Shown piece after piece: positions 1 to 64,000 of a DNA stretch of 64,000 nucleotides. Every line of letters starts with the position of its first letter. Position 1 is the first letter of the stretch. This DNA comes from Tuberibacillus sp. Marseille-P3662. GTDB taxonomy: Bacteria > Bacillota > Bacilli > Bacillales > Sporolactobacillaceae. Position numbers and translations under genes: made by a program. Under the pieces are notes generated by a model. The model saw only the letters and a program-made list of their open reading frames with translations. It was not told where the DNA came from and searched no databases. The stretch spans positions 248,001 through 312,000 of the forward strand of contig NZ_FXBS01000006.1 of NCBI RefSeq assembly GCF_900178005.1, written 5' to 3'.

Positions 1-240
1 CTCGCTTTTCCAAGGCATCCTTAAAATAACATAATCATGTGTTTCAAACACTTGATGGTTACTTCGGCTTTGAGAACGATCCGGCATTTGCTCTTGTAAG
101 AAGTCGGGCATAAAATCATTGATAGAATCAGCAACTTGTTTGTGTATGGATTCACCATCAAATGGAAATCCACCTTCGAAGGATTTTTTTGTTTGATCAA
201 TATATTTTTGAATATCTTCGGGATTGAAAAAGGAACCCAT
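1..240 (-). CDS. Hsp20/GerT-like spore protein, C-terminal part outside window
   Basis: The 80 visible residues begin MGSFFNPEDIQKYID and run off the left edge. A helical, acidic N-terminus is followed by the segment QVFETHDYVILRMPWK (about residues 61-76), which resembles the first beta strands of the alpha-crystallin domain in Bacillus GerT/CotM-like small heat-shock proteins of the spore coat. Three ATG codons lie in a row (246, 243, 240). The GGGGAG site at 249-254 is best spaced for the ATG at 240. It diverges from a run of GerP-like genes, which fits a spore role. The family call is good; the GerT assignment is inference. Confidence 0.6.
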   Translation of the reverse strand, partial: MGSFFNPEDIQKYIDQTKKSFEGGFPFDGESIHKQVADSINDFMPDFLQEQMPDRSQSRSNHQVFETHDYVILRMPWKSE

Positions 241-324
241 CATCATCTCTCCCCGGAAATTAAGAAATATTTTGGACTTAGGTATCATACGATGTCTTAA
301 AGACGCTTTGTTTGGGGGCATCGT

Positions 325-525
325 TTGATTAAAATAAGATTTACGGACTTACATGTTGATGAAATTCAAAGTTCAGCGGGTGTGTTCACAGGTCATAATC
401 AACAATTAAAATGGCAAACAGCGAATGTTGCAGATAATCAAGGGTTTGGAACCATAAGGGGTCATGATAATCGTGCAGTCAACCATATGAACACGGTGAT
501 CAGTTCGCGGTCGTCTACAGATTAG
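325..525 (+). CDS. Small GerP-like spore germination protein
   Basis: A 66-residue protein from a TTG start with GGGGG six bases upstream. Its core, I-x-F-x-D-L-x-V-D-E-I-Q-S-S-A-G-V-F-T-G-x-N, has the short beta-strand pattern of GerPD/GerPE proteins, small soluble proteins that help germinants cross the spore coat. It then has QGFGTIRGHDN, and a matching QGFGSITGDHN occurs in the gene at 1000, so the two are probably paralogues. It leads a three-gene cluster transcribed away from the Hsp20-like gene. The assignment rests on pattern and context, not on catalytic residues. Confidence 0.55.
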   Translation: MIKIRFTDLHVDEIQSSAGVFTGHNQQLKWQTANVADNQGFGTIRGHDNRAVNHMNTVISSRSSTD

Positions 526-582
526 CCTATTTAATCCAGTGTATGTTTGTGACAGAGAGATCGTGAAAAGAAGGGATTGTCA

Positions 583-984
583 ATGTTCGGGATAAAAAAG
601 CGCCTTCAGCGGGACAAACAAATAAAAGAAATCAACGAACGTATGCAGCACATTGAAAATTCGCTTCAGACGCTTTCAAAGCAGGGTTTGAATTATTATG
701 TCACGATTGAGCACTTGGATGTTAAGGACCCTGTTCTTGAACATTTGGATTTTAACTTTGACAGTTTAGATGTTAAAGAGGTTAGCGGCGCACTTAATGT
801 GGGCAATAATTTTGGTGTCAACGTGCACAGTAAGAAACAGGGAGAGCAAAAAAAACAACAGCAAACATCGTCTGTATCGCAAAACAATCAAGACCAACAG
901 CAAACGTCATCAAGTTCTAATAGAAATGGTGAGTGGCATCGCAACAATAAGGGATTATCCTATACATTTTCCCAAAACAAGTAA
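583..984 (+). CDS. GerPC-like spore protein
   Basis: A 133-residue protein. The ATG at 583 is preferred over the TTG at 577 because AAGGG ends seven bases before it. The N-terminal 35 residues are a charged, probably coiled-coil helix (QIKEINERMQHIENSLQ). Next comes YYVTIEHLDVKDPVLEHL and a segment ending VSGALNVGNNFGV, the strand pattern seen in GerPC (a coiled coil, then IEHL/LDVKxL/GxLNIG). The C-terminal 45 residues are Gln/Ser/Asn-rich and probably disordered. It lies between two small GerP-like genes, as GerPC does in gerP operons. Confidence 0.55.
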   Translation: MFGIKKRLQRDKQIKEINERMQHIENSLQTLSKQGLNYYVTIEHLDVKDPVLEHLDFNFDSLDVKEVSGALNVGNNFGVNVHSKKQGEQKKQQQTSSVSQNNQDQQQTSSSSNRNGEWHRNNKGLSYTFSQNK

Positions 985-999
985 AGGGGGCGTAGAGCT

Positions 1000-1305
1000 T
1001 TGAGTCTATTGTCACCCAATTTTTTAATTGGCCAAATTCGGATTGGAACAGTTAGTGATGCTTCTTGTGTTAATTTAGGGAACAATCTTCCCACACAGTT
1101 TGAAAGTCATAAGAAGCAAAATCAAGGCTTCGGATCGATTACTGGCGATCATAATGATATTGAAGATATACGTAATCTGCTTGATGATGCTGACCTTATT
1201 GACATGTTTCAACAAATGGATAATGAAGCCATTCCTGATTGGATTAAGACACTCATTAATGAGCAGATAGAGGAGAAAGCGGCCAAACAGAAACCACAAG
1301 AATAA
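1000..1305 (+). CDS. GerPD/GerPE-like small spore protein
   Basis: A 101-residue protein with a TTG start nine bases after AAAGGGGG and 15 bases after the stop of the GerPC-like gene, so the two are probably cotranscribed. It begins LSPNFLIGQIRIGTVSDASCVNLGNN, similar to the GerPD/GerPE strand motif, followed by QNQGFGSITGDHN and an acidic helical tail. The QGFG-x-I-x-G-x-x-N motif is shared with the 66-residue protein at 325. Its exact role in the spore is not known to me. Confidence 0.55.
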   Translation: MSLLSPNFLIGQIRIGTVSDASCVNLGNNLPTQFESHKKQNQGFGSITGDHNDIEDIRNLLDDADLIDMFQQMDNEAIPDWIKTLINEQIEEKAAKQKPQE

Positions 1306-1340
1306 TCTATATTATGGCCCAGTGATCGTCCCTATAATAT

Positions 1341-1372
1341 AAAAAATGCCCCGCAATAGTTTCTTGCGGGAC
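1341..1372 (-). terminator. Intrinsic terminator of the 1455-1775 gene
   Basis: CCCGCAA (1350-1356) and TTGCGGG (1364-1370) form a 7-bp stem with a 7-nt loop. On the minus strand it is followed by a T run (1341-1346 read in reverse), so it ends the minus-strand gene. It may also stop the GerP-like cluster from the other side, but there is no T run in that direction. Confidence 0.75.
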
Positions 1373-1454
1373 AGATGAAAGTGTGTGTTGGGGTTAGGGT
1401 TATTTATATCATTCCCTTATTCCGATGGTTTAAAACCTGTTATTTAAAATTTTT

Positions 1455-1775
1455 TTATTGTTTTCTATCAATAATCCCCATTGCTTCAATGTGATGTCTC
1501 GTTTCATCGGTTCCTAACTCATGTAACATTTCATAAATGCGTTTAAGATAATAATCATAGTCATCACTAGACCCCTTTGGTACACCTTCTATTGGATGAT
1601 GAGCTCGCCAGTAGTCTTCCCAAGCACCTGTATCGGTTTGTTCAAAGATGGTTTGTAGTTGTAATACTTCTTCATCGGATGCTTTAATTTCAAATTCCCA
1701 TTCTGATATTGTTTTGTCAGGCAGAACTTCTCCGGTACCGACTTTGACGTAATAACTTTGTTTATTCGTATCCAT
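1455..1775 (-). CDS. Conserved Bacillaceae protein of unknown function, 106 aa
   Basis: The ATG at 1775 (MDTNKQSYYVKVGTGEV) is preferred because AAGGAG lies six bases upstream; a longer reading would start at 1793. The protein is acidic and looks soluble, with no membrane segment. Its layout is a beta-rich N-terminus (YYVKVGTGEV), then a helical part with WRAHHPIEGVP and HIEAMGI. Related proteins in bacilli are sometimes labelled hydrolase or acyltransferase, but I see no catalytic motif here. Transcribed alone. Confidence 0.7.
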   Translation of the reverse strand: MDTNKQSYYVKVGTGEVLPDKTISEWEFEIKASDEEVLQLQTIFEQTDTGAWEDYWRAHHPIEGVPKGSSDDYDYYLKRIYEMLHELGTDETRHHIEAMGIIDRKQ

Positions 1776-1948
1776 GCCATACTCCTTCCACAACAGTCTA
1801 CTACTATTTTTTCCACAAAAAAGGGTTTTATGTGATCCGTTATTATTCGAAATGATTCTAGGTATTGCGAAGGTTTTCTATAGGAGAATGGGTATTAGAC
1901 CCATACACTTAAGTTTCATTATACATATGGTTGATAATGAGGCAGACA

Positions 1949-2188
1949 ATGTCTAAGGCTCATCAAAACTGGCAATACTTGCTAAAAAAACCGGAGTTGA
2001 GTACCTTGGAGAAAAAGCAAAATTTATTAAGGATGGCGGTTGAAACGCAAAAAAGGCACTTGATTTTAAGGCTTATGTCAATAGATGATTATGCTCATCA
2101 AGAAGATTGGCTACAATCCTTGACCTTAACCGAATTAGAACATGAATGGTATCTTGCCAAACACCGTTCCGATGACCAAATTGGATAA
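1949..2188 (+). CDS. Small helical protein of unknown function, 79 aa
   Basis: Starts at the ATG at 1949 (MSKAHQNWQYLL), six bases after TGAGG; the longer reading from the TTG at 1931 has no suitable site. The protein is charged and predicted almost wholly helical, rich in Leu, Glu, Lys and His, with no Cys motif or membrane segment. It stands alone between a convergent unknown gene and ytkD. The strong ribosome-binding site and codon use support a real gene; no function can be read from the sequence. Confidence 0.6.
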   Translation: MSKAHQNWQYLLKKPELSTLEKKQNLLRMAVETQKRHLILRLMSIDDYAHQEDWLQSLTLTELEHEWYLAKHRSDDQIG

Positions 2189-2344
2189 ATTTATGAACAG
2201 GCTGTTATAGGACTATGGCAAAACGGAGAAGCCCTTTTTGTCGATTGGGTCTTTATTATTTGTGAAACCAGTATTGGACAATTAAACTGAATCTATATAG
2301 AATATATAAAGGTAAAAATTGAGAATGGGGTTCAGGAGATGAAT

Positions 2345-2818
2345 ATGTCATTAACCTTTGAAGATTATTATGAAAATGAGGTTGTCCTTACTTTCGATGA
2401 TCATCCGTTTTCTTCAGATCCCAAACATGTTTGGGTCATTTGCCGTTTTCTTGATCAATGGCTACTGACACGGCATCCTCGGCGGGGTTGGGAATTCCCT
2501 GGAGGTAAAGTTGAAGATGGAGAAACACCGGAAGAAGCGGCAACCCGTGAAGTGGAAGAGGAGACGGGCGCCCATGTCGATAGCCTTCGATATGTCGGCC
2601 AGTATAAAGTTCTAGGTAAAAGTGGAACGATTATTAAAAATGTCTATTATGCCGTTATTGATCAAATTAAAGTGAGGCATCATTACCATGAAACTAAAGG
2701 GCCGGTTTTCATTAATGAGCTGCCAAAGACCATTAAAGAATCGAATTTATACTCATTTATGATGAAAGACGATGTTTTAACGCAGTGCTTAAAACGGATT
2801 AATGACATTGAATTTTGA
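2345..2818 (+). CDS. ytkD: Nudix nucleoside triphosphatase YtkD
   Basis: A 157-residue Nudix hydrolase. The Nudix box is complete at about residues 53-77 (GGKVEDGE... REVEEETGA), with the Glu residues that bind the metal. The flanking segments HVWVICRF and GQYKVLGKSGTIIKNVYYA match B. subtilis YtkD, which hydrolyses nucleoside triphosphates including oxidised dGTP and helps limit mutation. The ATG at 2345 is chosen over the one at 2339 because AGGAG directly abuts the earlier codon. A shared terminator separates it from convergent pckA. Confidence 0.88.
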   Translation: MSLTFEDYYENEVVLTFDDHPFSSDPKHVWVICRFLDQWLLTRHPRRGWEFPGGKVEDGETPEEAATREVEEETGAHVDSLRYVGQYKVLGKSGTIIKNVYYAVIDQIKVRHHYHETKGPVFINELPKTIKESNLYSFMMKDDVLTQCLKRINDIEF

Positions 2819-2825
2819 CTTAAAT

Positions 2826-2855
2826 AAGACCGTCCGCTCATGATCGGACGGTCTT
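2826..2855. terminator. Bidirectional terminator between ytkD and pckA
   Basis: AAGACCGTCCG (2826-2836) pairs with CGGACGGTCTT (2845-2855) around an 8-nt loop. It lies between two convergent genes, and the flanking A/T-rich bases allow it to work on both strands. Confidence 0.85.
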
Positions 2856-2864
2856 ATTCGTTCT

Positions 2865-4436
2865 CTATTTTGGTCCAGCCTGCGCAATAGCTGGATCGAT
2901 GTTTTTAAAGGTTGTGAAATTATCCTTGAATTTTTGTGCCAAGGCATTCGCCTTTTGATCATATGCTGTTTCAGATGTCCACGTGGCTTTCGGGAATAGA
3001 ATATTATCGGGAACGCCAGGTATCTGGGTTGGAATCGATAAACCGAAATAAGGTTCGGTGTCGGTTTCAGTGTGCTTCAATTCGTTGGTCAATGCGGCCT
3101 GCACCATGGCTCGAGTGTAATTCAGATCAATGCGTTCACCTTCACCGTAAGGGCCGCCAATCCATCCTGTATTCACTAAATACACGTTCACATGATGTTG
3201 ATCAATGCGCTGTCCTAGCATATTAGCATATATGGATGGCTTTAAAGGTAGAAATGGCGCTCCGAAACATGTTGAGAACGTAGCCTCAGGTGTGGTGACA
3301 CCGCGCTCTGTCCCTGCTAATTTACTCGTATACCCCGATAGATAGTGATACATCGCCTGTTCTTTGCTTAATCGACTAATGGGTGGCAATACCCCGAAGG
3401 CATCTGCTGTTAGAAAGATAATCGTTTCCGGATGTCCCGCCCGACTGGGTTGAATCACATTTGGAACGTGTTGGATTGGATAAGCCGCGCGGGTATTTTC
3501 TGTATAATGGTTACTATCATAGTCAGCAACGCGAGAGTTTGCATCAATTTCCACATTTTCTAGAACAGAACCGTAGCGGATCGCTTGCCAGATGAGCGGT
3601 TCTTTTTCCTGTGATAGTCGGATGGTTTTCGCATAGCAGCCGCCCTCAATATTAAAAACCCCGGCATCTGACCACCCATGTTCGTCATCACCGATTAATT
3701 GTCGATTGGGATGATTAGATAACGTTGTCTTTCCTGTTCCTGATAACCCGAAAAATAAAGCCACATCACCTTCATTACCAATATTAGCTGAACAATGCAT
3801 GGATAATATATCCTGTTGAGGCAGGAGTGCGTTCATGACAGAGAATATAGACTTTTTAATTTCACCTGCATATTGTGTACCGCCGATGAGAACAACATTA
3901 TGTTTAAACGAGATGGCGATAAACGCTTCAGATCGAGTTCCATCGAGGACTGGATCGGCCTTAAAGCTTGGTGCTGATATCACAGTAAATGCCGGTTCAA
4001 TTGTCTCGGTCTCGTTTTCAGGGCGAACAAATAGTTGCCGGCTAAAAAGATTATGCCACGAATACTCTGTAATGACCTGAATCGGTAAGGCATATTGGGG
4101 ATCTGTTCCTGCAAAACCGCGGAAAACAAATCGCTCTTGTTGTTCTGTCAGGTGGTCAAGAACTTTTTCATATAATGATAAAAAAGTTGATTCATTCATA
4201 GGTTGATTATTTTTCCAGTCTAACCGGTCATCATCTATGTCATTGACAATGTATTTGTCATAAGGGGAACGACCGGTGTATTTGCCTGTTTTTACTGCCA
4301 ACGCACCGGTTTCGCTTAGAATACCTTCTTGTCGTACCAAAGATTTTTCAATGAGATGTGAGATGGACCAGTTGAAATGGGTCTGATCGTTCTGCAAAAG
4401 CTCGTGTAGCTTAGAAGAAAAGGTTGTTGTACTCAT
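2865..4436 (-). CDS. pckA: Phosphoenolpyruvate carboxykinase (ATP)
   Basis: A 523-residue enzyme of usual length. It converts oxaloacetate and ATP to phosphoenolpyruvate, CO2 and ADP, the first step of gluconeogenesis. [12 protein letters not shown] (185-196) is the substrate and metal region; the P-loop GLSGTGKTT (230-238) and the kinase-2 motif LIGDDEHGW (247-255) are intact. AGGGGTGA upstream supports the start. It diverges from metK, as in B. subtilis, where pckA is repressed on glucose by CcpN. I see no certain CcpN site here. Confidence 0.97.
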
Positions 4437-4500
4437 GATAAAATGTCACCCCTAATTTAAAAGTACATCATAATTCTTTAAATAGTATAACACATTATAT

Positions 4501-4579
4501 GAAAAATGCTATTATAAATTGATTGCTTTTCAGATTCTGATGATGAAAAACTGCTGATTTGCGGTTTTTAGCATTTTTC
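4501..4579 (+). promoter_or_regulatory. Structured region upstream of metK
   Basis: GAAAAATGCT (4501-4510) and AGCATTTTTC (4570-4579) are perfect inverted repeats 59 nt apart. Between them lie a small hairpin, TCAG-ATT-CTGA (4530-4540), and a 9-bp hairpin, AAAAACTGC/GCGGTTTTT (4546-4569, one G-T pair), abutting the closing arm. Together they form a possible three-way junction ending 47 nt before the metK start. No S-box (SAM-I) consensus is present. Whether it is transcribed as a metK leader is not shown. Confidence 0.4.
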
Positions 4580-4626
4580 GTTAAAATAACTATGATTTCA
4601 AATCGGCCAAGGGAAGGATTTTTTGG

Positions 4627-5826
4627 ATGACAAAAACATATTCTCGGAGGCTATTTACATCCGAGTCAGTGACAGAAGGCCATCCTGACAAAATATGTGA
4701 TCAAATTTCTGATGCGATATTAGATGCTATATTAACGCATGACCCGAATGCACGGGTTGCCTGTGAAACAATGGCTAACACCGGCCTTGTTCTAGTGACT
4801 GGTGAAATTTCAACGTCTACATATGTTGATATATCAAGCATTGTGAGAGAAACGGTCCAAGATATTGGATATAACCGGGCTAAATATGGTTTCGACGCCG
4901 AAACTTGTGCGATATTAACGTCCATCGATGAACAATCATCAGATATCGCTCAAGGAGTTGACCAGGCTCTAGAAGCTCGAGAAGGTCAGATGACAGATGA
5001 AGAAATTGAAGCAATAGGTGCGGGGGATCAAGGTTTGATGTTTGGCTATGCTTCAAACGAAACACCAGAATTGATGCCGCTGCCGATTTCATTAGCCCAT
5101 AGATTATCACGCCGCCTTGCTGTTGTTAGGAAAGATCATATCCTCGATTATTTGCGTCCGGATGGTAAAACTCAGGTCACGGTTGAGTATGATGAGAATG
5201 GCAAGCCTGAACGCATTGATACCATTGTGATTTCAACGCAACATCATCCTGACGTGACCTTGGAGCAAATTAAGGAAGATCTTAAAGAACACGTGATTCA
5301 ACCGATTGTACCTGAAGGATTCATTGATGAGACAACAAACTTTTTTATTAATCCAACGGGGCGCTTTGTCATTGGTGGCCCTCAAGGTGATGCTGGTTTG
5401 ACCGGCCGAAAACTGATTGTTGATACTTATGGTGGTTTTGCCAGGCACGGTGGGGGAGCGTTTTCTGGTAAGGATGCAACCAAAGTTGACCGTTCAGCAG
5501 CTTATGCGGCGAGATATGTGGCTAAGAATATCGTGGCCGCTGGTTTGGCGGAAAAATGCGAAGTTCAACTTGCTTATGCCATTGGCGTTGCCAGACCGGT
5601 ATCCATTGCCATTGATACCTTTGAAACAGGGAGCATATCGGAAGAACGTTTGGTTGAACTTGTTAGGTCTCATTTCGATCTGCGTCCTGCTGGTATTATC
5701 AAGATGCTCGATTTACGCCGGCCAATATATAAACAAACGGCCGCTTATGGACACTTTGGCCGAACAGATATTGAACTCCCATGGGAGCAAACGGATAAAG
5801 CGAAAGATTTGAACAATGAGGCCTAA
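4627..5826 (+). CDS. metK: S-adenosylmethionine synthetase
   Basis: A 399-residue enzyme that makes S-adenosylmethionine from methionine and ATP, supplying the many methyltransferases in this window (MnmM, TrmB, YtxK). The signatures are intact: GHPDKICDQ (18-26), [10 protein letters not shown] (131-140) and the glycine-rich [16 protein letters not shown] (275-290). AAGGGAAGGA about eight bases before the ATG supports the start. It is transcribed alone, with its own terminator. Its B. subtilis counterpart is controlled by an S-box riboswitch, which I cannot find here. Confidence 0.97.
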
Positions 5827-5830
5827 TCAT

Positions 5831-5859
5831 AAAGTGCGGCGTAAGGAGCCGCACTTTTT
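5831..5859 (+). terminator. metK terminator
   Basis: AAAGTGCGGC (5831-5840) pairs fully with GCCGCACTTT (5848-5857) around a 7-nt loop and is followed by Ts. Confidence 0.92.
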
Positions 5860-5904
5860 GTATATACCGGGGCATGATAAAATGGGGAGAGAGGATGGTT
5901 ACAG

Positions 5905-6702
5905 GTGCGAACGTGGAAAACAGATGTCCTTGTTCCAAGAGGTGTGGTGGTTATCGTTCACGGGCTGGGGGAGCATCATGGTCGTTACCGTTGGTTAAAA
6001 GACCGCTTGATAGATGAAGGATTCCATGTTATTTCAGGTGATTTACCAGGTCACGGTAGGCATCTTGGCCCCCGGGGACATGTCGATCGGTTTGACGAGT
6101 ATATTGAGACCATTAACCAGTGGATTGTGAGCGGGCAGTCTTTGGATATTCCCGTCTATTTATTGGGCCATAGTATGGGAGGACTAGCTTCGATTCGTAC
6201 TGTACAGGAGAAACATCCTGATATCCATGGTCTGATTTTGTCATCACCTTGTCTTGGTATCGTCAATCAACCTCCGCGCTGGCTGTTATCACTCGCTCGA
6301 ATTTTAAATAAATGTTATCCAAAATGTCGCATTCCAACTAAGGGTTCCGCTGATAATGACAAGGCGACAAGGAATCCGGACATTCTTAAACGCGATGCCC
6401 ATGATTCGTTAATGTTAACAAAAGTCTCCGTCCGATGGTACTTTGAATTAGATAAGGCCATGGTGCAAGCGGTCGAGCGAAACGCATGCTTTCCTAATAT
6501 ACCATTGCTGGTTATGCAAGCCGGCAGTGACAAAATTGTCGATAAACAGGCTGTCCAATCATGGTTTGATGCCCTTACAATAGAAAGTAAGCACTACAAA
6601 GAATGGGCTGGGCTTTACCATGAAGTGTATAATGAACCTGAACGCAACGATGTTTTTACTTATTCGCTAGGATTTATGAATCAATATATGAATACCCATT
6701 GA
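5905..6702 (+). CDS. ytpA: Alpha/beta hydrolase, YtpA-type (lysophospholipase)
   Basis: A 265-residue alpha/beta hydrolase of the monoglyceride lipase group. VVVIVHGLGEHHGRY (14-28) forms the oxyanion region, and the nucleophile elbow GHSMGG (88-93) places the catalytic Ser at about 90. The C-terminal LYHEVYNEPE supplies the His. In B. subtilis YtpA is a phospholipase needed for the antibiotic lysophospholipid bacilysocin, and ytpA-ytpB form an operon as here (16-nt gap). The GTG start follows GAGG by ten bases. The substrate is inferred from that homology. Confidence 0.85.
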   Translation: MRTWKTDVLVPRGVVVIVHGLGEHHGRYRWLKDRLIDEGFHVISGDLPGHGRHLGPRGHVDRFDEYIETINQWIVSGQSLDIPVYLLGHSMGGLASIRTVQEKHPDIHGLILSSPCLGIVNQPPRWLLSLARILNKCYPKCRIPTKGSADNDKATRNPDILKRDAHDSLMLTKVSVRWYFELDKAMVQAVERNACFPNIPLLVMQAGSDKIVDKQAVQSWFDALTIESKHYKEWAGLYHEVYNEPERNDVFTYSLGFMNQYMNTH

Positions 6703-6718
6703 TGAAAGGAGGGTTCGT

Positions 6719-7783
6719 ATGAAGGTGCCATCAACCCCTTTCGGTTTGATGAGAAATATTTATAAGATGGTTTTACCGAAAGTTCATAGTGAATTAGCAG
6801 CTTGGAAAGAGAAAGCAAGGAAAATTCCTGATGAAGAATTGCGCAAGCAGGCTGTGGCCAGTATTGAGGCGAAAACATTTCATTGTGAAGGGGGGTCAAT
6901 ACATAGTTTGTTGGCAGGACAAAACTACCAGGCTGTCATTGAATTTGTCGTGGCCTATCAGACCATTAGTGATTATCTAGATAATCTCTGTGACCGTTCT
7001 GTCTCATTGAATCCCGACGATTTCCGTGCCCTTCATGAATCGATGATGGATGCCTTAACACCCGGTGCACCATTAAAAGATTACTACCGTTTCAGGGATC
7101 ATCAAGGTGATGGTGGTTATTTACCTCAATTAGTACTCACATGCCAGCAAATGTTAGCAAATTTGCCGTCGCTCAAGACTATTCAACCAAGCTTACATGA
7201 GCTTGCTGGTTATTACTGTGACTTGCAGGTTCATAAGCATGTTAAGCATGAGGAGCGTGTTCCGCGATTGCAGCATTGGTTTGCACACTATGAGCACCAA
7301 TGGCCAGACATGCAGTGGCAGGAATTCTCGGCGAGTTCCGGTTCAACTCTAGGTATCTTTTGTATCGTTTCTTATGCGGCTAATGGTGAACAGATGGACA
7401 AACTTGTTCCCATTTTAAAGTCTGGCTATTTCCCGTGGGTTCAAGGTTTACACATTTTACTCGATTACTTCATTGATCAAGAAGAAGACCGTATTGGCGG
7501 TGATCTGAACTTTTGCTTTTACTACGATAATGAGGATGTGCTACTCAAGCGACTCAATTATTTTATTGAGAAAGCCGATCAGAGTATTCAGACGCTTCCC
7601 GATCGTGCCTTCCACCGGATGATTAACCGCGGTTTAATGGGTATCTATTTGGCAGATCAAAAAGTTGCGAAGCAGCGTCGTGTCAGGGTGCAAGCGCGCA
7701 AGATGATGCGAAAAGCTGGTGGCTCTGGGATGTTTTTCTTCTTAAATGGTTGGCTCTACCGGCGGTTAAAACCAGGATTATAG
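6719..7783 (+). CDS. ytpB: Tetraprenyl-beta-curcumene synthase YtpB
   Basis: A 354-residue large terpene cyclase (DUF2600 family). In B. subtilis it cyclises tetraprenyl diphosphate to tetraprenyl-beta-curcumene, a precursor of sesquarterpenes found in spores. The Asp-rich DYLDNLCD (85-92) probably binds metal-diphosphate; FYYDNEDVLLKRLNYF follows further on. The protein is helical and soluble. AAAGGAGGG eight bases before the ATG supports the start. Cotranscribed with ytpA. Confidence 0.88.
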   Translation: MKVPSTPFGLMRNIYKMVLPKVHSELAAWKEKARKIPDEELRKQAVASIEAKTFHCEGGSIHSLLAGQNYQAVIEFVVAYQTISDYLDNLCDRSVSLNPDDFRALHESMMDALTPGAPLKDYYRFRDHQGDGGYLPQLVLTCQQMLANLPSLKTIQPSLHELAGYYCDLQVHKHVKHEERVPRLQHWFAHYEHQWPDMQWQEFSASSGSTLGIFCIVSYAANGEQMDKLVPILKSGYFPWVQGLHILLDYFIDQEEDRIGGDLNFCFYYDNEDVLLKRLNYFIEKADQSIQTLPDRAFHRMINRGLMGIYLADQKVAKQRRVRVQARKMMRKAGGSGMFFFLNGWLYRRLKPGL

Positions 7784-7796
7784 ACCAATAGACAAA

Positions 7797-7826
7797 CGAC
7801 CACTCTCTTATGGTGTAGGGTGGTCG
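7797..7826. terminator. Bidirectional terminator, ytpB / mnmM
   Basis: CGACCACTCT (7797-7806) pairs with AGGGTGGTCG (7817-7826), one G-T pair and a 10-nt loop that contains the mnmM stop codon. The T runs are short, so its strength is uncertain. Confidence 0.65.
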
Positions 7827-8392
7827 CCTTTATGTTTCAATTTTTCTAATGCCAGCAAGTAGGGTGGCTGGTTAGGGTTAATTACTTCGTATTTAAGAAT
7901 TCGCCATTTTAACTTGGGTAATGCATTGATCTGCTGCAATAAATATGAAGATTCATCGTAGCCTTGGTCATGTCCAGGATAAACAACGACGGCGATGATT
8001 CCTCCTGTGACAAGTTGTTCACCGAGCTTGGTTAAGGCCGTCCAAGTAGCGTTCGGATGAGTGACGATATTAGTATTGCCGCCTGGGAGATAACCAAGGT
8101 TAAAAATCGCCGCCTGCACGGGTTCGTTAATATAATCGTCAATACGTTCATGTGAATCGTTAATGAGTGTAACGCGGTGATCTAAATCGGAAGTTTCAAG
8201 TCGACCTTTTGTCGAATGAATGGCTGCTTGCTGAATATCAAAAGCCAATACTTGTCCGGTTTCACCTACACGTTTGGCTAAAAACTCCGTGTCATGGCCG
8301 TTACCAGCAGTAGCATCAACAACCGTATCGCCTTTGCTGATGACTTGCTGTAGTAACATATGAGCATGGGCAATGACGCCTTTAATGGTCAT
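7808..8392 (-). CDS. mnmM: tRNA mnm5s2U methyltransferase MnmM (YtqB)
   Basis: A 194-residue class I SAM-dependent methyltransferase of the YtqB family. SAM motif I is VVDATAGNGHDTEFLA (24-39), and the family motif NLGYLPGGN follows. B. subtilis YtqB has been shown to methylate 5-aminomethyl-2-thiouridine at position 34 of tRNA and is now called MnmM. Here it stands alone, convergent with ytpB. The neighbouring radical-SAM gene ytqA of B. subtilis is missing at this place. Confidence 0.88.
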   Translation of the reverse strand: MTIKGVIAHAHMLLQQVISKGDTVVDATAGNGHDTEFLAKRVGETGQVLAFDIQQAAIHSTKGRLETSDLDHRVTLINDSHERIDDYINEPVQAAIFNLGYLPGGNTNIVTHPNATWTALTKLGEQLVTGGIIAVVVYPGHDQGYDESSYLLQQINALPKLKWRILKYEVINPNQPPYLLALEKLKHKGDHPTP

Positions 8393-8589
8393 GGTGCACC
8401 ACCTTTCATTTTTTGATCATACCTTTTATCTTTCCAAGACGTTAACTTTAAAAACAAATTTTATCACGGATCGGTTATCAAACCAAACATTGGATTGACT
8501 TATCGATTGCAATTGTTTCGGTTGTCGGAGTAAAATTTGTTGGGGTTTATGATTCGATTAAGATTTTATTGAAGGAAGGTGGGGCACAC

Positions 8590-9801
8590 ATGCCGAAATC
8601 GATTTGGCTGCTGATTATAGGTATGGCGATTAACGTCACTGGCGCTTCACTGGTATGGCCATTAAACACGATTTATATTCATGATTTTCTTGGACGCAGT
8701 TTAAGCTTTGCCGGTCTGGTTCTTATGCTGAATCAAGGAAGTGCAATCATTGGCAATCTTGTTGGGGGTACAATTTATGATAAGTGGGGCGGTTTCCGTT
8801 CTGTTATAACCGGCCTTTGTATTTCAGTAACATCAGCGTTTTTGTTAGTCGCATACCACTCCACCTATTCTTACATGATGCTATTAATGGTGATTGGTTT
8901 TGGCTCAGGACTGGTTAAGCCGGCGATGTATGCCATGGCCGGCAGTATATGGCCTGATGGTGGGCGTAAGCCTTTTAATGCGATGTACGTCGCGCAAAAT
9001 TTAGGTGTGGCGTTAGGGGCTTCGCTAGGCGGATTTATTGCCAGTCAATCATTCACCTTGATTTTTTTGGTCAATGGTATTTTTTATCTCAGCTTCTTTT
9101 TACTGGCGCTAACGACCTATCGACGATTGGAAGGGCGCTCAGTGGATGACGGGTACATGTATTCAAGCGTGACCGATTATGAATCGACCATTCATCATAA
9201 GCGGCATTTCATCGCTTTACTCATTCTTTGTTCGGGATTCGTGTTATGTTGGATTGGCTATGTGCAATGGCAATCGACTTTATCGTCTTATACACAAGAA
9301 CTGGGAATTAGTCTCTCACACTACAGTATTTTATGGACGATTAATGGTTTTCTGATTGTGTCTTTACAACCCATTGTCAAGTTTGTAGTAGCAAAAATGA
9401 GAGATGAAAAACGGCAAATTATAACGGGGATTGTCATTTTTATGATATCTTATGCTGTTGTGACTCAAGCCGAACAGTTCAGTGGATTTGCGGCGGCTAT
9501 GGTTATCTTAACAATCGGTGAGGTCTTAGTTTGGCCGGCGGTGCCGACATTGGCTCATCGTCTGGCTCCCAAAGGAAGAACCGGTTTCTACCAAGGATTT
9601 GTCAATAGCACAGGGACGGCTGGGCGTATGCTTGGGCCCCTGCTCGGTGGCGTGATCGTCGATTATTTTGGAATGAATCCGCTTTTTGTCGTCATTATTT
9701 TATTATATATCGTTGCGATCGGATCGACACTATTGTTTCACCGGTTTTCACAAAAAAATCTGGCCTACAATCAAGATGTAGGTGAGTTTCATCAAAGTTA
9801 A
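8590..9801 (+). CDS. Major facilitator superfamily transporter (YttB-like)
   Basis: A 403-residue membrane protein with about 12 hydrophobic segments. MFS signatures are visible: GTIYDKWGGFRS after helix 2 (the conserved loop 2-3 motif) and a second-half repeat around APKGRTGFYQGFVNSTGTAGRMLGP. The ATG at 8590 is chosen because the upstream TTG at 8569 lies before the AAGGAAGGTGGGG ribosome-binding region. It resembles the uncharacterised B. subtilis exporter YttB. The substrate is unknown. It diverges from mnmM and precedes the leuS leader. Confidence 0.85.
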   Translation: MPKSIWLLIIGMAINVTGASLVWPLNTIYIHDFLGRSLSFAGLVLMLNQGSAIIGNLVGGTIYDKWGGFRSVITGLCISVTSAFLLVAYHSTYSYMMLLMVIGFGSGLVKPAMYAMAGSIWPDGGRKPFNAMYVAQNLGVALGASLGGFIASQSFTLIFLVNGIFYLSFFLLALTTYRRLEGRSVDDGYMYSSVTDYESTIHHKRHFIALLILCSGFVLCWIGYVQWQSTLSSYTQELGISLSHYSILWTINGFLIVSLQPIVKFVVAKMRDEKRQIITGIVIFMISYAVVTQAEQFSGFAAAMVILTIGEVLVWPAVPTLAHRLAPKGRTGFYQGFVNSTGTAGRMLGPLLGGVIVDYFGMNPLFVVIILLYIVAIGSTLLFHRFSQKNLAYNQDVGEFHQS

Positions 9802-9817
9802 ACGGCGGGAAAAAGCC

Positions 9818-9846
9818 TTGACACCGGTGTAACAATTGCATAGAAT
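9818..9846 (+). promoter_or_regulatory. Promoter of the leuS T-box leader
   Basis: TTGACA (9818-9823), exactly 17 bases, then TAGAAT (9841-9846): a sigma-A promoter with near-perfect boxes. Transcription should start near 9853, at the base of the T-box leader. Confidence 0.85.
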
Positions 9847-9852
9847 ACTAAA

Positions 9853-10140
9853 TAACATCGAAATTTGTATAATTTTAAATGGTGATGAGGAGTAGTAACG
9901 AAATGTTTTCTCAGAGAATTGGCGGTGGCTGCGAGCCAATGGATGAATCGTGAACTCGCCTCGGAGTTTTGATTGTGAGTGACTGACGTAGCAATCAACG
10001 TCTCGTCCGCGTTAAGGATCCAGAGTGAATGGCGAACTACGTCATTAACTAGGGTGGAACCGCGGGAAACAATGATTGTGATATCAACCTCTCGTCCCTA
10101 ACAATATTGTTAAGGGCGGGAGGTTGATTTGTATGTTTTT
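9853..10140 (+). promoter_or_regulatory. Leucine T-box riboswitch upstream of leuS
   Basis: Stem I includes AGGAGTAGTAACG near 9889 and the specifier loop GTGAACTCGCC, where CTC (9955-9957) is a leucine codon. The T-box sequence AGGGTGGAACCGCG lies at 10051-10064. The intrinsic terminator follows, from CAACCTC (10085-10091) to GAGGTTG (10120-10126), then a T-rich tail. Uncharged tRNA-Leu binding the specifier and T-box stabilises the antiterminator and allows leuS expression. The codon identity agrees with the downstream gene. Confidence 0.95.
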
Positions 10141-10189
10141 GGTGATAAATACCGAAGATTATGGATGGATGCAATAAGGAGGGGCTATC

Positions 10190-12607
10190 ATGCCATATAA
10201 TCACAAGAAAATAGAGCCCAAATGGCAACATTATTGGGAAGAACAGCAAACCTTTAAAACGAATATTCACACGGACAAAGAAAAAAGTTATATTTTGGAT
10301 ATGTTTCCGTATCCATCAGGGGCGGGCTTACACGTCGGACATCCTGAAGGTTATACGGCAACCGATATTTTGGCGAGAATGAAGCGGATGCAAGGTTATG
10401 AAGTCCTTCATCCAATGGGGTGGGATGCATTTGGCTTACCAGCCGAGCGCTATGCGATGAAAACAGGCAATGACCCGGCCGAATTCACCCAGCATAATAT
10501 TGATAATTTTCGCCGCCAAATTAAATCGCTGGGTTTATCCTATGATTGGTCTAGAGAGATTAACACAACTGATCCGAATTATTACAAATGGACACAATGG
10601 ATCTTTATAAAATTATATGAAAAAGGTCTAGCTTACATCGATGAGATTCCTGTGAACTGGTGCCCAGATCTTGGAACGGTTTTGGCTAACGAAGAAGTGG
10701 TTGATGGTAAGAGTGAATGGGGCCATGAAGTGATCCAAAAGCCGATGAAACAATGGATGATGAAAATTACCGATTATGCCGATCGTCTCTTGGAAGACCT
10801 TGATGATCTTGATTGGCCGGAAAGTATCAAAGATATGCAGCGCAACTGGATCGGCCGTTCGGAAGGTGCGCAAATTCGGTTTGGTTTTGCGGATCATGAT
10901 GCTTCCATTGAAGTCTTCACAACCCGACCTGATACATTATTCGGTGCCACTTACGCGGTTTTGTCACCGGAACATCCTTTGGTGGATCAGATTACGACGG
11001 CGGAACAACGATCTGACGTTGCGGCCTATCAAACGAAGGTGCAAAGAAAAAGTGAGCTTGAACGGACGGATCTTGCCAAAGAAAAAACGGGCGTATTCAC
11101 TGGCGCTTACGTCGTAAACCCGATTAACGAGGAAAAATTACCGGTCTGGATCGCTGACTACGTGCTGATGAGTTATGGTACAGGGGCAATCATGGCTGTC
11201 CCGGGGCATGATGAACGTGACTATGAATTTGCGACCACATTTGATTTACCGATTCGTGAGGTTGTATCCGGTGGTGACTTAAGTCAAGAGGTTTATACCG
11301 GTGATGGTCCTCACGTTAACTCTCAATTCCTAGACGGGATGCATCAAGATGAAGCCATCGAAACTATGCTAGAGTGGCTTGAAGATCAGGGTATTGGTGA
11401 GAAGAAGGTCACGTATCGTTTGCGTGACTGGTTGTTCAGCCGCCAAAGGTACTGGGGTGAACCGATTCCAGTCATTCATTGGGAAGATGGCCAGGTTACA
11501 ACGGTGCCTGAAGAAGAATTACCGCTAACCTTGCCTGAGGCTAATGAAGTTAAGTCATCTGGAACTGGGGAGTCGCCGCTTGCCAACATTGATGACTGGG
11601 TGCATGTGGTTGATCCTGAGACAGGTATAAAAGGTCGTCGGGAGACCAATACCATGCCTCAATGGGCAGGCAGCTGCTGGTACTACCTAAGGTATATTGA
11701 CCCAGACAATGATACAGCTCTTGCTGACCCTGATTTGCTGAATAAATGGCTGCCGGTCGATACTTATATTGGCGGTGCTGAACACGCCGTCTTGCATTTG
11801 CTTTATGCCCGTTTCTGGCACAAGGTACTATATGACATTGGTGTTGTACCGACAAAAGAGCCGTTTCAAAAGCTGTTTAATCAAGGTATGATCCTGGGTG
11901 AAAACAGTGAGAAGATGAGTAAGTCAAAAGGCAACGTTGTTAATCCTGATGATATTGTACGAACGCACGGTGCGGATACCTTGAGAGTCTATGAAATGTT
12001 CATGGGACCTTTGGATGCCTCGATTGCTTGGTCCGAAGACGGGGTAGACGGATCGCGGCGTTTTTTGGATCGGATTTGGCGGTTGTTAGTGACTGAAGAA
12101 GACACGTTGAAAGCGAATGTTCAGGCTGATGTTGATGTCACAAATGAGTTTGAACGTCTTTATCATGAAACCATTAAAAAAGTGACAGATGACTTTACAA
12201 ACCTTCGATTCAATACAGGGATTTCACAATTAATGGTGTTTTTAAACGAAGCGTACAAACAAGATGTTTGGCCGCAGTCATTTGCCGAAGGGTTTGTGAA
12301 ACTGCTTGCGCCGATCGCTCCGCATATTGCCGAGGAAATTTGGAGTATCATGGGTAACGAAGCGCCGATTAGTTTGCAAAGCTGGCCGGTTTACGATGAG
12401 CGTAAAATGGAAGTATCCACAGCAGAAATCGTCGTGCAAATTAATGGTAAGGTTCGTAGCAAATTGACGGTGCCAAAATCCATTAGCAAGGAAGACTTGG
12501 AAGCTGAAGCGATGAATGATGAGACGATCAAAGACTGGCTGAAAGATGTGGATGTCAAGAAAGTGATTGTCATACCAGGAAAGTTGGTCAATATTGTTGT
12601 GAAATAG
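10190..12607 (+). CDS. leuS: Leucyl-tRNA synthetase
   Basis: An 805-residue class I synthetase of normal bacterial length. HVGH (48-51) is the HIGH motif, with the adjoining [18 protein letters not shown] typical of LeuRS. The CP1 editing domain spans about 220-420 and contains [19 protein letters not shown] near 574-581 is the second catalytic motif. The anticodon-binding and C-terminal domains complete the protein. AAGGAGGGG precedes the ATG. Controlled by the T-box leader just upstream. Confidence 0.98.
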
Positions 12608-12609
12608 TT

Positions 12610-12638
12610 GGGAGGCGTTACAGGAGCCCCCCTTTTTT
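12610..12638 (+). terminator. leuS terminator
   Basis: GGGAGGC (12610-12616) against GCCCCCC (12626-12632), with one A-C mismatch, followed by six Ts. The roughly 190 bases after it show only a weak promoter for the next gene (TTGACA at 12739, GACAAT at 12763). Confidence 0.7.
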
Positions 12639-12802
12639 CCTTGTTTTAAAGAAATATGATCTATACTGAGTTGCGAACGTTAGCTTAAGGATCATGTCAT
12701 ATTACGACTACGTGTTATCAGTAATTGGTGCCCTTCGCTTGACAATCATTCATAAAAGCGGGGACAATATAAAGTGTTAAAAAGGACGAAAGGGGACTGA
12801 TC

Positions 12803-13111
12803 ATGTCTGACGATATAAAAACCATTCAGCCGGACGAGCTGGAAGCGAAGCTAGAAAATGAGGATAGCATTGATTTAATTGATGTCCGTGAAGATGAAGA
12901 AATTGCACAGGGGAAAATACCCCAGGCGAAGCATATTCGCTTAAGTGAATTGCCTGAACGTTATCAGGAATTAGACACTGATAAGTCCTATGCAGTGATT
13001 TGTCGCTCGGGTCGCCGTAGCCACAAAGCTTGCGAATTCCTTGAAGAAAAAGGGCTTGATGTTCGCAACATGGTTGGCGGCATGTTAAAATGGCAAGGTC
13101 ACGTTGAGTAA
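12803..13111 (+). CDS. ytwF: Single-domain rhodanese (YtwF-like)
   Basis: A 102-residue single rhodanese domain. LIDVREDEEIAQGKIPQAKHI is the usual N-terminal half, and the active loop CRSGRRS places the persulfide-carrying Cys at 67. Such proteins move sulfur from donors to acceptors in the cytoplasm. Length and sequence match B. subtilis YtwF. AGGGGACTGATC precedes the ATG. It is followed after 25 bases by a membrane-anchored relative without the active Cys, so the two are probably cotranscribed. Confidence 0.85.
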   Translation: MSDDIKTIQPDELEAKLENEDSIDLIDVREDEEIAQGKIPQAKHIRLSELPERYQELDTDKSYAVICRSGRRSHKACEFLEEKGLDVRNMVGGMLKWQGHVE

Positions 13112-13136
13112 AAACTAAGATTATCAGGTGGTGGGT

Positions 13137-13478
13137 ATGGCACCTTGGATTATAGCAATTATCGCTATACTAGCGATTCTATATGCGTTTAAAGGGCGGT
13201 CCCGATGGCATTCAGTTGAGGCTGCACCTGATGATGCCATTCAAATCGGTGATTACTGTATTATAGATGTTCGTGAATTTATTACATCGAATAATGCACC
13301 GTATGCACAAGCCCAAAATATTCCGTTATCTTATTTAGATCGGCAAACACGGCAAGGGACACCGTGTGATAAGGATATCCTCTTTATTGCTGACAGTGTC
13401 CGGTCCGCCAAAATGGCCGCCGGTATTGTCAAAAGACGTGCAAAACGTCACTACAATTTTTATTATAAAGTCGTTTGA
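13137..13478 (+). CDS. Membrane-anchored rhodanese-like protein lacking the active cysteine
   Basis: A 113-residue protein. The ATG at 13137 follows AGGTGG by five bases. Residues 1-20 (MAPWIIAIIAILAILYAFKG) form one membrane anchor. The rest has a rhodanese shape: CIIDVREFI, then APYAQAQNIPLSYL, then DILFIADSVRSAKMAA. Where an active rhodanese carries C-x-x-G-x-R-S, this protein has ADSVRSAK, so it should not carry persulfide. It may be a binding partner of the active rhodanese encoded just upstream. Confidence 0.7.
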   Translation: MAPWIIAIIAILAILYAFKGRSRWHSVEAAPDDAIQIGDYCIIDVREFITSNNAPYAQAQNIPLSYLDRQTRQGTPCDKDILFIADSVRSAKMAAGIVKRRAKRHYNFYYKVV

Positions 13479-13520
13479 CGGCATTCGATAGAATACGGCA
13501 AATGTTGTCAAAGGAATCGA

Positions 13521-13564
13521 CACCTCCCGGAACGTATTGAGTATAAAACGGGGGGTGTTTTTTT
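13521..13564 (+). terminator. Hairpin covering the cse60 ribosome-binding site
   Basis: CACCTCCC (13521-13528) can pair with GGGGGGTG (13550-13557), one G-T pair, followed by seven Ts. It looks like a terminator for the rhodanese genes. The 3' arm is also the only Shine-Dalgarno for cse60, whose ATG lies seven bases on. Confidence 0.7.
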
Positions 13565-13747
13565 ATGTTAAAGGTTAAAATGTTTGATGAAGAGCATGAG
13601 ACGGACTTAGAGAATGAAATCAACCGATTTTTATCAGATCATAATCCAAACGTACAGGATATTCAATTTAGAGTCGCTGCTGCTGAAGACACATTAGATA
13701 ATGGGAATGTGTTCTGTTTCTCAGCCATGATTGTCTATGAAGCTTGA
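13565..13747 (+). CDS. cse60: Sporulation protein Cse60
   Basis: Exactly 60 residues, acidic, beginning MLKVKMFDEEHETDLENEIN and ending CFSAMIVYEA. Both ends match B. subtilis Cse60, a small acidic protein made in the mother cell under sigma-E, whose function is not known. The start follows GGGGGGTG by seven bases. No clear sigma-E promoter could be assigned by eye. Confidence 0.85.
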   Translation: MLKVKMFDEEHETDLENEINRFLSDHNPNVQDIQFRVAAAEDTLDNGNVFCFSAMIVYEA

Positions 13748-13841
13748 TTTAATGTCGTCTCATCCAATTTAAATATGATACAATACTATCAGTTTAAAGC
13801 AAGCAAGATTCACGGTTTTAATCAACTAGGAGATGACAATA

Positions 13842-15431
13842 TTGGCCGGTTCGAAAATATTGAAAGGAACCATGCTTTTGTCTGCGGGCATGTTTCTATC
13901 GAAGTTTCTCGGGATGCTTTTTGTTGTCCCCTTACATGCTTTGGTTGGCGATGTAGGCGGGAGCATTTATACACATGCCTATAACCCTTATGCGATCATT
14001 TTAAGCATTTCAACAGTGGGATTACCGTTAGCTGTTTCTAAATACGTGTCAAAATATAATGCTTTAGGAGATTATCAGACAAGCCAAAGATTATTTCGCT
14101 CCGGTTTAGTTGTGATGTTAGTAACAGGACTCGTGGGTTGTTTATTTATGAACGTATTCGCTCCTTGGCTGGCCGGAGGTTCAGGGGACTATACTTCCGA
14201 TGTCATATTTGTGATTCGTGTTGTTAGTGTGGCTATTCTGATTGCTCCAGTTATGAGCTTAATTCGAGGCTTTTTTCAGGGCTTTGAATCCATGGGACCG
14301 ACGGCATTATCTCAAGTTGCTGAACAATTAGGACGGATTGTCTTCGGGTTGACAGCGGCCACAGTAGCTCTATATATCTTTGGCGCCAGCCGAACAATGG
14401 CTGTAGCATTGGTCGCGTTTGGAGCTTTTGTCGGTGCAGGAGTCAGCTTAGCTATATTAATTAGCTATTGGCAAAAGCGCAAACCTTACCTTGACGAACT
14501 TTATGCAAACAGTCAGCCGCAAGCGAATGTGTCTTTGAAGCATATGTATAAGGAACTCATTAGTTATGCCATCCCTTTTGTTTGTGTCGGACTGGCAACC
14601 ATGCTCTATATTCAAGTGGATTTGTTTACTGCCAGTCATTTTATGCAGGTCTTTCATGACCTGAAAGACTTGGACTCTTACGTGTCCAATCTTACGCTCT
14701 ACGACCGACAAATAGTGATGATTCCGGTATCATTAGCAACAGCTCTCGCTCTAAGCGTCGTTCCGTCGGTTACATCATCGTATTCGGTTGGGGATCGGCT
14801 GCAGCTGACGCAGAAGATTACGCAGGCCTTTCAAATGATTCTATTTTTGGTTATTCCGGCAGCCGTTGGGATTTCCATGTTAAGTTATCAAATATACTTT
14901 CTCTTGTATGGTGGTGAACATCTGAACATCGGCGGCGAAGTCCTGCGTTGGTACGCACCATCCGCCTTTTTGTTTGCCGGCTTTTCTGTAACGGCGGCTA
15001 TTTTGCAAGGAATTGATAAGCAAAAAGTCACGATTTTTAGTTTGTTGTTTGGTTTGCTTTTTAAGCTCAGTTTAAATCCACTGTTTATCAACTGGTTCGG
15101 CATGCAGGGGCCAATCTTAGCGACAGATGTCGGTTATCTGCTGTCCATCGGGATTAATCTATTGGCGGTTCGTGGACGAGCGGGTTATGCATTCAATTTT
15201 GTCGCCAAGCGATTTTTGCTTGTGGGTATTTTTACGACGATGATGGCCATTGTTGTTGGGGTTGTTGTTTGGATATCGGATCGTCCGGAGACTTGGCTCG
15301 GTGCGTTAGTAACGAGTATCATTGCTATTATTTTGGGCGGCGGCTTTTACATGTGGCTGGCCTTCCGTTCTGGACTCGCAAGACAGGTGTTAGGAAAGAA
15401 TATTCCAATTGTTGGTCGGTTCATGAAATAA
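13842..15431 (+). CDS. ytgP: Lipid II flippase-family protein YtgP (MurJ/SpoVB-like)
   Basis: About 529 residues with some 14 hydrophobic helices, of the MOP polysaccharide exporter superfamily. The start KILKGTMLLSAGMFLSKFLGM and IRGFFQGFESMGPTALSQVAEQ are typical of the SpoVB/YtgP group. B. subtilis YtgP (MurJ) is one of two proteins able to move lipid II across the membrane for wall synthesis. The TTG at 13842 is preferred: AGGAG (13828-13832) directly abuts the ATG at 13833 but is nine bases from the TTG. Confidence 0.88.
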   Translation: MAGSKILKGTMLLSAGMFLSKFLGMLFVVPLHALVGDVGGSIYTHAYNPYAIILSISTVGLPLAVSKYVSKYNALGDYQTSQRLFRSGLVVMLVTGLVGCLFMNVFAPWLAGGSGDYTSDVIFVIRVVSVAILIAPVMSLIRGFFQGFESMGPTALSQVAEQLGRIVFGLTAATVALYIFGASRTMAVALVAFGAFVGAGVSLAILISYWQKRKPYLDELYANSQPQANVSLKHMYKELISYAIPFVCVGLATMLYIQVDLFTASHFMQVFHDLKDLDSYVSNLTLYDRQIVMIPVSLATALALSVVPSVTSSYSVGDRLQLTQKITQAFQMILFLVIPAAVGISMLSYQIYFLLYGGEHLNIGGEVLRWYAPSAFLFAGFSVTAAILQGIDKQKVTIFSLLFGLLFKLSLNPLFINWFGMQGPILATDVGYLLSIGINLLAVRGRAGYAFNFVAKRFLLVGIFTTMMAIVVGVVVWISDRPETWLGALVTSIIAIILGGGFYMWLAFRSGLARQVLGKNIPIVGRFMK

Positions 15432-15434
15432 AGG

Positions 15435-15460
15435 AGGCTCCGCATTATGTGGAGCCTAAT
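15435..15460. terminator. Bidirectional terminator after ytgP
   Basis: AGGCTCC (15435-15441) pairs with GGAGCCT (15451-15457) around a 9-nt loop; A/T-rich bases follow. The stop codon of the convergent gene is inside the 3' arm. Confidence 0.7.
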
Positions 15461-15890
15461 AATATTTATTAATGTGCTCATCATACCATTTTAATTGTTG
15501 ACCGATACCTAACCCTTCTAGAGGAACTTCAAAAGTGTATCCATAACGATGTAATTGAGGTTGCAAATATCTGCGATACACTTGTCCACCGTGAAGATAT
15601 AAATCAATGGTCCCAGGTATTTCATATTGATGAAGTTGGTGAACGACTTTTTCGGCCCAAAGACGTTTTTCTTCAACTCGGAACGTCTTTATGGAGACAT
15701 CATAAGGTGACATCATCTGATCGGGTAAAAGCAATCCATCTTTTGCATTATAAAAATAAAATCGGTCATAATTGAGCAGCGCATATTCCGCCGATTTCTT
15801 AAACAACGGACTGCTATAAAAATCAATGACTCTGTCAGGTTTTGATTGTTTTTTTCTAGAAGTGGCAAGTAAGCCTATTTTCGATTTCAT
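15456..15890 (-). CDS. DUF6884-type protein of unknown function
   Basis: A 144-residue protein. IGLLATSRKKQ, DFYSSPLFKKSAEYA and YNAKDGLLLPDQMMSPYD match the conserved blocks of the DUF6884 family (usually LL-x-T-C-x-x-K, YxSxLFxxS, SAKYGLL-x-P-x-x-x-x-P-Y). The Cys usual in the first block is replaced (LLATSRKK). No function is established for the family. GGAGG eight bases before the ATG supports the start. Confidence 0.75.
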   Translation of the reverse strand: MKSKIGLLATSRKKQSKPDRVIDFYSSPLFKKSAEYALLNYDRFYFYNAKDGLLLPDQMMSPYDVSIKTFRVEEKRLWAEKVVHQLHQYEIPGTIDLYLHGGQVYRRYLQPQLHRYGYTFEVPLEGLGIGQQLKWYDEHINKYY

Positions 15891-15945
15891 TTTATTTAAC
15901 CTCCGGGAACCACATGAACCATCTAGTTAAAAAGAGGTGACGGAC

Positions 15946-16671
15946 ATGCGTCTTGATAAGTTACTTGCAAATTCAGGGCTTGGCAGTCGTAAAGATGTCA
16001 AGATGATCTTAAAACAAGGTCGAGTAACGGTTAATCATAGTATAACAAAAAATCCGAAGTTTCACGTTCATCCAAATAATGACATAATCGTTGTTGATGG
16101 TCATGATGTTCAGTATGCGGAGTTTGTTTATTTCATGTTAAATAAACCTCAGGGTGTCATATCGGCAACTCAGGACTTGACTCAACGTACGGTGCTTGAT
16201 TTGATAGCTGATTCCGATAAAGTTAAGCAACTATCTCCTGTTGGACGTTTGGATAAGGATACTGAAGGTTTGCTGCTATTGACCAACGACGGTCAACTTA
16301 GTCATGATCTATTATCACCTAAGAAACACGTTAACAAAATCTACTATGTTGAGTTAGCCGCCCCATTAACGGCAACACGAATAGAGCAATTAACAACAGG
16401 TGTTCAGTTAGATGGCGGTGAAACCACCCGTCCTGCGCAAATAGAAATCCTGGATGCTGCGAATCGATCGGTTTACATAACAATTAACGAGGGTAAATAT
16501 CATCAAGTAAAACGGATGTTTGCGGCCGTTGATAACAGAGTAACCTTTTTAAAAAGAGTCAGCATGGGATCGTTGACACTTGATCTGGACCTTAAGCCAG
16601 GTGAGTATCGTACATTGAATCAAGACGAATTGGACAAACTTCTATTATTAAAAGAGGGTTACTCAGACTAG
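15946..16671 (+). CDS. Pseudouridine synthase, RsuA/RluB family (YtzG-like)
   Basis: A 241-residue protein. An S4 RNA-binding domain (1-60, MRLDKLLANSGLGSRKDVK) is followed by a RsuA-type catalytic domain. VGRLDKDTEGLLLLTND (99-115) holds the catalytic Asp at 103. Such enzymes turn one uridine of ribosomal RNA into pseudouridine. Length suggests the 16S RsuA-like group, as for B. subtilis YtzG, but the target base cannot be read from sequence. The ATG at 15946, eight bases after AGAGG, is preferred over the GTG at 15937. Confidence 0.88.
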   Translation: MRLDKLLANSGLGSRKDVKMILKQGRVTVNHSITKNPKFHVHPNNDIIVVDGHDVQYAEFVYFMLNKPQGVISATQDLTQRTVLDLIADSDKVKQLSPVGRLDKDTEGLLLLTNDGQLSHDLLSPKKHVNKIYYVELAAPLTATRIEQLTTGVQLDGGETTRPAQIEILDAANRSVYITINEGKYHQVKRMFAAVDNRVTFLKRVSMGSLTLDLDLKPGEYRTLNQDELDKLLLLKEGYSD

Positions 16672-16681
16672 GAGGTTAACG

Positions 16682-17317
16682 ATGTTGATTACGTTTGATC
16701 GTCTGAAAGCTTTACCGCTTGTCTACAAGGACGATGTTGATATGCGGGAACTCCAAGATGTTCTGATTCTTGAAGATGATTATACCATTAATTATCTTAG
16801 TTATAATGCTCATGGATATCAGTCTAAAGCATCATCCCATGATGACAGGATTGATAGTAGGGATCAGACGACTGAGGAGGATGTTGATCGATATCAAGCG
16901 AAAGCCAACACTAATTTGAATAATGTCATCATTGGTGAAGGATTGCCTGAGCAAACGGGAGCGTTTGAGCAATATGATTTTATTCAGGGTAAAGATATAC
17001 AAATTGGCGCATCATCCATCCAATATGATGGTCGTATAAGAAATGAAAATGACTCAGCAAGTCGGAATCAAATTTCTATGGAACAACTTATTGGAAAGAA
17101 AGTCGCTGACGCTCAGGATCGGACGTTAGGGAAAATTCAAAATGTTGTTATTGATACAGAGGAGCGTTCTCTAGCTGGCGTTCAGATCTCTGAAGGTGCT
17201 CTGGATCGGTTATTAGACCATGAACCTAAATATATTCCACCCCAATATTTAAGTCATTGGCATGCTGATACATTAAAAGTTTCGGGTGAGCAGGATATTT
17301 TTCGATTAATGAATTAA
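16682..17317 (+). CDS. PRC-barrel domain protein, unknown function
   Basis: A 211-residue acidic protein. The C-terminal half, about 137-180 (MEQLIGKKVADAQDRTLGKIQNVVIDTEE), is a PRC-barrel; this fold often mediates protein contacts, as in RimM. The N-terminal 40 residues (MLITFDRLKALPLVYKDD) look like a second, diverged barrel. The middle is polar and probably flexible. It starts 10 bases after the pseudouridine synthase, with AGGAGG before the ATG, so the two form an operon. Confidence 0.7.
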   Translation: MLITFDRLKALPLVYKDDVDMRELQDVLILEDDYTINYLSYNAHGYQSKASSHDDRIDSRDQTTEEDVDRYQAKANTNLNNVIIGEGLPEQTGAFEQYDFIQGKDIQIGASSIQYDGRIRNENDSASRNQISMEQLIGKKVADAQDRTLGKIQNVVIDTEERSLAGVQISEGALDRLLDHEPKYIPPQYLSHWHADTLKVSGEQDIFRLMN

Positions 17318-17334
17318 ATGGATTAGCGAGTATA

Positions 17335-17370
17335 AAGGTCTTCAGGCGCCCGCATGAAGACCTTTTTTTA
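17335..17370. terminator. Terminator after the PRC-barrel gene
   Basis: AAGGTCTTCA (17335-17344) pairs fully with TGAAGACCTT (17355-17364) around a 10-nt loop, followed by Ts. It also separates the convergent ytzE. Confidence 0.9.
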
Positions 17371-17589
17371 CTATGACACTTTAACTTTTTTGTTGGTTGT
17401 CGTCCATTTTCCTCGGCTAGGGCTTTTAACGAGCTTATTGTAGGTTAGTATGTTTAAGTCCCTCTGAATGGTTCGTTGGGTCATGTCGAATTCATCGACG
17501 AGTTCTTGAGTTGTCACTGTCCCCTTTCTATGAATGTATAAGTAAATGGCTTTTACTCTGTTTAACATCCGATCTGTTGAAGGGTTCAA
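17371..17589 (-). CDS. ytzE: DeoR-type HTH regulator YtzE
   Basis: A 72-residue protein that is almost only a winged helix-turn-helix: RVKAIYLYIHRKGTVTTQELVDEF, then DMTQRTIQRDLNIL. It resembles the DNA-binding part of DeoR-family repressors but lacks the sugar-phosphate domain, like B. subtilis YtzE. The TTG start follows GGAG by seven bases. Targets are unknown; the K+ channel gene diverges from it. Confidence 0.82.
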   Translation of the reverse strand: MNPSTDRMLNRVKAIYLYIHRKGTVTTQELVDEFDMTQRTIQRDLNILTYNKLVKSPSRGKWTTTNKKVKVS

Positions 17590-17765
17590 ACAACCACTCC
17601 TTAACGTTTAATGAACTTTTGTCCTGCTTGCAACTAGTTTATTAGCAGAAGGGTGCAAATATTCGTACAATAATTAGTTAATTCAGGAGGTTCCCAATCT
17701 TTCCCTTTACTAAATATAGTACAATAATTTTTATAATTGTCAAATAAGAAGCATTTGAAAGATAG

Positions 17766-17794
17766 ATGACCGATTAGGTATAGTTAGCTATAAT
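17766..17794 (+). promoter_or_regulatory. Promoter of the potassium channel gene
   Basis: ATGACC (17766-17771), 17 bases, then TATAAT (17789-17794), 28 bases before the start codon. The -10 is perfect and the -35 weak. The rest of the 230-base gap to ytzE is A/T-rich with no clear structure. Confidence 0.55.
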
Positions 17795-17822
17795 AGATTT
17801 ACTGCTTAGAAAGGGGGATTAA

Positions 17823-18836
17823 ATGTATATTGTTCGCCAAATGATTCATAAAGCGATCAGAATGGATAACTGGATTTTGATGACTGGAAGTATTTTATTC
17901 ATTATTATGAGTACTTATCTATTCTATTGGTTGGAGCCAGAAACGTTCAAAACACCGTTTAACGCTTTATGGTATGTGATGACAACTGTAACAACAGTAG
18001 GTTATGGTGATTACTCGCCGGTTACTGTTCCGGGCCAAATTTATGCGATGATTGTCTATATTATTGGCATCGGGGTGATTGGTGTTGCAATTGGAAAAGT
18101 TGTTGATGGACTAGCCTCATATAAGAGGAAAAGGGAGGAAGGGCGTTTGCGATATAAAGGTAAAGATCATATTGTTATCATCGGTTGGTCCCGGAAAGCG
18201 GAGATTGCTGTTCAAGAAATTTTGGATACGAGTACCGATATAGAGATCGTTATCATTGACCTGATGGAAAAAACCCCAATTCAGCACGAACGAATTTTTT
18301 ATATCAGAGGCAGGGCAACTGAAAAAGAAACGTTAGAAAACGCAGGACTCGAGCGAGCCCGTTCAGCTATTGTCTTTGCCGATGAATCGATTGATGATCA
18401 ACAGTTAATTGATGGCAAGACATTACTTATTAGTTCTACAATTGAAGCCTATGCATCTGATATTAAAACAATGGTTGAAATTATGGATGAGAGGCATGTG
18501 GGTAATTTTTCCTATATTAATGTTAATGAATTCATATTGCCGTCAGATATGGTTTCAAGGCTTGCGGTCAGGGCCACCTTTAATAATGGCATTTCCTCCA
18601 TTTATAATCAACTTGTTAGACGAGGAAGTGGTGAGAACCTCTATCAAATCCATCCTAAACCGCAATGGGATACATATAAGACAGCGTTTGATGAATTATT
18701 GAGATATGGAGCAACATTGGTGGCTGATGGGGATGATTTGACAGTTAACCGTCAATTAGAGAAACCTATTGCAAAGAATGCTCAGCTATACATTATTTGT
18801 GATGAACCAACCTATCAAGCGGTTTTAGATATATAA
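17823..18836 (+). CDS. Potassium channel with RCK domain (YugO-like)
   Basis: A 337-residue two-helix K+ channel. Helix 1 is about 17-36; the pore helix and filter TTVTTVGYGD (54-63) carry the K+ signature; helix 2 is about 71-92. The cytoplasmic RCK (TrkA-N) domain starts HIVIIGWSRKAE (116-127). The layout matches MthK and B. subtilis YugO, which acts in potassium release and biofilm signalling. There is no mstX-like gene next to it. AAAGGGGG precedes the ATG. Confidence 0.9.
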   Translation: MYIVRQMIHKAIRMDNWILMTGSILFIIMSTYLFYWLEPETFKTPFNALWYVMTTVTTVGYGDYSPVTVPGQIYAMIVYIIGIGVIGVAIGKVVDGLASYKRKREEGRLRYKGKDHIVIIGWSRKAEIAVQEILDTSTDIEIVIIDLMEKTPIQHERIFYIRGRATEKETLENAGLERARSAIVFADESIDDQQLIDGKTLLISSTIEAYASDIKTMVEIMDERHVGNFSYINVNEFILPSDMVSRLAVRATFNNGISSIYNQLVRRGSGENLYQIHPKPQWDTYKTAFDELLRYGATLVADGDDLTVNRQLEKPIAKNAQLYIICDEPTYQAVLDI

Positions 18837-18839
18837 GGA

Positions 18840-18864
18840 CTGCCCCCAAAAGATTTGGGGGCAG
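18840..18864. terminator. Terminator-like hairpin between convergent genes
   Basis: CTGCCCCCAAA and TTTGGGGGCAG form an 11-bp perfect stem with a 3-nt loop. There is no T run on either side, so it may be a weak or factor-assisted terminator. Confidence 0.6.
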
Positions 18865-18895
18865 CCCCTATCCTAGCGACAGCCTGTCTTATTGT

Positions 18896-19834
18896 TCAAT
18901 TATCAAAATCAAATAAATCACCGGAAAGGTAACGTTCGCCAGTATCATTAGTCATACAGACCACAACGTCGTCAGGGGACAGGTTCTTAGCTTGCTGAAT
19001 GGCTGTGTATACAGATCCCCCTGATGAGGGTCCGACTAGGATGCCTTCTTCTCGTGCTAACCTTCTTGTTGTGTCATACGCTTCCTCATCAGAAATCAAA
19101 TGAATTTGATCAATGATGTCTTTGTTAAGAATCGATGGGATAAAGCCTGGACTGGTTCCAACAAGCTTGTGCTTACCTGGCTCTCCACCTGATAGGACAG
19201 GTGATCCTTTAGGTTCACAAACATGAATAGCCATATCGGGATAAGCGGCCTTCAAGGTTTCACCTGTTCCTGTAACGGTTCCGCCCGTGCCTGCCGTCGA
19301 AACAAATATTGATGGCGTTTTATTGATTTCCTTCATGGCATCAATAATTTCTTGCCCGGTCGAATGACGATGAGCGTCCGGATTGGCCTCATTTTCGAAT
19401 TGCATCGGCATAAAACTATTAGGAATTTCATTGACAAGTTCTTTGGCTTTCTCAATCGCTCCGGGCATTTTTTCATCACCGGGCGTTAAAACGACCTCGG
19501 CCCCATAAGCCTTTAACATGTTAATCCGTTCCTGAGTCATCGTATCAGGCATAATGATGATTGATTTGTACCCTCTTGCAGATGCATTCATGGCTAGACC
19601 AATACCGGTATTCCCTGAAGTAGGTTCAATAATGGTCGAACCTTGTTTTAAGTAACCCTTTTCCTCGGCTTCCAAGATCATGTTAAATGCAGCACGGTCT
19701 TTAACACTGCTGCTCGGATTAAACATTTCTAACTTTGCATAGACAGCAGCTCCACTTGGATCAGGCAGTCGGTTAAGTCTAACTAATGGTGTATCACCAA
19801 TGAGTTCAGCCATGTTATTATAGACTCTTTTCAT
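18896..19834 (-). CDS. ytkP: Cysteine synthase family protein YtkP
   Basis: A 312-residue PLP enzyme of the O-acetylserine sulfhydrylase fold. The PLP Lys is at 45 in NPSSSVKDRA; the substrate loop PTSGNTG is at 71-77; the phosphate loop is STAGTGGTVTG. It resembles B. subtilis YtkP, a CysK/CysM paralogue whose own reaction is not well defined. It may make cysteine from O-acetylserine or a related substrate. No S-box or T-box is visible in the 109 bases before the start. Confidence 0.85.
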   Translation of the reverse strand: MKRVYNNMAELIGDTPLVRLNRLPDPSGAAVYAKLEMFNPSSSVKDRAAFNMILEAEEKGYLKQGSTIIEPTSGNTGIGLAMNASARGYKSIIIMPDTMTQERINMLKAYGAEVVLTPGDEKMPGAIEKAKELVNEIPNSFMPMQFENEANPDAHRHSTGQEIIDAMKEINKTPSIFVSTAGTGGTVTGTGETLKAAYPDMAIHVCEPKGSPVLSGGEPGKHKLVGTSPGFIPSILNKDIIDQIHLISDEEAYDTTRRLAREEGILVGPSSGGSVYTAIQQAKNLSPDDVVVCMTNDTGERYLSGDLFDFDN

Positions 19835-19943
19835 ATGTAACCCTTCCTTTGATTGGTATCCATTCTCATGGGTTATTATAACAAAATAAGGATAGGCTAT
19901 GTGCTATAATGAATTAATATGAATAAGAACGGGGGTTGAGACG

Positions 19944-20516
19944 ATGACCGATAACCACGTACACTACTTTTTAGGTATTCCGTTACCACAGACGATAAAA
20001 AAATGCCTCAGTCAGTGGTCAGCATCCATGCAGAATATTGTCCATTACAAGTATTGGACCCACATCAATGATTATCATGTGACCTTACTTTTTTTAGGTG
20101 CAGCAGACGACAGGAAAATTGAAGCATTATCCGATCACATTGATAAGCGTGTAACGACGATTCAGCCGTTTCCCATGCAATTGACTGAACCGGGAACATT
20201 CGGGTCATCGCAGCGGCCGCGAGTGCTGTGGGCAGGTGTCCAGAGTGATGAGCGCTTGTTTGCTTTGCATAGACTAATTAATCATATTTGCTCTGAAGAC
20301 GGATTTGAACCGGAAAAGCGTCCGTATAAACCGCATATTACCTTAGCAAAAAAGTGGGGGTCTCGCCGCGGCATTGATATCAATGATATATTTGATGTTC
20401 CTTTAAAGGCATGCGATATAACTGAATGGTTGGTTTCTGAAGTGGTTTTGTTTAAAGTACAGCCTCAATCAGAGCCGCGCTATCAGAAGGTGAAAGCTTT
20501 TCAGTTGGGGGGATAG
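19944..20516 (+). CDS. thpR: RNA 2',3'-cyclic phosphodiesterase (YtlP)
   Basis: A 190-residue 2H phosphodiesterase. The two H-x-T/S-x motifs are HVTL (45-48) and HITL (131-134). Proteins of this family hydrolyse RNA 2',3'-cyclic phosphate ends and were first named 2'-5' RNA ligases. The order after ytkP matches B. subtilis ytkP-ytlP-ytlQ. Its stop lies just before the GTG start of ytlQ, indicating coupled translation. Confidence 0.88.
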   Translation: MTDNHVHYFLGIPLPQTIKKCLSQWSASMQNIVHYKYWTHINDYHVTLLFLGAADDRKIEALSDHIDKRVTTIQPFPMQLTEPGTFGSSQRPRVLWAGVQSDERLFALHRLINHICSEDGFEPEKRPYKPHITLAKKWGSRRGIDINDIFDVPLKACDITEWLVSEVVLFKVQPQSEPRYQKVKAFQLGG

Positions 20517-20518
20517 AT

Positions 20519-21247
20519 GTGGCACAGTTGATTAAGTTAGATCGCTATGTTTCACGGTATGAAGATAATTTATTTCATTATGCTAGTCAATATATTAAGA
20601 TTAAGCAGGGAAAATGGGCTGCTTTTAAAAACCAATCTGATTTGAAACTTTCCAATAAGATGAGACACACTTTTCATAAAACAATGTTTCGCCATCAATT
20701 GGTTTGGGCGTCATCAACGTTGAACCAGCGATCAGAGATTATGGATATATACAAACATCATCAGGAACTGCAATTTCTATTATCAAATTTCTCCGATACG
20801 GTGTTGCTGATGTTCCATCCTATTATTCAAAATGGACAACTGAACACGATTATGATTCACCCTGGAATGGTTTGGAATGTTAAGTTATTGCTTGGAGAGA
20901 CAGATAGTGTCTTTCAAGGGGACACGAATGGGACATGGCAAGAGATTACTTCGAACGGCCGTCGTTCAATGGATAGTCCACTTCATTCCATTCACCAATC
21001 AGCAACATCTTTAAAAAAACTATTGGCTGGAGAACAACAACAGATGCCAGTTCATCATTATGTTTTGGCTCCGAATAGTTTTATAGAAAACTATTATCCT
21101 ACGGGAAATGTTGACATCGTTGATAAACGACAGTTTTTGGATCTCCAGCGGAAGGGGCTAGATAGCGGACAGCCGATGCGGCATCAGCAGTTAAACCTAG
21201 CGAAATGGCTGTTAGAAAAGACTGAAACTACGGCTATTTCCAGATAG
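20519..21247 (+). CDS. ytlQ: YtlQ-like protein (possible NERD-related domain)
   Basis: A 242-residue protein with the GTG start two bases after the ytlP stop and GGGGGGA as its binding site. Length and position match B. subtilis YtlQ. The middle (FHPIIQNGQLNTIMIHPGMVWNVKLL, then SPLHSIHQSATSLKKLL) has the rhythm of a nuclease-related (NERD) domain, but the expected Glu-x-Lys is not clear, so activity is doubtful. Cytoplasmic, with no signal or membrane segment. Function unknown. Confidence 0.75.
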   Translation: MAQLIKLDRYVSRYEDNLFHYASQYIKIKQGKWAAFKNQSDLKLSNKMRHTFHKTMFRHQLVWASSTLNQRSEIMDIYKHHQELQFLLSNFSDTVLLMFHPIIQNGQLNTIMIHPGMVWNVKLLLGETDSVFQGDTNGTWQEITSNGRRSMDSPLHSIHQSATSLKKLLAGEQQQMPVHHYVLAPNSFIENYYPTGNVDIVDKRQFLDLQRKGLDSGQPMRHQQLNLAKWLLEKTETTAISR

Positions 21248-21363
21248 GGTTGGATTTTATTAATCAGACATGATACCCTAGAAATGTTGACTCTTAAACG
21301 GGTTTTAAACTTAATGAAGTTACGAAAATGATAGACTATCGTTCATTATAAGGATGACTGACT

Positions 21364-22158
21364 TTGTTCCAACTATTCGATAATGAAGATTGGGTGATTT
21401 CATCGGCTGGCGGTGTCACTGGTGAAGCTTATCTTGCCCAATCTTCTGACCGAAAAATATTTTTAAAAAGAAATTCATCACCGTTTTTGGCCGTTTTGTC
21501 CGCAGAGGGTATCGTCCCTAAATTATTATGGACGAAGCGCCTTGAGAATGGAGATGTCATAACAGCTCAAGAATGGTTGAATGGTCGTGAATTAAAGGCC
21601 GTTGATATGAAGTCTACCCAAGTAGCGCATTTACTTAAGAAAATTCATTCTTCCGAGCCCCTGGTTTTCATGCTGTCGCGTTTAGGGAATGCCCCGGTGA
21701 CGCCACCATCTATTTTGGGTGAATTAGAAGAATGTTATGCCAAACATCGTGCCCATGCAGGTATTCGAGAAGCGATGAATTTCTTAAAAACTAATGCAAA
21801 AAACGTTAATTATTCGGGAAAAGTCGTGTGCCATTCAGATATTAATCATAATAATTGGCTGATGGATAATAATGGTTATCTCTATCTTGTTGACTGGGAT
21901 CAAGCGATTATTGCCGACCCCGCATTGGATTTAGGGTTAGTACTTTATTGGTATATCGATGAAGCCCATTGGGCCGAATGGTTAGCCCAATATGGCTGGC
22001 CATTGACCGCAGATTTAAGATTGCGTATGCATTGGTATATGCTGTCACAAACATTAATGTTTATGTTTTGGCATTGGGATCGCGGTCAATATAAACAGGC
22101 CAAGTTATATGAAACGGATTTACTACGGTTGAATCGCTTTAGCCATAAATATTTTTAG
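21364..22158 (+). CDS. ytmP: Phosphotransferase family protein YtmP
   Basis: A 264-residue protein of the aminoglycoside/choline kinase fold. VCHSDINHNNWLM (155-167) is the catalytic loop with Asp at 159, and LVDWDQA (175-181) carries the metal-binding Asp. It resembles B. subtilis YtmP and the spore coat kinase CotS group. The substrate is unknown. The TTG start follows AAGGA by nine bases. Its 3' end overlaps the convergent ytzH by 4 bases. Confidence 0.82.
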   Translation: MFQLFDNEDWVISSAGGVTGEAYLAQSSDRKIFLKRNSSPFLAVLSAEGIVPKLLWTKRLENGDVITAQEWLNGRELKAVDMKSTQVAHLLKKIHSSEPLVFMLSRLGNAPVTPPSILGELEECYAKHRAHAGIREAMNFLKTNAKNVNYSGKVVCHSDINHNNWLMDNNGYLYLVDWDQAIIADPALDLGLVLYWYIDEAHWAEWLAQYGWPLTADLRLRMHWYMLSQTLMFMFWHWDRGQYKQAKLYETDLLRLNRFSHKYF

Positions 22159-22421
22159 CCAAGCGATTGAATCCACTGATTAATGTTGGCTGTGTTATGA
22201 TCTAAATGTTCATTGGATTGATTCTCATCCAATCCCGCTTCGCTGTATTCATTGATAGCTTGAATAATGTCATTTAATTCAGGGCTATCTTGCTGCTGTA
22301 ATAATTGATTGGTTGAACGGAACAGTTGTTCATATTCAGAAACAGTCGGATTTCGATCCATTTGATGGCTATTTAGAATATCTTTGATGAGATTTAATTT
22401 ATCTTTACTGGACAACGTCAT
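22155..22421 (-). CDS. ytzH: YtzH-like protein
   Basis: An 88-residue, all-helical, acidic protein, beginning MTLSSKDKLNLIKDIL, of the YtzH family found between ytmP and trmB in bacilli. It has no catalytic motif and no known role. It overlaps the 3' end of ytmP on the opposite strand. Confidence 0.8.
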   Translation of the reverse strand: MTLSSKDKLNLIKDILNSHQMDRNPTVSEYEQLFRSTNQLLQQQDSPELNDIIQAINEYSEAGLDENQSNEHLDHNTANINQWIQSLG

Positions 22422-22513
22422 TAAAAGTCACACCTTTTTATCGTTTGTTAATTAGGATAAACGGGTGTGGCTTTTAATAGTCATGGAAAAATTATAAAAT
22501 AAGAATTGGACGG

Positions 22514-22573
22514 CGATGCTGGCACGTCCTGTTACAACACCGATATTAGCACGTCCTGTGCGTCGGAAGGAGG
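22514..22573 (+). repeat. Two tandem copies of a CGATGCTGGCACGTCCTG repeat before trmB
   Basis: CGATGCTGGCACGTCCTGT (22514-22532) is repeated 27 bases on as CGATATTAGCACGTCCTGT (22541-22559). GCGTCGGAAGGAGG follows and contains the trmB ribosome-binding site. The second copy can fold as GCAC-GTCCT-GTGC inside CCGA/TCGG. A related copy is at 53194. Confidence 0.75.
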
Positions 22574-22580
22574 AAAGTTC

Positions 22581-23222
22581 ATGCGACCGCGTTATAAGCC
22601 ATGGGCCAAAGATTTCATCGCCCGTCATCCAGAGGTCATTATTCCAAATGCTCATGAGAAACGGGGAATGTGGCACACCTCTTTTGCTCAGCCTGATTTA
22701 CCATTACATATTGAGATTGGCTCAGGGAAAGGCAAATTTATATTTGAAATGGCACAAAGACACCCGGATGTTAACTTTATTGGAATCGAACGTGATGAAA
22801 ACATCATTGTTAGTATTTTACAAAAAATTATCCAACAACCGCTAGATAATTTACGTTTACTACAAGTTGATGCGAATGACTTGCTAAGCATTTTTGCACC
22901 AAATGAAGTTGATCGGTTTTACTTGAATTTTTCTGATCCATGGCCAAAGAATCGACATGAAAAACGTCGGTTGACATATCGGGCGTTTTTGGATCAATAT
23001 AAGACGATTTTAAAACCTAGCGGCGAGCTTCATATGAAGACAGATAACCAAGGCCTATTTGAATACTCTCTAGAGAGTTTTTCGAGATATGGGATGATTA
23101 TTAAGAATATCAGTTTGGATTTACATCAATCCAATTTTCCTGACAATGTTACAACAGAATATGAGGAAAAATTTAAGGCTAAAGGTCAGCGTATCTATCA
23201 TTGTCAAACCTTGTTCAGATAA
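22581..23222 (+). CDS. trmB: tRNA (guanine-N7-)-methyltransferase
   Basis: A 213-residue enzyme that makes m7G46 in tRNA. The SAM motif IEIGSGKGKFI is at 45-55, and the family signature FSDPWPKNRHEKRRL lies near 114-128, with the catalytic Asp in its first part. The ATG at 22581 is supported by AAGGAGG seven bases upstream; the longer reading from 22506 would run through the repeat element. Its place after ytmP-ytzH matches B. subtilis ytmQ. Confidence 0.95.
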   Translation: MRPRYKPWAKDFIARHPEVIIPNAHEKRGMWHTSFAQPDLPLHIEIGSGKGKFIFEMAQRHPDVNFIGIERDENIIVSILQKIIQQPLDNLRLLQVDANDLLSIFAPNEVDRFYLNFSDPWPKNRHEKRRLTYRAFLDQYKTILKPSGELHMKTDNQGLFEYSLESFSRYGMIIKNISLDLHQSNFPDNVTTEYEEKFKAKGQRIYHCQTLFR

Positions 23223-23300
23223 CCGCTTGATAATTGCATTTATGTTATAATATGATACAGAAAGCGCTTTTTTAATGATTTCGTGATGGGGGAAACTGAT

Positions 23301-24137
23301 ATGAAACAGCTACATATTGGCGACTATTCTGTATCATGGCTTAATGGTGGTGTCACCCATATGGATGGTGGAGCCATGTTCGGTGTTGTTCCCAAACCGC
23401 TTTGGGCAAAGAAATATCCCTACAATGACAAAAACCAGATTGAGTTACGGACGGACCCTATATTAATTCAAGGACATGGCAGGAATATTGTGATTGAAGG
23501 GGGGATTGGCAATGGCAAATTGTCAGATAAGCAAAAGCGGAACTACGGTGTCACAGAAGAAGCCAAACTGGTGTCATCGTTGACATCCGTAGGACTGTCC
23601 CCCGATGATATTGATACCGTCATGATGACGCATATGCATTTTGACCATGCGACAGGGTTATCTCGGTACGAGGGTGACCATTTGGTATCAACTTTCAAAA
23701 ACGCTGTGATTTGGACCTCTGAAATTGAATGGAAAGAAATGCGTGAGCCTAATATTCGATCCAAAAGCACCTATTGGCCGGAGAATTGGCAGCCTATAGT
23801 TGATCAAGTTAAAACGTTTGAACATGAAGTGGACATTGGACCAGGCATTCGTATGATTCATACTGGCGGACATAGTAATGGTCATGCTATTATTATGATT
23901 GAGAGTCAGGGCGAGACAGCGGTTCATATGGCCGATATTATGCCAACACATGCCCATTTCAACCCTCTATGGGTATTAGCCTATGATGATTATCCTATGG
24001 ACTCTATTCGTGCTAAACAAAAATGGATCCCATATGCTATTGACCAAAATGCATGGTTCATTTACTATCATGATGCTATTTATCATGCTTTGAAGTGGAC
24101 ACAAGAAGGTCAAGTGACTGACAAGATTGAGCGATAA
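23301..24137 (+). CDS. ytnP: Metallo-beta-lactamase fold hydrolase YtnP (lactonase-like)
   Basis: A 278-residue metallo-beta-lactamase fold protein. The metal site H-x-H-x-D-H is at 111-116 (HMHFDH), followed by GGHSNGHAI and [10 protein letters not shown] with further ligands. B. subtilis YtnP is described as a lactonase able to quench quorum and streptomycin-production signals. The ATG at 23301 follows GGGGG by eight bases. A GAAAGCGCTTTT palindrome at about 23260-23271 is a weak cre-like site. Confidence 0.85.
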
Positions 24138-24221
24138 GCAGCAGACATAGAAGATGACAAAAAATTAGGAATGTTTATTAGCGTGAGCATAATGGTGAGA
24201 TTGTGGTATGATAAGAGAGAT

Positions 24222-24304
24222 AGGAGCACTTCCTCGTATTTATCACTAATTTTTAACAGGGAAGACATTCGGCGTAGCAAATGATTACAGAAGGTGGTTG
24301 ACTA
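24222..24304 (+). promoter_or_regulatory. Copy 1 of a conserved leader-like element
   Basis: Begins GGAGCACTTCCTCG about 10 bases after a -10 box (TATGAT, 24207-24212). CTTCCT can pair with GGGAAG (24259-24264). It continues TTCGGCGTAGCAAATGATTACAGAAGG up to the ribosome-binding site of the next gene. The same blocks in the same order occur at 56173-56265 and, on the minus strand, at 62264-62512. It is the most diverged of the copies. Confidence 0.55.
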
Positions 24305-24307
24305 CAT

Positions 24308-24874
24308 ATGAAGAAATATCTAGCAGGGCTTTTTGCAGCTTTCCTTGTATTTTTTGGTTCTTATCAATTTTCTAACGCAGAGACCGTTACTGATGGTAAA
24401 ATGTATGAGACCTTTAAGGAACACACGAGTAATGAGCATTACGATTTTAAAGAAGGGTCTTTTAAGCTGACTAATGTTAAAACGTATAACCTGTCGGAAC
24501 CTCTCACTGTTAAACAAGGTGAAAAGAAAGTGAAAATCAATCAAGTTAAGGCAGCAGTCGCCAAGTTTAAAACGGTGCGGGATTATATTTTTTTCAAAAA
24601 TTATAGCGAGCACGTCTATTTTGCTCCCAATCAGGAAATGACCCTAAAAGAAGCTGATCTTAAAAAGCATGAACAAATGAAAGGGCATGTGCAGGAATTT
24701 AAAAACGCCCATCCGGTCAATATTTCATTGTCGTACGGACCGATTATCGGAGTTATGGCATTAATTATTATCGTGCCTTTAATATTCTTGTTTATCTGGC
24801 ATAAGTACAAATATTCAACAATGCGGTTTAAACGCGAGAATAACCTCGCCGGTGATCACTCAGGAAAAAGATAA
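24308..24874 (+). CDS. Membrane-anchored secreted protein of unknown function
   Basis: A 188-residue protein. Residues 1-24 (MKKYLAGLFAAFLVFFGSYQFSNA) look like a cleavable signal peptide. The outside part (25-135) is rich in Lys and Thr with no Cys. One membrane helix follows at about 140-163 (IIGVMALIIIVPLIFLFIW), then a short basic tail. I do not recognise a family. AGAAGGTGG ten bases before the ATG is the binding site. It is preceded by the leader-like element described above. Confidence 0.65.
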   Translation: MKKYLAGLFAAFLVFFGSYQFSNAETVTDGKMYETFKEHTSNEHYDFKEGSFKLTNVKTYNLSEPLTVKQGEKKVKINQVKAAVAKFKTVRDYIFFKNYSEHVYFAPNQEMTLKEADLKKHEQMKGHVQEFKNAHPVNISLSYGPIIGVMALIIIVPLIFLFIWHKYKYSTMRFKRENNLAGDHSGKR

Positions 24875-24902
24875 GAACCTTGCCTATGGCAAGGTTCTTT
24901 TT
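24873..24902. terminator. Bidirectional terminator
   Basis: AAGAACCTTGCC (24873-24884) pairs fully with GGCAAGGTTCTT (24888-24899), with a 3-nt loop and flanking A and T runs. It serves both convergent genes. Confidence 0.93.
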
Positions 24903-25213
24903 CATGGCTGTTTATAAAAATCAAGAATGGTTCCTGTTGTCGCATCGGCGACGAAGTCAAAATGGTTGACCTCACCCGCTTCATTAATTGTTAATCCACC
25001 TTTATAGACTTTGTAATTGAGCCTGTCTTTAACAAAAGACTCGGGTTGTAAGTAGATCCAAGCGCCTTCAAGTTCGTGGTTATGTTTGACCGCGCTTTTG
25101 ACTTTTTTTAAGGCACTTTCGGGCGTGAGTGTTTCCTTTGTTAATGTCTGGCTTATGATGATGCCCCCGGCAACACCTGCACTTACGGCTGCTATTGTCG
25201 ACTTCCAATTCAT
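24902..25213 (-). CDS. ytzB: PepSY-domain protein YtzB
   Basis: A 103-residue protein. An N-terminal hydrophobic segment (7-22, IAAVSAGVAGGIIISQ) is probably an anchor or signal. A PepSY domain follows: ESALKKVKSAVKH, then YKVYKGGLTINEAGEVNHFDFVADATTGTILD. PepSY domains act outside the membrane and often bind or inhibit peptidases. Position and size match B. subtilis YtzB. Confidence 0.8.
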   Translation of the reverse strand: MNWKSTIAAVSAGVAGGIIISQTLTKETLTPESALKKVKSAVKHNHELEGAWIYLQPESFVKDRLNYKVYKGGLTINEAGEVNHFDFVADATTGTILDFYKQP

Positions 25214-25526
25214 AAGGATCGTCCTTTCTTTTAGAACTCTTTAATTAAAGTATACAGAATCATGTTGGAATAAACCAAGGATTGATATAAAAAGTTAAGG
25301 AAAAGATGGCGTTCTGGAATCATCTGCTTGAATCATATATACTTATGATTAGAACAAATGTATTTATACTTTTCCACGTTAGGAAAGTATAAAATTTCAG
25401 CTAATATAAGTCAGTCAACGTACTTAAAAATTTCTGGCACTTAGAATAAGTGCAACAACGGCTTAACCATAAGCCGAATATTTTTTATTTCCCAAAAACA
25501 TATTTTAATGAAAGGAAGTCCTACAT
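25214..25526. other. 313-base gene-free region with three hairpins before ytoP
   Basis: No open reading frame of note. Three plus-strand hairpins: TATACTTTTCC/GGAAAGTATA (25365-25391, one bulge), GCACTTA-GAA-TAAGTGC (25437-25453), and CGGCTTA-ACCA-TAAGCCG (25459-25476) followed by a T-rich run. The last two look like tandem terminators 50 bases before ytoP, with no plus-strand gene upstream to terminate. They may be an attenuating leader or the end of a small RNA. Confidence 0.5.
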
Positions 25527-26600
25527 ATGGATCAAGAGACCCAAACATTATTTAAGACTTTAACAGAACTACCGGGAGCGCCCGGATTTGAACATGACGT
25601 GCGTCAATTTTTAAAAGGCGAACTTAAAAAATACTCTGATGATATGATTCAAGACCGTTTAGGCAGCATCTTTGGTGTAAAAAAGGGAGATACTGAGGGG
25701 CCTAAGGTTATGGTTGCTGGTCACATGGATGAAGTGGGATTTATGGTCACGCAAATCACAGATCAAGGTCTTTTGCGCTTCCAAACATTGGGGGGCTGGT
25801 GGAGTCAAGTTTTATTGGCTCAACGGGTACAAGTGATGACGGACAATGGCGCCATCCCCGGTGTGATCAGCTCAATCCCTCCTCATCTTTTGGATGAGGA
25901 ACAGCGCAAAAAACCAATGGATGTCAAGAATATGCTCATTGACATCGGAGCTGATGACCGTGAAGACGCCCAAACTTTAGGTATCAAACCTGGACAACAA
26001 GCGGTTCCAGTGTGCCCGTTCACGCCGATGGCGAACGATAAAAAAATTATGGCTAAAGCCTGGGATAATCGTTATGGTTGCGGTTTATCCGTTGAACTTC
26101 TCAAAGAATTGGCGAATAAACAGCTGCCGAATACATTATATTCGGGTGCAACGGTACAGGAGGAAGTTGGTTTGCGCGGGTCAAAGACGGCCGCTCATAT
26201 GATTGATCCTGACATTTTTCTTGCCCTGGATGCGTCACCTGCTAATGATATGTCCGGTGATCAAAACGCTTTTGGACAACTAGGGGAAGGAACGTTATTA
26301 AGAATCTTTGATCGCAGTATGGTCACCCATCGCGGTATGCGGGACTATATTTTAGATACGGCTGAATCCAATGATATTCCTTACCAATATTTTGTGTCCC
26401 AGGGGGGGACTGATGCCGGAAGTGTTCATTTAAGCAACAATGGTGTTCCTTCGGCGGTTGTGGGGATTTGTTCACGGTATATTCACACATCAGCATCGAT
26501 GATTCATGTTGATGATTATGCAGCTGCGAAAGAGTTGCTAGTCAAACTTGTACAGACACTTGATCACAATACAGTCCAGAAAATTAACAGCCAAGTATAA
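25527..26600 (+). CDS. ytoP: M42 family aminopeptidase YtoP
   Basis: A 357-residue zinc aminopeptidase of the M42 (glutamyl aminopeptidase/endoglucanase-like) family. Metal-site motifs are in order: [20 protein letters not shown], the catalytic EE in [15 protein letters not shown], and a C-terminal His ([10 protein letters not shown]). Such enzymes form large cytoplasmic dodecamers that trim peptides. AAAGGAAG precedes the ATG. Next to the DUF84 gene. Confidence 0.92.
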
Positions 26601-26632
26601 TATTGGTCTTATTTGGAAGGAGAAAGACACCA

Positions 26633-27148
26633 TTGACGACCCTTGCTATTGGTACGAAAAATCCAGCAAAAGTTAAAGCGGTAACACGATACGCTGAATC
26701 CCATTCAATGACCGTCCATCCGGTTAATGTAGATTCAGGTGTCAGTAATCAGCCGATGAATGATGCTGAGACACTGACAGGCGCAACAAACCGGGCAATG
26801 GGGGCACGGCAAGCTAATGGAAATGATTTTGGCATCGGCCTTGAAGGGGGTGTCATGACGGTCGGTAGAACAATGTATCTCTGCAGTTGGGGAGCGCTGA
26901 CTGACCAAGACGATAATATTGTGACCGCTTCTGGAGCTCGAGTCACGTTACCTGAAACATTGTCAACAGGGATTCAGAAAGGCTATGAATTAGGTGATAT
27001 TATTGACGACTTTGCTCAGCAGAAAAATATCAAGCAAAATGAAGGCACTATAGGTGTCTTGACGAATAATTTAATTAAAAGGGATCACGTTTTTTTCGAG
27101 ATTGTCCAAATCCTGTTTGCCCAATATAAATATCCTATTCGTGATTAG
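26633..27148 (+). CDS. DUF84 family NTPase (inosine/xanthosine triphosphatase-like)
   Basis: A 171-residue protein beginning MTTLAIGTKNPAKVKAV from a TTG that follows AAGGAG by ten bases. G-T-x-N-P-x-K and the acidic GIGLEGGV are hallmarks of the DUF84/YjjX family, whose studied members hydrolyse non-canonical ITP and XTP. The structure is related to the Maf/HAM1 fold. It starts 32 bases after ytoP and is probably cotranscribed. B. subtilis has ytpP, a thioredoxin-like gene, in this area instead. Confidence 0.82.
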   Translation: MTTLAIGTKNPAKVKAVTRYAESHSMTVHPVNVDSGVSNQPMNDAETLTGATNRAMGARQANGNDFGIGLEGGVMTVGRTMYLCSWGALTDQDDNIVTASGARVTLPETLSTGIQKGYELGDIIDDFAQQKNIKQNEGTIGVLTNNLIKRDHVFFEIVQILFAQYKYPIRD

Positions 27149-27158
27149 CATGAATTAG

Positions 27159-27195
27159 AACCAACCGGCTCATTTTTTAAGCTGGTTGGTTTTTT
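27159..27195 (+). terminator. Terminator of the ytoP-DUF84 operon
   Basis: AACCAACCGGCT (27159-27170) pairs with AGCTGGTTGGTT (27180-27191), one G-T pair, followed by a T run. Confidence 0.9.
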
Positions 27196-27345
27196 GGTAC
27201 TTAAAGAAAGTATGCACAACTAAGACTTGGCGATAAGTAAGTTTTCTTTATAATAGGGAAACATATTTCGTAGCGAATCTTGTCAAATATCCTATTTCCA
27301 TTTAGGATATAAAAGAGAAAGTCGAAGCAGAGAGGGCAGATGTCA

Positions 27346-27855
27346 ATGTGGAAACGTGGACTAATGATTACATGTCTGTTTGTGGTCTTAACAGCTTTAT
27401 CAGCATGTTCACCGTCAAAGGACGAGGCCTGGAACGAAGCCGTTTCTAATGTTAAAGAAGTTCTCGAAGAGGCACCGAAAGATACTAATAAAGACAGAGA
27501 AAACTTCTCGTATTACAAGCCAGAGACATTCAGTATTACCGAGAAAACTCAAAGCAATATCGTTTTCGAATATGATGATCAAACTTATATATTATTTGTC
27601 AATCCAAATGAAAACAGGGAATCACGCTTGGGGTATCAATCGGTGAAACAAAAGATGGATAAAGCCGACCGTCTTCAAGCAATTGAAACAGGTGATGACT
27701 TTGGCTATATTAACATCAACATGGAAAAAGATAAACGGCCGGAACTGATTGTAAGTACAGGCGGCGTCAAAATGACAACCCGAACGGATCTTGATCATTT
27801 AGCTGAAGATGCTAAAACGATGATGAAGGTTGTTCACTCCATTCAACTAAAATAA
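27346..27855 (+). CDS. Lipoprotein of unknown function
   Basis: A 169-residue protein. MWKRGLMITCLFVVLTALSAC is a lipoprotein signal with lipobox L-S-A-C, so the mature protein begins at Cys21 and sits on the outer face of the membrane. The mature part is polar with alternating strands (IVFEYDDQTYILFVNP) and no metal or catalytic motif. The ATG at 27346 is nine bases from GAGGG. I do not recognise the family. Confidence 0.75.
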   Translation: MWKRGLMITCLFVVLTALSACSPSKDEAWNEAVSNVKEVLEEAPKDTNKDRENFSYYKPETFSITEKTQSNIVFEYDDQTYILFVNPNENRESRLGYQSVKQKMDKADRLQAIETGDDFGYININMEKDKRPELIVSTGGVKMTTRTDLDHLAEDAKTMMKVVHSIQLK

Positions 27856-27955
27856 CATCTTAGTTTAGCAGATCTTGATTTAATGATACAATTATTTGTG
27901 TCGATTGTTAGGGTCACTAAAACTTCCATGATTCCATAAGAACGGGGGATGACCT

Positions 27956-28756
27956 ATGGATAGTATCCAAATGAAAAAGCGCTTGGAAAAACGGTTGAAA
28001 ACATCCGATCGCCGGATAACTTTTAATAAAAAAGAAGATAAATTGAGAATTGAAGATATCCATACAGAGAAAGGTATTACGCTGTCACTGCCGGGGGTGA
28101 TCAGTCGTTACGAAAACAATCAGGACAAGGGCATTGATGAAGTCGTTTACTATGTAGATGAGGCCTTGAAAGTGATGCAAAACACCCAGCAACTTAAAGG
28201 AAAAGAGGACGCGATTTATCCTGTCATTCGTTCAACATCGTTTCCGACTGAGACGGGGGATGGCAAGCAATTGCTTTATAAAGATCATACTGCAGAAACA
28301 CGTATCTTTTACGCTGTAGATTTGGATCAATCTTATCGTTTAATTGATCATGCACTTATGGAAGAAGAAGGTTTGCATGAACGTATTGTGGATGAGATGG
28401 CCCGGTTTAATTTACGTTCATTACCGTTTGAAGCCAAGAAAGATGTAGTTGCCGGAAATACATTTTTCTTTGTCAATTATAATGATGGTTATGATGCCAG
28501 CCGGATTTTGAATCCTGTGTTTTTAGATCAGATGAGGCAAAGGGTGACAGGTGAGATGGCAGTTGCTGTGCCTCACCAAGATGTGTTGATTGTAGCTGAT
28601 ATTCAAAACAATCAAGGTTATGATATTCTTGGACAAATGACAATGAATTTTTTCTCTAACGGCTATATTCCCATTACATCATTACCGTTCATTTATGAAG
28701 ATGAGCAGTTAGAACCGATTTTTATACTGGCAAAAAATAAACCTAAGAACGAATAG
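27956..28756 (+). CDS. ytpQ: DUF1444 family protein YtpQ
   Basis: A 266-residue soluble protein of the YtpQ/DUF1444 family: [32 protein letters not shown], then [14 protein letters not shown] near the end. The family has no proven function. It lies 26 bases upstream of ytpR, followed by sftA, as in B. subtilis. Confidence 0.88.
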
Positions 28757-28782
28757 CTATCATTGAAAGGAATGGACTAACC

Positions 28783-29418
28783 ATGAATATATTCTATAAC
28801 CCAGCAGGCATTGGTGACACACTGATTGTAACGATGAATACATCTGTGAAAGGTGAACGGCGAACGGAGCGTCGGAACAATGTCGCCAGGATTTATGATG
28901 ACAAGAATGATAAGACATTAGGTTATAATATTTTTAATGCTTCGCATCAAATTGGACCAATTGATGAATATGGTGTTATTGAATTGGATGAGCCGATGGC
29001 CCGTCAACTGAATCAGCAGCTTGAGGCCGAACACTTTAACCCCGAGCTAAGTGCAGACGGGCTTCCTATGTTTATCACTGGCCATGTTATTGAGAAAAAC
29101 CAGCATCCAGATGCCGATAAACTGAGTGTTTGTCAGGTTGATATCGGCAGGGAAACGCTGCAAATTGTGTGTGGTGCACCTAATGTTGAAAAAGGCCTTA
29201 ATGTGGTTGTCGCCCGGGTAGGGGCCGTGATGCCCAGCGGTATGCTTATTAAGGACTCAAAATTACGTGGTGTTGCATCAACAGGAATGATTTGTTCAGC
29301 TAAAGAATTAGGATTGGCTAACGCGCCGGAAAAGAAAGGTATTCTTGAATTGCCATCAGATGTCGATACAGGAATTTCCTTTTATGGGCAAATGGACCAC
29401 GAGTCTATGTCTAAGTGA
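28783..29418 (+). CDS. ytpR: YtpR family tRNA-binding protein
   Basis: A 211-residue protein. The N-terminal 85 residues belong to the DUF4479 group; the rest (90-200) is an EMAP-II/Arc1p-like OB fold: [49 protein letters not shown]. It resembles the N-terminal extension of PheT and probably binds tRNA or RNA. AAAGGAATGG precedes the ATG. Its target is not known. Confidence 0.9.
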
Positions 29419-29477
29419 TTTCAGCTCTGCATCTTAGTGGTACGTCGATATGATTATATTAAGTGATGGTGATGGCC

Positions 29478-31685
29478 ATGAGTAATTGGTTAAGACGACT
29501 TTTCGGTTTAGATGAAGATACGAGTCCTGTTGATTCAAAAGATGTCACCGGGGCTCATCATCAGTCTCATACATATCAAAGCAAACGATCTTCTGGTGGA
29601 CACTTTGAAGATCCCTACCGGAAGTTATCGGTGCAAATGAAAAATAAATATCCTAAAGAAACGGTTACCAGGTCGACTAAGCCTCAGCATCATGCGCATG
29701 TGGAACAAGAATCGCATCGTTCAAAATCAAAGGAATCGTCTAATCGTGATCAATCAGTTGACAATGATTATGATCATAAACAGCCGTTTAAACTGACTGA
29801 AATCCCTTCACCTGTATATGGTTTCAATAAGCGGCCACAGAGACGTGACGATGTGCGATTCACCGAACCACCAGTGGATGATGAGCCCGAGGAATGGAGA
29901 GTTAATCAACAAGAAGAAACCGTGGAGGAACCTGAATCTCCTCAGTTAGATCCTGAAGAACAATACCCAATGGATGATGATGAATCACATGATCAACGAG
30001 AAGAAGAACAAACTGAGGCTCAGAATCGCCCGGCAACTTCAGTATCAGCAGAGCAAGATATAAAGCAGTCGGCGGCTCCTACTAGAAAACGCCAAAGAAA
30101 TCCTGCAATTCCTTACAATGTATTAATGTTTCGGTCTGATAAAAGTGATGATAAAGGTGCTAGTGAGGACGCGGCACCAGGACCATCTAGTCAACCAGCG
30201 TTAGCACAAGATACTAATCCAGTACCACCTAATAAAGTTTCTCAGTCTCATAATCAAAAGCTGGACAAGCCTGATTTAAGTCTATTAAATCAGGCTGTTG
30301 ATAGCCAGACTCAAGATGAACATTGGATTGAAGAGAAACAGAAGATTTTGATCGAAACACTGCAAAATTTCAATGTTAAAGCAGATGTTGTGAATCACAT
30401 TCAAGGTCCGGCTGTTACCCGTTTTGAGATTCGTCTTCATCCAGGGGTTAAGGTCAATAAAGTGATTAATCTCACTGAAGATATCAAATTGAGCATGGCT
30501 GCAGAACAAATCCGAATCAGCCCTGTCCCGGGAAAAGATACGGTTGGTATTGAAATTCCTAATGAGTACCGTAAGCAAGTCCATTTGCGACAGCTGCTAG
30601 CGTCCGACGACTTTCAGACAGCCGCCTCCCCTTTAACCGCTGCTTTAGGTTTAGATGTGACGGGGCAAAATGTCGCAACAGACTTGAGTAAAATGCCGCA
30701 CGGCTTGATTGCTGGTGCGACAGGATCAGGAAAAAGCGTCTGTATTCATTCATTAATTCTTAGTTTGATTTATAAAGCCGAACCTGAAGAAATGAGACTG
30801 CTATTAATTGATCCCAAAGTAGTTGAACTCGCTGTCTATCAAAATCTACCTCATTTGGCGTCACCGGTGATTACCCAGCCTAAGGAAGCTTCCATGTCTT
30901 TGAAGTGGGCGGTCGCCGAGATGGAAGAGCGGTATCAGCGGTTTGCTGACGCTGGGGTTCGTGATATTCAAAAGTATAATCAAAACGTAGATAATGGGAA
31001 AACCGATGGGGAGAAAATGCCATATATCGTCATCATTATTGACGAACTGGCAGATTTGATGATGACGAGTCCACAAGAAGTGGAGGAGTCGATTTGTCGA
31101 ATTGCGCAAAAGGCAAGAGCGGCTGGGATCCATATGTTAGTTGCTACACAGCGTCCTTCTGTTGATGTGATCACCGGTTTGATTAAATCGAATATACCGA
31201 CTCGGATTGCCTTTAGTGTATCATCACAAGCAGATTCGCGAACAATTTTAGATATGGGCGGTGCTGAACGCTTGTTAGGCAAAGGAGATATGTTATTTGC
31301 TGAAAATGGTGCAAGGGACATGCGCCGCGTGCAAGGCACCTTTGTGACTGATGATGAAATTGAGACAGTCGTTGATGCTTTCTCTGGATACGACCAGCTG
31401 CCGGATTTATTTGATCAGGAATCACTTAAACAACAATCCATAGATGCTACTGACGAACAGGATGACTTGTTTCATGAAGCCGGATTATTTGTTATTGAAC
31501 AGGGGCAGGCTTCGGTATCAAGCTTGCAGCGCCGATATCGCATCGGATATAATCGTGCAGCTAGGCTTATTGACCAGTTGGAAATGGCTGGTGTTGTTTC
31601 CGAACAAAACGGAAGCAAGCCAAGACAAGTTTTACTTACCCGTGACGTATTTGAGACGGATAGTGCCGGAGCTTCCTCCGTATAA
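29478..31685 (+). CDS. sftA: DNA translocase SftA (FtsK/SpoIIIE family)
   Basis: A 735-residue soluble DNA pump. Residues 1-270 are acidic and disordered, without membrane helices, unlike SpoIIIE. The motor follows: Walker A GATGSGKS (about 413-420), LLLIDPKVVELAVY, Walker B VIIIDELADLMM. A C-terminal gamma winged helix (about 650-715, ASVSSLQRRYRIGYNRAARLID) should read chromosome-orienting sequences. In B. subtilis SftA clears DNA from the closing septum. The ATG at 29478 is my choice; in-frame GTG/ATG codons lie up to 29463. Confidence 0.93.
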   Translation: MSNWLRRLFGLDEDTSPVDSKDVTGAHHQSHTYQSKRSSGGHFEDPYRKLSVQMKNKYPKETVTRSTKPQHHAHVEQESHRSKSKESSNRDQSVDNDYDHKQPFKLTEIPSPVYGFNKRPQRRDDVRFTEPPVDDEPEEWRVNQQEETVEEPESPQLDPEEQYPMDDDESHDQREEEQTEAQNRPATSVSAEQDIKQSAAPTRKRQRNPAIPYNVLMFRSDKSDDKGASEDAAPGPSSQPALAQDTNPVPPNKVSQSHNQKLDKPDLSLLNQAVDSQTQDEHWIEEKQKILIETLQNFNVKADVVNHIQGPAVTRFEIRLHPGVKVNKVINLTEDIKLSMAAEQIRISPVPGKDTVGIEIPNEYRKQVHLRQLLASDDFQTAASPLTAALGLDVTGQNVATDLSKMPHGLIAGATGSGKSVCIHSLILSLIYKAEPEEMRLLLIDPKVVELAVYQNLPHLASPVITQPKEASMSLKWAVAEMEERYQRFADAGVRDIQKYNQNVDNGKTDGEKMPYIVIIIDELADLMMTSPQEVEESICRIAQKARAAGIHMLVATQRPSVDVITGLIKSNIPTRIAFSVSSQADSRTILDMGGAERLLGKGDMLFAENGARDMRRVQGTFVTDDEIETVVDAFSGYDQLPDLFDQESLKQQSIDATDEQDDLFHEAGLFVIEQGQASVSSLQRRYRIGYNRAARLIDQLEMAGVVSEQNGSKPRQVLLTRDVFETDSAGASSV

Positions 31686-31705
31686 CTTTTGACAAGGAGT
31701 CATCG

Positions 31706-32809
31706 ATGGCTATGAAGGAAATAGAGTTGAAATTACAGGGCAAAATTAAAAGATTAACGAATAAAACTTTTAAATTTGATGAACGGGTTGGTGAAGGCTG
31801 GTTTTCGGCTGTCTATTTCATCAAATCTTGTGATATTGCCAGTGAATATAAGCCGGACAATATCGTAACCATGCAATTTTTTCAAAAGAAGCATGCTGTC
31901 TTATGCGGGACGGATGAAGCGATTGCGATAATTAAAACATTTGCCAAAAATGTGGAGGAACTTGAGGTCTATTCATTGAAAGACGGGGATAAAATTGAAC
32001 CCTATGAAACGGTGTTAACCATAACTGGACCTTATCAAAATTTTGGCTTTTTAGAAGGTGTGATTGACGGTATTCTTGCCAGAAGAACGTCGGTTGCTAC
32101 GAATGTCTATAATGTTGTTAAAGCCGCCCGCCAATCCGGTATTCAGAAACCGGTTATTTTCATGGGGGATCGTGATGATCACTTTACCCAACAAGCAGGA
32201 GACGGCTATTCAGCTTACATAGGTGGATCGACTGCTCAAGCTACTCATGCCATGAATGAATGGTGGGGGAAATATGGCATGGGGACCATGCCGCATGCCT
32301 TATTGCAATTATTTGAAGGTGATGTAGTTGCTGCTTGTCAGGCCTATCATGACCGCTATCCCGATGATGAAATCATGGCACTCGTGGATTATAATAATGA
32401 TGTTATCGGCGACAGTTTAAAATTAGCACGTGTTTTTGGCGATCTGTTAAAATCAGTTCGCGTTGATACGTCCAAAAATATGGTTGACCAATACTTTCTA
32501 CGAAACGACCATTTGCTGGGTAAATTTGATCCACGCGGCGTCAATCCAGAGCTTCTATTTGCGCTTCGTAAAGCGCTTGATGCTGAAGGGTTTCATCATG
32601 TTAAGATTGTGGCAAGTGGTGGGTTTACGATGGAGAAAATTAAGTCATTTGAAGAACAAAATGTTCCAGTTGACATGTATGGCATCGGTAGCAATTTGTT
32701 AAATATCAAGTATTCATTTACGGGGGATAATGTCCTTTTAAATGGGAAACACGCGGCCAAAGCCGGTCGGAAATATCATCCTAACCCCCGATTGGAGAAG
32801 GTAGAATAA
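31706..32809 (+). CDS. Nicotinate phosphoribosyltransferase family protein
   Basis: A 367-residue protein of the NAPRTase/QAPRTase barrel family. The region VFMGDRDDHFTQQAGDGYSAYIGGSTAQATHAMN binds phosphoribosyl phosphate, and KIVASGGFTMEKI plus YGIGSNL complete the barrel. It would join nicotinate and PRPP to give NaMN in the NAD salvage route. It is shorter than PncB of about 490 residues, so another base substrate is possible. AAGGAG precedes the ATG, 20 bases after sftA. Confidence 0.82.
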   Translation: MAMKEIELKLQGKIKRLTNKTFKFDERVGEGWFSAVYFIKSCDIASEYKPDNIVTMQFFQKKHAVLCGTDEAIAIIKTFAKNVEELEVYSLKDGDKIEPYETVLTITGPYQNFGFLEGVIDGILARRTSVATNVYNVVKAARQSGIQKPVIFMGDRDDHFTQQAGDGYSAYIGGSTAQATHAMNEWWGKYGMGTMPHALLQLFEGDVVAACQAYHDRYPDDEIMALVDYNNDVIGDSLKLARVFGDLLKSVRVDTSKNMVDQYFLRNDHLLGKFDPRGVNPELLFALRKALDAEGFHHVKIVASGGFTMEKIKSFEEQNVPVDMYGIGSNLLNIKYSFTGDNVLLNGKHAAKAGRKYHPNPRLEKVE

Positions 32810-32942
32810 CTATTACGCATTTATAATTCATTATAGTTTCGTATAATATATAAGGAAAAGCAGGTAAGGCGCTGTTTGCACAAATTGGGCATAAAATGAA
32901 TATATAATTACGAGTAGCCCGAGTTACTTTGGAGGTCTTTCT

Positions 32943-34247
32943 ATGACGATATACCATTTTGTAGGCATTAAGGGTACAGGCATGAGTCCTTTGGCGCAGA
33001 TTTTACATGATATGAACGAAACAGTTCAAGGTTCAGATGTAGAGAAGCGTTTTTTTACTCAAAAGGCATTGGAAGACCGAAATATTCCAATCATGACTTT
33101 CGATAAAAATAACATCAATGAAAATTTAACTGTGATTGCAGGCAACGCTTTTCCGGATCATCATGAGGAAATTCAGCAGGCAAGAGAGTTAGGAATTCCG
33201 CTTTATCGTTATTTTGATTTTCTAGGTGAATTTGCCCGTCAATTTACGAGTGTCGCTGTGACGGGGACGCACGGAAAGACATCGACAACAGGGTTATTAA
33301 GCCATGTCTTTAAAGACTATTTGCCGACGTCTTATCTAATTGGCGACGGGACGGGATACGCCGCTAACAATAGTCAGTATTTCATATTTGAGGCGTGTGA
33401 ATATCGCCGTCATTTTCTCGCATATGATCCTGATTACAGTATTATAACAAATATCGATTATGACCATACCGATTATTTTTCGGATTTAGAGGATGTTGTG
33501 CAGGCATTTCAAGAGTTAGCATTAAAAGTTAAAAAAGGCGTGATTGCCTGCGGTGATGATGCTCATCTCCAGAGCATCAAAATCAATGTTCCTGTCATTT
33601 ATTATGGTTTGGATGAAGAAAATGATTTTCAGGCAAGAAACATCGAACGATCAGAGCATGGAACAACATTTGATGTCCTTGTGAGAAATGATTATTACGG
33701 GACATTTACCATTCCTCAACACGGAACCCATAACGTGTTAAATGCTTTAGCTGTGATTGCTTTCTGTCATTATCAAGGCGTACCTACCGAACTTTTAAAG
33801 GCACGTTTAGCTTCTTTTCATGGAGTCAAACGCCGGTTTACCGAAAAATTATGGGGGAATCAAGTTATTGTTGATGACTATGCCCATCATCCAACCGAGA
33901 TTAGTGCTACGATTGATGCAGCCAAGAATAAGTATCCCGAACGTGAGATTGTGGCCATATTCCAGCCGCACACGTATACAAGAACGAAGACCTTCATGGA
34001 CGATTTCGCAACATCCTTGGAGGCAACTGATGAGGTCTATTTGTGTGATATTTTTGGTTCTGCACGCGAAGATAGCGGGGAATTAACTATTGAAGATTTG
34101 CAGCAGAAAATACCTGGTGCGCAGATTATTTCTGAAGCAGATATTGACACCTTAAGTCAGCACGATGCTGCCGTTCTTCTATTTATGGGTGCTGGTGATA
34201 TCCAGAAGTATCAGGCCGCCTATGAAAATGCTCATCCGCAAAAATAG
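32943..34247 (+). CDS. murC: UDP-N-acetylmuramate-L-alanine ligase
   Basis: A 434-residue Mur ligase that adds L-alanine to UDP-MurNAc, the first peptide step of peptidoglycan synthesis. [13 protein letters not shown] is the N-terminal UDP-binding loop; [12 protein letters not shown] (105-116) is the ATP loop; [10 protein letters not shown] and DYAHHPTEI are the metal and domain 3 motifs. AGGTC precedes the ATG. It ends at a strong terminator. Confidence 0.95.
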
Positions 34248-34275
34248 AGACTGTGCTCATCAGTCTCTTTTTTCT
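34246..34275 (+). terminator. murC terminator
   Basis: AGAGACTG (34246-34253) pairs with CAGTCTCT (34261-34268), 7-nt loop, followed by Ts. The 5' arm overlaps the murC stop codon. Confidence 0.9.
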
Positions 34276-34368
34276 TTCTTCTACGGTTCATGTTAAAATT
34301 TATAGTATATTGTTTGATATTGGTTGAAAACTATAACAGATACGATACCCAAAAAGGAGGAAATGTTT

Positions 34369-34824
34369 GTGGAGGTCATTCTTTATCTTAGTGTCGCTTT
34401 GCTAGCCCTTGCTTTTGCCATATTGGTTTATTTTGTTGCTCAAACGTTAAAATCCGTTCAAAAAACGTTGTTAAATGTGTCGCGGACTATGGATCGTGTG
34501 CAACAACAAATGCAAGGGGTGACACATGAAACCACAGAATTAATACATAAAACCAATAAAATGGCTGACGATGCTTATGAAAAGTCTCAGCATTTAAACA
34601 GTGTTTTTCAATCTGTCGAATCACTCGGTGACTCTGTTAAAAAGGTTAATTCATCCGTTGACACCATCACTGACACAGTTAAAAGTAAGAGTGAGAAACA
34701 TTCAGAGCAGATTGCCCGCGTTATGCAGTGGGGGGAAGCAGCGATTGATTTGTGGGGAAAATGGAAAGTCCGTAATCCTGAATCGTCAAATTCAGTAAGA
34801 GGGAGGAATACCGGCGATGAGTAA
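34369..34824 (+). CDS. ytxG: DUF948 membrane protein YtxG
   Basis: About 151 residues. One membrane helix at 1-22 (MEVILYLSVALLALAFAILVYF) is followed by a long coiled-coil region with QMQGVTHETTELIHKTNKMADD, typical of YtxG/DUF948 stress proteins. The GTG at 34369 is eight bases from AAAGGAGG; the ATG at 34363 is only two bases from it. It overlaps ytxH by eight bases. The pair belongs to the general stress group in B. subtilis. Confidence 0.85.
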   Translation: MEVILYLSVALLALAFAILVYFVAQTLKSVQKTLLNVSRTMDRVQQQMQGVTHETTELIHKTNKMADDAYEKSQHLNSVFQSVESLGDSVKKVNSSVDTITDTVKSKSEKHSEQIARVMQWGEAAIDLWGKWKVRNPESSNSVRGRNTGDE

Positions 34825-35152
34825 TGGAAATGGGAAAAACTTTGTCAAAGGGGCAGTGGTCGGCAGTCTCGTTGGGGCAGTGACCGCCTTGTTAATGGCA
34901 CCAAAATCAGGACAAGATCTCCGTGATGATTTGAGGTCTGCCAAAGACCAAGATGGGGATTGGACAACTTATGCCAAGCATAAATCTCAAGATTTGACTC
35001 GTGTGATTGCTGATCAATCCAATCAATTACTAGGGAAAGTGAAAGAGTGGCAATCTATCCGTGCGACTAATCTAAACAACGTAACTTCGATGCAAAACGA
35101 TACAACCAACACGTATGAGCCAGGCGGTATTGAAATTCCTAAAAATGACTAA
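34817..35152 (+). CDS. ytxH: YtxH-like protein
   Basis: A 111-residue protein with the glycine-rich hydrophobic start KNFVKGAVVGSLVGAVTALLMAPKSG, the hallmark of the YtxH family; MAPKSG then leads to an amphipathic helix. It is probably membrane-associated. It overlaps the end of ytxG, so translation is coupled. The third gene of the B. subtilis operon, ytxJ, is missing here. Confidence 0.87.
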   Translation: MSNGNGKNFVKGAVVGSLVGAVTALLMAPKSGQDLRDDLRSAKDQDGDWTTYAKHKSQDLTRVIADQSNQLLGKVKEWQSIRATNLNNVTSMQNDTTNTYEPGGIEIPKND

Positions 35153-35178
35153 GATCATGATAGCCATTAACCTTGGCT

Positions 35179-35207
35179 GACTGCCTTTTCATGGGCAGTC
35201 TTTTTTT
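35179..35207 (+). terminator. ytxGH terminator
   Basis: GACTGCC (35179-35185) pairs with GGCAGTC (35194-35200) around an 8-nt loop, then seven Ts. Confidence 0.9.
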
Positions 35208-35257
35208 AGTAAAATAATTTAATACTTAAAAGCGTTTAAGAAATAAAGAAAAAAGTG

Positions 35258-35286
35258 ATGACAAATCGTTATAAATTGTATATAAT
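35258..35286 (+). promoter_or_regulatory. Promoter of aroA
   Basis: ATGACA (35258-35263), 17 bases, TATAAT (35281-35286). A good sigma-A promoter 40 bases before the start codon. Confidence 0.75.
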
Positions 35287-35325
35287 AGCCTCTAAAATAG
35301 TTTATGCCGAGCTGGAGGGATTGGA

Positions 35326-36411
35326 ATGAGTCAGAATGAGATTGAGCAGCTGCGAAACAGAATTGATGAGTTAAATGATGAGTTGCTTGAAAAAATTAAC
35401 GAACGTGCCAAGCTTGTACAAGATATTGGTTTTTTAAAAAAAGCCCAAGGTACGCCGCCGTATGACCCAATACGTGAGCGGGATATTTTCAATGATTTGG
35501 CTGAGAAAAATAATGGGCCATTTGCCACGGGGACCATTCAGCATTTATTTAAAGAAATTCTAAAAGCGAGTATGGAGCTGCAAGAAAATGACCATAAAAA
35601 AGGTTTGTTGGTGTCACGTAAACGGAAGCCGGAAGACACAACAGTATCCATAGGTGGTGAACAAATTGGAGACGGCAAACAAAGGCTGATAGCCGGGCCG
35701 TGTTCGGTTGAAAGTTATGAACAAGTAAAGAGTGTCGCGGAAGAGGTTCGGAAGCATGGATTGCCATTCCTACGCGGCGGAGCATTCAAACCGCGGACAT
35801 CCCCGTATGACTTCCAGGGGTTGGGTCTTGAAGGGTTAAAGATTTTAAAACAAGTTGGCGATGAATACGATTTATCTATTGTCAGCGAAATTGTGTCTCC
35901 TAAAGATATTGAAACCGCTGAAGACTATTTAGATGTGATTCAAATTGGTGCTCGAAATATGCAAAATTTTGAACTGTTGAAAGAGGCGGGCAAATCCAAT
36001 AAACCTGTTTTCCTAAAGCGGGGAATGTCAGCAACGATTGACGAATTTATGAAGGCGGCTGAATATATTTTCTCAGCCGGAAATGAACAGATTGTCTTAT
36101 GCGAACGCGGTATTCGAACCTACGAGAAAGCAACAAGAAACACATTGGATATATCAGCTGTTCCGATTCTAAAACAAGAAACACATTTGCCTGTGTTTGT
36201 TGATGTTACCCACTCGACCGGGCGGAAAGATTTGCTGATTCCAACGGCCAAAGCAGCGCTTGCGATTGGAGCTGACGGTGTGATGGCTGAAGTTCATCCT
36301 GATCCATCTGTGGCGCTTTCGGATGCCCAGCAGCAAATGGATTTCGAGTTGTTTAACCAATTTATTTCCGAATTAAAAACACAGGGGTTACACACCTTTT
36401 CTCAAGTCTAA
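35326..36411 (+). CDS. aroA: Chorismate mutase / DAHP synthase
   Basis: A 361-residue fusion. Residues 1-90 are an AroQ-type chorismate mutase ([30 protein letters not shown]). Residues 110-355 are a type I-beta DAHP synthase ([10 protein letters not shown] at 121-130, [27 protein letters not shown]). It starts the shikimate pathway by joining PEP and erythrose 4-phosphate; in B. subtilis (AroA(G)) the mutase domain gives feedback control by prephenate and chorismate. GGAGGG precedes the ATG. Confidence 0.97.
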
Positions 36412-36436
36412 GCCTTGCATTTTGCAAGGCTTTTTT
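36411..36436 (+). terminator. aroA terminator
   Basis: AGCCTTGCA (36411-36419) and TGCAAGGCT (36423-36431) form a 9-bp stem with a 3-nt loop, then Ts. Confidence 0.92.
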
Positions 36437-36616
36437 CAACAATTTTTTTACGGATCAACTCCATCAATTGACAAAATCCGTTAAACAACGTAGTGTTATA
36501 ATGACTGTTAACGGTTAATACTATAACAGAATTACCTTGCAGTTTCCTTTACATACTAAAATGAATCATTTAAGATACATGAAGCCATAGGGTTGATTGA
36601 TAAGGAGGAAAGTATT

Positions 36617-37615
36617 ATGAGTGCGACGATTTATGATGTTGCTCGTGAAGCAAGTGTTTCCATGGCTACCGTATCCCGTGTGGTTAACGGAAACCCCAAT
36701 GTCAAGCCGACGACTAGGAAGAAAGTGTTAGAAGCTATAGAAAGATTAGGATATCGTCCGAATGCTGTTGCAAGGGGACTGGCCAGCAAGAAAACGACCA
36801 CTGTTGGAGTGATTATCCCTGATATCTCAAGTGTTTTCTTTTCAGAGTTAGCAAGGGGTATTGAGGATATTGCGACAATGTATAATTACAATATTATCCT
36901 ATCTAATTCTGATCATAATAAGGATAAGGAACTTCATCTTCTACAGACGTTATTAGGGAAACAAGTGGACGGTATCGTCTTTATGGGTGGCAAGATTACT
37001 GAGGAGCATGTTGAGGAGTTCAAAAATGCGCATGTGCCTATTGTGCTGGCTGCGACGTTGGATGAAAGTGAACAAGTTTCATCGGTTAATATTGACTACA
37101 AGCAAGCGGCCTATGATGCCGTCAAACAGCTAGCTGATTCCGGCCATGAAGACATTGGTTTTGTCACGGGTCCGCTGAAAGATCCGATGAATGCCAATTA
37201 TAAACTTCAAGGTTATAAAGATGCTTTGGAAGACCATCAGCTGGAGTATAAAGACCATTATGTCGCTGTCGGGGATTATACTTATGATTCCGGTAAAGAG
37301 GCTATGGAGCAGTTTTTAGCCTTGGACAAGCATCCAACAGCTGTTTTCTCAGGAACGGATGAAATGGCTCTAGGAGTGATTCACGAAATTCAGGATCAAG
37401 GGTTAAATGTACCGGGAGATATTGAAGTTATCAGTTCTGATAATACACGATTGGCCCAGATGGTTCGGCCGACATTATCAACAATCGTGCAGCCGATGTA
37501 CGATATCGGAGCTGTTGCGATGCGATTATTAACGAAATATATGAATGGTGAATCCGTTGATGACCCGAATGTGGTTTTACCTCATCGGATTGAATACCGT
37601 CAATCGACTACGTAA
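36617..37615 (+). CDS. ccpA: Catabolite control protein A
   Basis: A 332-residue LacI-family regulator. The HTH is [20 protein letters not shown] (5-24) with the hinge helix around [15 protein letters not shown]. The core sugar-binding-like domain follows, with [11 protein letters not shown] and [11 protein letters not shown]. CcpA with HPr-Ser-P binds cre sites to repress or activate carbon genes. The ATG at 36617 lies after AAGGAGGAAA. A perfect cre site lies just downstream at acsA. Confidence 0.95.
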
Positions 37616-37619
37616 TCAA

Positions 37620-37643
37620 CAGGCTGTCTCCAGAGGCAGCCTG
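37620..37643 (+). terminator. ccpA terminator, first hairpin
   Basis: CAGGCTG (37620-37626) pairs with CAGCCTG (37637-37643) around a 10-nt loop; the T run is weak. Confidence 0.65.
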
Positions 37644-37670
37644 ATTTATATTTAAAAGAATGATATAAGA

Positions 37671-37707
37671 AAAAGGGGGCTGTCCATTTTGCGACGTCCC
37701 CTTTTTT
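37671..37707 (+). terminator. ccpA terminator, second hairpin
   Basis: AAAAGGGG (37671-37678) pairs with CCCCTTTT (37698-37705), with an inner GTC/GAC pair, followed by Ts. Two tandem terminators insulate acsA from ccpA. Confidence 0.8.
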
Positions 37708-37769
37708 GTAGTTTGAACTGAATAGGCACTCATAGCGGTTCAAAAATTTGATTTACATTTTGATATATT

Positions 37770-37798
37770 TTGATAATTAATAGGTTTTGTATTATAAT
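37770..37798 (+). promoter_or_regulatory. Promoter of acsA
   Basis: TTGATA (37770-37775), 17 bases, TATAAT (37793-37798). Transcription should begin near 37805, inside the cre site. Confidence 0.8.
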
Positions 37799-37802
37799 AA
37801 GG

Positions 37803-37818
37803 TTGCAAACGATTTCAA
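37803..37818 (+). promoter_or_regulatory. cre site (CcpA operator) of acsA
   Basis: TTGCAAACGATTTCAA fits all 16 positions of the cre consensus WTGNAARCGNWWWCAW. It covers the expected transcription start and reaches the ribosome-binding site, so CcpA binding should block transcription on good carbon sources. Confidence 0.88.
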
Positions 37819-37833
37819 GGAGAGTGAATAGAC

Positions 37834-39552
37834 TTGAAAACAGAAGTAATACCTGCTAACCAAAAAGACCATAATCTCGACAATTACGAAGAAGTACGCC
37901 ATAATTTTAATTGGGAAGATGTAGAAAATGCATTTACTTGGAACCGTACAGGTAAGGTCAATATGGCTTATGAAGCTATTGATAAGCATGCTGAACGTGA
38001 TAGAAAAAACAAAGTGGCATTATATTTTTCAGATGGCGAACGGGATGAAACATATACATTCCTTGAAATGAAATCTTTGTCCAATAAAGCAGCACATGTT
38101 CTTAAGGATCAAGCCAATGTTGAAAAGGGTGACCGTGTCTTTATTTTCATGCCGCGTTCTCCTGAGCTCTATTTTACGTTGCTTGGAACATTGAAGATAG
38201 GCGCCATTGTGGGCCCGCTGTTTGAAGCATTTATGGAAGGGGCGGTTAAAGACCGGCTGGAAGACAGTGAAGCTAAGGTTATTGTTACAACCCCAGAATT
38301 ACTCGACCGTGTTCCTGTCGATCAATTGCCGCATTTAGAAAAAATTGTTCTTGTCGGTGACAATATCGAGGAAAGTGATCAGTCAATTGATTTTAACCGC
38401 CATATGGCATCAGCAAGTTCGGAGTTTGATATTGAATGGATGGATCGGGAAGACGGTATGATTCTTCATTATACATCCGGGTCCACAGGGAAGCCGAAGG
38501 GCGTTTTACATGTTCATAAAGCTATGATTCAGCATTATCAGACAGGACGCTGGGTGTTAGATTTAAAAGAAGATGATGTTTATTGGTGTACAGCTGACCC
38601 TGGTTGGGTTACAGGAACTTCTTATGGTATTTTTGCGCCATGGTTGAATGGAGCATCCAATGTTGTCCGCGGCGGCCGCTTCAAACCAGGTGATTGGTAT
38701 CAAACCATAGATGATTATGGGGTCACTGTTTGGTATACCGCACCTACAGCCCTTCGTATGTTAATGGGTTCTGGCGATGAACTCGTCAAACAGTATGATC
38801 TTTCAACTTTGCGCCACATCTTAAGTGTGGGTGAACCCTTAAATCCTGAGGTTGTCCGCTGGGGATTAAAAGTCTTTAATATGCGTATTCATGATACTTG
38901 GTGGATGACCGAGACCGGGGCTATCTTAATCAGCAATTATCCATCGATGCCGCTTAAACCAGGTTCGATGGGTAAGCCTATTCCAGGTACGGAAGCAGCG
39001 ATTATTGATGATGATGGCAACGAATTACCAGCCAATCAAATGGGTAATTTAGCAATCAGACAAGGCTGGCCGTCAATGATGCGGTCGATTTGGAACCGAC
39101 AAGAGAAGTATAACTCGTATTTTACACCTGAAGGATGGTACGTATCAGGTGATTCCGCTTATCAGGATGAGGATGGCTACTTCTGGTTTCAAGGCCGTGT
39201 TGATGATGTGATTATGACATCTGGTGAACGTGTTGGGCCGTTTGAGGTTGAAAGCAAGCTTGTTGAACACCCAGCCGTTGCCGAGGCCGGTGTCATCGGC
39301 GTCCCTGACCCTGTTAGAGGGGAAATTATTAAAGCCTTCATCGCTTTAAGTGCCGGCTATGAATCAAGTGATCAGTTAAAAGAAGACATTCGCACGTTTG
39401 TTAAAAAAGGTTTAGCTGCTCATACAGCGCCGCGGCAAATTGAATTTAAGGAAGGTTTACCAAAAACGCGCAGCGGTAAAATCATGCGTCGTGTGCTTAA
39501 AGCTTGGGATCTTGACTTGCCGACCGGCGACTTGTCAACAATGGAAAAGTAA
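37834..39552 (+). CDS. acsA: Acetyl-CoA synthetase
   Basis: A 572-residue AMP-forming enzyme that turns acetate, ATP and CoA into acetyl-CoA. LHYTSGSTGKPKG (about 211-223) is the AMP-binding loop; WWMTETGA and the hinge WFQGRVDD are typical; the acetylatable catalytic Lys is in RSGKIMRR near 548. TTG start six bases after AAGGAGAGTG. The acuABC genes that reversibly modify AcsA in B. subtilis are not at this place. Confidence 0.95.
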   Translation: MKTEVIPANQKDHNLDNYEEVRHNFNWEDVENAFTWNRTGKVNMAYEAIDKHAERDRKNKVALYFSDGERDETYTFLEMKSLSNKAAHVLKDQANVEKGDRVFIFMPRSPELYFTLLGTLKIGAIVGPLFEAFMEGAVKDRLEDSEAKVIVTTPELLDRVPVDQLPHLEKIVLVGDNIEESDQSIDFNRHMASASSEFDIEWMDREDGMILHYTSGSTGKPKGVLHVHKAMIQHYQTGRWVLDLKEDDVYWCTADPGWVTGTSYGIFAPWLNGASNVVRGGRFKPGDWYQTIDDYGVTVWYTAPTALRMLMGSGDELVKQYDLSTLRHILSVGEPLNPEVVRWGLKVFNMRIHDTWWMTETGAILISNYPSMPLKPGSMGKPIPGTEAAIIDDDGNELPANQMGNLAIRQGWPSMMRSIWNRQEKYNSYFTPEGWYVSGDSAYQDEDGYFWFQGRVDDVIMTSGERVGPFEVESKLVEHPAVAEAGVIGVPDPVRGEIIKAFIALSAGYESSDQLKEDIRTFVKKGLAAHTAPRQIEFKEGLPKTRSGKIMRRVLKAWDLDLPTGDLSTMEK

Positions 39553-39565
39553 GATCTAGCATACA

Positions 39566-39600
39566 AAAAGCCCTTTGATCTGTTTGATCAAAGGGCTTTT
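39566..39600. terminator. Bidirectional terminator, acsA / PBP
   Basis: AAAAGCCCTTTGATC (39566-39580) pairs fully with GATCAAAGGGCTTTT (39586-39600), 5-nt loop. Confidence 0.95.
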
Positions 39601-39614
39601 GTGTGTTTAATTGT

Positions 39615-42600
39615 CTAGGATTGATTTTCTGTAGAGTCATCGGACCCTTCAGAGCCATCATCGGATCCTTCAGAGCCATTGGATCCTCCAGAGCCATTGG
39701 ACCCTCCAGAGTTATCGGATTCTCCAGAGTCACCGGATTCTCCAGAGTCACCGGATTCTCCAGAGTCACCGGATTCTCCAGAGTCATCGGATTCTCCAGA
39801 ATTACTGGATCCATTGGAGCCATCACCACCGGTTGGCTGATTTTCCGGTTTATCTGATTTCTCAGGTTCACCGGCGGTAAGCATGTTAGTTTTTCCTGAT
39901 GTCTTACCTGTGATATCGACAGCAGCGACATAGTAACGGTTATATCCACCGCCCACTTGAAACTTATTAGCTTCGTTACTTCTTACGTGACCGATTTCTT
40001 TAAATGAGTTTGAATCACCTGATGCGCGATAAATTCGATAACCGACAACATCTTTTGATTGACTGTCTGACCACTTGAGAACGCCGTTTCCATATGACAA
40101 GCCCCCTGGTGCCGCTGGAGCCCCTTGACTTGGATTGAACTTCGCGCCGGGAACAGCTTTCCCCCATTGTTCTGAGGTGACTTGATCAATTGGTAAGTGA
40201 GGGTAACGGTCTTTTAAAAACTCTCTTGTTAATAAGCCGCCTTCACTTGTAAATTCAGCCGGTGTATTCGAAAGTGCAGCGACTTTTTGATCTTCACTGA
40301 GGTAGGCAACAGTTCCTTTGCCAAACGCGTCTTTACCTGATCCTGGCAAATGATCCGTGCTGAATAAACCTGACGCTGCAAAGCCAGCGTCTGCACAAGC
40401 ATCGGTTAGGCTTTCCCCTGTAAGACCACAGAATGATCGCTTCACGATTCCGGTAGGCATATTAAACTGTTTATTAGTGTCCATCAGTTCCGGTTTTTGG
40501 TCATAGGCTGCATTGGCTAAGCCAGCCCAAAGCTTTTGTGTACGTAAGTCGTATTCACCTGTAAGTTGATATCGTTTTTCTTGTTTTTCGTAACCAACCC
40601 ATGTGCTCATCGTCATATTTTGATTATAACCGACAAACCAGTTATCTAAGTAGTTATTAGTTGTTCCAGTTTTACCGGCAAGGTCTGAATTAAACTTCAG
40701 TCGCGGTTCAATATATGGGGCGGTTCCGCCATTTTCTAAAACAGCCCGCAGCATATCCGTAATCATATAAGCCGTTTGCTTCGAAAATACCTTCACAGGA
40801 TCAACCTTATGCTTGTAGATTGATTTTCCATCAGCATTTGTAATGTTACTAATCATATAAGCCTCTTTAAATCGACCATCATTAGCAAAAGTTGTAAATG
40901 CATTCGTGTTTTCCGAATTATATACCCCTTTTGTTAAACCACCAATTGCTGATGCTGATACTTGACCATCTACGCCCGCGAGTGTTGAAAAACCCATTTT
41001 TTTAAGGTAATTCACTGGATGATAGCCTTGTCGAAGCGTTCGATCAAAAATACGAATGGCGGGCACGTTACGTGACCGATACAAAGCCCGTCTAGCACTT
41101 ATAAACCCTTCAAATTGATTGTTGTAGTTGACTGGCTTGTAGTCACCTTTTACATACGGAAGGTCAGCTAGCAGACTTCCTGGCGAGATCACACCGTTTT
41201 CGATGGCTGGTCCATAATCCAGCAGTGGTTTCATAGTTGATCCATTCTGCCGCGGGATTTCCGTTGCAAAATTCCATTGTGACTTATCAAAACCTCGACC
41301 ACCGACAAAACTCACAATCGCCCCATCGTTATTTCTTATAAGAGTTGAAGCCACTTGCATCGGCCATTTCTTTTTCGGATTGTCCTCATCAGCTATTGGC
41401 GCTTGATAGTTATCAAAATTCTGGATGACTTTCTGTTGGGCATCATAGACTTTTTTGTTAATGGTTGTATGAATGTGATAGCCCTCTGATGATAATTTTT
41501 TCTTAGCGTTATTAAGAAATTCTCTAAATAACTTATAGTTCTTTTTCGTCTTTTTCAAATTGCCATCATGACTTTTAGCAACATTTTTCATTGATTTGTC
41601 TAGGAATCTGCTTTCATAATCCCATTTTTGATAATTGTGATGAGCTGTTGCTAATTCTTCAGGCTTATACCCTTGCTGTTTAGCAAGGTGTTTAGCTATG
41701 ATTTTTTCAGCTCTTTGACGAACTTCCTTAACAATATAAGGATATTTAGAGTATTCAGGGTCATTTTTGTCTTTAAAGTGTTTCTTATAATTATAGTCCA
41801 TGGCTTTATGATACTGTTTTTTCGTTAAATATCCGGAATCTAGCATTCGTTTAAGGACAAGATGAGCACGATCAATGCCTGCTGATAGATCCTTTTTTAA
41901 CTTACCTGAATTTTGATAAGGCGTATAGGTAAAAGGATTTTTTGGCAATCCTGCAAGGAAAGCGGCCTGTGGAATACTTAAATTTTTGGCTTTGACGCCA
42001 AAAATACCTTTGGCAGCTGCGCTAATGCCGGCAATATTTTGACCAGCTGCGTTACGACCGAAAGGAACGACGTTAAGATAGGCTTCGAGAATTTGATCTT
42101 TGTCGAAGTAACGTTCTAACCGCATGGATAATAGGATTTCCTTGGCTTTTCGATCAAAGGACACTTCATCTGTTAAAATTTGATTTTTAACGAGTTGTTG
42201 GGTTAGGGTGCTGCCACCGGTGACAATTGGCTGGTTTGTGAGTTCCTGATACGCCGCTCGAAAAACGGCTTTGGGAACGACACCAGAATGTTCATAAAAA
42301 AGATCATCCTCGGTTGCGATGAGTGCATGCTTTAGATGAGGTGACACTTTATCGATTGAAATTTCATTTCGAAATATATCCGAACGTAATTCCCCAAGTT
42401 CTTTGTTACCCGAAAAGTAAACGGTACTCGTTTCACTGTAATTGTAAACGGATTGGTTCATTTGTTCCTTACTAAGGACTTTCTGGTCTTGAACAAGCGA
42501 TGCAAAGTAGCCAAATGCAAGCCCGCCGGCAAAGAATGAAAAAATAAGTCCGATACTGATAAAAATTAAAAACATGTTCCAAATGACTTTGTATGTAATT

Positions 42601-42686
42601 CGGCTTCCTTTTAAAATACGCTTGTCCCGCAGCCATTGAACGGCTTTGCGATAGGACGATTTTATTTGTTCTCTATTAAACGTCAT
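39615..42686 (-). CDS. Class A penicillin-binding protein with FN3 domain
   Basis: A 1023-residue bifunctional wall enzyme. Membrane helix at about 33-58. Glycosyltransferase: EDDLFYEHSG (126-135) with catalytic Glu126, then GGSTLTQQL and KAKEILLSMRLE. Transpeptidase: S-T-M-K near 481-484, S-R-N near 535, KTGTTN near 671. A fibronectin type III domain (about 860-945) is followed by a disordered Ser/Gly/Asp/Glu tail. It polymerises and cross-links peptidoglycan. AAGGGGG precedes the ATG. Confidence 0.94.
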   Translation of the reverse strand: MTFNREQIKSSYRKAVQWLRDKRILKGSRITYKVIWNMFLIFISIGLIFSFFAGGLAFGYFASLVQDQKVLSKEQMNQSVYNYSETSTVYFSGNKELGELRSDIFRNEISIDKVSPHLKHALIATEDDLFYEHSGVVPKAVFRAAYQELTNQPIVTGGSTLTQQLVKNQILTDEVSFDRKAKEILLSMRLERYFDKDQILEAYLNVVPFGRNAAGQNIAGISAAAKGIFGVKAKNLSIPQAAFLAGLPKNPFTYTPYQNSGKLKKDLSAGIDRAHLVLKRMLDSGYLTKKQYHKAMDYNYKKHFKDKNDPEYSKYPYIVKEVRQRAEKIIAKHLAKQQGYKPEELATAHHNYQKWDYESRFLDKSMKNVAKSHDGNLKKTKKNYKLFREFLNNAKKKLSSEGYHIHTTINKKVYDAQQKVIQNFDNYQAPIADEDNPKKKWPMQVASTLIRNNDGAIVSFVGGRGFDKSQWNFATEIPRQNGSTMKPLLDYGPAIENGVISPGSLLADLPYVKGDYKPVNYNNQFEGFISARRALYRSRNVPAIRIFDRTLRQGYHPVNYLKKMGFSTLAGVDGQVSASAIGGLTKGVYNSENTNAFTTFANDGRFKEAYMISNITNADGKSIYKHKVDPVKVFSKQTAYMITDMLRAVLENGGTAPYIEPRLKFNSDLAGKTGTTNNYLDNWFVGYNQNMTMSTWVGYEKQEKRYQLTGEYDLRTQKLWAGLANAAYDQKPELMDTNKQFNMPTGIVKRSFCGLTGESLTDACADAGFAASGLFSTDHLPGSGKDAFGKGTVAYLSEDQKVAALSNTPAEFTSEGGLLTREFLKDRYPHLPIDQVTSEQWGKAVPGAKFNPSQGAPAAPGGLSYGNGVLKWSDSQSKDVVGYRIYRASGDSNSFKEIGHVRSNEANKFQVGGGYNRYYVAAVDITGKTSGKTNMLTAGEPEKSDKPENQPTGGDGSNGSSNSGESDDSGESGDSGESGDSGESGDSGESDNSGGSNGSGGSNGSEGSDDGSEGSDDSTENQS
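39646..39813. repeat. 18-bp minisatellite in the 3' end of the PBP gene
   Basis: About nine tandem 18-bp units of the type GGATTCTCCAGAGTCACC (plus strand). They encode Gly-Asp-Ser-Gly-Glu-Ser-like hexapeptides in the C-terminal tail. The central four units are nearly identical. Confidence 0.9.
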
Positions 42687-43048
42687 GGGCCGGACCCCCT
42701 TTTCTATAAATCAATAGACATAACCCATCCTATCATATAATAAAAGATTATGGGGGAAATGAAAAGACCCACCCATTCTTCTTATCTATTTAAGATAAAG
42801 GCTCTGCTAAACGGGACTGTCAGTTCCAGGCATTCGCTGCGGAATCTTCAGCTGCCGCTTTGCTCGCAGGACTCTAGTAAAGGCATCTTGAGTAAGCGAC
42901 GCTGAGGAACACACCAAGTTTAAGTGTTACGAACCTCAACGGTCTTCCTCTGCCATCAACGAAGTGCCAAAAATAAGAATGACCTTTAACATAGCCAAGA
43001 TAAAAAAAGAAACTTGGACGATTGTCCAAGTTTCTTCTGAATCAAATA
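42687..43048. other. Gene-free region with a GC-richer repeat-like segment
   Basis: About 362 bases between the PBP start and the rpsD end. The outer parts are A/T-rich. 42793-42966 is more GC-rich and on the minus strand contains GTCCTGCGAG, GAAGATTCCGCAGCG and AATGCCTGGAACTG, which resembles a dispersed intergenic repeat seen in many Bacillaceae (CTGCGGG... CCCCGCAG... GTGCCTGGAAC). I find no open reading frame. The repeat call is from memory of the pattern. Confidence 0.4.
43002..43036 (-). terminator. rpsD terminator
   Basis: AAGAAACTTGGAC (43007-43019) pairs fully with GTCCAAGTTTCTT (43024-43036), 4-nt loop. On the minus strand a T run follows (43002-43008). Confidence 0.93.
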
Positions 43049-43651
43049 TTAACGTGAGTAGTACTCAACGATAAGCGCTTCAGTGATTTCGGCAGGCAGC
43101 TCTGAACGTTCAGGGTAACGATCGTAAGACCCTTCAAGCTTTTCATCCTCAAAGCTTAAATACTCTGGTACAAAGTCGTTGAGTTCAACGGCTTCTTTAA
43201 TGATACTTAAGTTTTGGGATTTCTCACGGACACCAATGGTTTGACCGGGCTTAAGACGGTAGGAAGGAATATCAACCCGTTTTCCGTCGACGGTAATATG
43301 ACCATGAGAAACCAATTGCCGGGATTGACGGCGTGTCCGAGCAAGTCCTAAACGATAAACAAGGTTATCAAGGCGTGATTCAAGCAAAATCATGAAGTTC
43401 TCGCCGTGAACACCTTTCATCTTACCGGCTTGATCAAAAATGCTGCGGAATTGGCGCTCATTTAAACCGTACATAAACCGAAGCTTTTGTTTTTCCTGTT
43501 GTTGTAGACCGAATTCCGATTGTTTGCGGCGTTGATTAGCGCCATGTTGTCCGGGAGCATAAGGACGTTTTTCAAGTTCTTTGCCGGTACCTGTTAGAGA
43601 AATACCGTAACGACGCGCCTTTTTCCAAAGCGGTCCAGTATAGCGAGCCAT
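43049..43651 (-). CDS. rpsD: Ribosomal protein S4
   Basis: A 200-residue primary 16S rRNA-binding protein of the small subunit. [16 protein letters not shown] and RPYAPGQHG are typical of the N-terminus. The S4 domain is [34 protein letters not shown] (about 89-122). AAAGGAGGAG before the ATG supports the start. Transcribed alone from its own promoter behind a long leader, as in B. subtilis. Confidence 0.98.
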
Positions 43652-43846
43652 AAAGACTCCTCCTTTGTCATTTTATTAACTGTATAAAATGACAGTTCCA
43701 TCTAATAACTTGTTAACGAAGTCATTTTGTTTTCATGTACCTTCGCCCGACAGTGAAAGGGTTACGCAGTACACCTCTTTAATTATGAGGAACAAAATGA
43801 AGAGGGCCTTCATCACTCATTATTAGCCACTGTCTCATTTTACACA
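43652..43846 (-). promoter_or_regulatory. rpsD leader, probable S4 autoregulatory RNA
   Basis: About 195 nt between the promoter and the start codon. It contains GTACTGCG...GGTAC-type pairings near 43737-43775 and a conserved-looking block with CCCTTTCACTGTCGGGCGAAGG. In B. subtilis S4 binds its own leader to repress rpsD. The place and length fit; I could not draw the full pseudoknot. Confidence 0.65.
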
Positions 43847-43852
43847 AAAACT

Positions 43853-43882
43853 ATTATAGCTTTTGTAGTGGGGGCGTGTCAA
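43853..43882 (-). promoter_or_regulatory. Promoter of rpsD
   Basis: Minus strand: TTGACA (43882-43877), 18 bases, TATAAT (43858-43853). Both boxes are perfect, as expected for a ribosomal protein gene. It lies directly after the ytsP stop codon. Confidence 0.88.
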
Positions 43883-43887
43883 GGTAA

Positions 43888-44370
43888 TTAAATATGTTTT
43901 AACAACACATCGACAAATGATTCTAAATTGATTTGATCAGTTTCAGAAAATCGCCCGATGATCGGTGCATCAATATCGAGGACCCCAAACACTTCACCAT
44001 TTTTAATAATGGGGACGACAATTTCTGATTGGGAATTGGCATCGCAAGCGATATGACCTTCAAACACGTTAACATCGTGGACGCGAACGGTCGTTTGTTG
44101 TTGTGCTGCCGTTCCGCATACCCCTTTACCTATGGGAATACGAACACAGGCAGGTAAACCCTGGAACGGACCTAAAACTAATTCGCTACCATCATGAACA
44201 TAGAAGCCTACCCAGTTAATCTCATCAAGAAATTGATTGAGCAGAGCACTAGCATTTGCTAAATTGGCCGTGATATTGCTCTCACCTTCGAGCAAGGCAT
44301 CGAGCTGTTTAAGGGCAAGCTGCCAATTGTTTTCGGATGCTCCTTGATATGAACTGACATTAAACATCAA
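43888..44370 (-). CDS. ytsP: GAF-domain free methionine-R-sulfoxide reductase (YtsP)
   Basis: A 160-residue single GAF domain. WVGFYVHDGSELVLGPFQG, PACVRIPIGKGVCGTAA and HIACDANSQSEIVVP carry the three conserved Cys of free-methionine-(R)-sulfoxide reductases, here near residues 91, 101 and 125. The enzyme reduces free Met-R-sulfoxide formed by oxidation. The order rpsD-ytsP-refZ-ezrA matches B. subtilis. AAGGAGG precedes the ATG. Confidence 0.88.
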   Translation of the reverse strand: MMFNVSSYQGASENNWQLALKQLDALLEGESNITANLANASALLNQFLDEINWVGFYVHDGSELVLGPFQGLPACVRIPIGKGVCGTAAQQQTTVRVHDVNVFEGHIACDANSQSEIVVPIIKNGEVFGVLDIDAPIIGRFSETDQINLESFVDVLLKHI

Positions 44371-44522
44371 AATCCTCCTTGTTTCATAGAAAAAACTTAA
44401 AATGATTGTTAGGAATTATAGAATGATGACTCCATTTGTCAAATTGTATTTAAAGGAATCGACCATGCACCGCCGAACATGTTTATATAAGGCGTAAAGA
44501 TAGAATAAGGTGGTGAATATAG

Positions 44523-45182
44523 TTGAAGCACCCCCAAGAGCATACTAAAACCAAAATTCTTCAGACGGCAGGAAAACTTTTTAACATGTACGGCTTTCAT
44601 GGAACGTCTGTTAGAGAGATTGCTAAAGATGCCCACGTTAATGTTTCCCTGATTTCCTATTACTTTGGCGGCAAACACTCATTATTAGAAAAACTTATGT
44701 CTGCTTTTTGGGAAGGTTATCTTGAAGTCATTGAAACATCCATGAATCAGCTTAGCACATTAAATATCACTGACAGGCTTGTCACCGTTGCAGATCGCTT
44801 GTTAACCTATCAAAGTGACAATACGTTCATGGCAAGATTTGTTCATAGAGAGATGACTACTGATTCGGTATTAACACGTGAACTCATGACGACGTATTTA
44901 ATGAAAGAGAAGTATTTGTATGAAACGATCTTTGCTCATGCTGACAGCAAAAATGAGATGAACGCCGTATTCATAGATATGGTCATTATGCAGTTTAGGG
45001 AACTGATTAATTTGCCATATATGCAGTCCCAATACATTCAAAAAGTTCATTTCTTTCAACTAGATAGTCCCTATTTTCGAAAACAGTATCTTAAAGCCAT
45101 TAGACAATGGGTCGAACAGACGGTCTCTCAAAGTAATGATGCCTCATCCCACGCCCAACGGATAACCAGCATATTATCCTAA
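44523..45182 (+). CDS. refZ: TetR-family division regulator RefZ (YttP)
   Basis: A 219-residue TetR-type protein. The HTH is FHGTSVREIAKDAHVNVSLISYYFGGKHSLLEKLM (about 21-55), close to B. subtilis RefZ. RefZ binds sites around the origin and inhibits FtsZ assembly to place the polar septum and capture the chromosome in the forespore. TTG start. AACATGTT at 44476 is a small palindrome upstream, but it does not fit a RefZ-binding motif well. Confidence 0.85.
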   Translation: MKHPQEHTKTKILQTAGKLFNMYGFHGTSVREIAKDAHVNVSLISYYFGGKHSLLEKLMSAFWEGYLEVIETSMNQLSTLNITDRLVTVADRLLTYQSDNTFMARFVHREMTTDSVLTRELMTTYLMKEKYLYETIFAHADSKNEMNAVFIDMVIMQFRELINLPYMQSQYIQKVHFFQLDSPYFRKQYLKAIRQWVEQTVSQSNDASSHAQRITSILS

Positions 45183-45209
45183 CCAGCCGCTAGTGACGGC
45201 TGGTTTTTT
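45181..45209 (+). terminator. refZ terminator
   Basis: AACCAGCCG (45181-45189) pairs fully with CGGCTGGTT (45197-45205), 7-nt loop, then Ts. Confidence 0.92.
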
Positions 45210-45466
45210 AGTACGGAATTGCTCTTATTAAATCATAAACTTAAAAAGGCATTCAAGCGATGAGGTGGAATCGGTTGATTTTTTTACTATATACGAGAAA
45301 ATTTTTGAAAAATACTTAGTCAAATGACAGATTACATGATATCATAAAACTACAAAATCATGCGTTTTTCGGCACTTAGTGACAGATACTTGAATAGAAG
45401 TGCCTTAATATACAAAAGAAGCATTCATTTATTGTATGATTGTTCGTGTGAATGGGGGAATTTCCT
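45210..45466. other. Gap before ezrA with one hairpin
   Basis: A/T-rich, no open reading frame. GGCACTT (45371-45377) and AAGTGCC (45398-45404) form a 7-bp stem with a 20-nt loop about 60 bases before the ezrA start. It may lie in the ezrA leader. Confidence 0.35.
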
Positions 45467-47161
45467 ATGTTTTACATAATCATTGGTTTTCTCTGCTTAG
45501 CCGTTATTCTTGTCGGTTACGGCTCAATCATGAGAAAACGCGTTTATAATCAAATTGACCGCTATGAATCGTGGAAAATTGACATCATGAATCGCCCGGT
45601 TACAGAGGAAATTGCCCGTGTTAAGCAATTGAAAGTTATCGGTGAAACAGAACAAAAATTTGAAGCTTGGCGATCAGATTGGGATGATGTTGTAACCGTC
45701 CAATTGCCGGCTGTTGAAGAAAAGTTATTTGAAGCGGAAGATTATGTTGATAAATTCCGGTTCAAACGGGCTGGTGCAGTTCTGAGTCGTATCGATGAAG
45801 ATCTTAATGCCATTGAAGAACGGATTCGAGCGATGTTGGATGATTTAAATGAAGTCGTTGACAGTGAGCAACAAAATCGACAAGATATAACCGGGGTTAA
45901 AGAAAAGTACCATACGCTTAAGAAGCGATTAATCACCCATCCTGCAGAATTTCAAGATGCTGTTAAGTATTTAGAGCAGCAAATGCATGAGGTTGAAAAT
46001 CAGTTTAAGCAATATGAGGCTGAAACGGACAACGGGAATTACATTAAAGCAAGGGAAGTTCTCGTTCATATTGAAAGCCAACAAAATCAAATCGAAGAAT
46101 GGATGCAGATCATACCGAATCGTTATAGGGATATTAAAGTAACGATTCCTAATAAACTGAAGGAAATACAATCGGGCTATGAGGAAATGCTTGAGCAGGG
46201 ATATGTGTTGGATCATTTAAGTGTTCAGGAACAAATTGATGAAATCTCAAGTCACTTGAAAGTGATGGAAGAGGGCATGAAACAAGGTGAAATCACCAAA
46301 GTATCGCAAAGCTTGGAAGATACGTTCGGTCAGTTTGAAGTGATGTATGACGCTCTTGAAAAAGAAGTCAATAGTCGCAAGGCATTTATGGAAACATCAG
46401 TAACACTGGAAAATGACATTCGGGTTGTCGGCGAAAAAATTAACACGATCGATCAAGAAACTCAGACGGTTCAGCAAACTTATCGTATTGACCAAGAAGA
46501 TATTGAGGCGAAACAACAGATTGATAGGACCTTTAATCAGTTGCAGACGGAATTCAATGAGGTTCATCAAGCCATTAATGAAAAAAAGCGGGCTTTTAGT
46601 ATCGTTCTTGAAAAAGTTGAAGACATGCGGATGCATTTGGAGACATTGCGGGAAAGTGCCAATGAATTTCATGAACAATTAAAGACGCTCAGAAAAGATG
46701 AGCTGATAGCAAAGGAAAACGTTAGTGAGCTCAAACAAAAATTGTTGGATGCCAGACGTATCATGCAGAAAGGTAATCTTCCAGGGGTTCCTGAATTTTA
46801 CATAGACATCATTGACGATGCTCATGATATCCTTAATGAAGTGAGTAATGAATTAAATCAAAAGCCATTGGAAATGACGACTGTTAATCAATTACTGGAG
46901 GAAGCCTATGAAAAGGTTAACCACTCCTATGAAGCCAGTCAAACGATGGTCAACAACGCGGTGTTGTCGGAACGACTCATTCAACTCGGAAATAAGTATC
47001 GTAGCAATCAACCTGATTTAGATCAAGCATTACAAAAGGCTGAACAATTTTTTCGAAGTTATAATTACCAAGACGCTTATGAAGTTGCAGCGGCGGCTAT
47101 GGAAGATATTGAACCAGATGCTGTTAAGCAGGTCAATGCGGATCTTGAGAATATTAGTTAA
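45467..47161 (+). CDS. ezrA: Septation ring formation regulator EzrA
   Basis: A 564-residue protein. One N-terminal membrane helix (2-20, FYIIIGFLCLAVILVGYGS) is followed by RKRVYNQIDRYESWKIDIMNRPVTEEI, near identical in pattern to other EzrA proteins, and then spectrin-like coiled coils to the end. EzrA restrains FtsZ rings and ties them to wall synthesis. The ATG at 45467 follows GGGGGA; an earlier ATG at 45452 lies before the binding site. Confidence 0.95.
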   Translation: MFYIIIGFLCLAVILVGYGSIMRKRVYNQIDRYESWKIDIMNRPVTEEIARVKQLKVIGETEQKFEAWRSDWDDVVTVQLPAVEEKLFEAEDYVDKFRFKRAGAVLSRIDEDLNAIEERIRAMLDDLNEVVDSEQQNRQDITGVKEKYHTLKKRLITHPAEFQDAVKYLEQQMHEVENQFKQYEAETDNGNYIKAREVLVHIESQQNQIEEWMQIIPNRYRDIKVTIPNKLKEIQSGYEEMLEQGYVLDHLSVQEQIDEISSHLKVMEEGMKQGEITKVSQSLEDTFGQFEVMYDALEKEVNSRKAFMETSVTLENDIRVVGEKINTIDQETQTVQQTYRIDQEDIEAKQQIDRTFNQLQTEFNEVHQAINEKKRAFSIVLEKVEDMRMHLETLRESANEFHEQLKTLRKDELIAKENVSELKQKLLDARRIMQKGNLPGVPEFYIDIIDDAHDILNEVSNELNQKPLEMTTVNQLLEEAYEKVNHSYEASQTMVNNAVLSERLIQLGNKYRSNQPDLDQALQKAEQFFRSYNYQDAYEVAAAAMEDIEPDAVKQVNADLENIS

Positions 47162-47184
47162 TCCCCTCATAGCAGGGGATTTTT
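47161..47184 (+). terminator. ezrA terminator
   Basis: ATCCCCT (47161-47167) pairs with AGGGGAT (47174-47180), 6-nt loop, then Ts. The next gene starts 22 bases on. Confidence 0.85.
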
Positions 47185-47206
47185 AGATGAAAAGGAGTTC
47201 AATTGA

Positions 47207-48349
47207 ATGATTTATCTTGATAATAGTGCGACGACGAAACCTTATCCTGAGGTTTTAGATACATTCCGTCAAGTATCAGAACAATTCTTTGCTAATCCAT
47301 CATCCCTTCACAGTTTGGGCGGGCAATCGGAGAATTTACTCAAAAAAGCTCGTCAACAAGCTGCCGGCCTGTTAAATGTCAAAGATAGCGAAATCATGTT
47401 TACATCAGGCGGCACTGAAGGAAACAATGCAGCTATAAAAGGGAGCGCCTTAACTTTCGGGCACAGGGGCCGACATGTTATTACATCAACGGTCGAACAT
47501 TCAGCATCCTACGAGTCGTTTCGGCAGTTGGAGCAGCTCGGCTTTGATGTAACTTATTTGCCGGTTGATGATGAAGGCCGAATTTCTTTGGAACAATTTC
47601 AGCAATCATTAAGAGATGACACTATTCTTGTTTCTTTAATCCATGTTAATAACGAATTGGGGACCATCCAACCTGTAATGGATATTGCTAATATATTGAA
47701 ATCATATCCAAAAACATTGCTTCATATTGATCATGTTCAGGGAATTGGTAAAGTTCCTTTGGATTTAAATCATGAAGGCATTGATTTTTGTACGATTTCA
47801 GGCCATAAATTTCATGGTCTTAAAGGGACAGGAATTTTATATGTCAAGGATGGCGTGAATTTATCATCGCTGTTATCCGGTGGCGGTCAAGAAATGGGCC
47901 GACGCGCGGGAACTGAAAATTTAGCGGGAATTGTAGCGTTGACGAAGGCCTTGCGGATAACATTAGAACACTTCCGAACCGACTTGTCATCTATGCAGCA
48001 AATGCTTATGAAAATTCGTGCTCATTATACGAATCGGTCAGTCGTTCAAATAAACACTCCAGAAGAGGGTGCTGCCCCCCATATTCTTAATATAACGGTC
48101 AAAGGCATCAAAGCTGAAGTGTTAATCCATGCATTGGAAGACCATGATATATATATATCAACGAAATCTGCTTGCTCGTCACAAGAAATGGGTGCCAGCC
48201 GCATTCTATTGGCCTCTGGCCTAAATAATGATGATGCCAACCAAGCGGTGAGAATTAGTCTATCATATAACAACACAATGGCAGATATGGATCAATTTCT
48301 GACCGTAATGGATGACAAAATCGCACAATTGCAGGAAGTTATGGGGTGA
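47207..48349 (+). CDS. nifZ: Cysteine desulfurase NifZ (IscS-like)
   Basis: A 380-residue PLP enzyme. MIYLDNSATTKPYPEVL at the start; the PLP Lys is in ISGHKFHGLKGTG (about 197-209); the persulfide Cys is in STKSACSSQEMG near 325. It takes sulfur from cysteine and hands it to ThiI, encoded 4 bases further on. In B. subtilis this pair makes 4-thiouridine in tRNA. AAAAGGAG precedes the ATG. Confidence 0.92.
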   Translation: MIYLDNSATTKPYPEVLDTFRQVSEQFFANPSSLHSLGGQSENLLKKARQQAAGLLNVKDSEIMFTSGGTEGNNAAIKGSALTFGHRGRHVITSTVEHSASYESFRQLEQLGFDVTYLPVDDEGRISLEQFQQSLRDDTILVSLIHVNNELGTIQPVMDIANILKSYPKTLLHIDHVQGIGKVPLDLNHEGIDFCTISGHKFHGLKGTGILYVKDGVNLSSLLSGGGQEMGRRAGTENLAGIVALTKALRITLEHFRTDLSSMQQMLMKIRAHYTNRSVVQINTPEEGAAPHILNITVKGIKAEVLIHALEDHDIYISTKSACSSQEMGASRILLASGLNNDDANQAVRISLSYNNTMADMDQFLTVMDDKIAQLQEVMG

Positions 48350-48353
48350 GACA

Positions 48354-49550
48354 ATGAAATTCGATGAGTTAATTCTTCGATTTGGCGAACTTGGTTTAAA
48401 AGGGAAAAACCGTAAATTTTTTATTGATCAACTTTTTCACAATGTGAAAGAAGCGCTTCATTCCTTTGAAGCTATCCGTGTTAAGAAGCAATTTGATCAT
48501 ATTGAAATTGCTTTGCACGGGACAGCCTATGAAACCGTAGCCCATGCTCTAAGACATGTCTTTGGTATCCAAAATATGCGTCCAGCAGTGAACGCTGAGA
48601 CGGATGTTGAGGCAATACAAGCAAAAGCGCTGCAACTTATTCAAGATTCTGAGTACCCAATTAACACTTTTAAGGTGAATGCTAAACGAAAATACAAACT
48701 GTTCCATTTAAATTCCATGGAATTAAATCAAGTCATCGGGGGCCATATTTTAAAATCAACAGATGGTATCACGGTTGATGTGCATCATCCAGATTTAGAA
48801 ATCCAACTTGAAGTTATGAAACAGGTTACCCGCTTATATGGGCCTTATATACCGGGGGCAGGCGGTTTACCGGTTGGATCGAGTGGAAAAGTTTTATTGA
48901 TGCTTTCAGGTGGTATTGATAGTCCGGTGGCGGGTCATTTAATGCACAAACGCGGAGCACAAGTGGAAGCGATCCATTTCCATAGTCCGCCTTACACCAA
49001 TGACCGTGCCAGGCAAAAAGTGGTTGATTTAGCGGAGACAATGAAAGCTAACGGTGTTGATTTTAAATTGCATATTATCCCATTTACCAATACACAATTA
49101 GCTATTCGTGATCGCATGCCGGAAAACTACCGGATGACCATTATGCGCCGGATGATGATGCGGATGGCGGAGCGTATTGCGTTCCGAGAACAGTGTTTAG
49201 CAATTGCGACTGGCGAAAGCCTTGGACAAGTGGCCAGTCAAACGCTTGAGAGCATGAATACCATTAATGAAGTGACAAACCTACCTGTCCTAAGGCCGTT
49301 GTTATCAATGGATAAGCTGGACATTATGACAATTGCTAAAGACATTAATACCTATGATATATCTATCCGTCCTTATGAAGACTGCTGTACTTTGTTTTTG
49401 CCCAAATCGCCAAAAACAAAGCCTGATCGAGATCATGCTAGTCGGTTTGAAAAAAACCTGCCCGTTGAAGATTTGTTGCAGGAGGCTCTGACTGGTGTTG
49501 AAACGATAGAGATCGGCAAACAGAGCGATATCATTCAAGATCTCTTTTGA
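48354..49550 (+). CDS. thiI: tRNA 4-thiouridine synthetase ThiI
   Basis: A 398-residue enzyme. THUMP RNA-binding domain (about 60-165), then a PP-loop ATPase MLSGGIDSPVAG (about 182-193), which activates U8 of tRNA, and EDCCTLFLPKSPKTKP (about 341-356) with conserved Cys. The C-terminal rhodanese domain of E. coli ThiI is absent, as usual in bacilli, so sulfur must come straight from NifZ. The ATG at 48354 follows GGGGTGAG. Confidence 0.94.
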   Translation: MKFDELILRFGELGLKGKNRKFFIDQLFHNVKEALHSFEAIRVKKQFDHIEIALHGTAYETVAHALRHVFGIQNMRPAVNAETDVEAIQAKALQLIQDSEYPINTFKVNAKRKYKLFHLNSMELNQVIGGHILKSTDGITVDVHHPDLEIQLEVMKQVTRLYGPYIPGAGGLPVGSSGKVLLMLSGGIDSPVAGHLMHKRGAQVEAIHFHSPPYTNDRARQKVVDLAETMKANGVDFKLHIIPFTNTQLAIRDRMPENYRMTIMRRMMMRMAERIAFREQCLAIATGESLGQVASQTLESMNTINEVTNLPVLRPLLSMDKLDIMTIAKDINTYDISIRPYEDCCTLFLPKSPKTKPDRDHASRFEKNLPVEDLLQEALTGVETIEIGKQSDIIQDLF

Positions 49551-49641
49551 TGAAATAATTACCATAAAAAAACTCGTACATTTTGTGCATGAGATTGGCT
49601 CAATCAACAGACTCTATAGGTACACAAGGAGGTGAGACATC

Positions 49642-49839
49642 ATGGCAGACAACAACAGTAACCAAATTCTTGTCCCTGGTGTTGAGCAAGCTCTTGACCA
49701 AATGAAAACCGAAATTGCTTCTGAATTCGGTGTTAATCTTGGTGCTGACACCACTTCTCGCGCCAACGGTTCCGTTGGTGGCGAAATCACTAAACGTCTA
49801 GTTGCCCAAGCGCAACAACAGTTTGGTGGTCGCCAATAA
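49642..49839 (+). CDS. sspA: Alpha/beta-type small acid-soluble spore protein
   Basis: A 65-residue SASP that coats and protects spore [23 protein letters not shown] and [17 protein letters not shown] are the two conserved DNA-binding helices. The GPR protease site is T-E-I-A-S-E-F (residues 25-31, cut after Glu), so the protein is degraded at germination. AAGGAGGTGA precedes the ATG. A forespore sigma-G promoter is expected but not certain by eye. Confidence 0.96.
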
Positions 49840-49860
49840 TTAAATAAAAAATGGCTTAAA

Positions 49861-49890
49861 GAGTGGCGGATATTCCGCCACTCTTTTTTT
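49861..49890 (+). terminator. sspA terminator
   Basis: GAGTGGCGGA (49861-49870) pairs fully with TCCGCCACTC (49874-49883), 3-nt loop, then seven Ts. Confidence 0.94.
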
Positions 49891-49896
49891 CTTAGG

Positions 49897-49943
49897 ACTT
49901 TTTTTCGAAAAAAAGTTCAAAAAATTATCTGTTTTTAATACAA
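49897..49943 (+). promoter_or_regulatory. Palindrome at the promoter of the acyl-CoA synthetase gene
   Basis: A perfect 20-bp palindrome (ACTTTTTTTCG and its complement, 49897-49916) abuts a weak -35 (TTCAAA, 49916-49921). After 16 bases comes TACAAT (49938-49943). The position suits an operator, but the sequence is mostly A and T runs. Confidence 0.4.
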
Positions 49944-49977
49944 TAGAAGGAGAGTGATTACAATTGGAGGGAGTTTT

Positions 49978-51558
49978 GTGGTGATGAATTTAATTGCACC
50001 GGAAAACTATAACTTAACAAGTGAAATGGATAAGTATGCCCAAGATAAGGACAAGATCGCGTTGGTTTATGAATCCAATGAAGGGCATGAAGAAACGTGG
50101 ACTTATGATAGCTTAACAAAAAAAGCTAATCAATTGGCCAATGGTTTTGTTAAACAAGGGCTTGTCAAAGGTGACCGGATACTAATCATGATGCCGAGGT
50201 CTATGGAGACCTACGCTGTCTATATGGCGTCCCTAAAGGCTGGTTTAGTCATTATCCCTTCTTCAGAAATGTTGAGGCCTAAGGATTTAACGTATCGTTT
50301 GAATCATGCTGAGGTGAAGGCCGTTTTCGTTCATCATACGTTAATCAAGAATATAGACCAAACCTCACCTAGTCATTTGCAAATCAAAATGACCACAAAA
50401 AATGTCGGCGGTGATTGGCATTCAACACAAGGGTGGTATTTATCTGAGGATACATCATTTCAAACTGTGAATACAAAAAGAGATGATACCGCGATCATTT
50501 CTTATACAAGTGGTACGACAGGCAACCCTAAAGGTGTTGTCCATACACACGGTTGGGGCTATGCTCATCTCCGAACGGCGTCAAAAAGTTGGCTAAATAT
50601 TGATGAGGGTGATCGCGTGTGGGCAACAGCTGGCCCGGGCTGGCAAAAATGGGTGTGGAGTCCATTTATATCGACACTTGGATCAGGAGCGACAGGATTT
50701 CTTTATGATGGTCGATTCGGTCCGGAAAAATATCTTGAATTATTAGAGAAACATCAAATTAATGTGTTGTGTTGTACACCTACGGAATACCGGTTAATGG
50801 CCAAGGTAGACAACCTAGATCAGTATCACCTCCCTGGTTTAAAAAGTGCTGTTTCCGCTGGAGAACCTCTTAACCGTGAAGTTATTGATACGTTCCGAAA
50901 ATATTTTAATATTGAAGTCCGGGATGGATATGGGCAAACCGAAAGCACATTACTCGTCTGTACAACGATTGATATTGAGCCGAGACCGGGATCCATGGGA
51001 AAACCAACGCCTGGTAATCACGTAGAAATTATTCGTGAAGATGGTGATGCGGCAGATGTGGATGAAGTTGGTGATGTGGCAGTCCACGTTGATACACCAG
51101 CGCTATTTAAAACATATTACAAAGAGCATGAACGGATGCAAAAGGCACTTCGTGGTCGTTATTTTATAACCGGAGATAAAGCTAGGAAAGATAAAGATGG
51201 TTACTTTTGGTTTGAAGGCCGCGGGGATGATATTATCATTAGTTCGGGGTACACCATTGGTCCATTTGAAGTTGAAGACGCTCTTGTCAAACATGAAAAG
51301 GTGAAGGAATGTGCCGTCGTATCCAGTCCTGATGAAAAACGTGGTAACATCGTTAAAGCGTTTGTGATTCTTAGAAATCATGAAGATGCGGACGAGCCGG
51401 GAATCATAAAGGAATTACAAGACTTTGTTAAAGCTGCCACAGCCCCTTATAAATATCCGCGGGCCATTGAATTCGTGAATGATTTACCGAAAACAACTTC
51501 TGGAAAAATTCGCCGTGTAGAATTACGGGAGAAGGAACTTCAGAAACATGGGGTCTGA
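49978..51558 (+). CDS. ytcI: Acyl-CoA synthetase (YtcI-like)
   Basis: About 526 residues, AMP-forming. SYTSGTTGNPKGVVHTHG is the AMP-binding loop, GYGQTEST the adenine motif, FEGRGDDIIIS the hinge, and TTSGKIRR the catalytic Lys. It activates a short or branched carboxylic acid to its CoA ester; the substrate is unproven. Starts at 49978, 49981 and 49984 are all possible behind GGAGGG. Only about 40% of the aligned part looks like AcsA of this window. Confidence 0.88.
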   Translation: MVMNLIAPENYNLTSEMDKYAQDKDKIALVYESNEGHEETWTYDSLTKKANQLANGFVKQGLVKGDRILIMMPRSMETYAVYMASLKAGLVIIPSSEMLRPKDLTYRLNHAEVKAVFVHHTLIKNIDQTSPSHLQIKMTTKNVGGDWHSTQGWYLSEDTSFQTVNTKRDDTAIISYTSGTTGNPKGVVHTHGWGYAHLRTASKSWLNIDEGDRVWATAGPGWQKWVWSPFISTLGSGATGFLYDGRFGPEKYLELLEKHQINVLCCTPTEYRLMAKVDNLDQYHLPGLKSAVSAGEPLNREVIDTFRKYFNIEVRDGYGQTESTLLVCTTIDIEPRPGSMGKPTPGNHVEIIREDGDAADVDEVGDVAVHVDTPALFKTYYKEHERMQKALRGRYFITGDKARKDKDGYFWFEGRGDDIIISSGYTIGPFEVEDALVKHEKVKECAVVSSPDEKRGNIVKAFVILRNHEDADEPGIIKELQDFVKAATAPYKYPRAIEFVNDLPKTTSGKIRRVELREKELQKHGV

Positions 51559-51592
51559 CTTGATTGGTTAAAGCTTGAGAAGGAGAAGAAGT

Positions 51593-53212
51593 ATGGGAAC
51601 ACTCTGGTTAGGAAATATTCGCACACTAAGAAATGCCTATGACCGGCAAGAAGCGATATATGTGGAAAATGGCATTATATATGAAATAGGCGCTGTTCGA
51701 GATCTACAGATAAAATATCAGGGACGGATCGATGACATTATGGATGTTCGTCCTTATGTCATTTATCCAGGATTAGTTGACAGCCATTTACATATTCTTT
51801 CACTTGGTGTTCAGCTGATGCGCCTGGATTTCACTACAGCGCGTTCATCGGTGCAGATGAAAGATATGATTGCTCAAGCAGCATTAGACACAGAGTCGGG
51901 ACAATGGCTCTTGGGAGAAGGTTGGAATGAGAATGATTTTTCTGATCGAAAAATTTTTCACCGTCGTGAACTTGATGCCTTGGCTCCCCATAATCCCATA
52001 GCACTAACACGGGTTTGCCGGCATGCCATTTTAGCTAATTCACAAGCGTTGTCATTAGCCGGTATTACTAAGCATACACCCGATCCACCGGGCGGGGTGA
52101 TTGTCCGCGATGATAAGGGCGAACCGACAGGATTATTATTGGAAGCCGCTCAACAGCTTTTAGATTATGCCATACCGGCTCTATCTACAAGAGATATTGA
52201 GTCTGCCTGCAGAAACGCTGTCAATCATTTGTTGTCACTAGGTTTGACCGGTGGACACACTGAAGATCTTAATAGTTACTGTGTATTTGAACCAGCTTTT
52301 TCTGTGTTCCGTCAAGTTGTTAATCATGAATATCCATTCAAAACCCATCTGCTCGTCCATCATCAAGCGGTTGATGCGATGTTCGAGGAAGGTTATTATT
52401 CCGGTTGGGAAGATGGTCACTTATCGCTAGGACCCATGAAGATTTTTTCTGATGGTGCTTTTGGCGGACGGACGGCCCTTCTGCGTCAGCCTTATAATGA
52501 TATGCCTGATGTGACCGGTGTTGCTATACACAAACCGGAGGAACTGAAGCAAATGGTTCGGACGGCGAGGCATTATGATATGCCCGTTGCCATTCATGCT
52601 ATTGGTGATCAGGCTTTGGCTTATGTTATCGACGCGATTGAATCTTTTCCGTGTCCTGAAGGACGACGTGATCGGATCATTCATGCCCAAGTCACACCGC
52701 CAGACTTGCGAGCACGTCTGCATCGATTGCCTGTCATTCTTGATTTACAACCTCAATTTGTACCGTCAGATTTTCCTTGGGTTATTGAGCGCTTAGGTGA
52801 GGAGCGGTTGGCACATGCTTATGCTTGGAAAACGCTAATAGATGACGGTATTGCTTGTGCTGGTGGTTCTGACGCTCCGATTGAGTTTGCCAATCCCTTG
52901 CTTGGTATTCATGCTGCCGTTACCCGACGAAAGTATGGTGAGGGTCACGCCGGTTTTTATCTTGGGCAAAGGTTGTCAATATACGAGGCCCTTAGGCTAT
53001 ATACTTATGGAAGTCAATATGCTATTGGCAAAGAAGACGTGCGCGGACAAATCGCTCCCGGCTTTGAGGCGGATTTCACCATTTTAGATCAGGACTTGTT
53101 AGATCTGGATGATCCTGATTCAATTTTAGATACTCATAATATGATGACCGTAATTGATGGACAAGTTGCCTACCAGAGAGATGCGTTTAACACCGATGCT
53201 GGCACGTCTTGA
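51593..53212 (+). CDS. ytcJ: Amidohydrolase family protein YtcJ
   Basis: A 539-residue metal-dependent hydrolase of the amidohydrolase 3 group. YPGLVDSHLHIL carries the H-x-H metal site; MKIFSDGAFGGRTA holds the carboxylate region; AIHAIGDQAL and GGSDAPIEF supply the other ligands. The substrate is unknown. The ATG at 51593 follows AAGGAGAAG. The last residues (NTDAGTS) are encoded by the repeat at 53194. Confidence 0.85.
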   Translation: MGTLWLGNIRTLRNAYDRQEAIYVENGIIYEIGAVRDLQIKYQGRIDDIMDVRPYVIYPGLVDSHLHILSLGVQLMRLDFTTARSSVQMKDMIAQAALDTESGQWLLGEGWNENDFSDRKIFHRRELDALAPHNPIALTRVCRHAILANSQALSLAGITKHTPDPPGGVIVRDDKGEPTGLLLEAAQQLLDYAIPALSTRDIESACRNAVNHLLSLGLTGGHTEDLNSYCVFEPAFSVFRQVVNHEYPFKTHLLVHHQAVDAMFEEGYYSGWEDGHLSLGPMKIFSDGAFGGRTALLRQPYNDMPDVTGVAIHKPEELKQMVRTARHYDMPVAIHAIGDQALAYVIDAIESFPCPEGRRDRIIHAQVTPPDLRARLHRLPVILDLQPQFVPSDFPWVIERLGEERLAHAYAWKTLIDDGIACAGGSDAPIEFANPLLGIHAAVTRRKYGEGHAGFYLGQRLSIYEALRLYTYGSQYAIGKEDVRGQIAPGFEADFTILDQDLLDLDDPDSILDTHNMMTVIDGQVAYQRDAFNTDAGTS

Positions 53213-53236
53213 GTGTCGTGTCGTGCGTCAGGAGGG
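53194..53236 (+). repeat. Second locus of the CGATGCTGGCACGTCYTG repeat
   Basis: CGATGCTGGCACGTCTTG (53194-53211) differs from the first trmB copy by one base over 18. A decayed second unit CGTGTCGTGCGTCAGGAGG follows, ending in the ribosome-binding site of the ABC gene. It overlaps the last codons of ytcJ. Confidence 0.7.
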
Positions 53237-53245
53237 GGATTCAGG

Positions 53246-54052
53246 ATGCTTCTGGAAATGCATGACGTTGATTTGAAACAAGATAAGCAAACACTTATTC
53301 ACAATATGAACTGGCAGATTAAAGAAGGTGAGCATTGGGCGATTCTAGGATTAAATGGAGCAGGTAAAACAACATTGCTCAATTTAGTTTGCGGTTATCT
53401 CTATCCTACAAAGGGTGTTATTAGGGTTCTTGGAAAAACATTCGGCCGTTATCCCTTGCATGAGCTCAGAAAGAGCATCGGTTGGGTCAGTTCATCGCTC
53501 ACGGATAAGATGAAATACCATACTGATGAAACTGGACTCGAAATGATATTAAGCGGACGATTTGCATCCATTGGGTTGTACGATCAACCAAGTGAATCCG
53601 ATATTTCCAAAGCCTCAGATATTTTAACTCAGTTAGACATTGACTATTTAGAGAATCGAACGTTTAGAAAAATGTCACAAGGTGAGAAACAGCGTATTTT
53701 GATAGGAAGAGCTTTAATGGCTTCACCTCAATTGCTTATTTTAGATGAACCTTGTGGCGGTCTAGATTTTCTCTCTAAAGAAAAGTTATTGACTACTATT
53801 GAACAAATGGCCAATAAGCAAGAGACAACGATTATCTATGTGACTCACCATATTGATGAGATCCTTCCGATCTTTGAGCATACGTTGTTACTTAAAGATG
53901 GGACACCCTTTTCCAAAGGATCGACAAACGAACAGCTAACTTCAGTCAATTTATCCGCTTTTTGCCAAAGACCAATTGCGGTCAATCATCAAAATGGCCG
54001 GTTTCACCTCCGAATAAAAAACATAGAAGATATACACGAGCGTCACGCCTGA
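53246..54052 (+). CDS. ABC transporter ATP-binding protein (YlmA-like)
   Basis: A 268-residue single ABC domain. Walker A GLNGAGKTT (35-43), signature MSQGEKQR (about 143-150), Walker B LLILDEP (about 163-169), switch His in YVTHH. It resembles B. subtilis YlmA, an ABC ATPase with no membrane partner known. There is no permease gene beside it here either. The ATG at 53246 follows AGGAGGGGG. Confidence 0.87.
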   Translation: MLLEMHDVDLKQDKQTLIHNMNWQIKEGEHWAILGLNGAGKTTLLNLVCGYLYPTKGVIRVLGKTFGRYPLHELRKSIGWVSSSLTDKMKYHTDETGLEMILSGRFASIGLYDQPSESDISKASDILTQLDIDYLENRTFRKMSQGEKQRILIGRALMASPQLLILDEPCGGLDFLSKEKLLTTIEQMANKQETTIIYVTHHIDEILPIFEHTLLLKDGTPFSKGSTNEQLTSVNLSAFCQRPIAVNHQNGRFHLRIKNIEDIHERHA

Positions 54053-54075
54053 AAAAAGGCGGGCGCTTTTTTTAT
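54038..54075 (+). terminator. Terminator of the ABC ATPase gene
   Basis: AGCG...CGCCT pairs with AGGCG...CGCT around a 6-nt loop with a small inner bulge, then a run of Ts. The stop codon is inside the hairpin. Confidence 0.8.
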
Positions 54076-54299
54076 TTAGGTTCTTTTTGTATGGAGTGTT
54101 GATTTTTGGCCGCTTTCGGGATGTTCAAAGCATCTGACATTAAATAAAGTGTGTTCGACTAAAAAGATATTGTATCTGCAAGACCAAGTGCAATCAATAG
54201 GGAAGTTTTTAGTCAATTATTTGTTATCTAAAGCTAGTAAAGATAAGGTTTATTTTTATGCGCACAGTCGATAATGGAACAAGAATAGGGGATTTGCGT

Positions 54300-54968
54300 A
54301 TGATCATTTTGAGCTTAATTGTGCTGCTGATGATTGCAATCACTTTGTTGGTCATCGGATTTATTATCGGTGTGGTTCGAATTAGCGTGGACTTGAAAAT
54401 CATCAAGGATCGGGGCGAATGTCTCATCAAGATTTATATTTGGAAAATGAAAATTATGACTTTTGATATTCCTGAATTCAAACTTGATCCCGCAACGTTT
54501 AATCTCAAATATAAAAGTGAATCAGAAGCCTTGCATATGAAGAATGAGGATGAGAAGACCATTGATGAAAACGATGTGAAAACGTACTTGAATAAACATG
54601 AAAAATTAATTGATATCATAAAAAACTTCGACTTGGAAGCATCGACATTCATAAAATCCATTAATATTTACCATATTAAATGGTATACAGCATGTGGAAT
54701 AGGTGATGCTAATCACACAGGGATGCTTATGGGACTTATTTGGTCACTAAAGGGATTTTTAGTGGGCTTTGCCACTCGTTATGTACACGTACCTGATCAA
54801 CCTTTATTGGATATACAACCGGCTTACAATCATTGGACGTTTCAGACCCATTTTCGTTGCATCATCTCTTTTCGGCTTAGAAAGGCGATTTCGTTATTAC
54901 TTAAAACCTATAAAGATGCTAAAAGAAGGAGGTCATCACAATGTCAGAACATCCAATCCAAGGTTTAA
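54300..54968 (+). CDS. ytfI: DUF2953 protein YtfI
   Basis: A 222-residue protein. N-terminal membrane helix at 2-25 (IILSLIVLLMIAITLLVIGFIIGV). The DUF2953 part follows, with WYTACGIGDANHTGMLMGLIWSLKG (about 143-168) as its conserved block. The ATG at 54300 lies seven bases after AGGGGA; the upstream in-frame ATG at 54258 has no site. It overlaps ytfJ by 28 bases, as in B. subtilis. Function unknown, but linked to sporulation by its partner. Confidence 0.87.
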   Translation: MIILSLIVLLMIAITLLVIGFIIGVVRISVDLKIIKDRGECLIKIYIWKMKIMTFDIPEFKLDPATFNLKYKSESEALHMKNEDEKTIDENDVKTYLNKHEKLIDIIKNFDLEASTFIKSINIYHIKWYTACGIGDANHTGMLMGLIWSLKGFLVGFATRYVHVPDQPLLDIQPAYNHWTFQTHFRCIISFRLRKAISLLLKTYKDAKRRRSSQCQNIQSKV

Positions 54969-55483
54969 TGAAAACAGCATTGGAAAGTCTGCAGGAAATG
55001 ACAGATGTGAATACCATCATTGGAGATCCTATTGAGACGCCCGACGGCAATGTCATTCTAACGGTCTCCAAAGTCGGTTTTGGTTTTGCTGCCGGGGGTT
55101 CCGAATTTCAAATGAAGCAATCTTCAGGTCAAGGTGGTTCAAGCGACTCAAGCGACTCAAGTGACTCAAGTGAATCAAATGGGTCTCAGGGAAATTCATC
55201 TTTACCATTTGGAGGTGGGAGCGGTGGCGGTGTCTCAATCACACCAATAGCGTTCTTAATTGTCGGTCCACAAGGTGTTCGAACCATTCATCTTGACAAT
55301 AGCACCCATATTTATGAAAAACTTTTAAACATCGCACCACAAGCTGTTGAAAAAATTCAAGAAATGCTGCAAAAGCAAAGTAAACAGCAAAACGGTGAAA
55401 AGAGCGGTCAGCAGGAAAGCGAAGGTAAGTCTTCCGGGCGCGGCGTTGTCCGCCACCGAAATCAAGAGGATGATGAAAGCTAA
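54941..55483 (+). CDS. ytfJ: Sporulation protein YtfJ (GerW family)
   Basis: A 180-residue protein. MSEHPIQGLMKTALESLQEMTDVNTIIGDPI and TPDGNVILTVSKVGFGFAAGGSEF are the family signature, split by a Ser/Asp-rich linker (about 68-88) from VSITPIAFLIVGPQGV. YtfJ/GerW is made in the forespore and affects germination through GerA-type receptors in some species. AAGGAGG precedes the ATG, inside the end of ytfI. Confidence 0.92.
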   Translation: MSEHPIQGLMKTALESLQEMTDVNTIIGDPIETPDGNVILTVSKVGFGFAAGGSEFQMKQSSGQGGSSDSSDSSDSSESNGSQGNSSLPFGGGSGGGVSITPIAFLIVGPQGVRTIHLDNSTHIYEKLLNIAPQAVEKIQEMLQKQSKQQNGEKSGQQESEGKSSGRGVVRHRNQEDDES

Positions 55484-55510
55484 CTGCGGTGAAAGGCAGT
55501 TAGCTTTTTT
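55476..55510 (+). terminator. ytfIJ terminator
   Basis: AAAGCTAACTGC (55476-55487) pairs fully with GCAGTTAGCTTT (55496-55507), 8-nt loop, then Ts. The 5' arm overlaps the stop codon. Confidence 0.93.
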
Positions 55511-55578
55511 ATTTGAAAATGTTTCTAAAACACGCTAATATGATAATTGTACATATCTACCAATAAGGAGGCTCTCCC

Positions 55579-56076
55579 ATGGCAGACGTTACATTTGGTG
55601 GGAATCCGGTAACATTGCTTGGTGATGAAGTCACGAAAGGTCAGCAAGCGCCTAATTTCACTGTATTGACGAATGACTTGGCTGAAACTACGCTGAATGA
55701 CTATTCAGGTGTGAAACTCATAAGTGTTGTCCCTTCTCTAGACACTGGGGTTTGTGATGCGCAAACGCGCCGGTTCAATGAAGAAGCTAGTAATCTGGAC
55801 AACGTTACAGTCTTAACGATTAGTGTCGATTTACCATTTGCTCAGCAGCGTTGGTGCGGCAGTGTTGGTTTAGATGACGCGGTGACATTATCAGATCACC
55901 GGGATCTCTCGTTCGGAGAAGCATATGGTGTCGCTATTAAAGAAATGCGGCTATTAGCACGTTCTGTTTTCGTCGTCAACAGTGATAACCAAGTCGTTCA
56001 TACAGAATATGTGGATGAAGTTACGAATCATCCAGATTATGAAGCAGCTCTGCAAGCGGCAAAAGAGGCAAAATAA
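55579..56076 (+). CDS. tpx: Thiol peroxidase Tpx
   Basis: A 165-residue atypical 2-Cys peroxiredoxin. Peroxidatic Cys59 is in [18 protein letters not shown] and the resolving Cys93 in [10 protein letters not shown]. It reduces hydroperoxides with thioredoxin as electron donor. AAGGAGG precedes the ATG. Position between ytfJ and ytxK matches B. subtilis. Confidence 0.95.
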
Positions 56077-56095
56077 ATAAGACTTTCAAGTCATT

Positions 56096-56124
56096 GATCC
56101 CGGTTTTAAGCAACCGGGATCTTT
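56096..56124 (+). terminator. tpx terminator
   Basis: GATCCCGG (56096-56103) pairs with CCGGGATC (56114-56121), 10-nt loop, then a short T run. Confidence 0.85.
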
Positions 56125-56172
56125 GCGTGTAGCGGTATTTTTTTGTAAGATAGTGAAAGGTATTTCCCAATA

Positions 56173-56265
56173 AAGCACTTCCTCGCTTACTAAGGACAAC
56201 GATTTCATTTTAGCGAGGAAGTGAGATCGACATAGTGAAAATGACTATATAGTAGGAGTGCTTAT
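56173..56265 (+). promoter_or_regulatory. Copy 2 of the leader-like element, upstream of ytxK
   Basis: CACTTCCTCGCT (56176-56187) and AGCGAGGAAGTG (56212-56223) are perfect 12-bp inverted repeats with a 24-nt loop that contains CTAAG-x-AC and TCATTTT. AAGCACT-T-CC (56173-56182) can instead pair with GGAGTGCTT (56255-56263), nine pairs with one bulge, which covers the ytxK ribosome-binding site. A weak promoter (TTGCGT 56123, TAAGAT 56146) lies upstream. Confidence 0.6.
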
Positions 56266-57252
56266 ATGGTACAGGAATCGACGACCAATCATTTATATGA
56301 GATTTTAGATGAGACAGCGGAAATCATTGCTGATCATCAAGATACGACCTACCTTGAAGCTTTAGCTTTAACAGGTGAAAATATTTATACAACAAATATT
56401 CAACAAGACGCTCTTCGTCAGCGCCTTGAACCATTATATGACCGTTTTTTTGTTGAAGGTATGACAGCTGAAGATGTTCGACGAGCGTTTCAATTGGCTG
56501 TTTTAAAAGGTATGAAAGCAGCCGCTCAACCACAGCATCAAATGACACCTGATGCTGTTGCTCTATTTATGGGGTTTTTAGTTAATAAAATATTTCCTAG
56601 TCATTCGTTTCGCATATTGGATGAAGCTGTTGGTACCGGCAATTTGTTAACAGCTGTCCTCAACCAAACGAATAACCAGGCTGAGGCAGCGTACGGCGTC
56701 GAAGTTGATGAATTATTGATTAAACTTTCCAATACGAGTGCTAACCTTCAGCAATGGACCGTTGAGCTGTTTCATCAGGATGCACTGGAACCGATGTTAC
56801 TGGAGCCAGTTGATTTAACTATTGGTGATTTACCTGTGGGCTATTATCCGGAAAAAAACAACGCCAAAAAATTCCGATTAGGGCACAATCAGGACAAGCT
56901 TTATAGTCCTTATTTAATGATTGAGCAAGGCTTAAAATATACAAGACAAGCAGGTTATCTTATATATTTGATCCCGAATGGTTTATTTGATTGGGATGAT
57001 GATAAAGAGCTGCATGGTTTACTAAAGGATGAAGCTGTAGTCCTAGGTTTGCTCCAACTCCCTCAAACTATGTTTAAGCAAGAACAACATGCAAAGAGTA
57101 TTTTGATTTTGCAAAAGCAAGGTCAAGGTGTACACAAGCCGGAACAAGCAATGCTCGCACAATTGCCAAGCTTTCAAAATGAAAAAGCACTTGCTGGCGT
57201 TATGCAGCAAATTGATGACTGGTTTCAAGAGCATTTGTTCAGAGAACAATAG
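56266..57252 (+). CDS. ytxK: Class I SAM-dependent methyltransferase YtxK
   Basis: A 328-residue protein of the adenine-specific DNA methylase fold. The helical N-terminal 110 residues are followed by [17 protein letters not shown] (SAM motif I, about 119-135) and [10 protein letters not shown]. Motif IV, usually N-P-P-Y, reads DLPVGYYP here, a variant found in YtxK proteins. No restriction gene is nearby. Target unknown. It starts the operon with ackA (32-base gap) and has AGGAG seven bases before the ATG. Confidence 0.88.
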
Positions 57253-57284
57253 ATGAAGCAGCCCTTCGAAAGGATGGACTAATA

Positions 57285-58487
57285 GTGTCTAAAATTATTG
57301 CGATCAATGCAGGTAGTTCTTCATTAAAATTTCAATTATTAAACATGCCTGATGAAGAAGTGGTGACGAAAGGTATAGTTGAACGCATCGGAATAAACGA
57401 TTCAGTATTCAATATCGAATACAATGAACAATCGATAGAAGATGTGATGGACATTCCCGACCATGCTGAAGCAGTCCAAATTTTATTGGATAAGCTAACG
57501 TCTTTAGGCATCATAGCATCGCTTGATGAAATTGAGGCGATCGGTCACCGTGTGGTTCATGGTGGTGAAGAATTTAACGATTCAGTCCTCATTAATGAGG
57601 ATGTAGTAAAAAAAATTGAGAAGGTATCTGAATTAGCGCCATTGCATAATCCAGCTAATTTAATGGGCATAAGGGCGTTCAAAGAAGTATTACCGAACGT
57701 TCCGGCCGTTGCTGTGTTTGACACGGCGTTCCACCAGTCGATGCCAGAGAAATCTTACTTATACAGCTTACCTTATGACTATTATCAGGATTACGGTATT
57801 CGTAAATACGGTTTTCATGGGACATCACATAAGTATGTGGCGAATCGAGCCGCGGAATTGTTAGATCGTCCGTTAGATCAACTCCGATTAATTTCCTGTC
57901 ATTTAGGGAACGGCGCGAGCATTGCCGCGATTGAAAACGGTCGGTCAATTGATACATCCATGGGATTTACACCGTTAGCTGGCGTAGCAATGGGAACGCG
58001 TTCCGGAAACATTGATCCGGCGTTAATCCCATATATAATGGACAAAACAGGCCAAACGGCCGAAGAAGTCATTAATACATTAAATAAGAGAAGTGGTATG
58101 CTGGGCATATCAGGTTTTTCAAGTGATTTAAGGGATATTGAAAAGCAGGCTGATGGGGGCAATGAACGAGCTGAATTGGCTTTAGAAGTTTTTGCAAGTC
58201 GTATTCATAAATATATCGGATCCTACGCCGCGCGTATGAAGGGTGTCGATGCGATTATATTCACAGCGGGTATCGGTGAAAATTCAGATACTATTCGTGC
58301 TAAAGTCTTAACAGGTCTTGAATTTATGGGCCTTTACTGGGACCCAGCACTCAACAAAGTCCACGGCAAAGAAGCCTTTTTGAATTATCCGCATTCGCCG
58401 GTTAAAGTGATGGTGATCCCAACAAATGAGGAAGTCATGATCGCGAGAGATACAGTCCGTTTAACAGAAAAATCAGTAAGTTATTAG
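57285..58487 (+). CDS. ackA: Acetate kinase
   Basis: A 400-residue enzyme that makes ATP from acetyl phosphate, releasing acetate (overflow metabolism). [12 protein letters not shown] at the start, [21 protein letters not shown] and the ATP-binding [15 protein letters not shown] are all present. GTG start after AAAGGATGG. In B. subtilis ackA is activated by CcpA; no cre site is visible between ytxK and ackA here, so control may act further upstream. Confidence 0.97.
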
Positions 58488-58636
58488 GTTGGTGACAACA
58501 TCTCTAATCCCTTCTCCGCATCTCATCCCGAGCATTGTGAAGGGAGGATTGTGCTTCTCAATCTTCAATAGGTTCCATATCACTGAATACGTGCCCAACA
58601 TTCAACAATCTAAAGATAATATTGTAGGTGATGAAA

Positions 58637-59146
58637 ATGTCAGGTCATCAACACCCAAGACAAGCCCCTGATGTTATATCTTGTGCGGTTATAACGGTGA
58701 GTGATACACGGACAAAAGCAACGGATAAAAGTGGCCGTGTGATCATTGATTCCCTTGATGAAGCTTGTCAGCGTCATGATTTATATAAAATTGTTAAAGA
58801 TGACCCTTCAGACATTAAGGCGGGGATTAAAGAAGCTTTAGAGACGTCAGTTGATGTGATCTTGTTAAATGGCGGAACAGGTATAGCAGAGAGAGACGTC
58901 ACTATTGAAATCGTTGATCGAATGCTCGATAAGGAGATGCCTGGATTTGGCGAACTTTTTCGTATGCTGAGCTATACTGAGGATATTGGTTCTTCCGCGA
59001 TGTTAAGCCGGGCGATTGCTGGAGTGATTCATGGAAAGGCGGTATTTTCCATGCCCGGTTCATCAGGTGCTGTCCGCTTGGCGATGTCAAAATTGATTTT
59101 ACCAGAAATAGAGCATGTCGTGTCTGAGTTACGAAAAAAGCAATAA
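58637..59146 (+). CDS. moaB: Molybdenum cofactor biosynthesis protein MoaB
   Basis: A 169-residue MoaB/MogA-fold protein. SCAVITVSDTRTKATDKSG, VILLNGGTGIAERDVTIE and FSMPGSSGAVRLAM form the molybdopterin-binding site. It takes part in adenylating molybdopterin before metal insertion. The ATG at 58637 follows AGGTG by six bases. In the 148-base gap after ackA, CCCTTC/GAAGGG makes a weak hairpin with no T run. Confidence 0.92.
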   Translation: MSGHQHPRQAPDVISCAVITVSDTRTKATDKSGRVIIDSLDEACQRHDLYKIVKDDPSDIKAGIKEALETSVDVILLNGGTGIAERDVTIEIVDRMLDKEMPGFGELFRMLSYTEDIGSSAMLSRAIAGVIHGKAVFSMPGSSGAVRLAMSKLILPEIEHVVSELRKKQ

Positions 59147-59242
59147 GCAATAATAAAATTGACCCTATATACACATCTTATATTTTAGAAAGGTCATTTT
59201 AAGGCTTTTCTGTGTTCCTTAAATGAAAAGGAGGTTTTCCCA

Positions 59243-59395
59243 ATGGACCGGAATCGTTCAACTGAAGAACAGGATGGAAAAAACCTCGTTTCACAACAAA
59301 TTAAGGAAGCTTATGAGAGTGGTGTCGTTGATGCTTTTGTGTCAGATGACAAACACATTCTGTCTACATCAAAACAAGAAGGCAAACGGCGCTAA
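59243..59395 (+). CDS. Small charged protein, 50 aa, unknown
   Basis: ATG eight bases after AAAAGGAGG, a strong binding site, then 50 residues (MDRNRSTEEQDGKNLV ... TSKQEGKRR) up to TAA, with a strong terminator five bases later. Highly charged and hydrophilic, no Cys or membrane segment; the middle IKEAYESGVVDAFVSDDK could be a helix. It may be a small spore or stress protein, but I do not recognise it. Confidence 0.6.
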   Translation: MDRNRSTEEQDGKNLVSQQIKEAYESGVVDAFVSDDKHILSTSKQEGKRR

Positions 59396-59399
59396 CTGT

Positions 59400-59436
59400 A
59401 AAAAAGCTGCTATCCATTTGGATGGCAGCTTTTTTA
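59400..59436 (+). terminator. Terminator after the 50-aa gene
   Basis: A 15-bp stem from AAAAAGCTGCTATCC (59401-59415) and GGATGGCAGCTTTTT (59420-59434), one G-T pair and a 4-nt loop, with a T-rich tail. Confidence 0.93.
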
Positions 59437-59502
59437 TATCTCTATTTTTAATGAATAAGTAAACGGCATGCGGCGGAAAACTGTTATTAGGTGGTGTTAA
59501 AT

Positions 59503-59877
59503 GTGAAACGATTATTGATATGGGCTTTTATCATAGCGGCTTTTCCAACTGTGTTAGCCCATGCCCATTTTTTCGGGCAAGCGAGCTATTTTAAAGTCGT
59601 TATGACAACAGATGAAGATGAGTTTCGCTATGAATATCAAAACCCTGATACATTTGAATTCGTGAAAAATCAAACATTAATGTGTGGTGAAAAAGCAGAA
59701 CGCAAGGTCAATCAACTTTATAAAAACATGCAATTTGATGTCGAACAAAATGCTGATGAACTTGTCAAACGTCTCCAGTCAAATGGTTATGAAGATATAA
59801 AAACATTAAAAATATGGTACCGGGATAGTGACGATAAGCTTAACACTTGGGTTTGGAAGCGTGATGGCGGGTATTAA
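59503..59877 (+). CDS. Small secreted protein of unknown function
   Basis: A 124-residue protein with the GTG start eight bases after AGGTGG. MKRLLIWAFIIAAFPTVLAHA is a signal peptide, so it is exported. The mature part is mixed alpha/beta and highly charged, with one Cys (LMCGEKAERKV) and a C-terminal WVWKRDGGY. No family recognised. It stands alone before ald. Confidence 0.6.
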   Translation: MKRLLIWAFIIAAFPTVLAHAHFFGQASYFKVVMTTDEDEFRYEYQNPDTFEFVKNQTLMCGEKAERKVNQLYKNMQFDVEQNADELVKRLQSNGYEDIKTLKIWYRDSDDKLNTWVWKRDGGY

Positions 59878-59978
59878 CGTCATCACCAATTTTTTTAGTG
59901 GGAATGAGTGGCGTCATCACCATAGATGCGTTACATTTGTTATGATGAAATTGAAAGTTATCCATAAGGAGGGTTTTT

Positions 59979-61103
59979 ATGCGTATAGGTATCCCGAAAG
60001 AAATAAAAAATAATGAGAATCGGGTCGCCATTACACCAGGGGGCGTAGACAATCTTGTTGGACAAGGTCATGAAGTCTATATTGAAGCTGGGGCAGGTAT
60101 TGGATCAGGTTTCTCAGATGAGCAGTACAAAGATGCGGGAGCCCATATTGTTAATCGTGCTGAAGATGCATGGCGAGTAGAAATGGTTATGAAGGTGAAA
60201 GAACCGTTGCACGAAGAATTTCAGTATTTCCACGAAGGTCTTATTTTATTTACATATTTGCATTTAGCGGCTGAACCGGAATTAACTAAGGCGCTCATTG
60301 ACAATAAAGTTGTCGGTATCGCTTATGAAACCATTCAATTAAAGAATCACTCATTGCCATTATTAACACCCATGAGTGAAGTTGCTGGCCGTATGGCTGC
60401 TCAAATTGGTGCACAATTTCTTGAACAACCCAAAGGCGGTTCTGGTGTGCTTTTAAGTGGTATTCCTGGTGTATCAAGAGGGAGAGTTACGATTATTGGC
60501 GGGGGCATTGTTGGTACCAATGCAGCAAAAATTGCGCTTGGCTTAGGTGCGAACGTAACCATGATTGATTTGAATCCAGAACGGTTGAGAGAATTGGATG
60601 ATATATTTGGAAATTCTGTTCAGACATTGATGTCCAATCCACTAAATATTGCAGAAGCCGTTCAGGCATCTGATCTATTAATTGGCGCCGTCCTCATCCC
60701 TGGAGCGAAAGCACCCAAACTTGTTACCGAGGATATGATAAAGACCATGCATGAAGGATCGGTGACGGTTGATGTCGCTATTGATCAAGGAGGTATTATT
60801 GAAACGAGTGATCATATTACAACGCATGACGAGCCGACTTATGTTAAACATGGTGTGGTTCATTATGCTGTTGCCAATATGCCTGGTGCCGTTCCAAGAA
60901 CATCGACGATTGGTCTAACGAATGTGACCGTTCCTTACGCTGGAAAAATTGCGGCTAAAGGGTACGCCAAAGCATCCCTAGATGAAGAACCGATTATGAA
61001 AGGCATTAATACATTAGATGGTTTTGTCACTTATCAAGCTGTTGCCGATGCTCATGGGTTGGAATATAGAGATACGCTAAATCTGTTAAAAGAGAGTATA
61101 TAA
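59979..61103 (+). CDS. ald: Alanine dehydrogenase
   Basis: A 374-residue NAD enzyme that deaminates L-alanine to pyruvate and ammonia; in Bacillus it is needed for growth on alanine and for normal sporulation. [23 protein letters not shown] and [19 protein letters not shown] are signatures. The Rossmann motif is [17 protein letters not shown] (about 169-185). AAGGAGGG precedes the ATG. Confidence 0.96.
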
Positions 61104-61105
61104 AA

Positions 61106-61136
61106 GAAGCTGCGATATAAAGTCGCAGCTTTCTTT
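61106..61136. terminator. Bidirectional terminator, ald / peptidase
   Basis: AAGCTGCGA (61107-61115) pairs fully with TCGCAGCTT (61123-61131) around a 7-nt loop. Confidence 0.85.
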
Positions 61137-62239
61137 CAATCAATTACGGTTAGGTCTTTCGGATACTTGGTTAAACATTCAGGCCCATCTGGCCCGATAT
61201 GCACATCATCTTCAATGCGAACGCCGCCAATGTCAGGGACATAAATACCAGGTTCAATCGTAATCAGCATGCCTTCACCTAACTGATTCTTATTAGCATC
61301 ACTAAGAGATGGTGCCTCATGGGCATCTAATCCAAGGCCATGGCCGACTCTGTGCGGAAAGTAGTCACCATAACCGGCATCGGTAATGACCTGTCTTGCG
61401 GTTCGGTCCAATTGGTTCATGGGTTGTTCTATGGTACATTGAGCGATGCTTTGTTGCTGGGCATTGAGTACGGTTTCGTAAATCGCTTTTTGCTTTTCAG
61501 TAGCGTGCTTATAAATGAAAGTGCGGGTAATATCAGAGCAGTAGCCGTTCACAACAACACCTAGATCGAACATTACGAAGTCGCCTTCTTTAATTTGGCG
61601 TTCGCCTGGGTGACCGTGGGGCATGGCCGTCTTTTCGCCGGTCAACACCATGGTTGAAAATGCCATTTCCGGATAACCACGTTTCGTCAGCTCATATTCG
61701 ATTTCCGCAATAATAGCCTGTTCAGTGCGACCTTTCTTTATGGCTTCAACACCCGTTTGGATCGCAAAATCAGCCAGTTCAGCGGCTTTGCGCAAGTGGA
61801 CTAATTCTTCCGGATCTTTGACCATTCGCATCTGTTCAATCATAGGTTCAGCAGCATCAATGGTCAGTTGAGTAAACATGGACTCAAGCTTTTGGACACG
61901 AGCGAAAGAGAGGTAATCGGTTTCTATAATTGCTTTAGCATGACCGGTCAAATCTCGTTGCTTGAACGCGCTTTTCAGAGCGTCCCAAGGATCCTCATGA
62001 TCTTGGTAGCCGATCACCTGATGAGCCCAACCCGCTGATTTTGCCTGATCCGCTTCCATAGCAGGACAAATAATTAGAGGTTCAGATTCTGGAAAAATAA
62101 CTAAGCCTAAAAGGCGCTCATGAGGTTCACATTTGAACCCTGAGAAATAAAAAACATTTTTTGGATGTGAGATATAGGCAAATGTGATGTCATTTTGTGA
62201 TAACCATGCCTGCAATCTATGGAGACGCTTGTCATTCAT
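61136..62239 (-). CDS. M24 family Xaa-Pro peptidase
   Basis: About 367 residues, creatinase/prolidase type. N-terminal domain 1-130; catalytic domain with the dinuclear metal ligands in FDLGVVVNGYCSDITRTF (two Asp), HRVGHGLGLDAHE (His), TIEPGIYV (Glu) and GGVRIEDDV (Glu). It cleaves Xaa-Pro dipeptides or the N-terminal residue before Pro. It resembles B. subtilis PapA/YqhT and PapB/YkvY. The ATG at 62239 is my choice; the longer frame from 62266 starts before AGGAG (62253-62257). Confidence 0.85.
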   Translation of the reverse strand: MNDKRLHRLQAWLSQNDITFAYISHPKNVFYFSGFKCEPHERLLGLVIFPESEPLIICPAMEADQAKSAGWAHQVIGYQDHEDPWDALKSAFKQRDLTGHAKAIIETDYLSFARVQKLESMFTQLTIDAAEPMIEQMRMVKDPEELVHLRKAAELADFAIQTGVEAIKKGRTEQAIIAEIEYELTKRGYPEMAFSTMVLTGEKTAMPHGHPGERQIKEGDFVMFDLGVVVNGYCSDITRTFIYKHATEKQKAIYETVLNAQQQSIAQCTIEQPMNQLDRTARQVITDAGYGDYFPHRVGHGLGLDAHEAPSLSDANKNQLGEGMLITIEPGIYVPDIGGVRIEDDVHIGPDGPECLTKYPKDLTVID

Positions 62240-62263
62240 CGAACTTTTCACACTCCTGATAAT

Positions 62264-62512
62264 CATTTTTACTATCTTGTATTTACCCCACTGCTAAAAT
62301 GATATGGTAGTACTTAGCGAAGCGGGGAAGTGCTTCTGATATAATCATTTTTACTTCGTCGCAAGACCCCTTTGCTAAAATGATATGGTAGTACTTAGCG
62401 GAGCGGGGAAGTGCTTCTGATATAATCATTTTACTTCGTCGCAAGACCCCTTTGCTAAAATGATATGGTAGTACTTAGCGAAGCGGGGAAGTGCTTCCAA
62501 TTAAATCATTTA
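62264..62512 (-). repeat. Three tandem copies of the leader-like element
   Basis: Units of 80-81 bp begin at 62292, 62373 and 62453 (plus-strand TGCTAAAATGAT). On the minus strand each reads GAAGCACTTCCCCGC, CTAAGTACTACCATATCATTTTAGC, AAGGGG, then GCGACGAAGTAAAATGATTATATCAG. The CACTTCC segments are at 62487-62497, 62407-62417 and 62326-62336 (plus coordinates). The last partial unit runs into AGGAGTG, the ribosome-binding site of the peptidase gene. The array fills about half of the 460-base gap. Confidence 0.85.
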
Positions 62513-62522
62513 TGTATACTTT

Positions 62523-62551
62523 ATCATAATGTGTCATCATTGTTCAGTCAA
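62523..62551 (-). promoter_or_regulatory. Promoter reading through the tandem elements to the M24 peptidase
   Basis: Minus strand: TTGACT (62551-62546), 17 bases, TATGAT (62528-62523). Transcription should start near 62516, a few bases before the first element, giving a leader of about 275 nt. The rest of the gap up to 62727 shows nothing else clear. Confidence 0.75.
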
Positions 62552-62727
62552 AAATCTGCATTTTTTTAGACTTGAGAATCCGAGTCAGTTTGATGTTCCA
62601 CAAGAGGTTGCGTTTGTAGCCGAATAATCTTACAGTCATAATAAAGATAATTGAAACCTTAACGGCCTGATCTTCGTTGAAAACTATATAACGTGATGGA
62701 GGCCAATGAGAAAAGAGGTGAGATCAG

Positions 62728-63240
62728 TTGGGACTATGGTCACGCTTATTTAGCAAAAAGAAGGATGCTCCAGAAGTTGAAGAGAGAACGCTGCTTAATA
62801 TTCAAGTCGGGGATATGATTACTTATGAATTGGAAGATTATGAAGTAGTCGGTAAAATGACATTAAATGACCACGGTTTTCAGTGGTTTGAATATCAATT
62901 GGAAGTTCCCGGCGAGAAATCATTATGGCTGTCGGTTGAGATGGATGATGAGCTTGAGATTGCCGTGTATAAAAAAATTAAGCATCCCGTCTCTGAACCC
63001 ATTCCCAAAACGCTTACCGTTGATGAAGTGTCATATACATTAGATGAAAAAGGCATGGCTGAGGTTTCCGGACAAGGGCGGAGCAGTCAACTCAGTGGCC
63101 AAACTGTCACGTATTATGATTTCAGTAATGAAGCGGAAGATCAGCTGGTGGCCATTGAGGTTTGGAATGGTGAAATTGAGGTGAGTCAAGGGCATACCGC
63201 CCAAGATTATGAATTCCAAATCATTGCTGGGAGTCGTTAG
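62728..63240 (+). CDS. DUF4178 domain protein
   Basis: A 170-residue beta-rich protein. MGLWSRLFSKKK may touch the membrane; IQVGDMITYELEDYEVVGKM, FQWFEYQLE and FEIIAG-like ends match DUF4178. In other bacteria DUF4178 genes often sit beside PspA/IM30 genes and membrane-protein partners, as here (36-base gap to pspA). TTG start after GAGGTGAGATC. Function unknown; a membrane-stress role is inferred from context. Confidence 0.82.
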   Translation: MGLWSRLFSKKKDAPEVEERTLLNIQVGDMITYELEDYEVVGKMTLNDHGFQWFEYQLEVPGEKSLWLSVEMDDELEIAVYKKIKHPVSEPIPKTLTVDEVSYTLDEKGMAEVSGQGRSSQLSGQTVTYYDFSNEAEDQLVAIEVWNGEIEVSQGHTAQDYEFQIIAGSR

Positions 63241-63275
63241 ATAAAATTTGAATAAATTAGGGAGGAACATGTGAT

Positions 63276-63947
63276 ATGTTCAATATGTTCAAACGCGTTA
63301 AAACATTAATGTCTTCAGAGTTAAACTCGGCGCTTGATAAGGCTGAAGATCCGGTGAAGATGCTTGATCAATATATGAGGGAAATGGAATCCGATATTCG
63401 TGATGCGGAGACCGCTGTTTCCAAACAAATGGCTAATGAAAAAATGTTAAATAAAAAGTATGATGACGCTAAAAAACTTGTGGATAAACGTCAAGAGCAA
63501 GCGGAGAAGGCATTAGAAGCTGGTAATGAGGACTTGGCACGACGGGCATTGGAAGACAAAAAAAGTCATGATGAGCAAGCTGAATCATTAAAAACAGCGT
63601 GGGAACGTGCAAAGACAGATGCTGATGATCTCAAGAAAAAGCTTCAAGAGATGAAAAATGAATACCAAGATATGGATCTTAAACGGGACTCCTTAAAAGC
63701 TCGTGCTGAAACGGCTAAAACCAAGACAAAAATTAATCGTAGCATGTCGAATGTCGGTTCTGAGGAATCACAAAAAGGTTTCAGCCGGATGGAGGAAAAA
63801 GTATTACAGCAGGAGGCGGAAGCAGAAACGAGCGAGGACCTTAATCAGGCTAACAAAAGTCTAGACGATGAATTAGATGCCCTCGATGACAAGAATGATG
63901 TTGATGATGAACTTGCTGAACTAAAGAAAAAAATAGGGAAAGAGTAA
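63276..63947 (+). CDS. PspA/IM30 family membrane-stress protein
   Basis: A 223-residue, nearly all-helical protein. MFNMFKRVKTLMSSELNSALDKAEDPVKMLDQYMREMESDI is the amphipathic membrane-binding helix and the start of the coiled-coil hairpin, which runs to about 150. The C-terminus is acidic. PspA/LiaH proteins form ESCRT-III-like rings on damaged membranes. AGGGAGGAAC precedes the ATG. A hairpin covers the stop codon (about 63935-63964). Confidence 0.92.
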   Translation: MFNMFKRVKTLMSSELNSALDKAEDPVKMLDQYMREMESDIRDAETAVSKQMANEKMLNKKYDDAKKLVDKRQEQAEKALEAGNEDLARRALEDKKSHDEQAESLKTAWERAKTDADDLKKKLQEMKNEYQDMDLKRDSLKARAETAKTKTKINRSMSNVGSEESQKGFSRMEEKVLQQEAEAETSEDLNQANKSLDDELDALDDKNDVDDELAELKKKIGKE

Positions 63948-63980
63948 TCACTCTTCCCCTATTTAGGGGGTGATGTTGCT

Positions 63981-64000
63981 TTGCGAAAAATGTTGTTAGC
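63981..64000 (+). CDS. Start of a further gene in the PspA operon (partial)
   Basis: A TTG start (LRKML...) ten bases or so after GGGGGTGAT, 33 bases past the pspA stop, runs off the right edge. Only six residues are visible, so no family can be given. The spacing suggests it is cotranscribed with pspA. Confidence 0.4.

Follow-up and report, generated by a model that had tools for sequence, protein, structure and literature searches.

The closest described systems are small non-autonomous dispersed repeats, namely BOX, RUP and SPRITE of pneumococcus, bcr1 of Bacillus cereus, ERIC, Correia/NEMIS and Nezha, which the relevant passages of PMC3049150 and PMC3733652 present as MITE-like. REP elements are extragenic palindromes of 20-40 bp that carry a GTAG or CGTC tag, and RAYT proteins are IS200/IS605-like Y1 transposases, according to the part of PMC3733652 that deals with them. 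The tandem riboswitches, with candidates at glnA among them (PMC2864571), are a further system to compare. The repeat family that we describe here in the genome of Tuberibacillus sp. Marseille-P3662 is small, non-coding, multi-copy and dispersed, as a MITE is. To judge from those passages, it shares with the small repeats a length under 300 bp, a lack of coding capacity, many copies per genome and restriction to a lineage, as well as hairpin formation and transcription with neighbouring genes; its modular tandem amplification is like that of boxB, and like REP elements it is a short hairpin element with tandem clusters and asymmetric ends. Unlike the small repeats, it has no terminal inverted repeats that we could see and no matching transposase among the Y1, TnpB and reverse-transcriptase types that we looked for, and it appears to use the Shine-Dalgarno (SD) site as its target, in one orientation and with the SD restored. 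An SD-type target is not described in the relevant passages of PMC3049150 and PMC3733652, and narrow phrase searches of an incomplete library of open papers returned no report of an SD-targeted repeat. A further difference from the REP/RAYT systems is that this genome has no RAYT or other Y1 protein.

Our starting point was a stretch of 64 kb, called the window below. On its minus strand, three tandem units (62496-62251) separate a sigma-70-like promoter from the SD of an M24 peptidase gene. The features are as follows.

61136..62239, minus strand: M24 peptidase (Xaa-Pro dipeptidase-like), likely start ATG 62239, by Pfam and homologue starts
62251..62256, minus strand: SD GGAGTG, closing the array on its 3' side, by sequence and homologue comparison
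62251..62335, minus strand: unit 3 (gene-proximal), diverged in its 3' half, with the working SD at its end; covariance model 85 bits
62333..62416, minus strand: unit 2 (middle), almost the same as unit 1; covariance model 82.4 bits; genome coordinates 310333-310416
62414..62496, minus strand: unit 1 (distal), GAAGCACTTCCCC...AAAATGATTATATCAGAAG; covariance model 76.9 bits
62497..62514, minus strand: possible remnant of the tail of a fourth unit, the most distal one, AAATGATTTAATTGGAAG, by sequence and weak on its own
62523..62551, minus strand: sigma-70-like promoter TTGACT-N17-TATGAT; 10/12 matches
56173..56256, plus strand: single unit of the family before a YtxK-like methyltransferase gene; covariance model 76.6 bits
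24223..24296, plus strand: one degenerate unit 5' of a small gene; covariance model 35 bits

The first-pass annotation had described three tandem units of 80-81 bp on the minus strand, between a promoter and the SD of the peptidase gene, and this description holds. Three 80-nt copies lie at 62268-62347, 62349-62428 and 62429-62508 with spacings of 81 and 80, and a 27-nt core of the unit occurs exactly three times in the 64-kb window and in none of 100 shuffles. The outer copies are 83% and 94% identical to the middle one; two of the units are indeed almost identical while the gene-proximal one has diverged, and the range first given for the array ends short of the final SD. The promoter (62551-62523) stands as proposed, with 10 of 12 matches, though such sites are not rare (3 found versus 1.9 expected in shuffles). 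As had also been noted, CACTTCC occurs in all three units and GGAGTG only at the gene-proximal end (62256-62251), the two inner junctions having CAGAAG in its place. The gene is assigned by Pfam (Peptidase_M24, 1.4e-64; Creatinase_N, 4.7e-23). Its likely start codon is not at 62266 but is ATG 62239, the position at which the homologues begin. In three relatives GGAGTG precedes the M24 gene and there is no array, the leader reading GATAGGAGTGTAAATAATG or similar. Directly upstream of the window array, AAATGATTTAATTGGAAG may be the tail relic of a fourth unit, and comparable relics lie upstream of full units at three other loci (L012, L016 and L200).

The array had been taken for a private leader of the peptidase, since only the window had been visible. 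Its unit is in fact that of a dispersed, genome-wide family with at least 54 copies of ~82 bp at about 37 loci and the consensus GGAGCACTTCCCCGCTTCGCTAAGYACTACCATATCATTTTAGCRGGGAAGnnAARGTCGACGTAGTAAAAATGATTRYAGAGGGAG. An iterated profile search gave 54 units at 34 fetched loci, with three further loci added later; a DNA search with a two-unit query gave 34 matches in the same genome, and a covariance model gave 52 at E <= 0.001. The model added four loci, of which L199-L201 carry the unit in sense orientation 5' of a gene, and the fourth, L202, is a weak and degenerate match that may not precede a gene. With the same model and threshold the family is absent from 25 other genomes of Sporolactobacillaceae. 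The two-unit query gave one weak match in 20 relatives and one in 396 other genomes of the order, the latter in a genome of another family, and there were no matches in plasmids, phages and viral contigs. The genes behind the units include dapA, leuB, ilvA, hisS, parE, a moeA-like gene, tpiA, aroC, the homoserine dehydrogenase gene and truB, as well as arsC, the gene of ribosomal protein L25/Ctc, the citrate synthase gene, etfA, and gerA-like and uvdE-like genes, and no common pathway is visible among them.

The initial reading of the array was a tandem riboswitch or other ligand-sensing leader of the peptidase, with the CACTTCC arms masking the SD. The place of the array between promoter and SD agrees with this, as does the SD-CACTTCCCC pairing predicted at the M24 locus (p=0.73), and tandem structured repeats in a 5' UTR are also what the glycine and TPP riboswitches and the glnA candidates present. 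However, the glycine and TPP tandem riboswitches control functionally related genes and show covariation, whereas the unit stands before about 37 functionally unrelated genes and covariation is weak, with no convincing case. Searching the window and ten loci against Rfam, we obtained only T-box and Bacillaceae-1 and nothing for the short unit, and no terminator-like site was found on the transcribed strand within the M24 array. The masking is not systematic either: over 25 leaders the SD was unpaired at 0.40 versus 0.35 in shuffled leaders (P=0.30), and we rejected SD sequestration as a family-wide rule. The proposed anti-SD arm survives as a predicted pairing with CACTTCCCC in several leaders, the window leader among them, and a local regulatory effect at the M24 gene is possible because its SD is so paired in the predicted fold, while these data reveal no such family property. 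We regard the riboswitch reading as largely refuted and barely credible by now.

In each of the about 37 loci the unit lies 5' of a gene and on its strand, and at about 36 the final GGGAG or equivalent of the unit is the gene's own SD; the exception is L019, where tens of bases separate the unit's SD from the predicted start codon. The earlier suggestion that a unit end can act as a ribosome-binding site turns out to be a general rule across the family. In the window, a rough gene prediction makes SDs of 28 of the 60 noncoding GGAG sites (47%), so 36 out of 36 copies would fall in SDs with a probability of ~1e-12 if insertion at noncoding GGAG were random and unselected. Either the SD itself is the target, or copies located elsewhere get lost.

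GGAG flanks the repeat on both sides, with CTTCC adjoining it at the left end. Immediately 5' of the first unit the information profile shows purine-rich sequence, and the last 7 nt there match AAGGAGG by at least 3 nt at 26 of 27 loci, versus 5-7 of 27 in control windows taken further upstream. In several operons the upstream stop codon runs directly into such a half SD, at pgk-tpiA (GAATAGGAG), dapA (TAATGTAAGGA), L199 (CCTTAGGA) and L017 (GGATAAAGGAG). The pgk-tpiA junction here reads GAATAGGAG-(unit ...GGGAG)-GAGACTAAC-GTG with a gap of 92, versus GAATAGGAGGTCATTCTG-TTG and GAATAGGAGGGGTCTCTG-TTG with a gap of 12 in two Pullulanibacillus genomes, both of which have GAATAGGAGG(T/G)... followed by TTG after 12 nt. 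The dapA junction here reads TAAGGA-(two units ...GGGAG)-ATGGGTATTGTG, and in another genus it is an uninterrupted AAATAGGAGATGAGAACAGTG. These empty sites come from other genera and locate the extra DNA without dating its arrival.

Our analysis suggests, with a probability of about 0.72, that the M24 array arose when a lineage-specific dispersed repeat of ~82 bp, inserted into existing SDs in one orientation, was amplified locally. The computed basis is the family, its position and orientation, the flanking GGAG, the SDs interrupted relative to those of relatives, and the homogeneity within arrays. The repeat would enter an existing SD in a single orientation and leave GGAG on either side, the upstream one being the remnant of the old SD and the downstream one, at the 3' end of the repeat, the working SD; the gene would stay translatable because the 3' GGAG of the repeat replaces its SD. 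Duplication within the locus would then build arrays of 2 to 6 units. We infer that the family spread by transposition-like insertion and that its position is due mainly to target choice and not to a common regulatory role. We seem to be dealing with an element that moves, or once moved, and that has a very unusual target. The common view is that dispersed bacterial repeats persist by landing where they are harmless; this one occupies the start signal of central genes (hisS, tpiA, parE) and may persist by bringing its own signal. If this is confirmed, the SD would be a safe-harbour target present upstream of most genes, many unrelated genes would have a route to a common 5' leader, and scans that label tandem leaders as riboswitches would need caution.

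A more far-reaching proposal is tentative, and we would bet against it at present: that the repeat is mobile and targeted to SDs in one orientation, perhaps through pairing of its own anti-SD-like CTTCCCC, and that it is tolerated upstream of essential genes with its replacement SD. If true, an SD-targeted repeat carrying a replacement SD would represent a way of choosing targets that is new among bacterial elements. In IS200/IS605 elements, guide sequences pair with the target, and by analogy the conserved CTTCCCC by the left end could pair with the GGAG target as RNA or single-stranded DNA, the transposase having been lost or being of an unrecognised kind. This special form of the insertion reading would account for the asymmetric target and the single orientation, for GGAG at both ends with CTTCC next to the left one, and for the 5'-truncated copies with intact 3' ends at L012, L013, L016, L077 and L079. 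But truncation from the 5' side is also expected if selection acts only on the 3' end, and the genome, which is 99.96% complete, has no match to Y1 transposase (PF01797), TnpB (PF07282) or reverse transcriptase (PF00078). The ends GGAGCACTTCC and AGAGGGAG are not inverted repeats of each other, and we saw no terminal inverted repeats; this and the missing enzymes weigh against the insertion reading as a whole too. We judge this special form to be quite improbable.

The strict confinement to SDs could alternatively reflect selection for a common 5'-UTR function. The unit would then act in cis on translation or mRNA stability in general, for instance as a structured standby or stabiliser beside the SD; selection would have favoured its spread and retention for better or tuned expression, with the arrays acting as dosage. 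The exclusively sense, SD-adjacent position fits this idea, and so does the uneven conservation along the unit (divergence 5% at columns 4-16 and 29% at columns 45-57), which suggests constraint. Two complementarities are well kept, a candidate hairpin CACTTCCCCGCT/AGCRGGGAAG (columns 7-16 with 42-51, 91% of cells) and a loop-to-tail match by the SD, ATCATTTT/AAAATGAT (columns 34-41 with 68-75, 95% of cells). Most of these pairs, however, show no change on both sides; compensatory change is nearly absent, with 3 double changes, a number reached by 24 of 500 shuffles, and RNAalifold gives almost no consensus fold. We rejected covariation as proof of a pseudoknot or hairpin, the sequences being too uniform and the one-sided changes favouring neither strand. 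The accessibility of the SD is that of shuffled leaders, as given above, and the orthologous genes of all other genera do without the unit. A general cis-acting element is in our opinion unlikely.

Arrays of 2, 3, 5 or 6 units are found at several loci. The mean identity is 96% between units of one array and 78% between units of different loci, and the junction sequence differs from array to array, so the arrays are, by their sequences, a product of local duplication or homogenisation, as the first-pass annotation had proposed for the window array, and not of repeated independent insertion. Distal units are often reduced to a 3' tail (L012, L016, L200). At L014 a T-box leader (722-956) is followed by six tandem units (1020-1491) before the hisS SD; another T-box leader (RF00230, 125.8 bits) lies in the window at 9873-10102.

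About ten loci carry a long form, in which a Bacillaceae-1-like RNA (RF01690) lies within the unit at the mid-unit AAGG. RF01690 scores above threshold inside the long form at L015 and L016; it is absent from the short unit of the window array, and the 64-kb window has no match above its gathering score. Long copies are more diverged (mean 18%, versus 11% for short array copies; small samples), so a deletion in the long form may have given rise to the short form, which then multiplied. Bacillaceae-1 has 0 to 94 copies per genome across the family and the order. Because its copies elsewhere are intergenic, occur in either orientation and form part of larger repeats, we rejected it as an element generally found in 5' UTRs. 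The strand of this RNA has been described as uncertain, and the reverse complement has been put forward as a CsrA-binding sequence (PMC4333381).

Several minor observations were made at other loci. Matches outside this genome to a degenerate unit pattern were rejected; apart from apparently chance matches in coding DNA, they belong to another dispersed repeat, that of Pullulanibacillus, TTAGAAAAC...GCACTTCACCGCTTCGCTAAGCACAGCC... (L032-L043), with ~22 nt in common with the unit, which we take to resemble the ends of IS605-type elements. The ilvA gene (L012, about 932-985, minus strand) seems to have none of ATG, GTG and TTG where its homologues would have it begin, and the reading frame suggests that ATT after the repeat's SD is the start codon. 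Bacillaceae-1-type hairpins, some in tandem, lie directly 5' of the SD of trmB-like and other genes (window 22520-22590, L074, L078 and L083). At L074 they are in tandem and AAGGA follows the upstream stop codon, which suggests an SD placement like that of the unit. At L142 and L151, Bacillaceae-1 copies lie directly before apparent starts of 5S rRNA genes.
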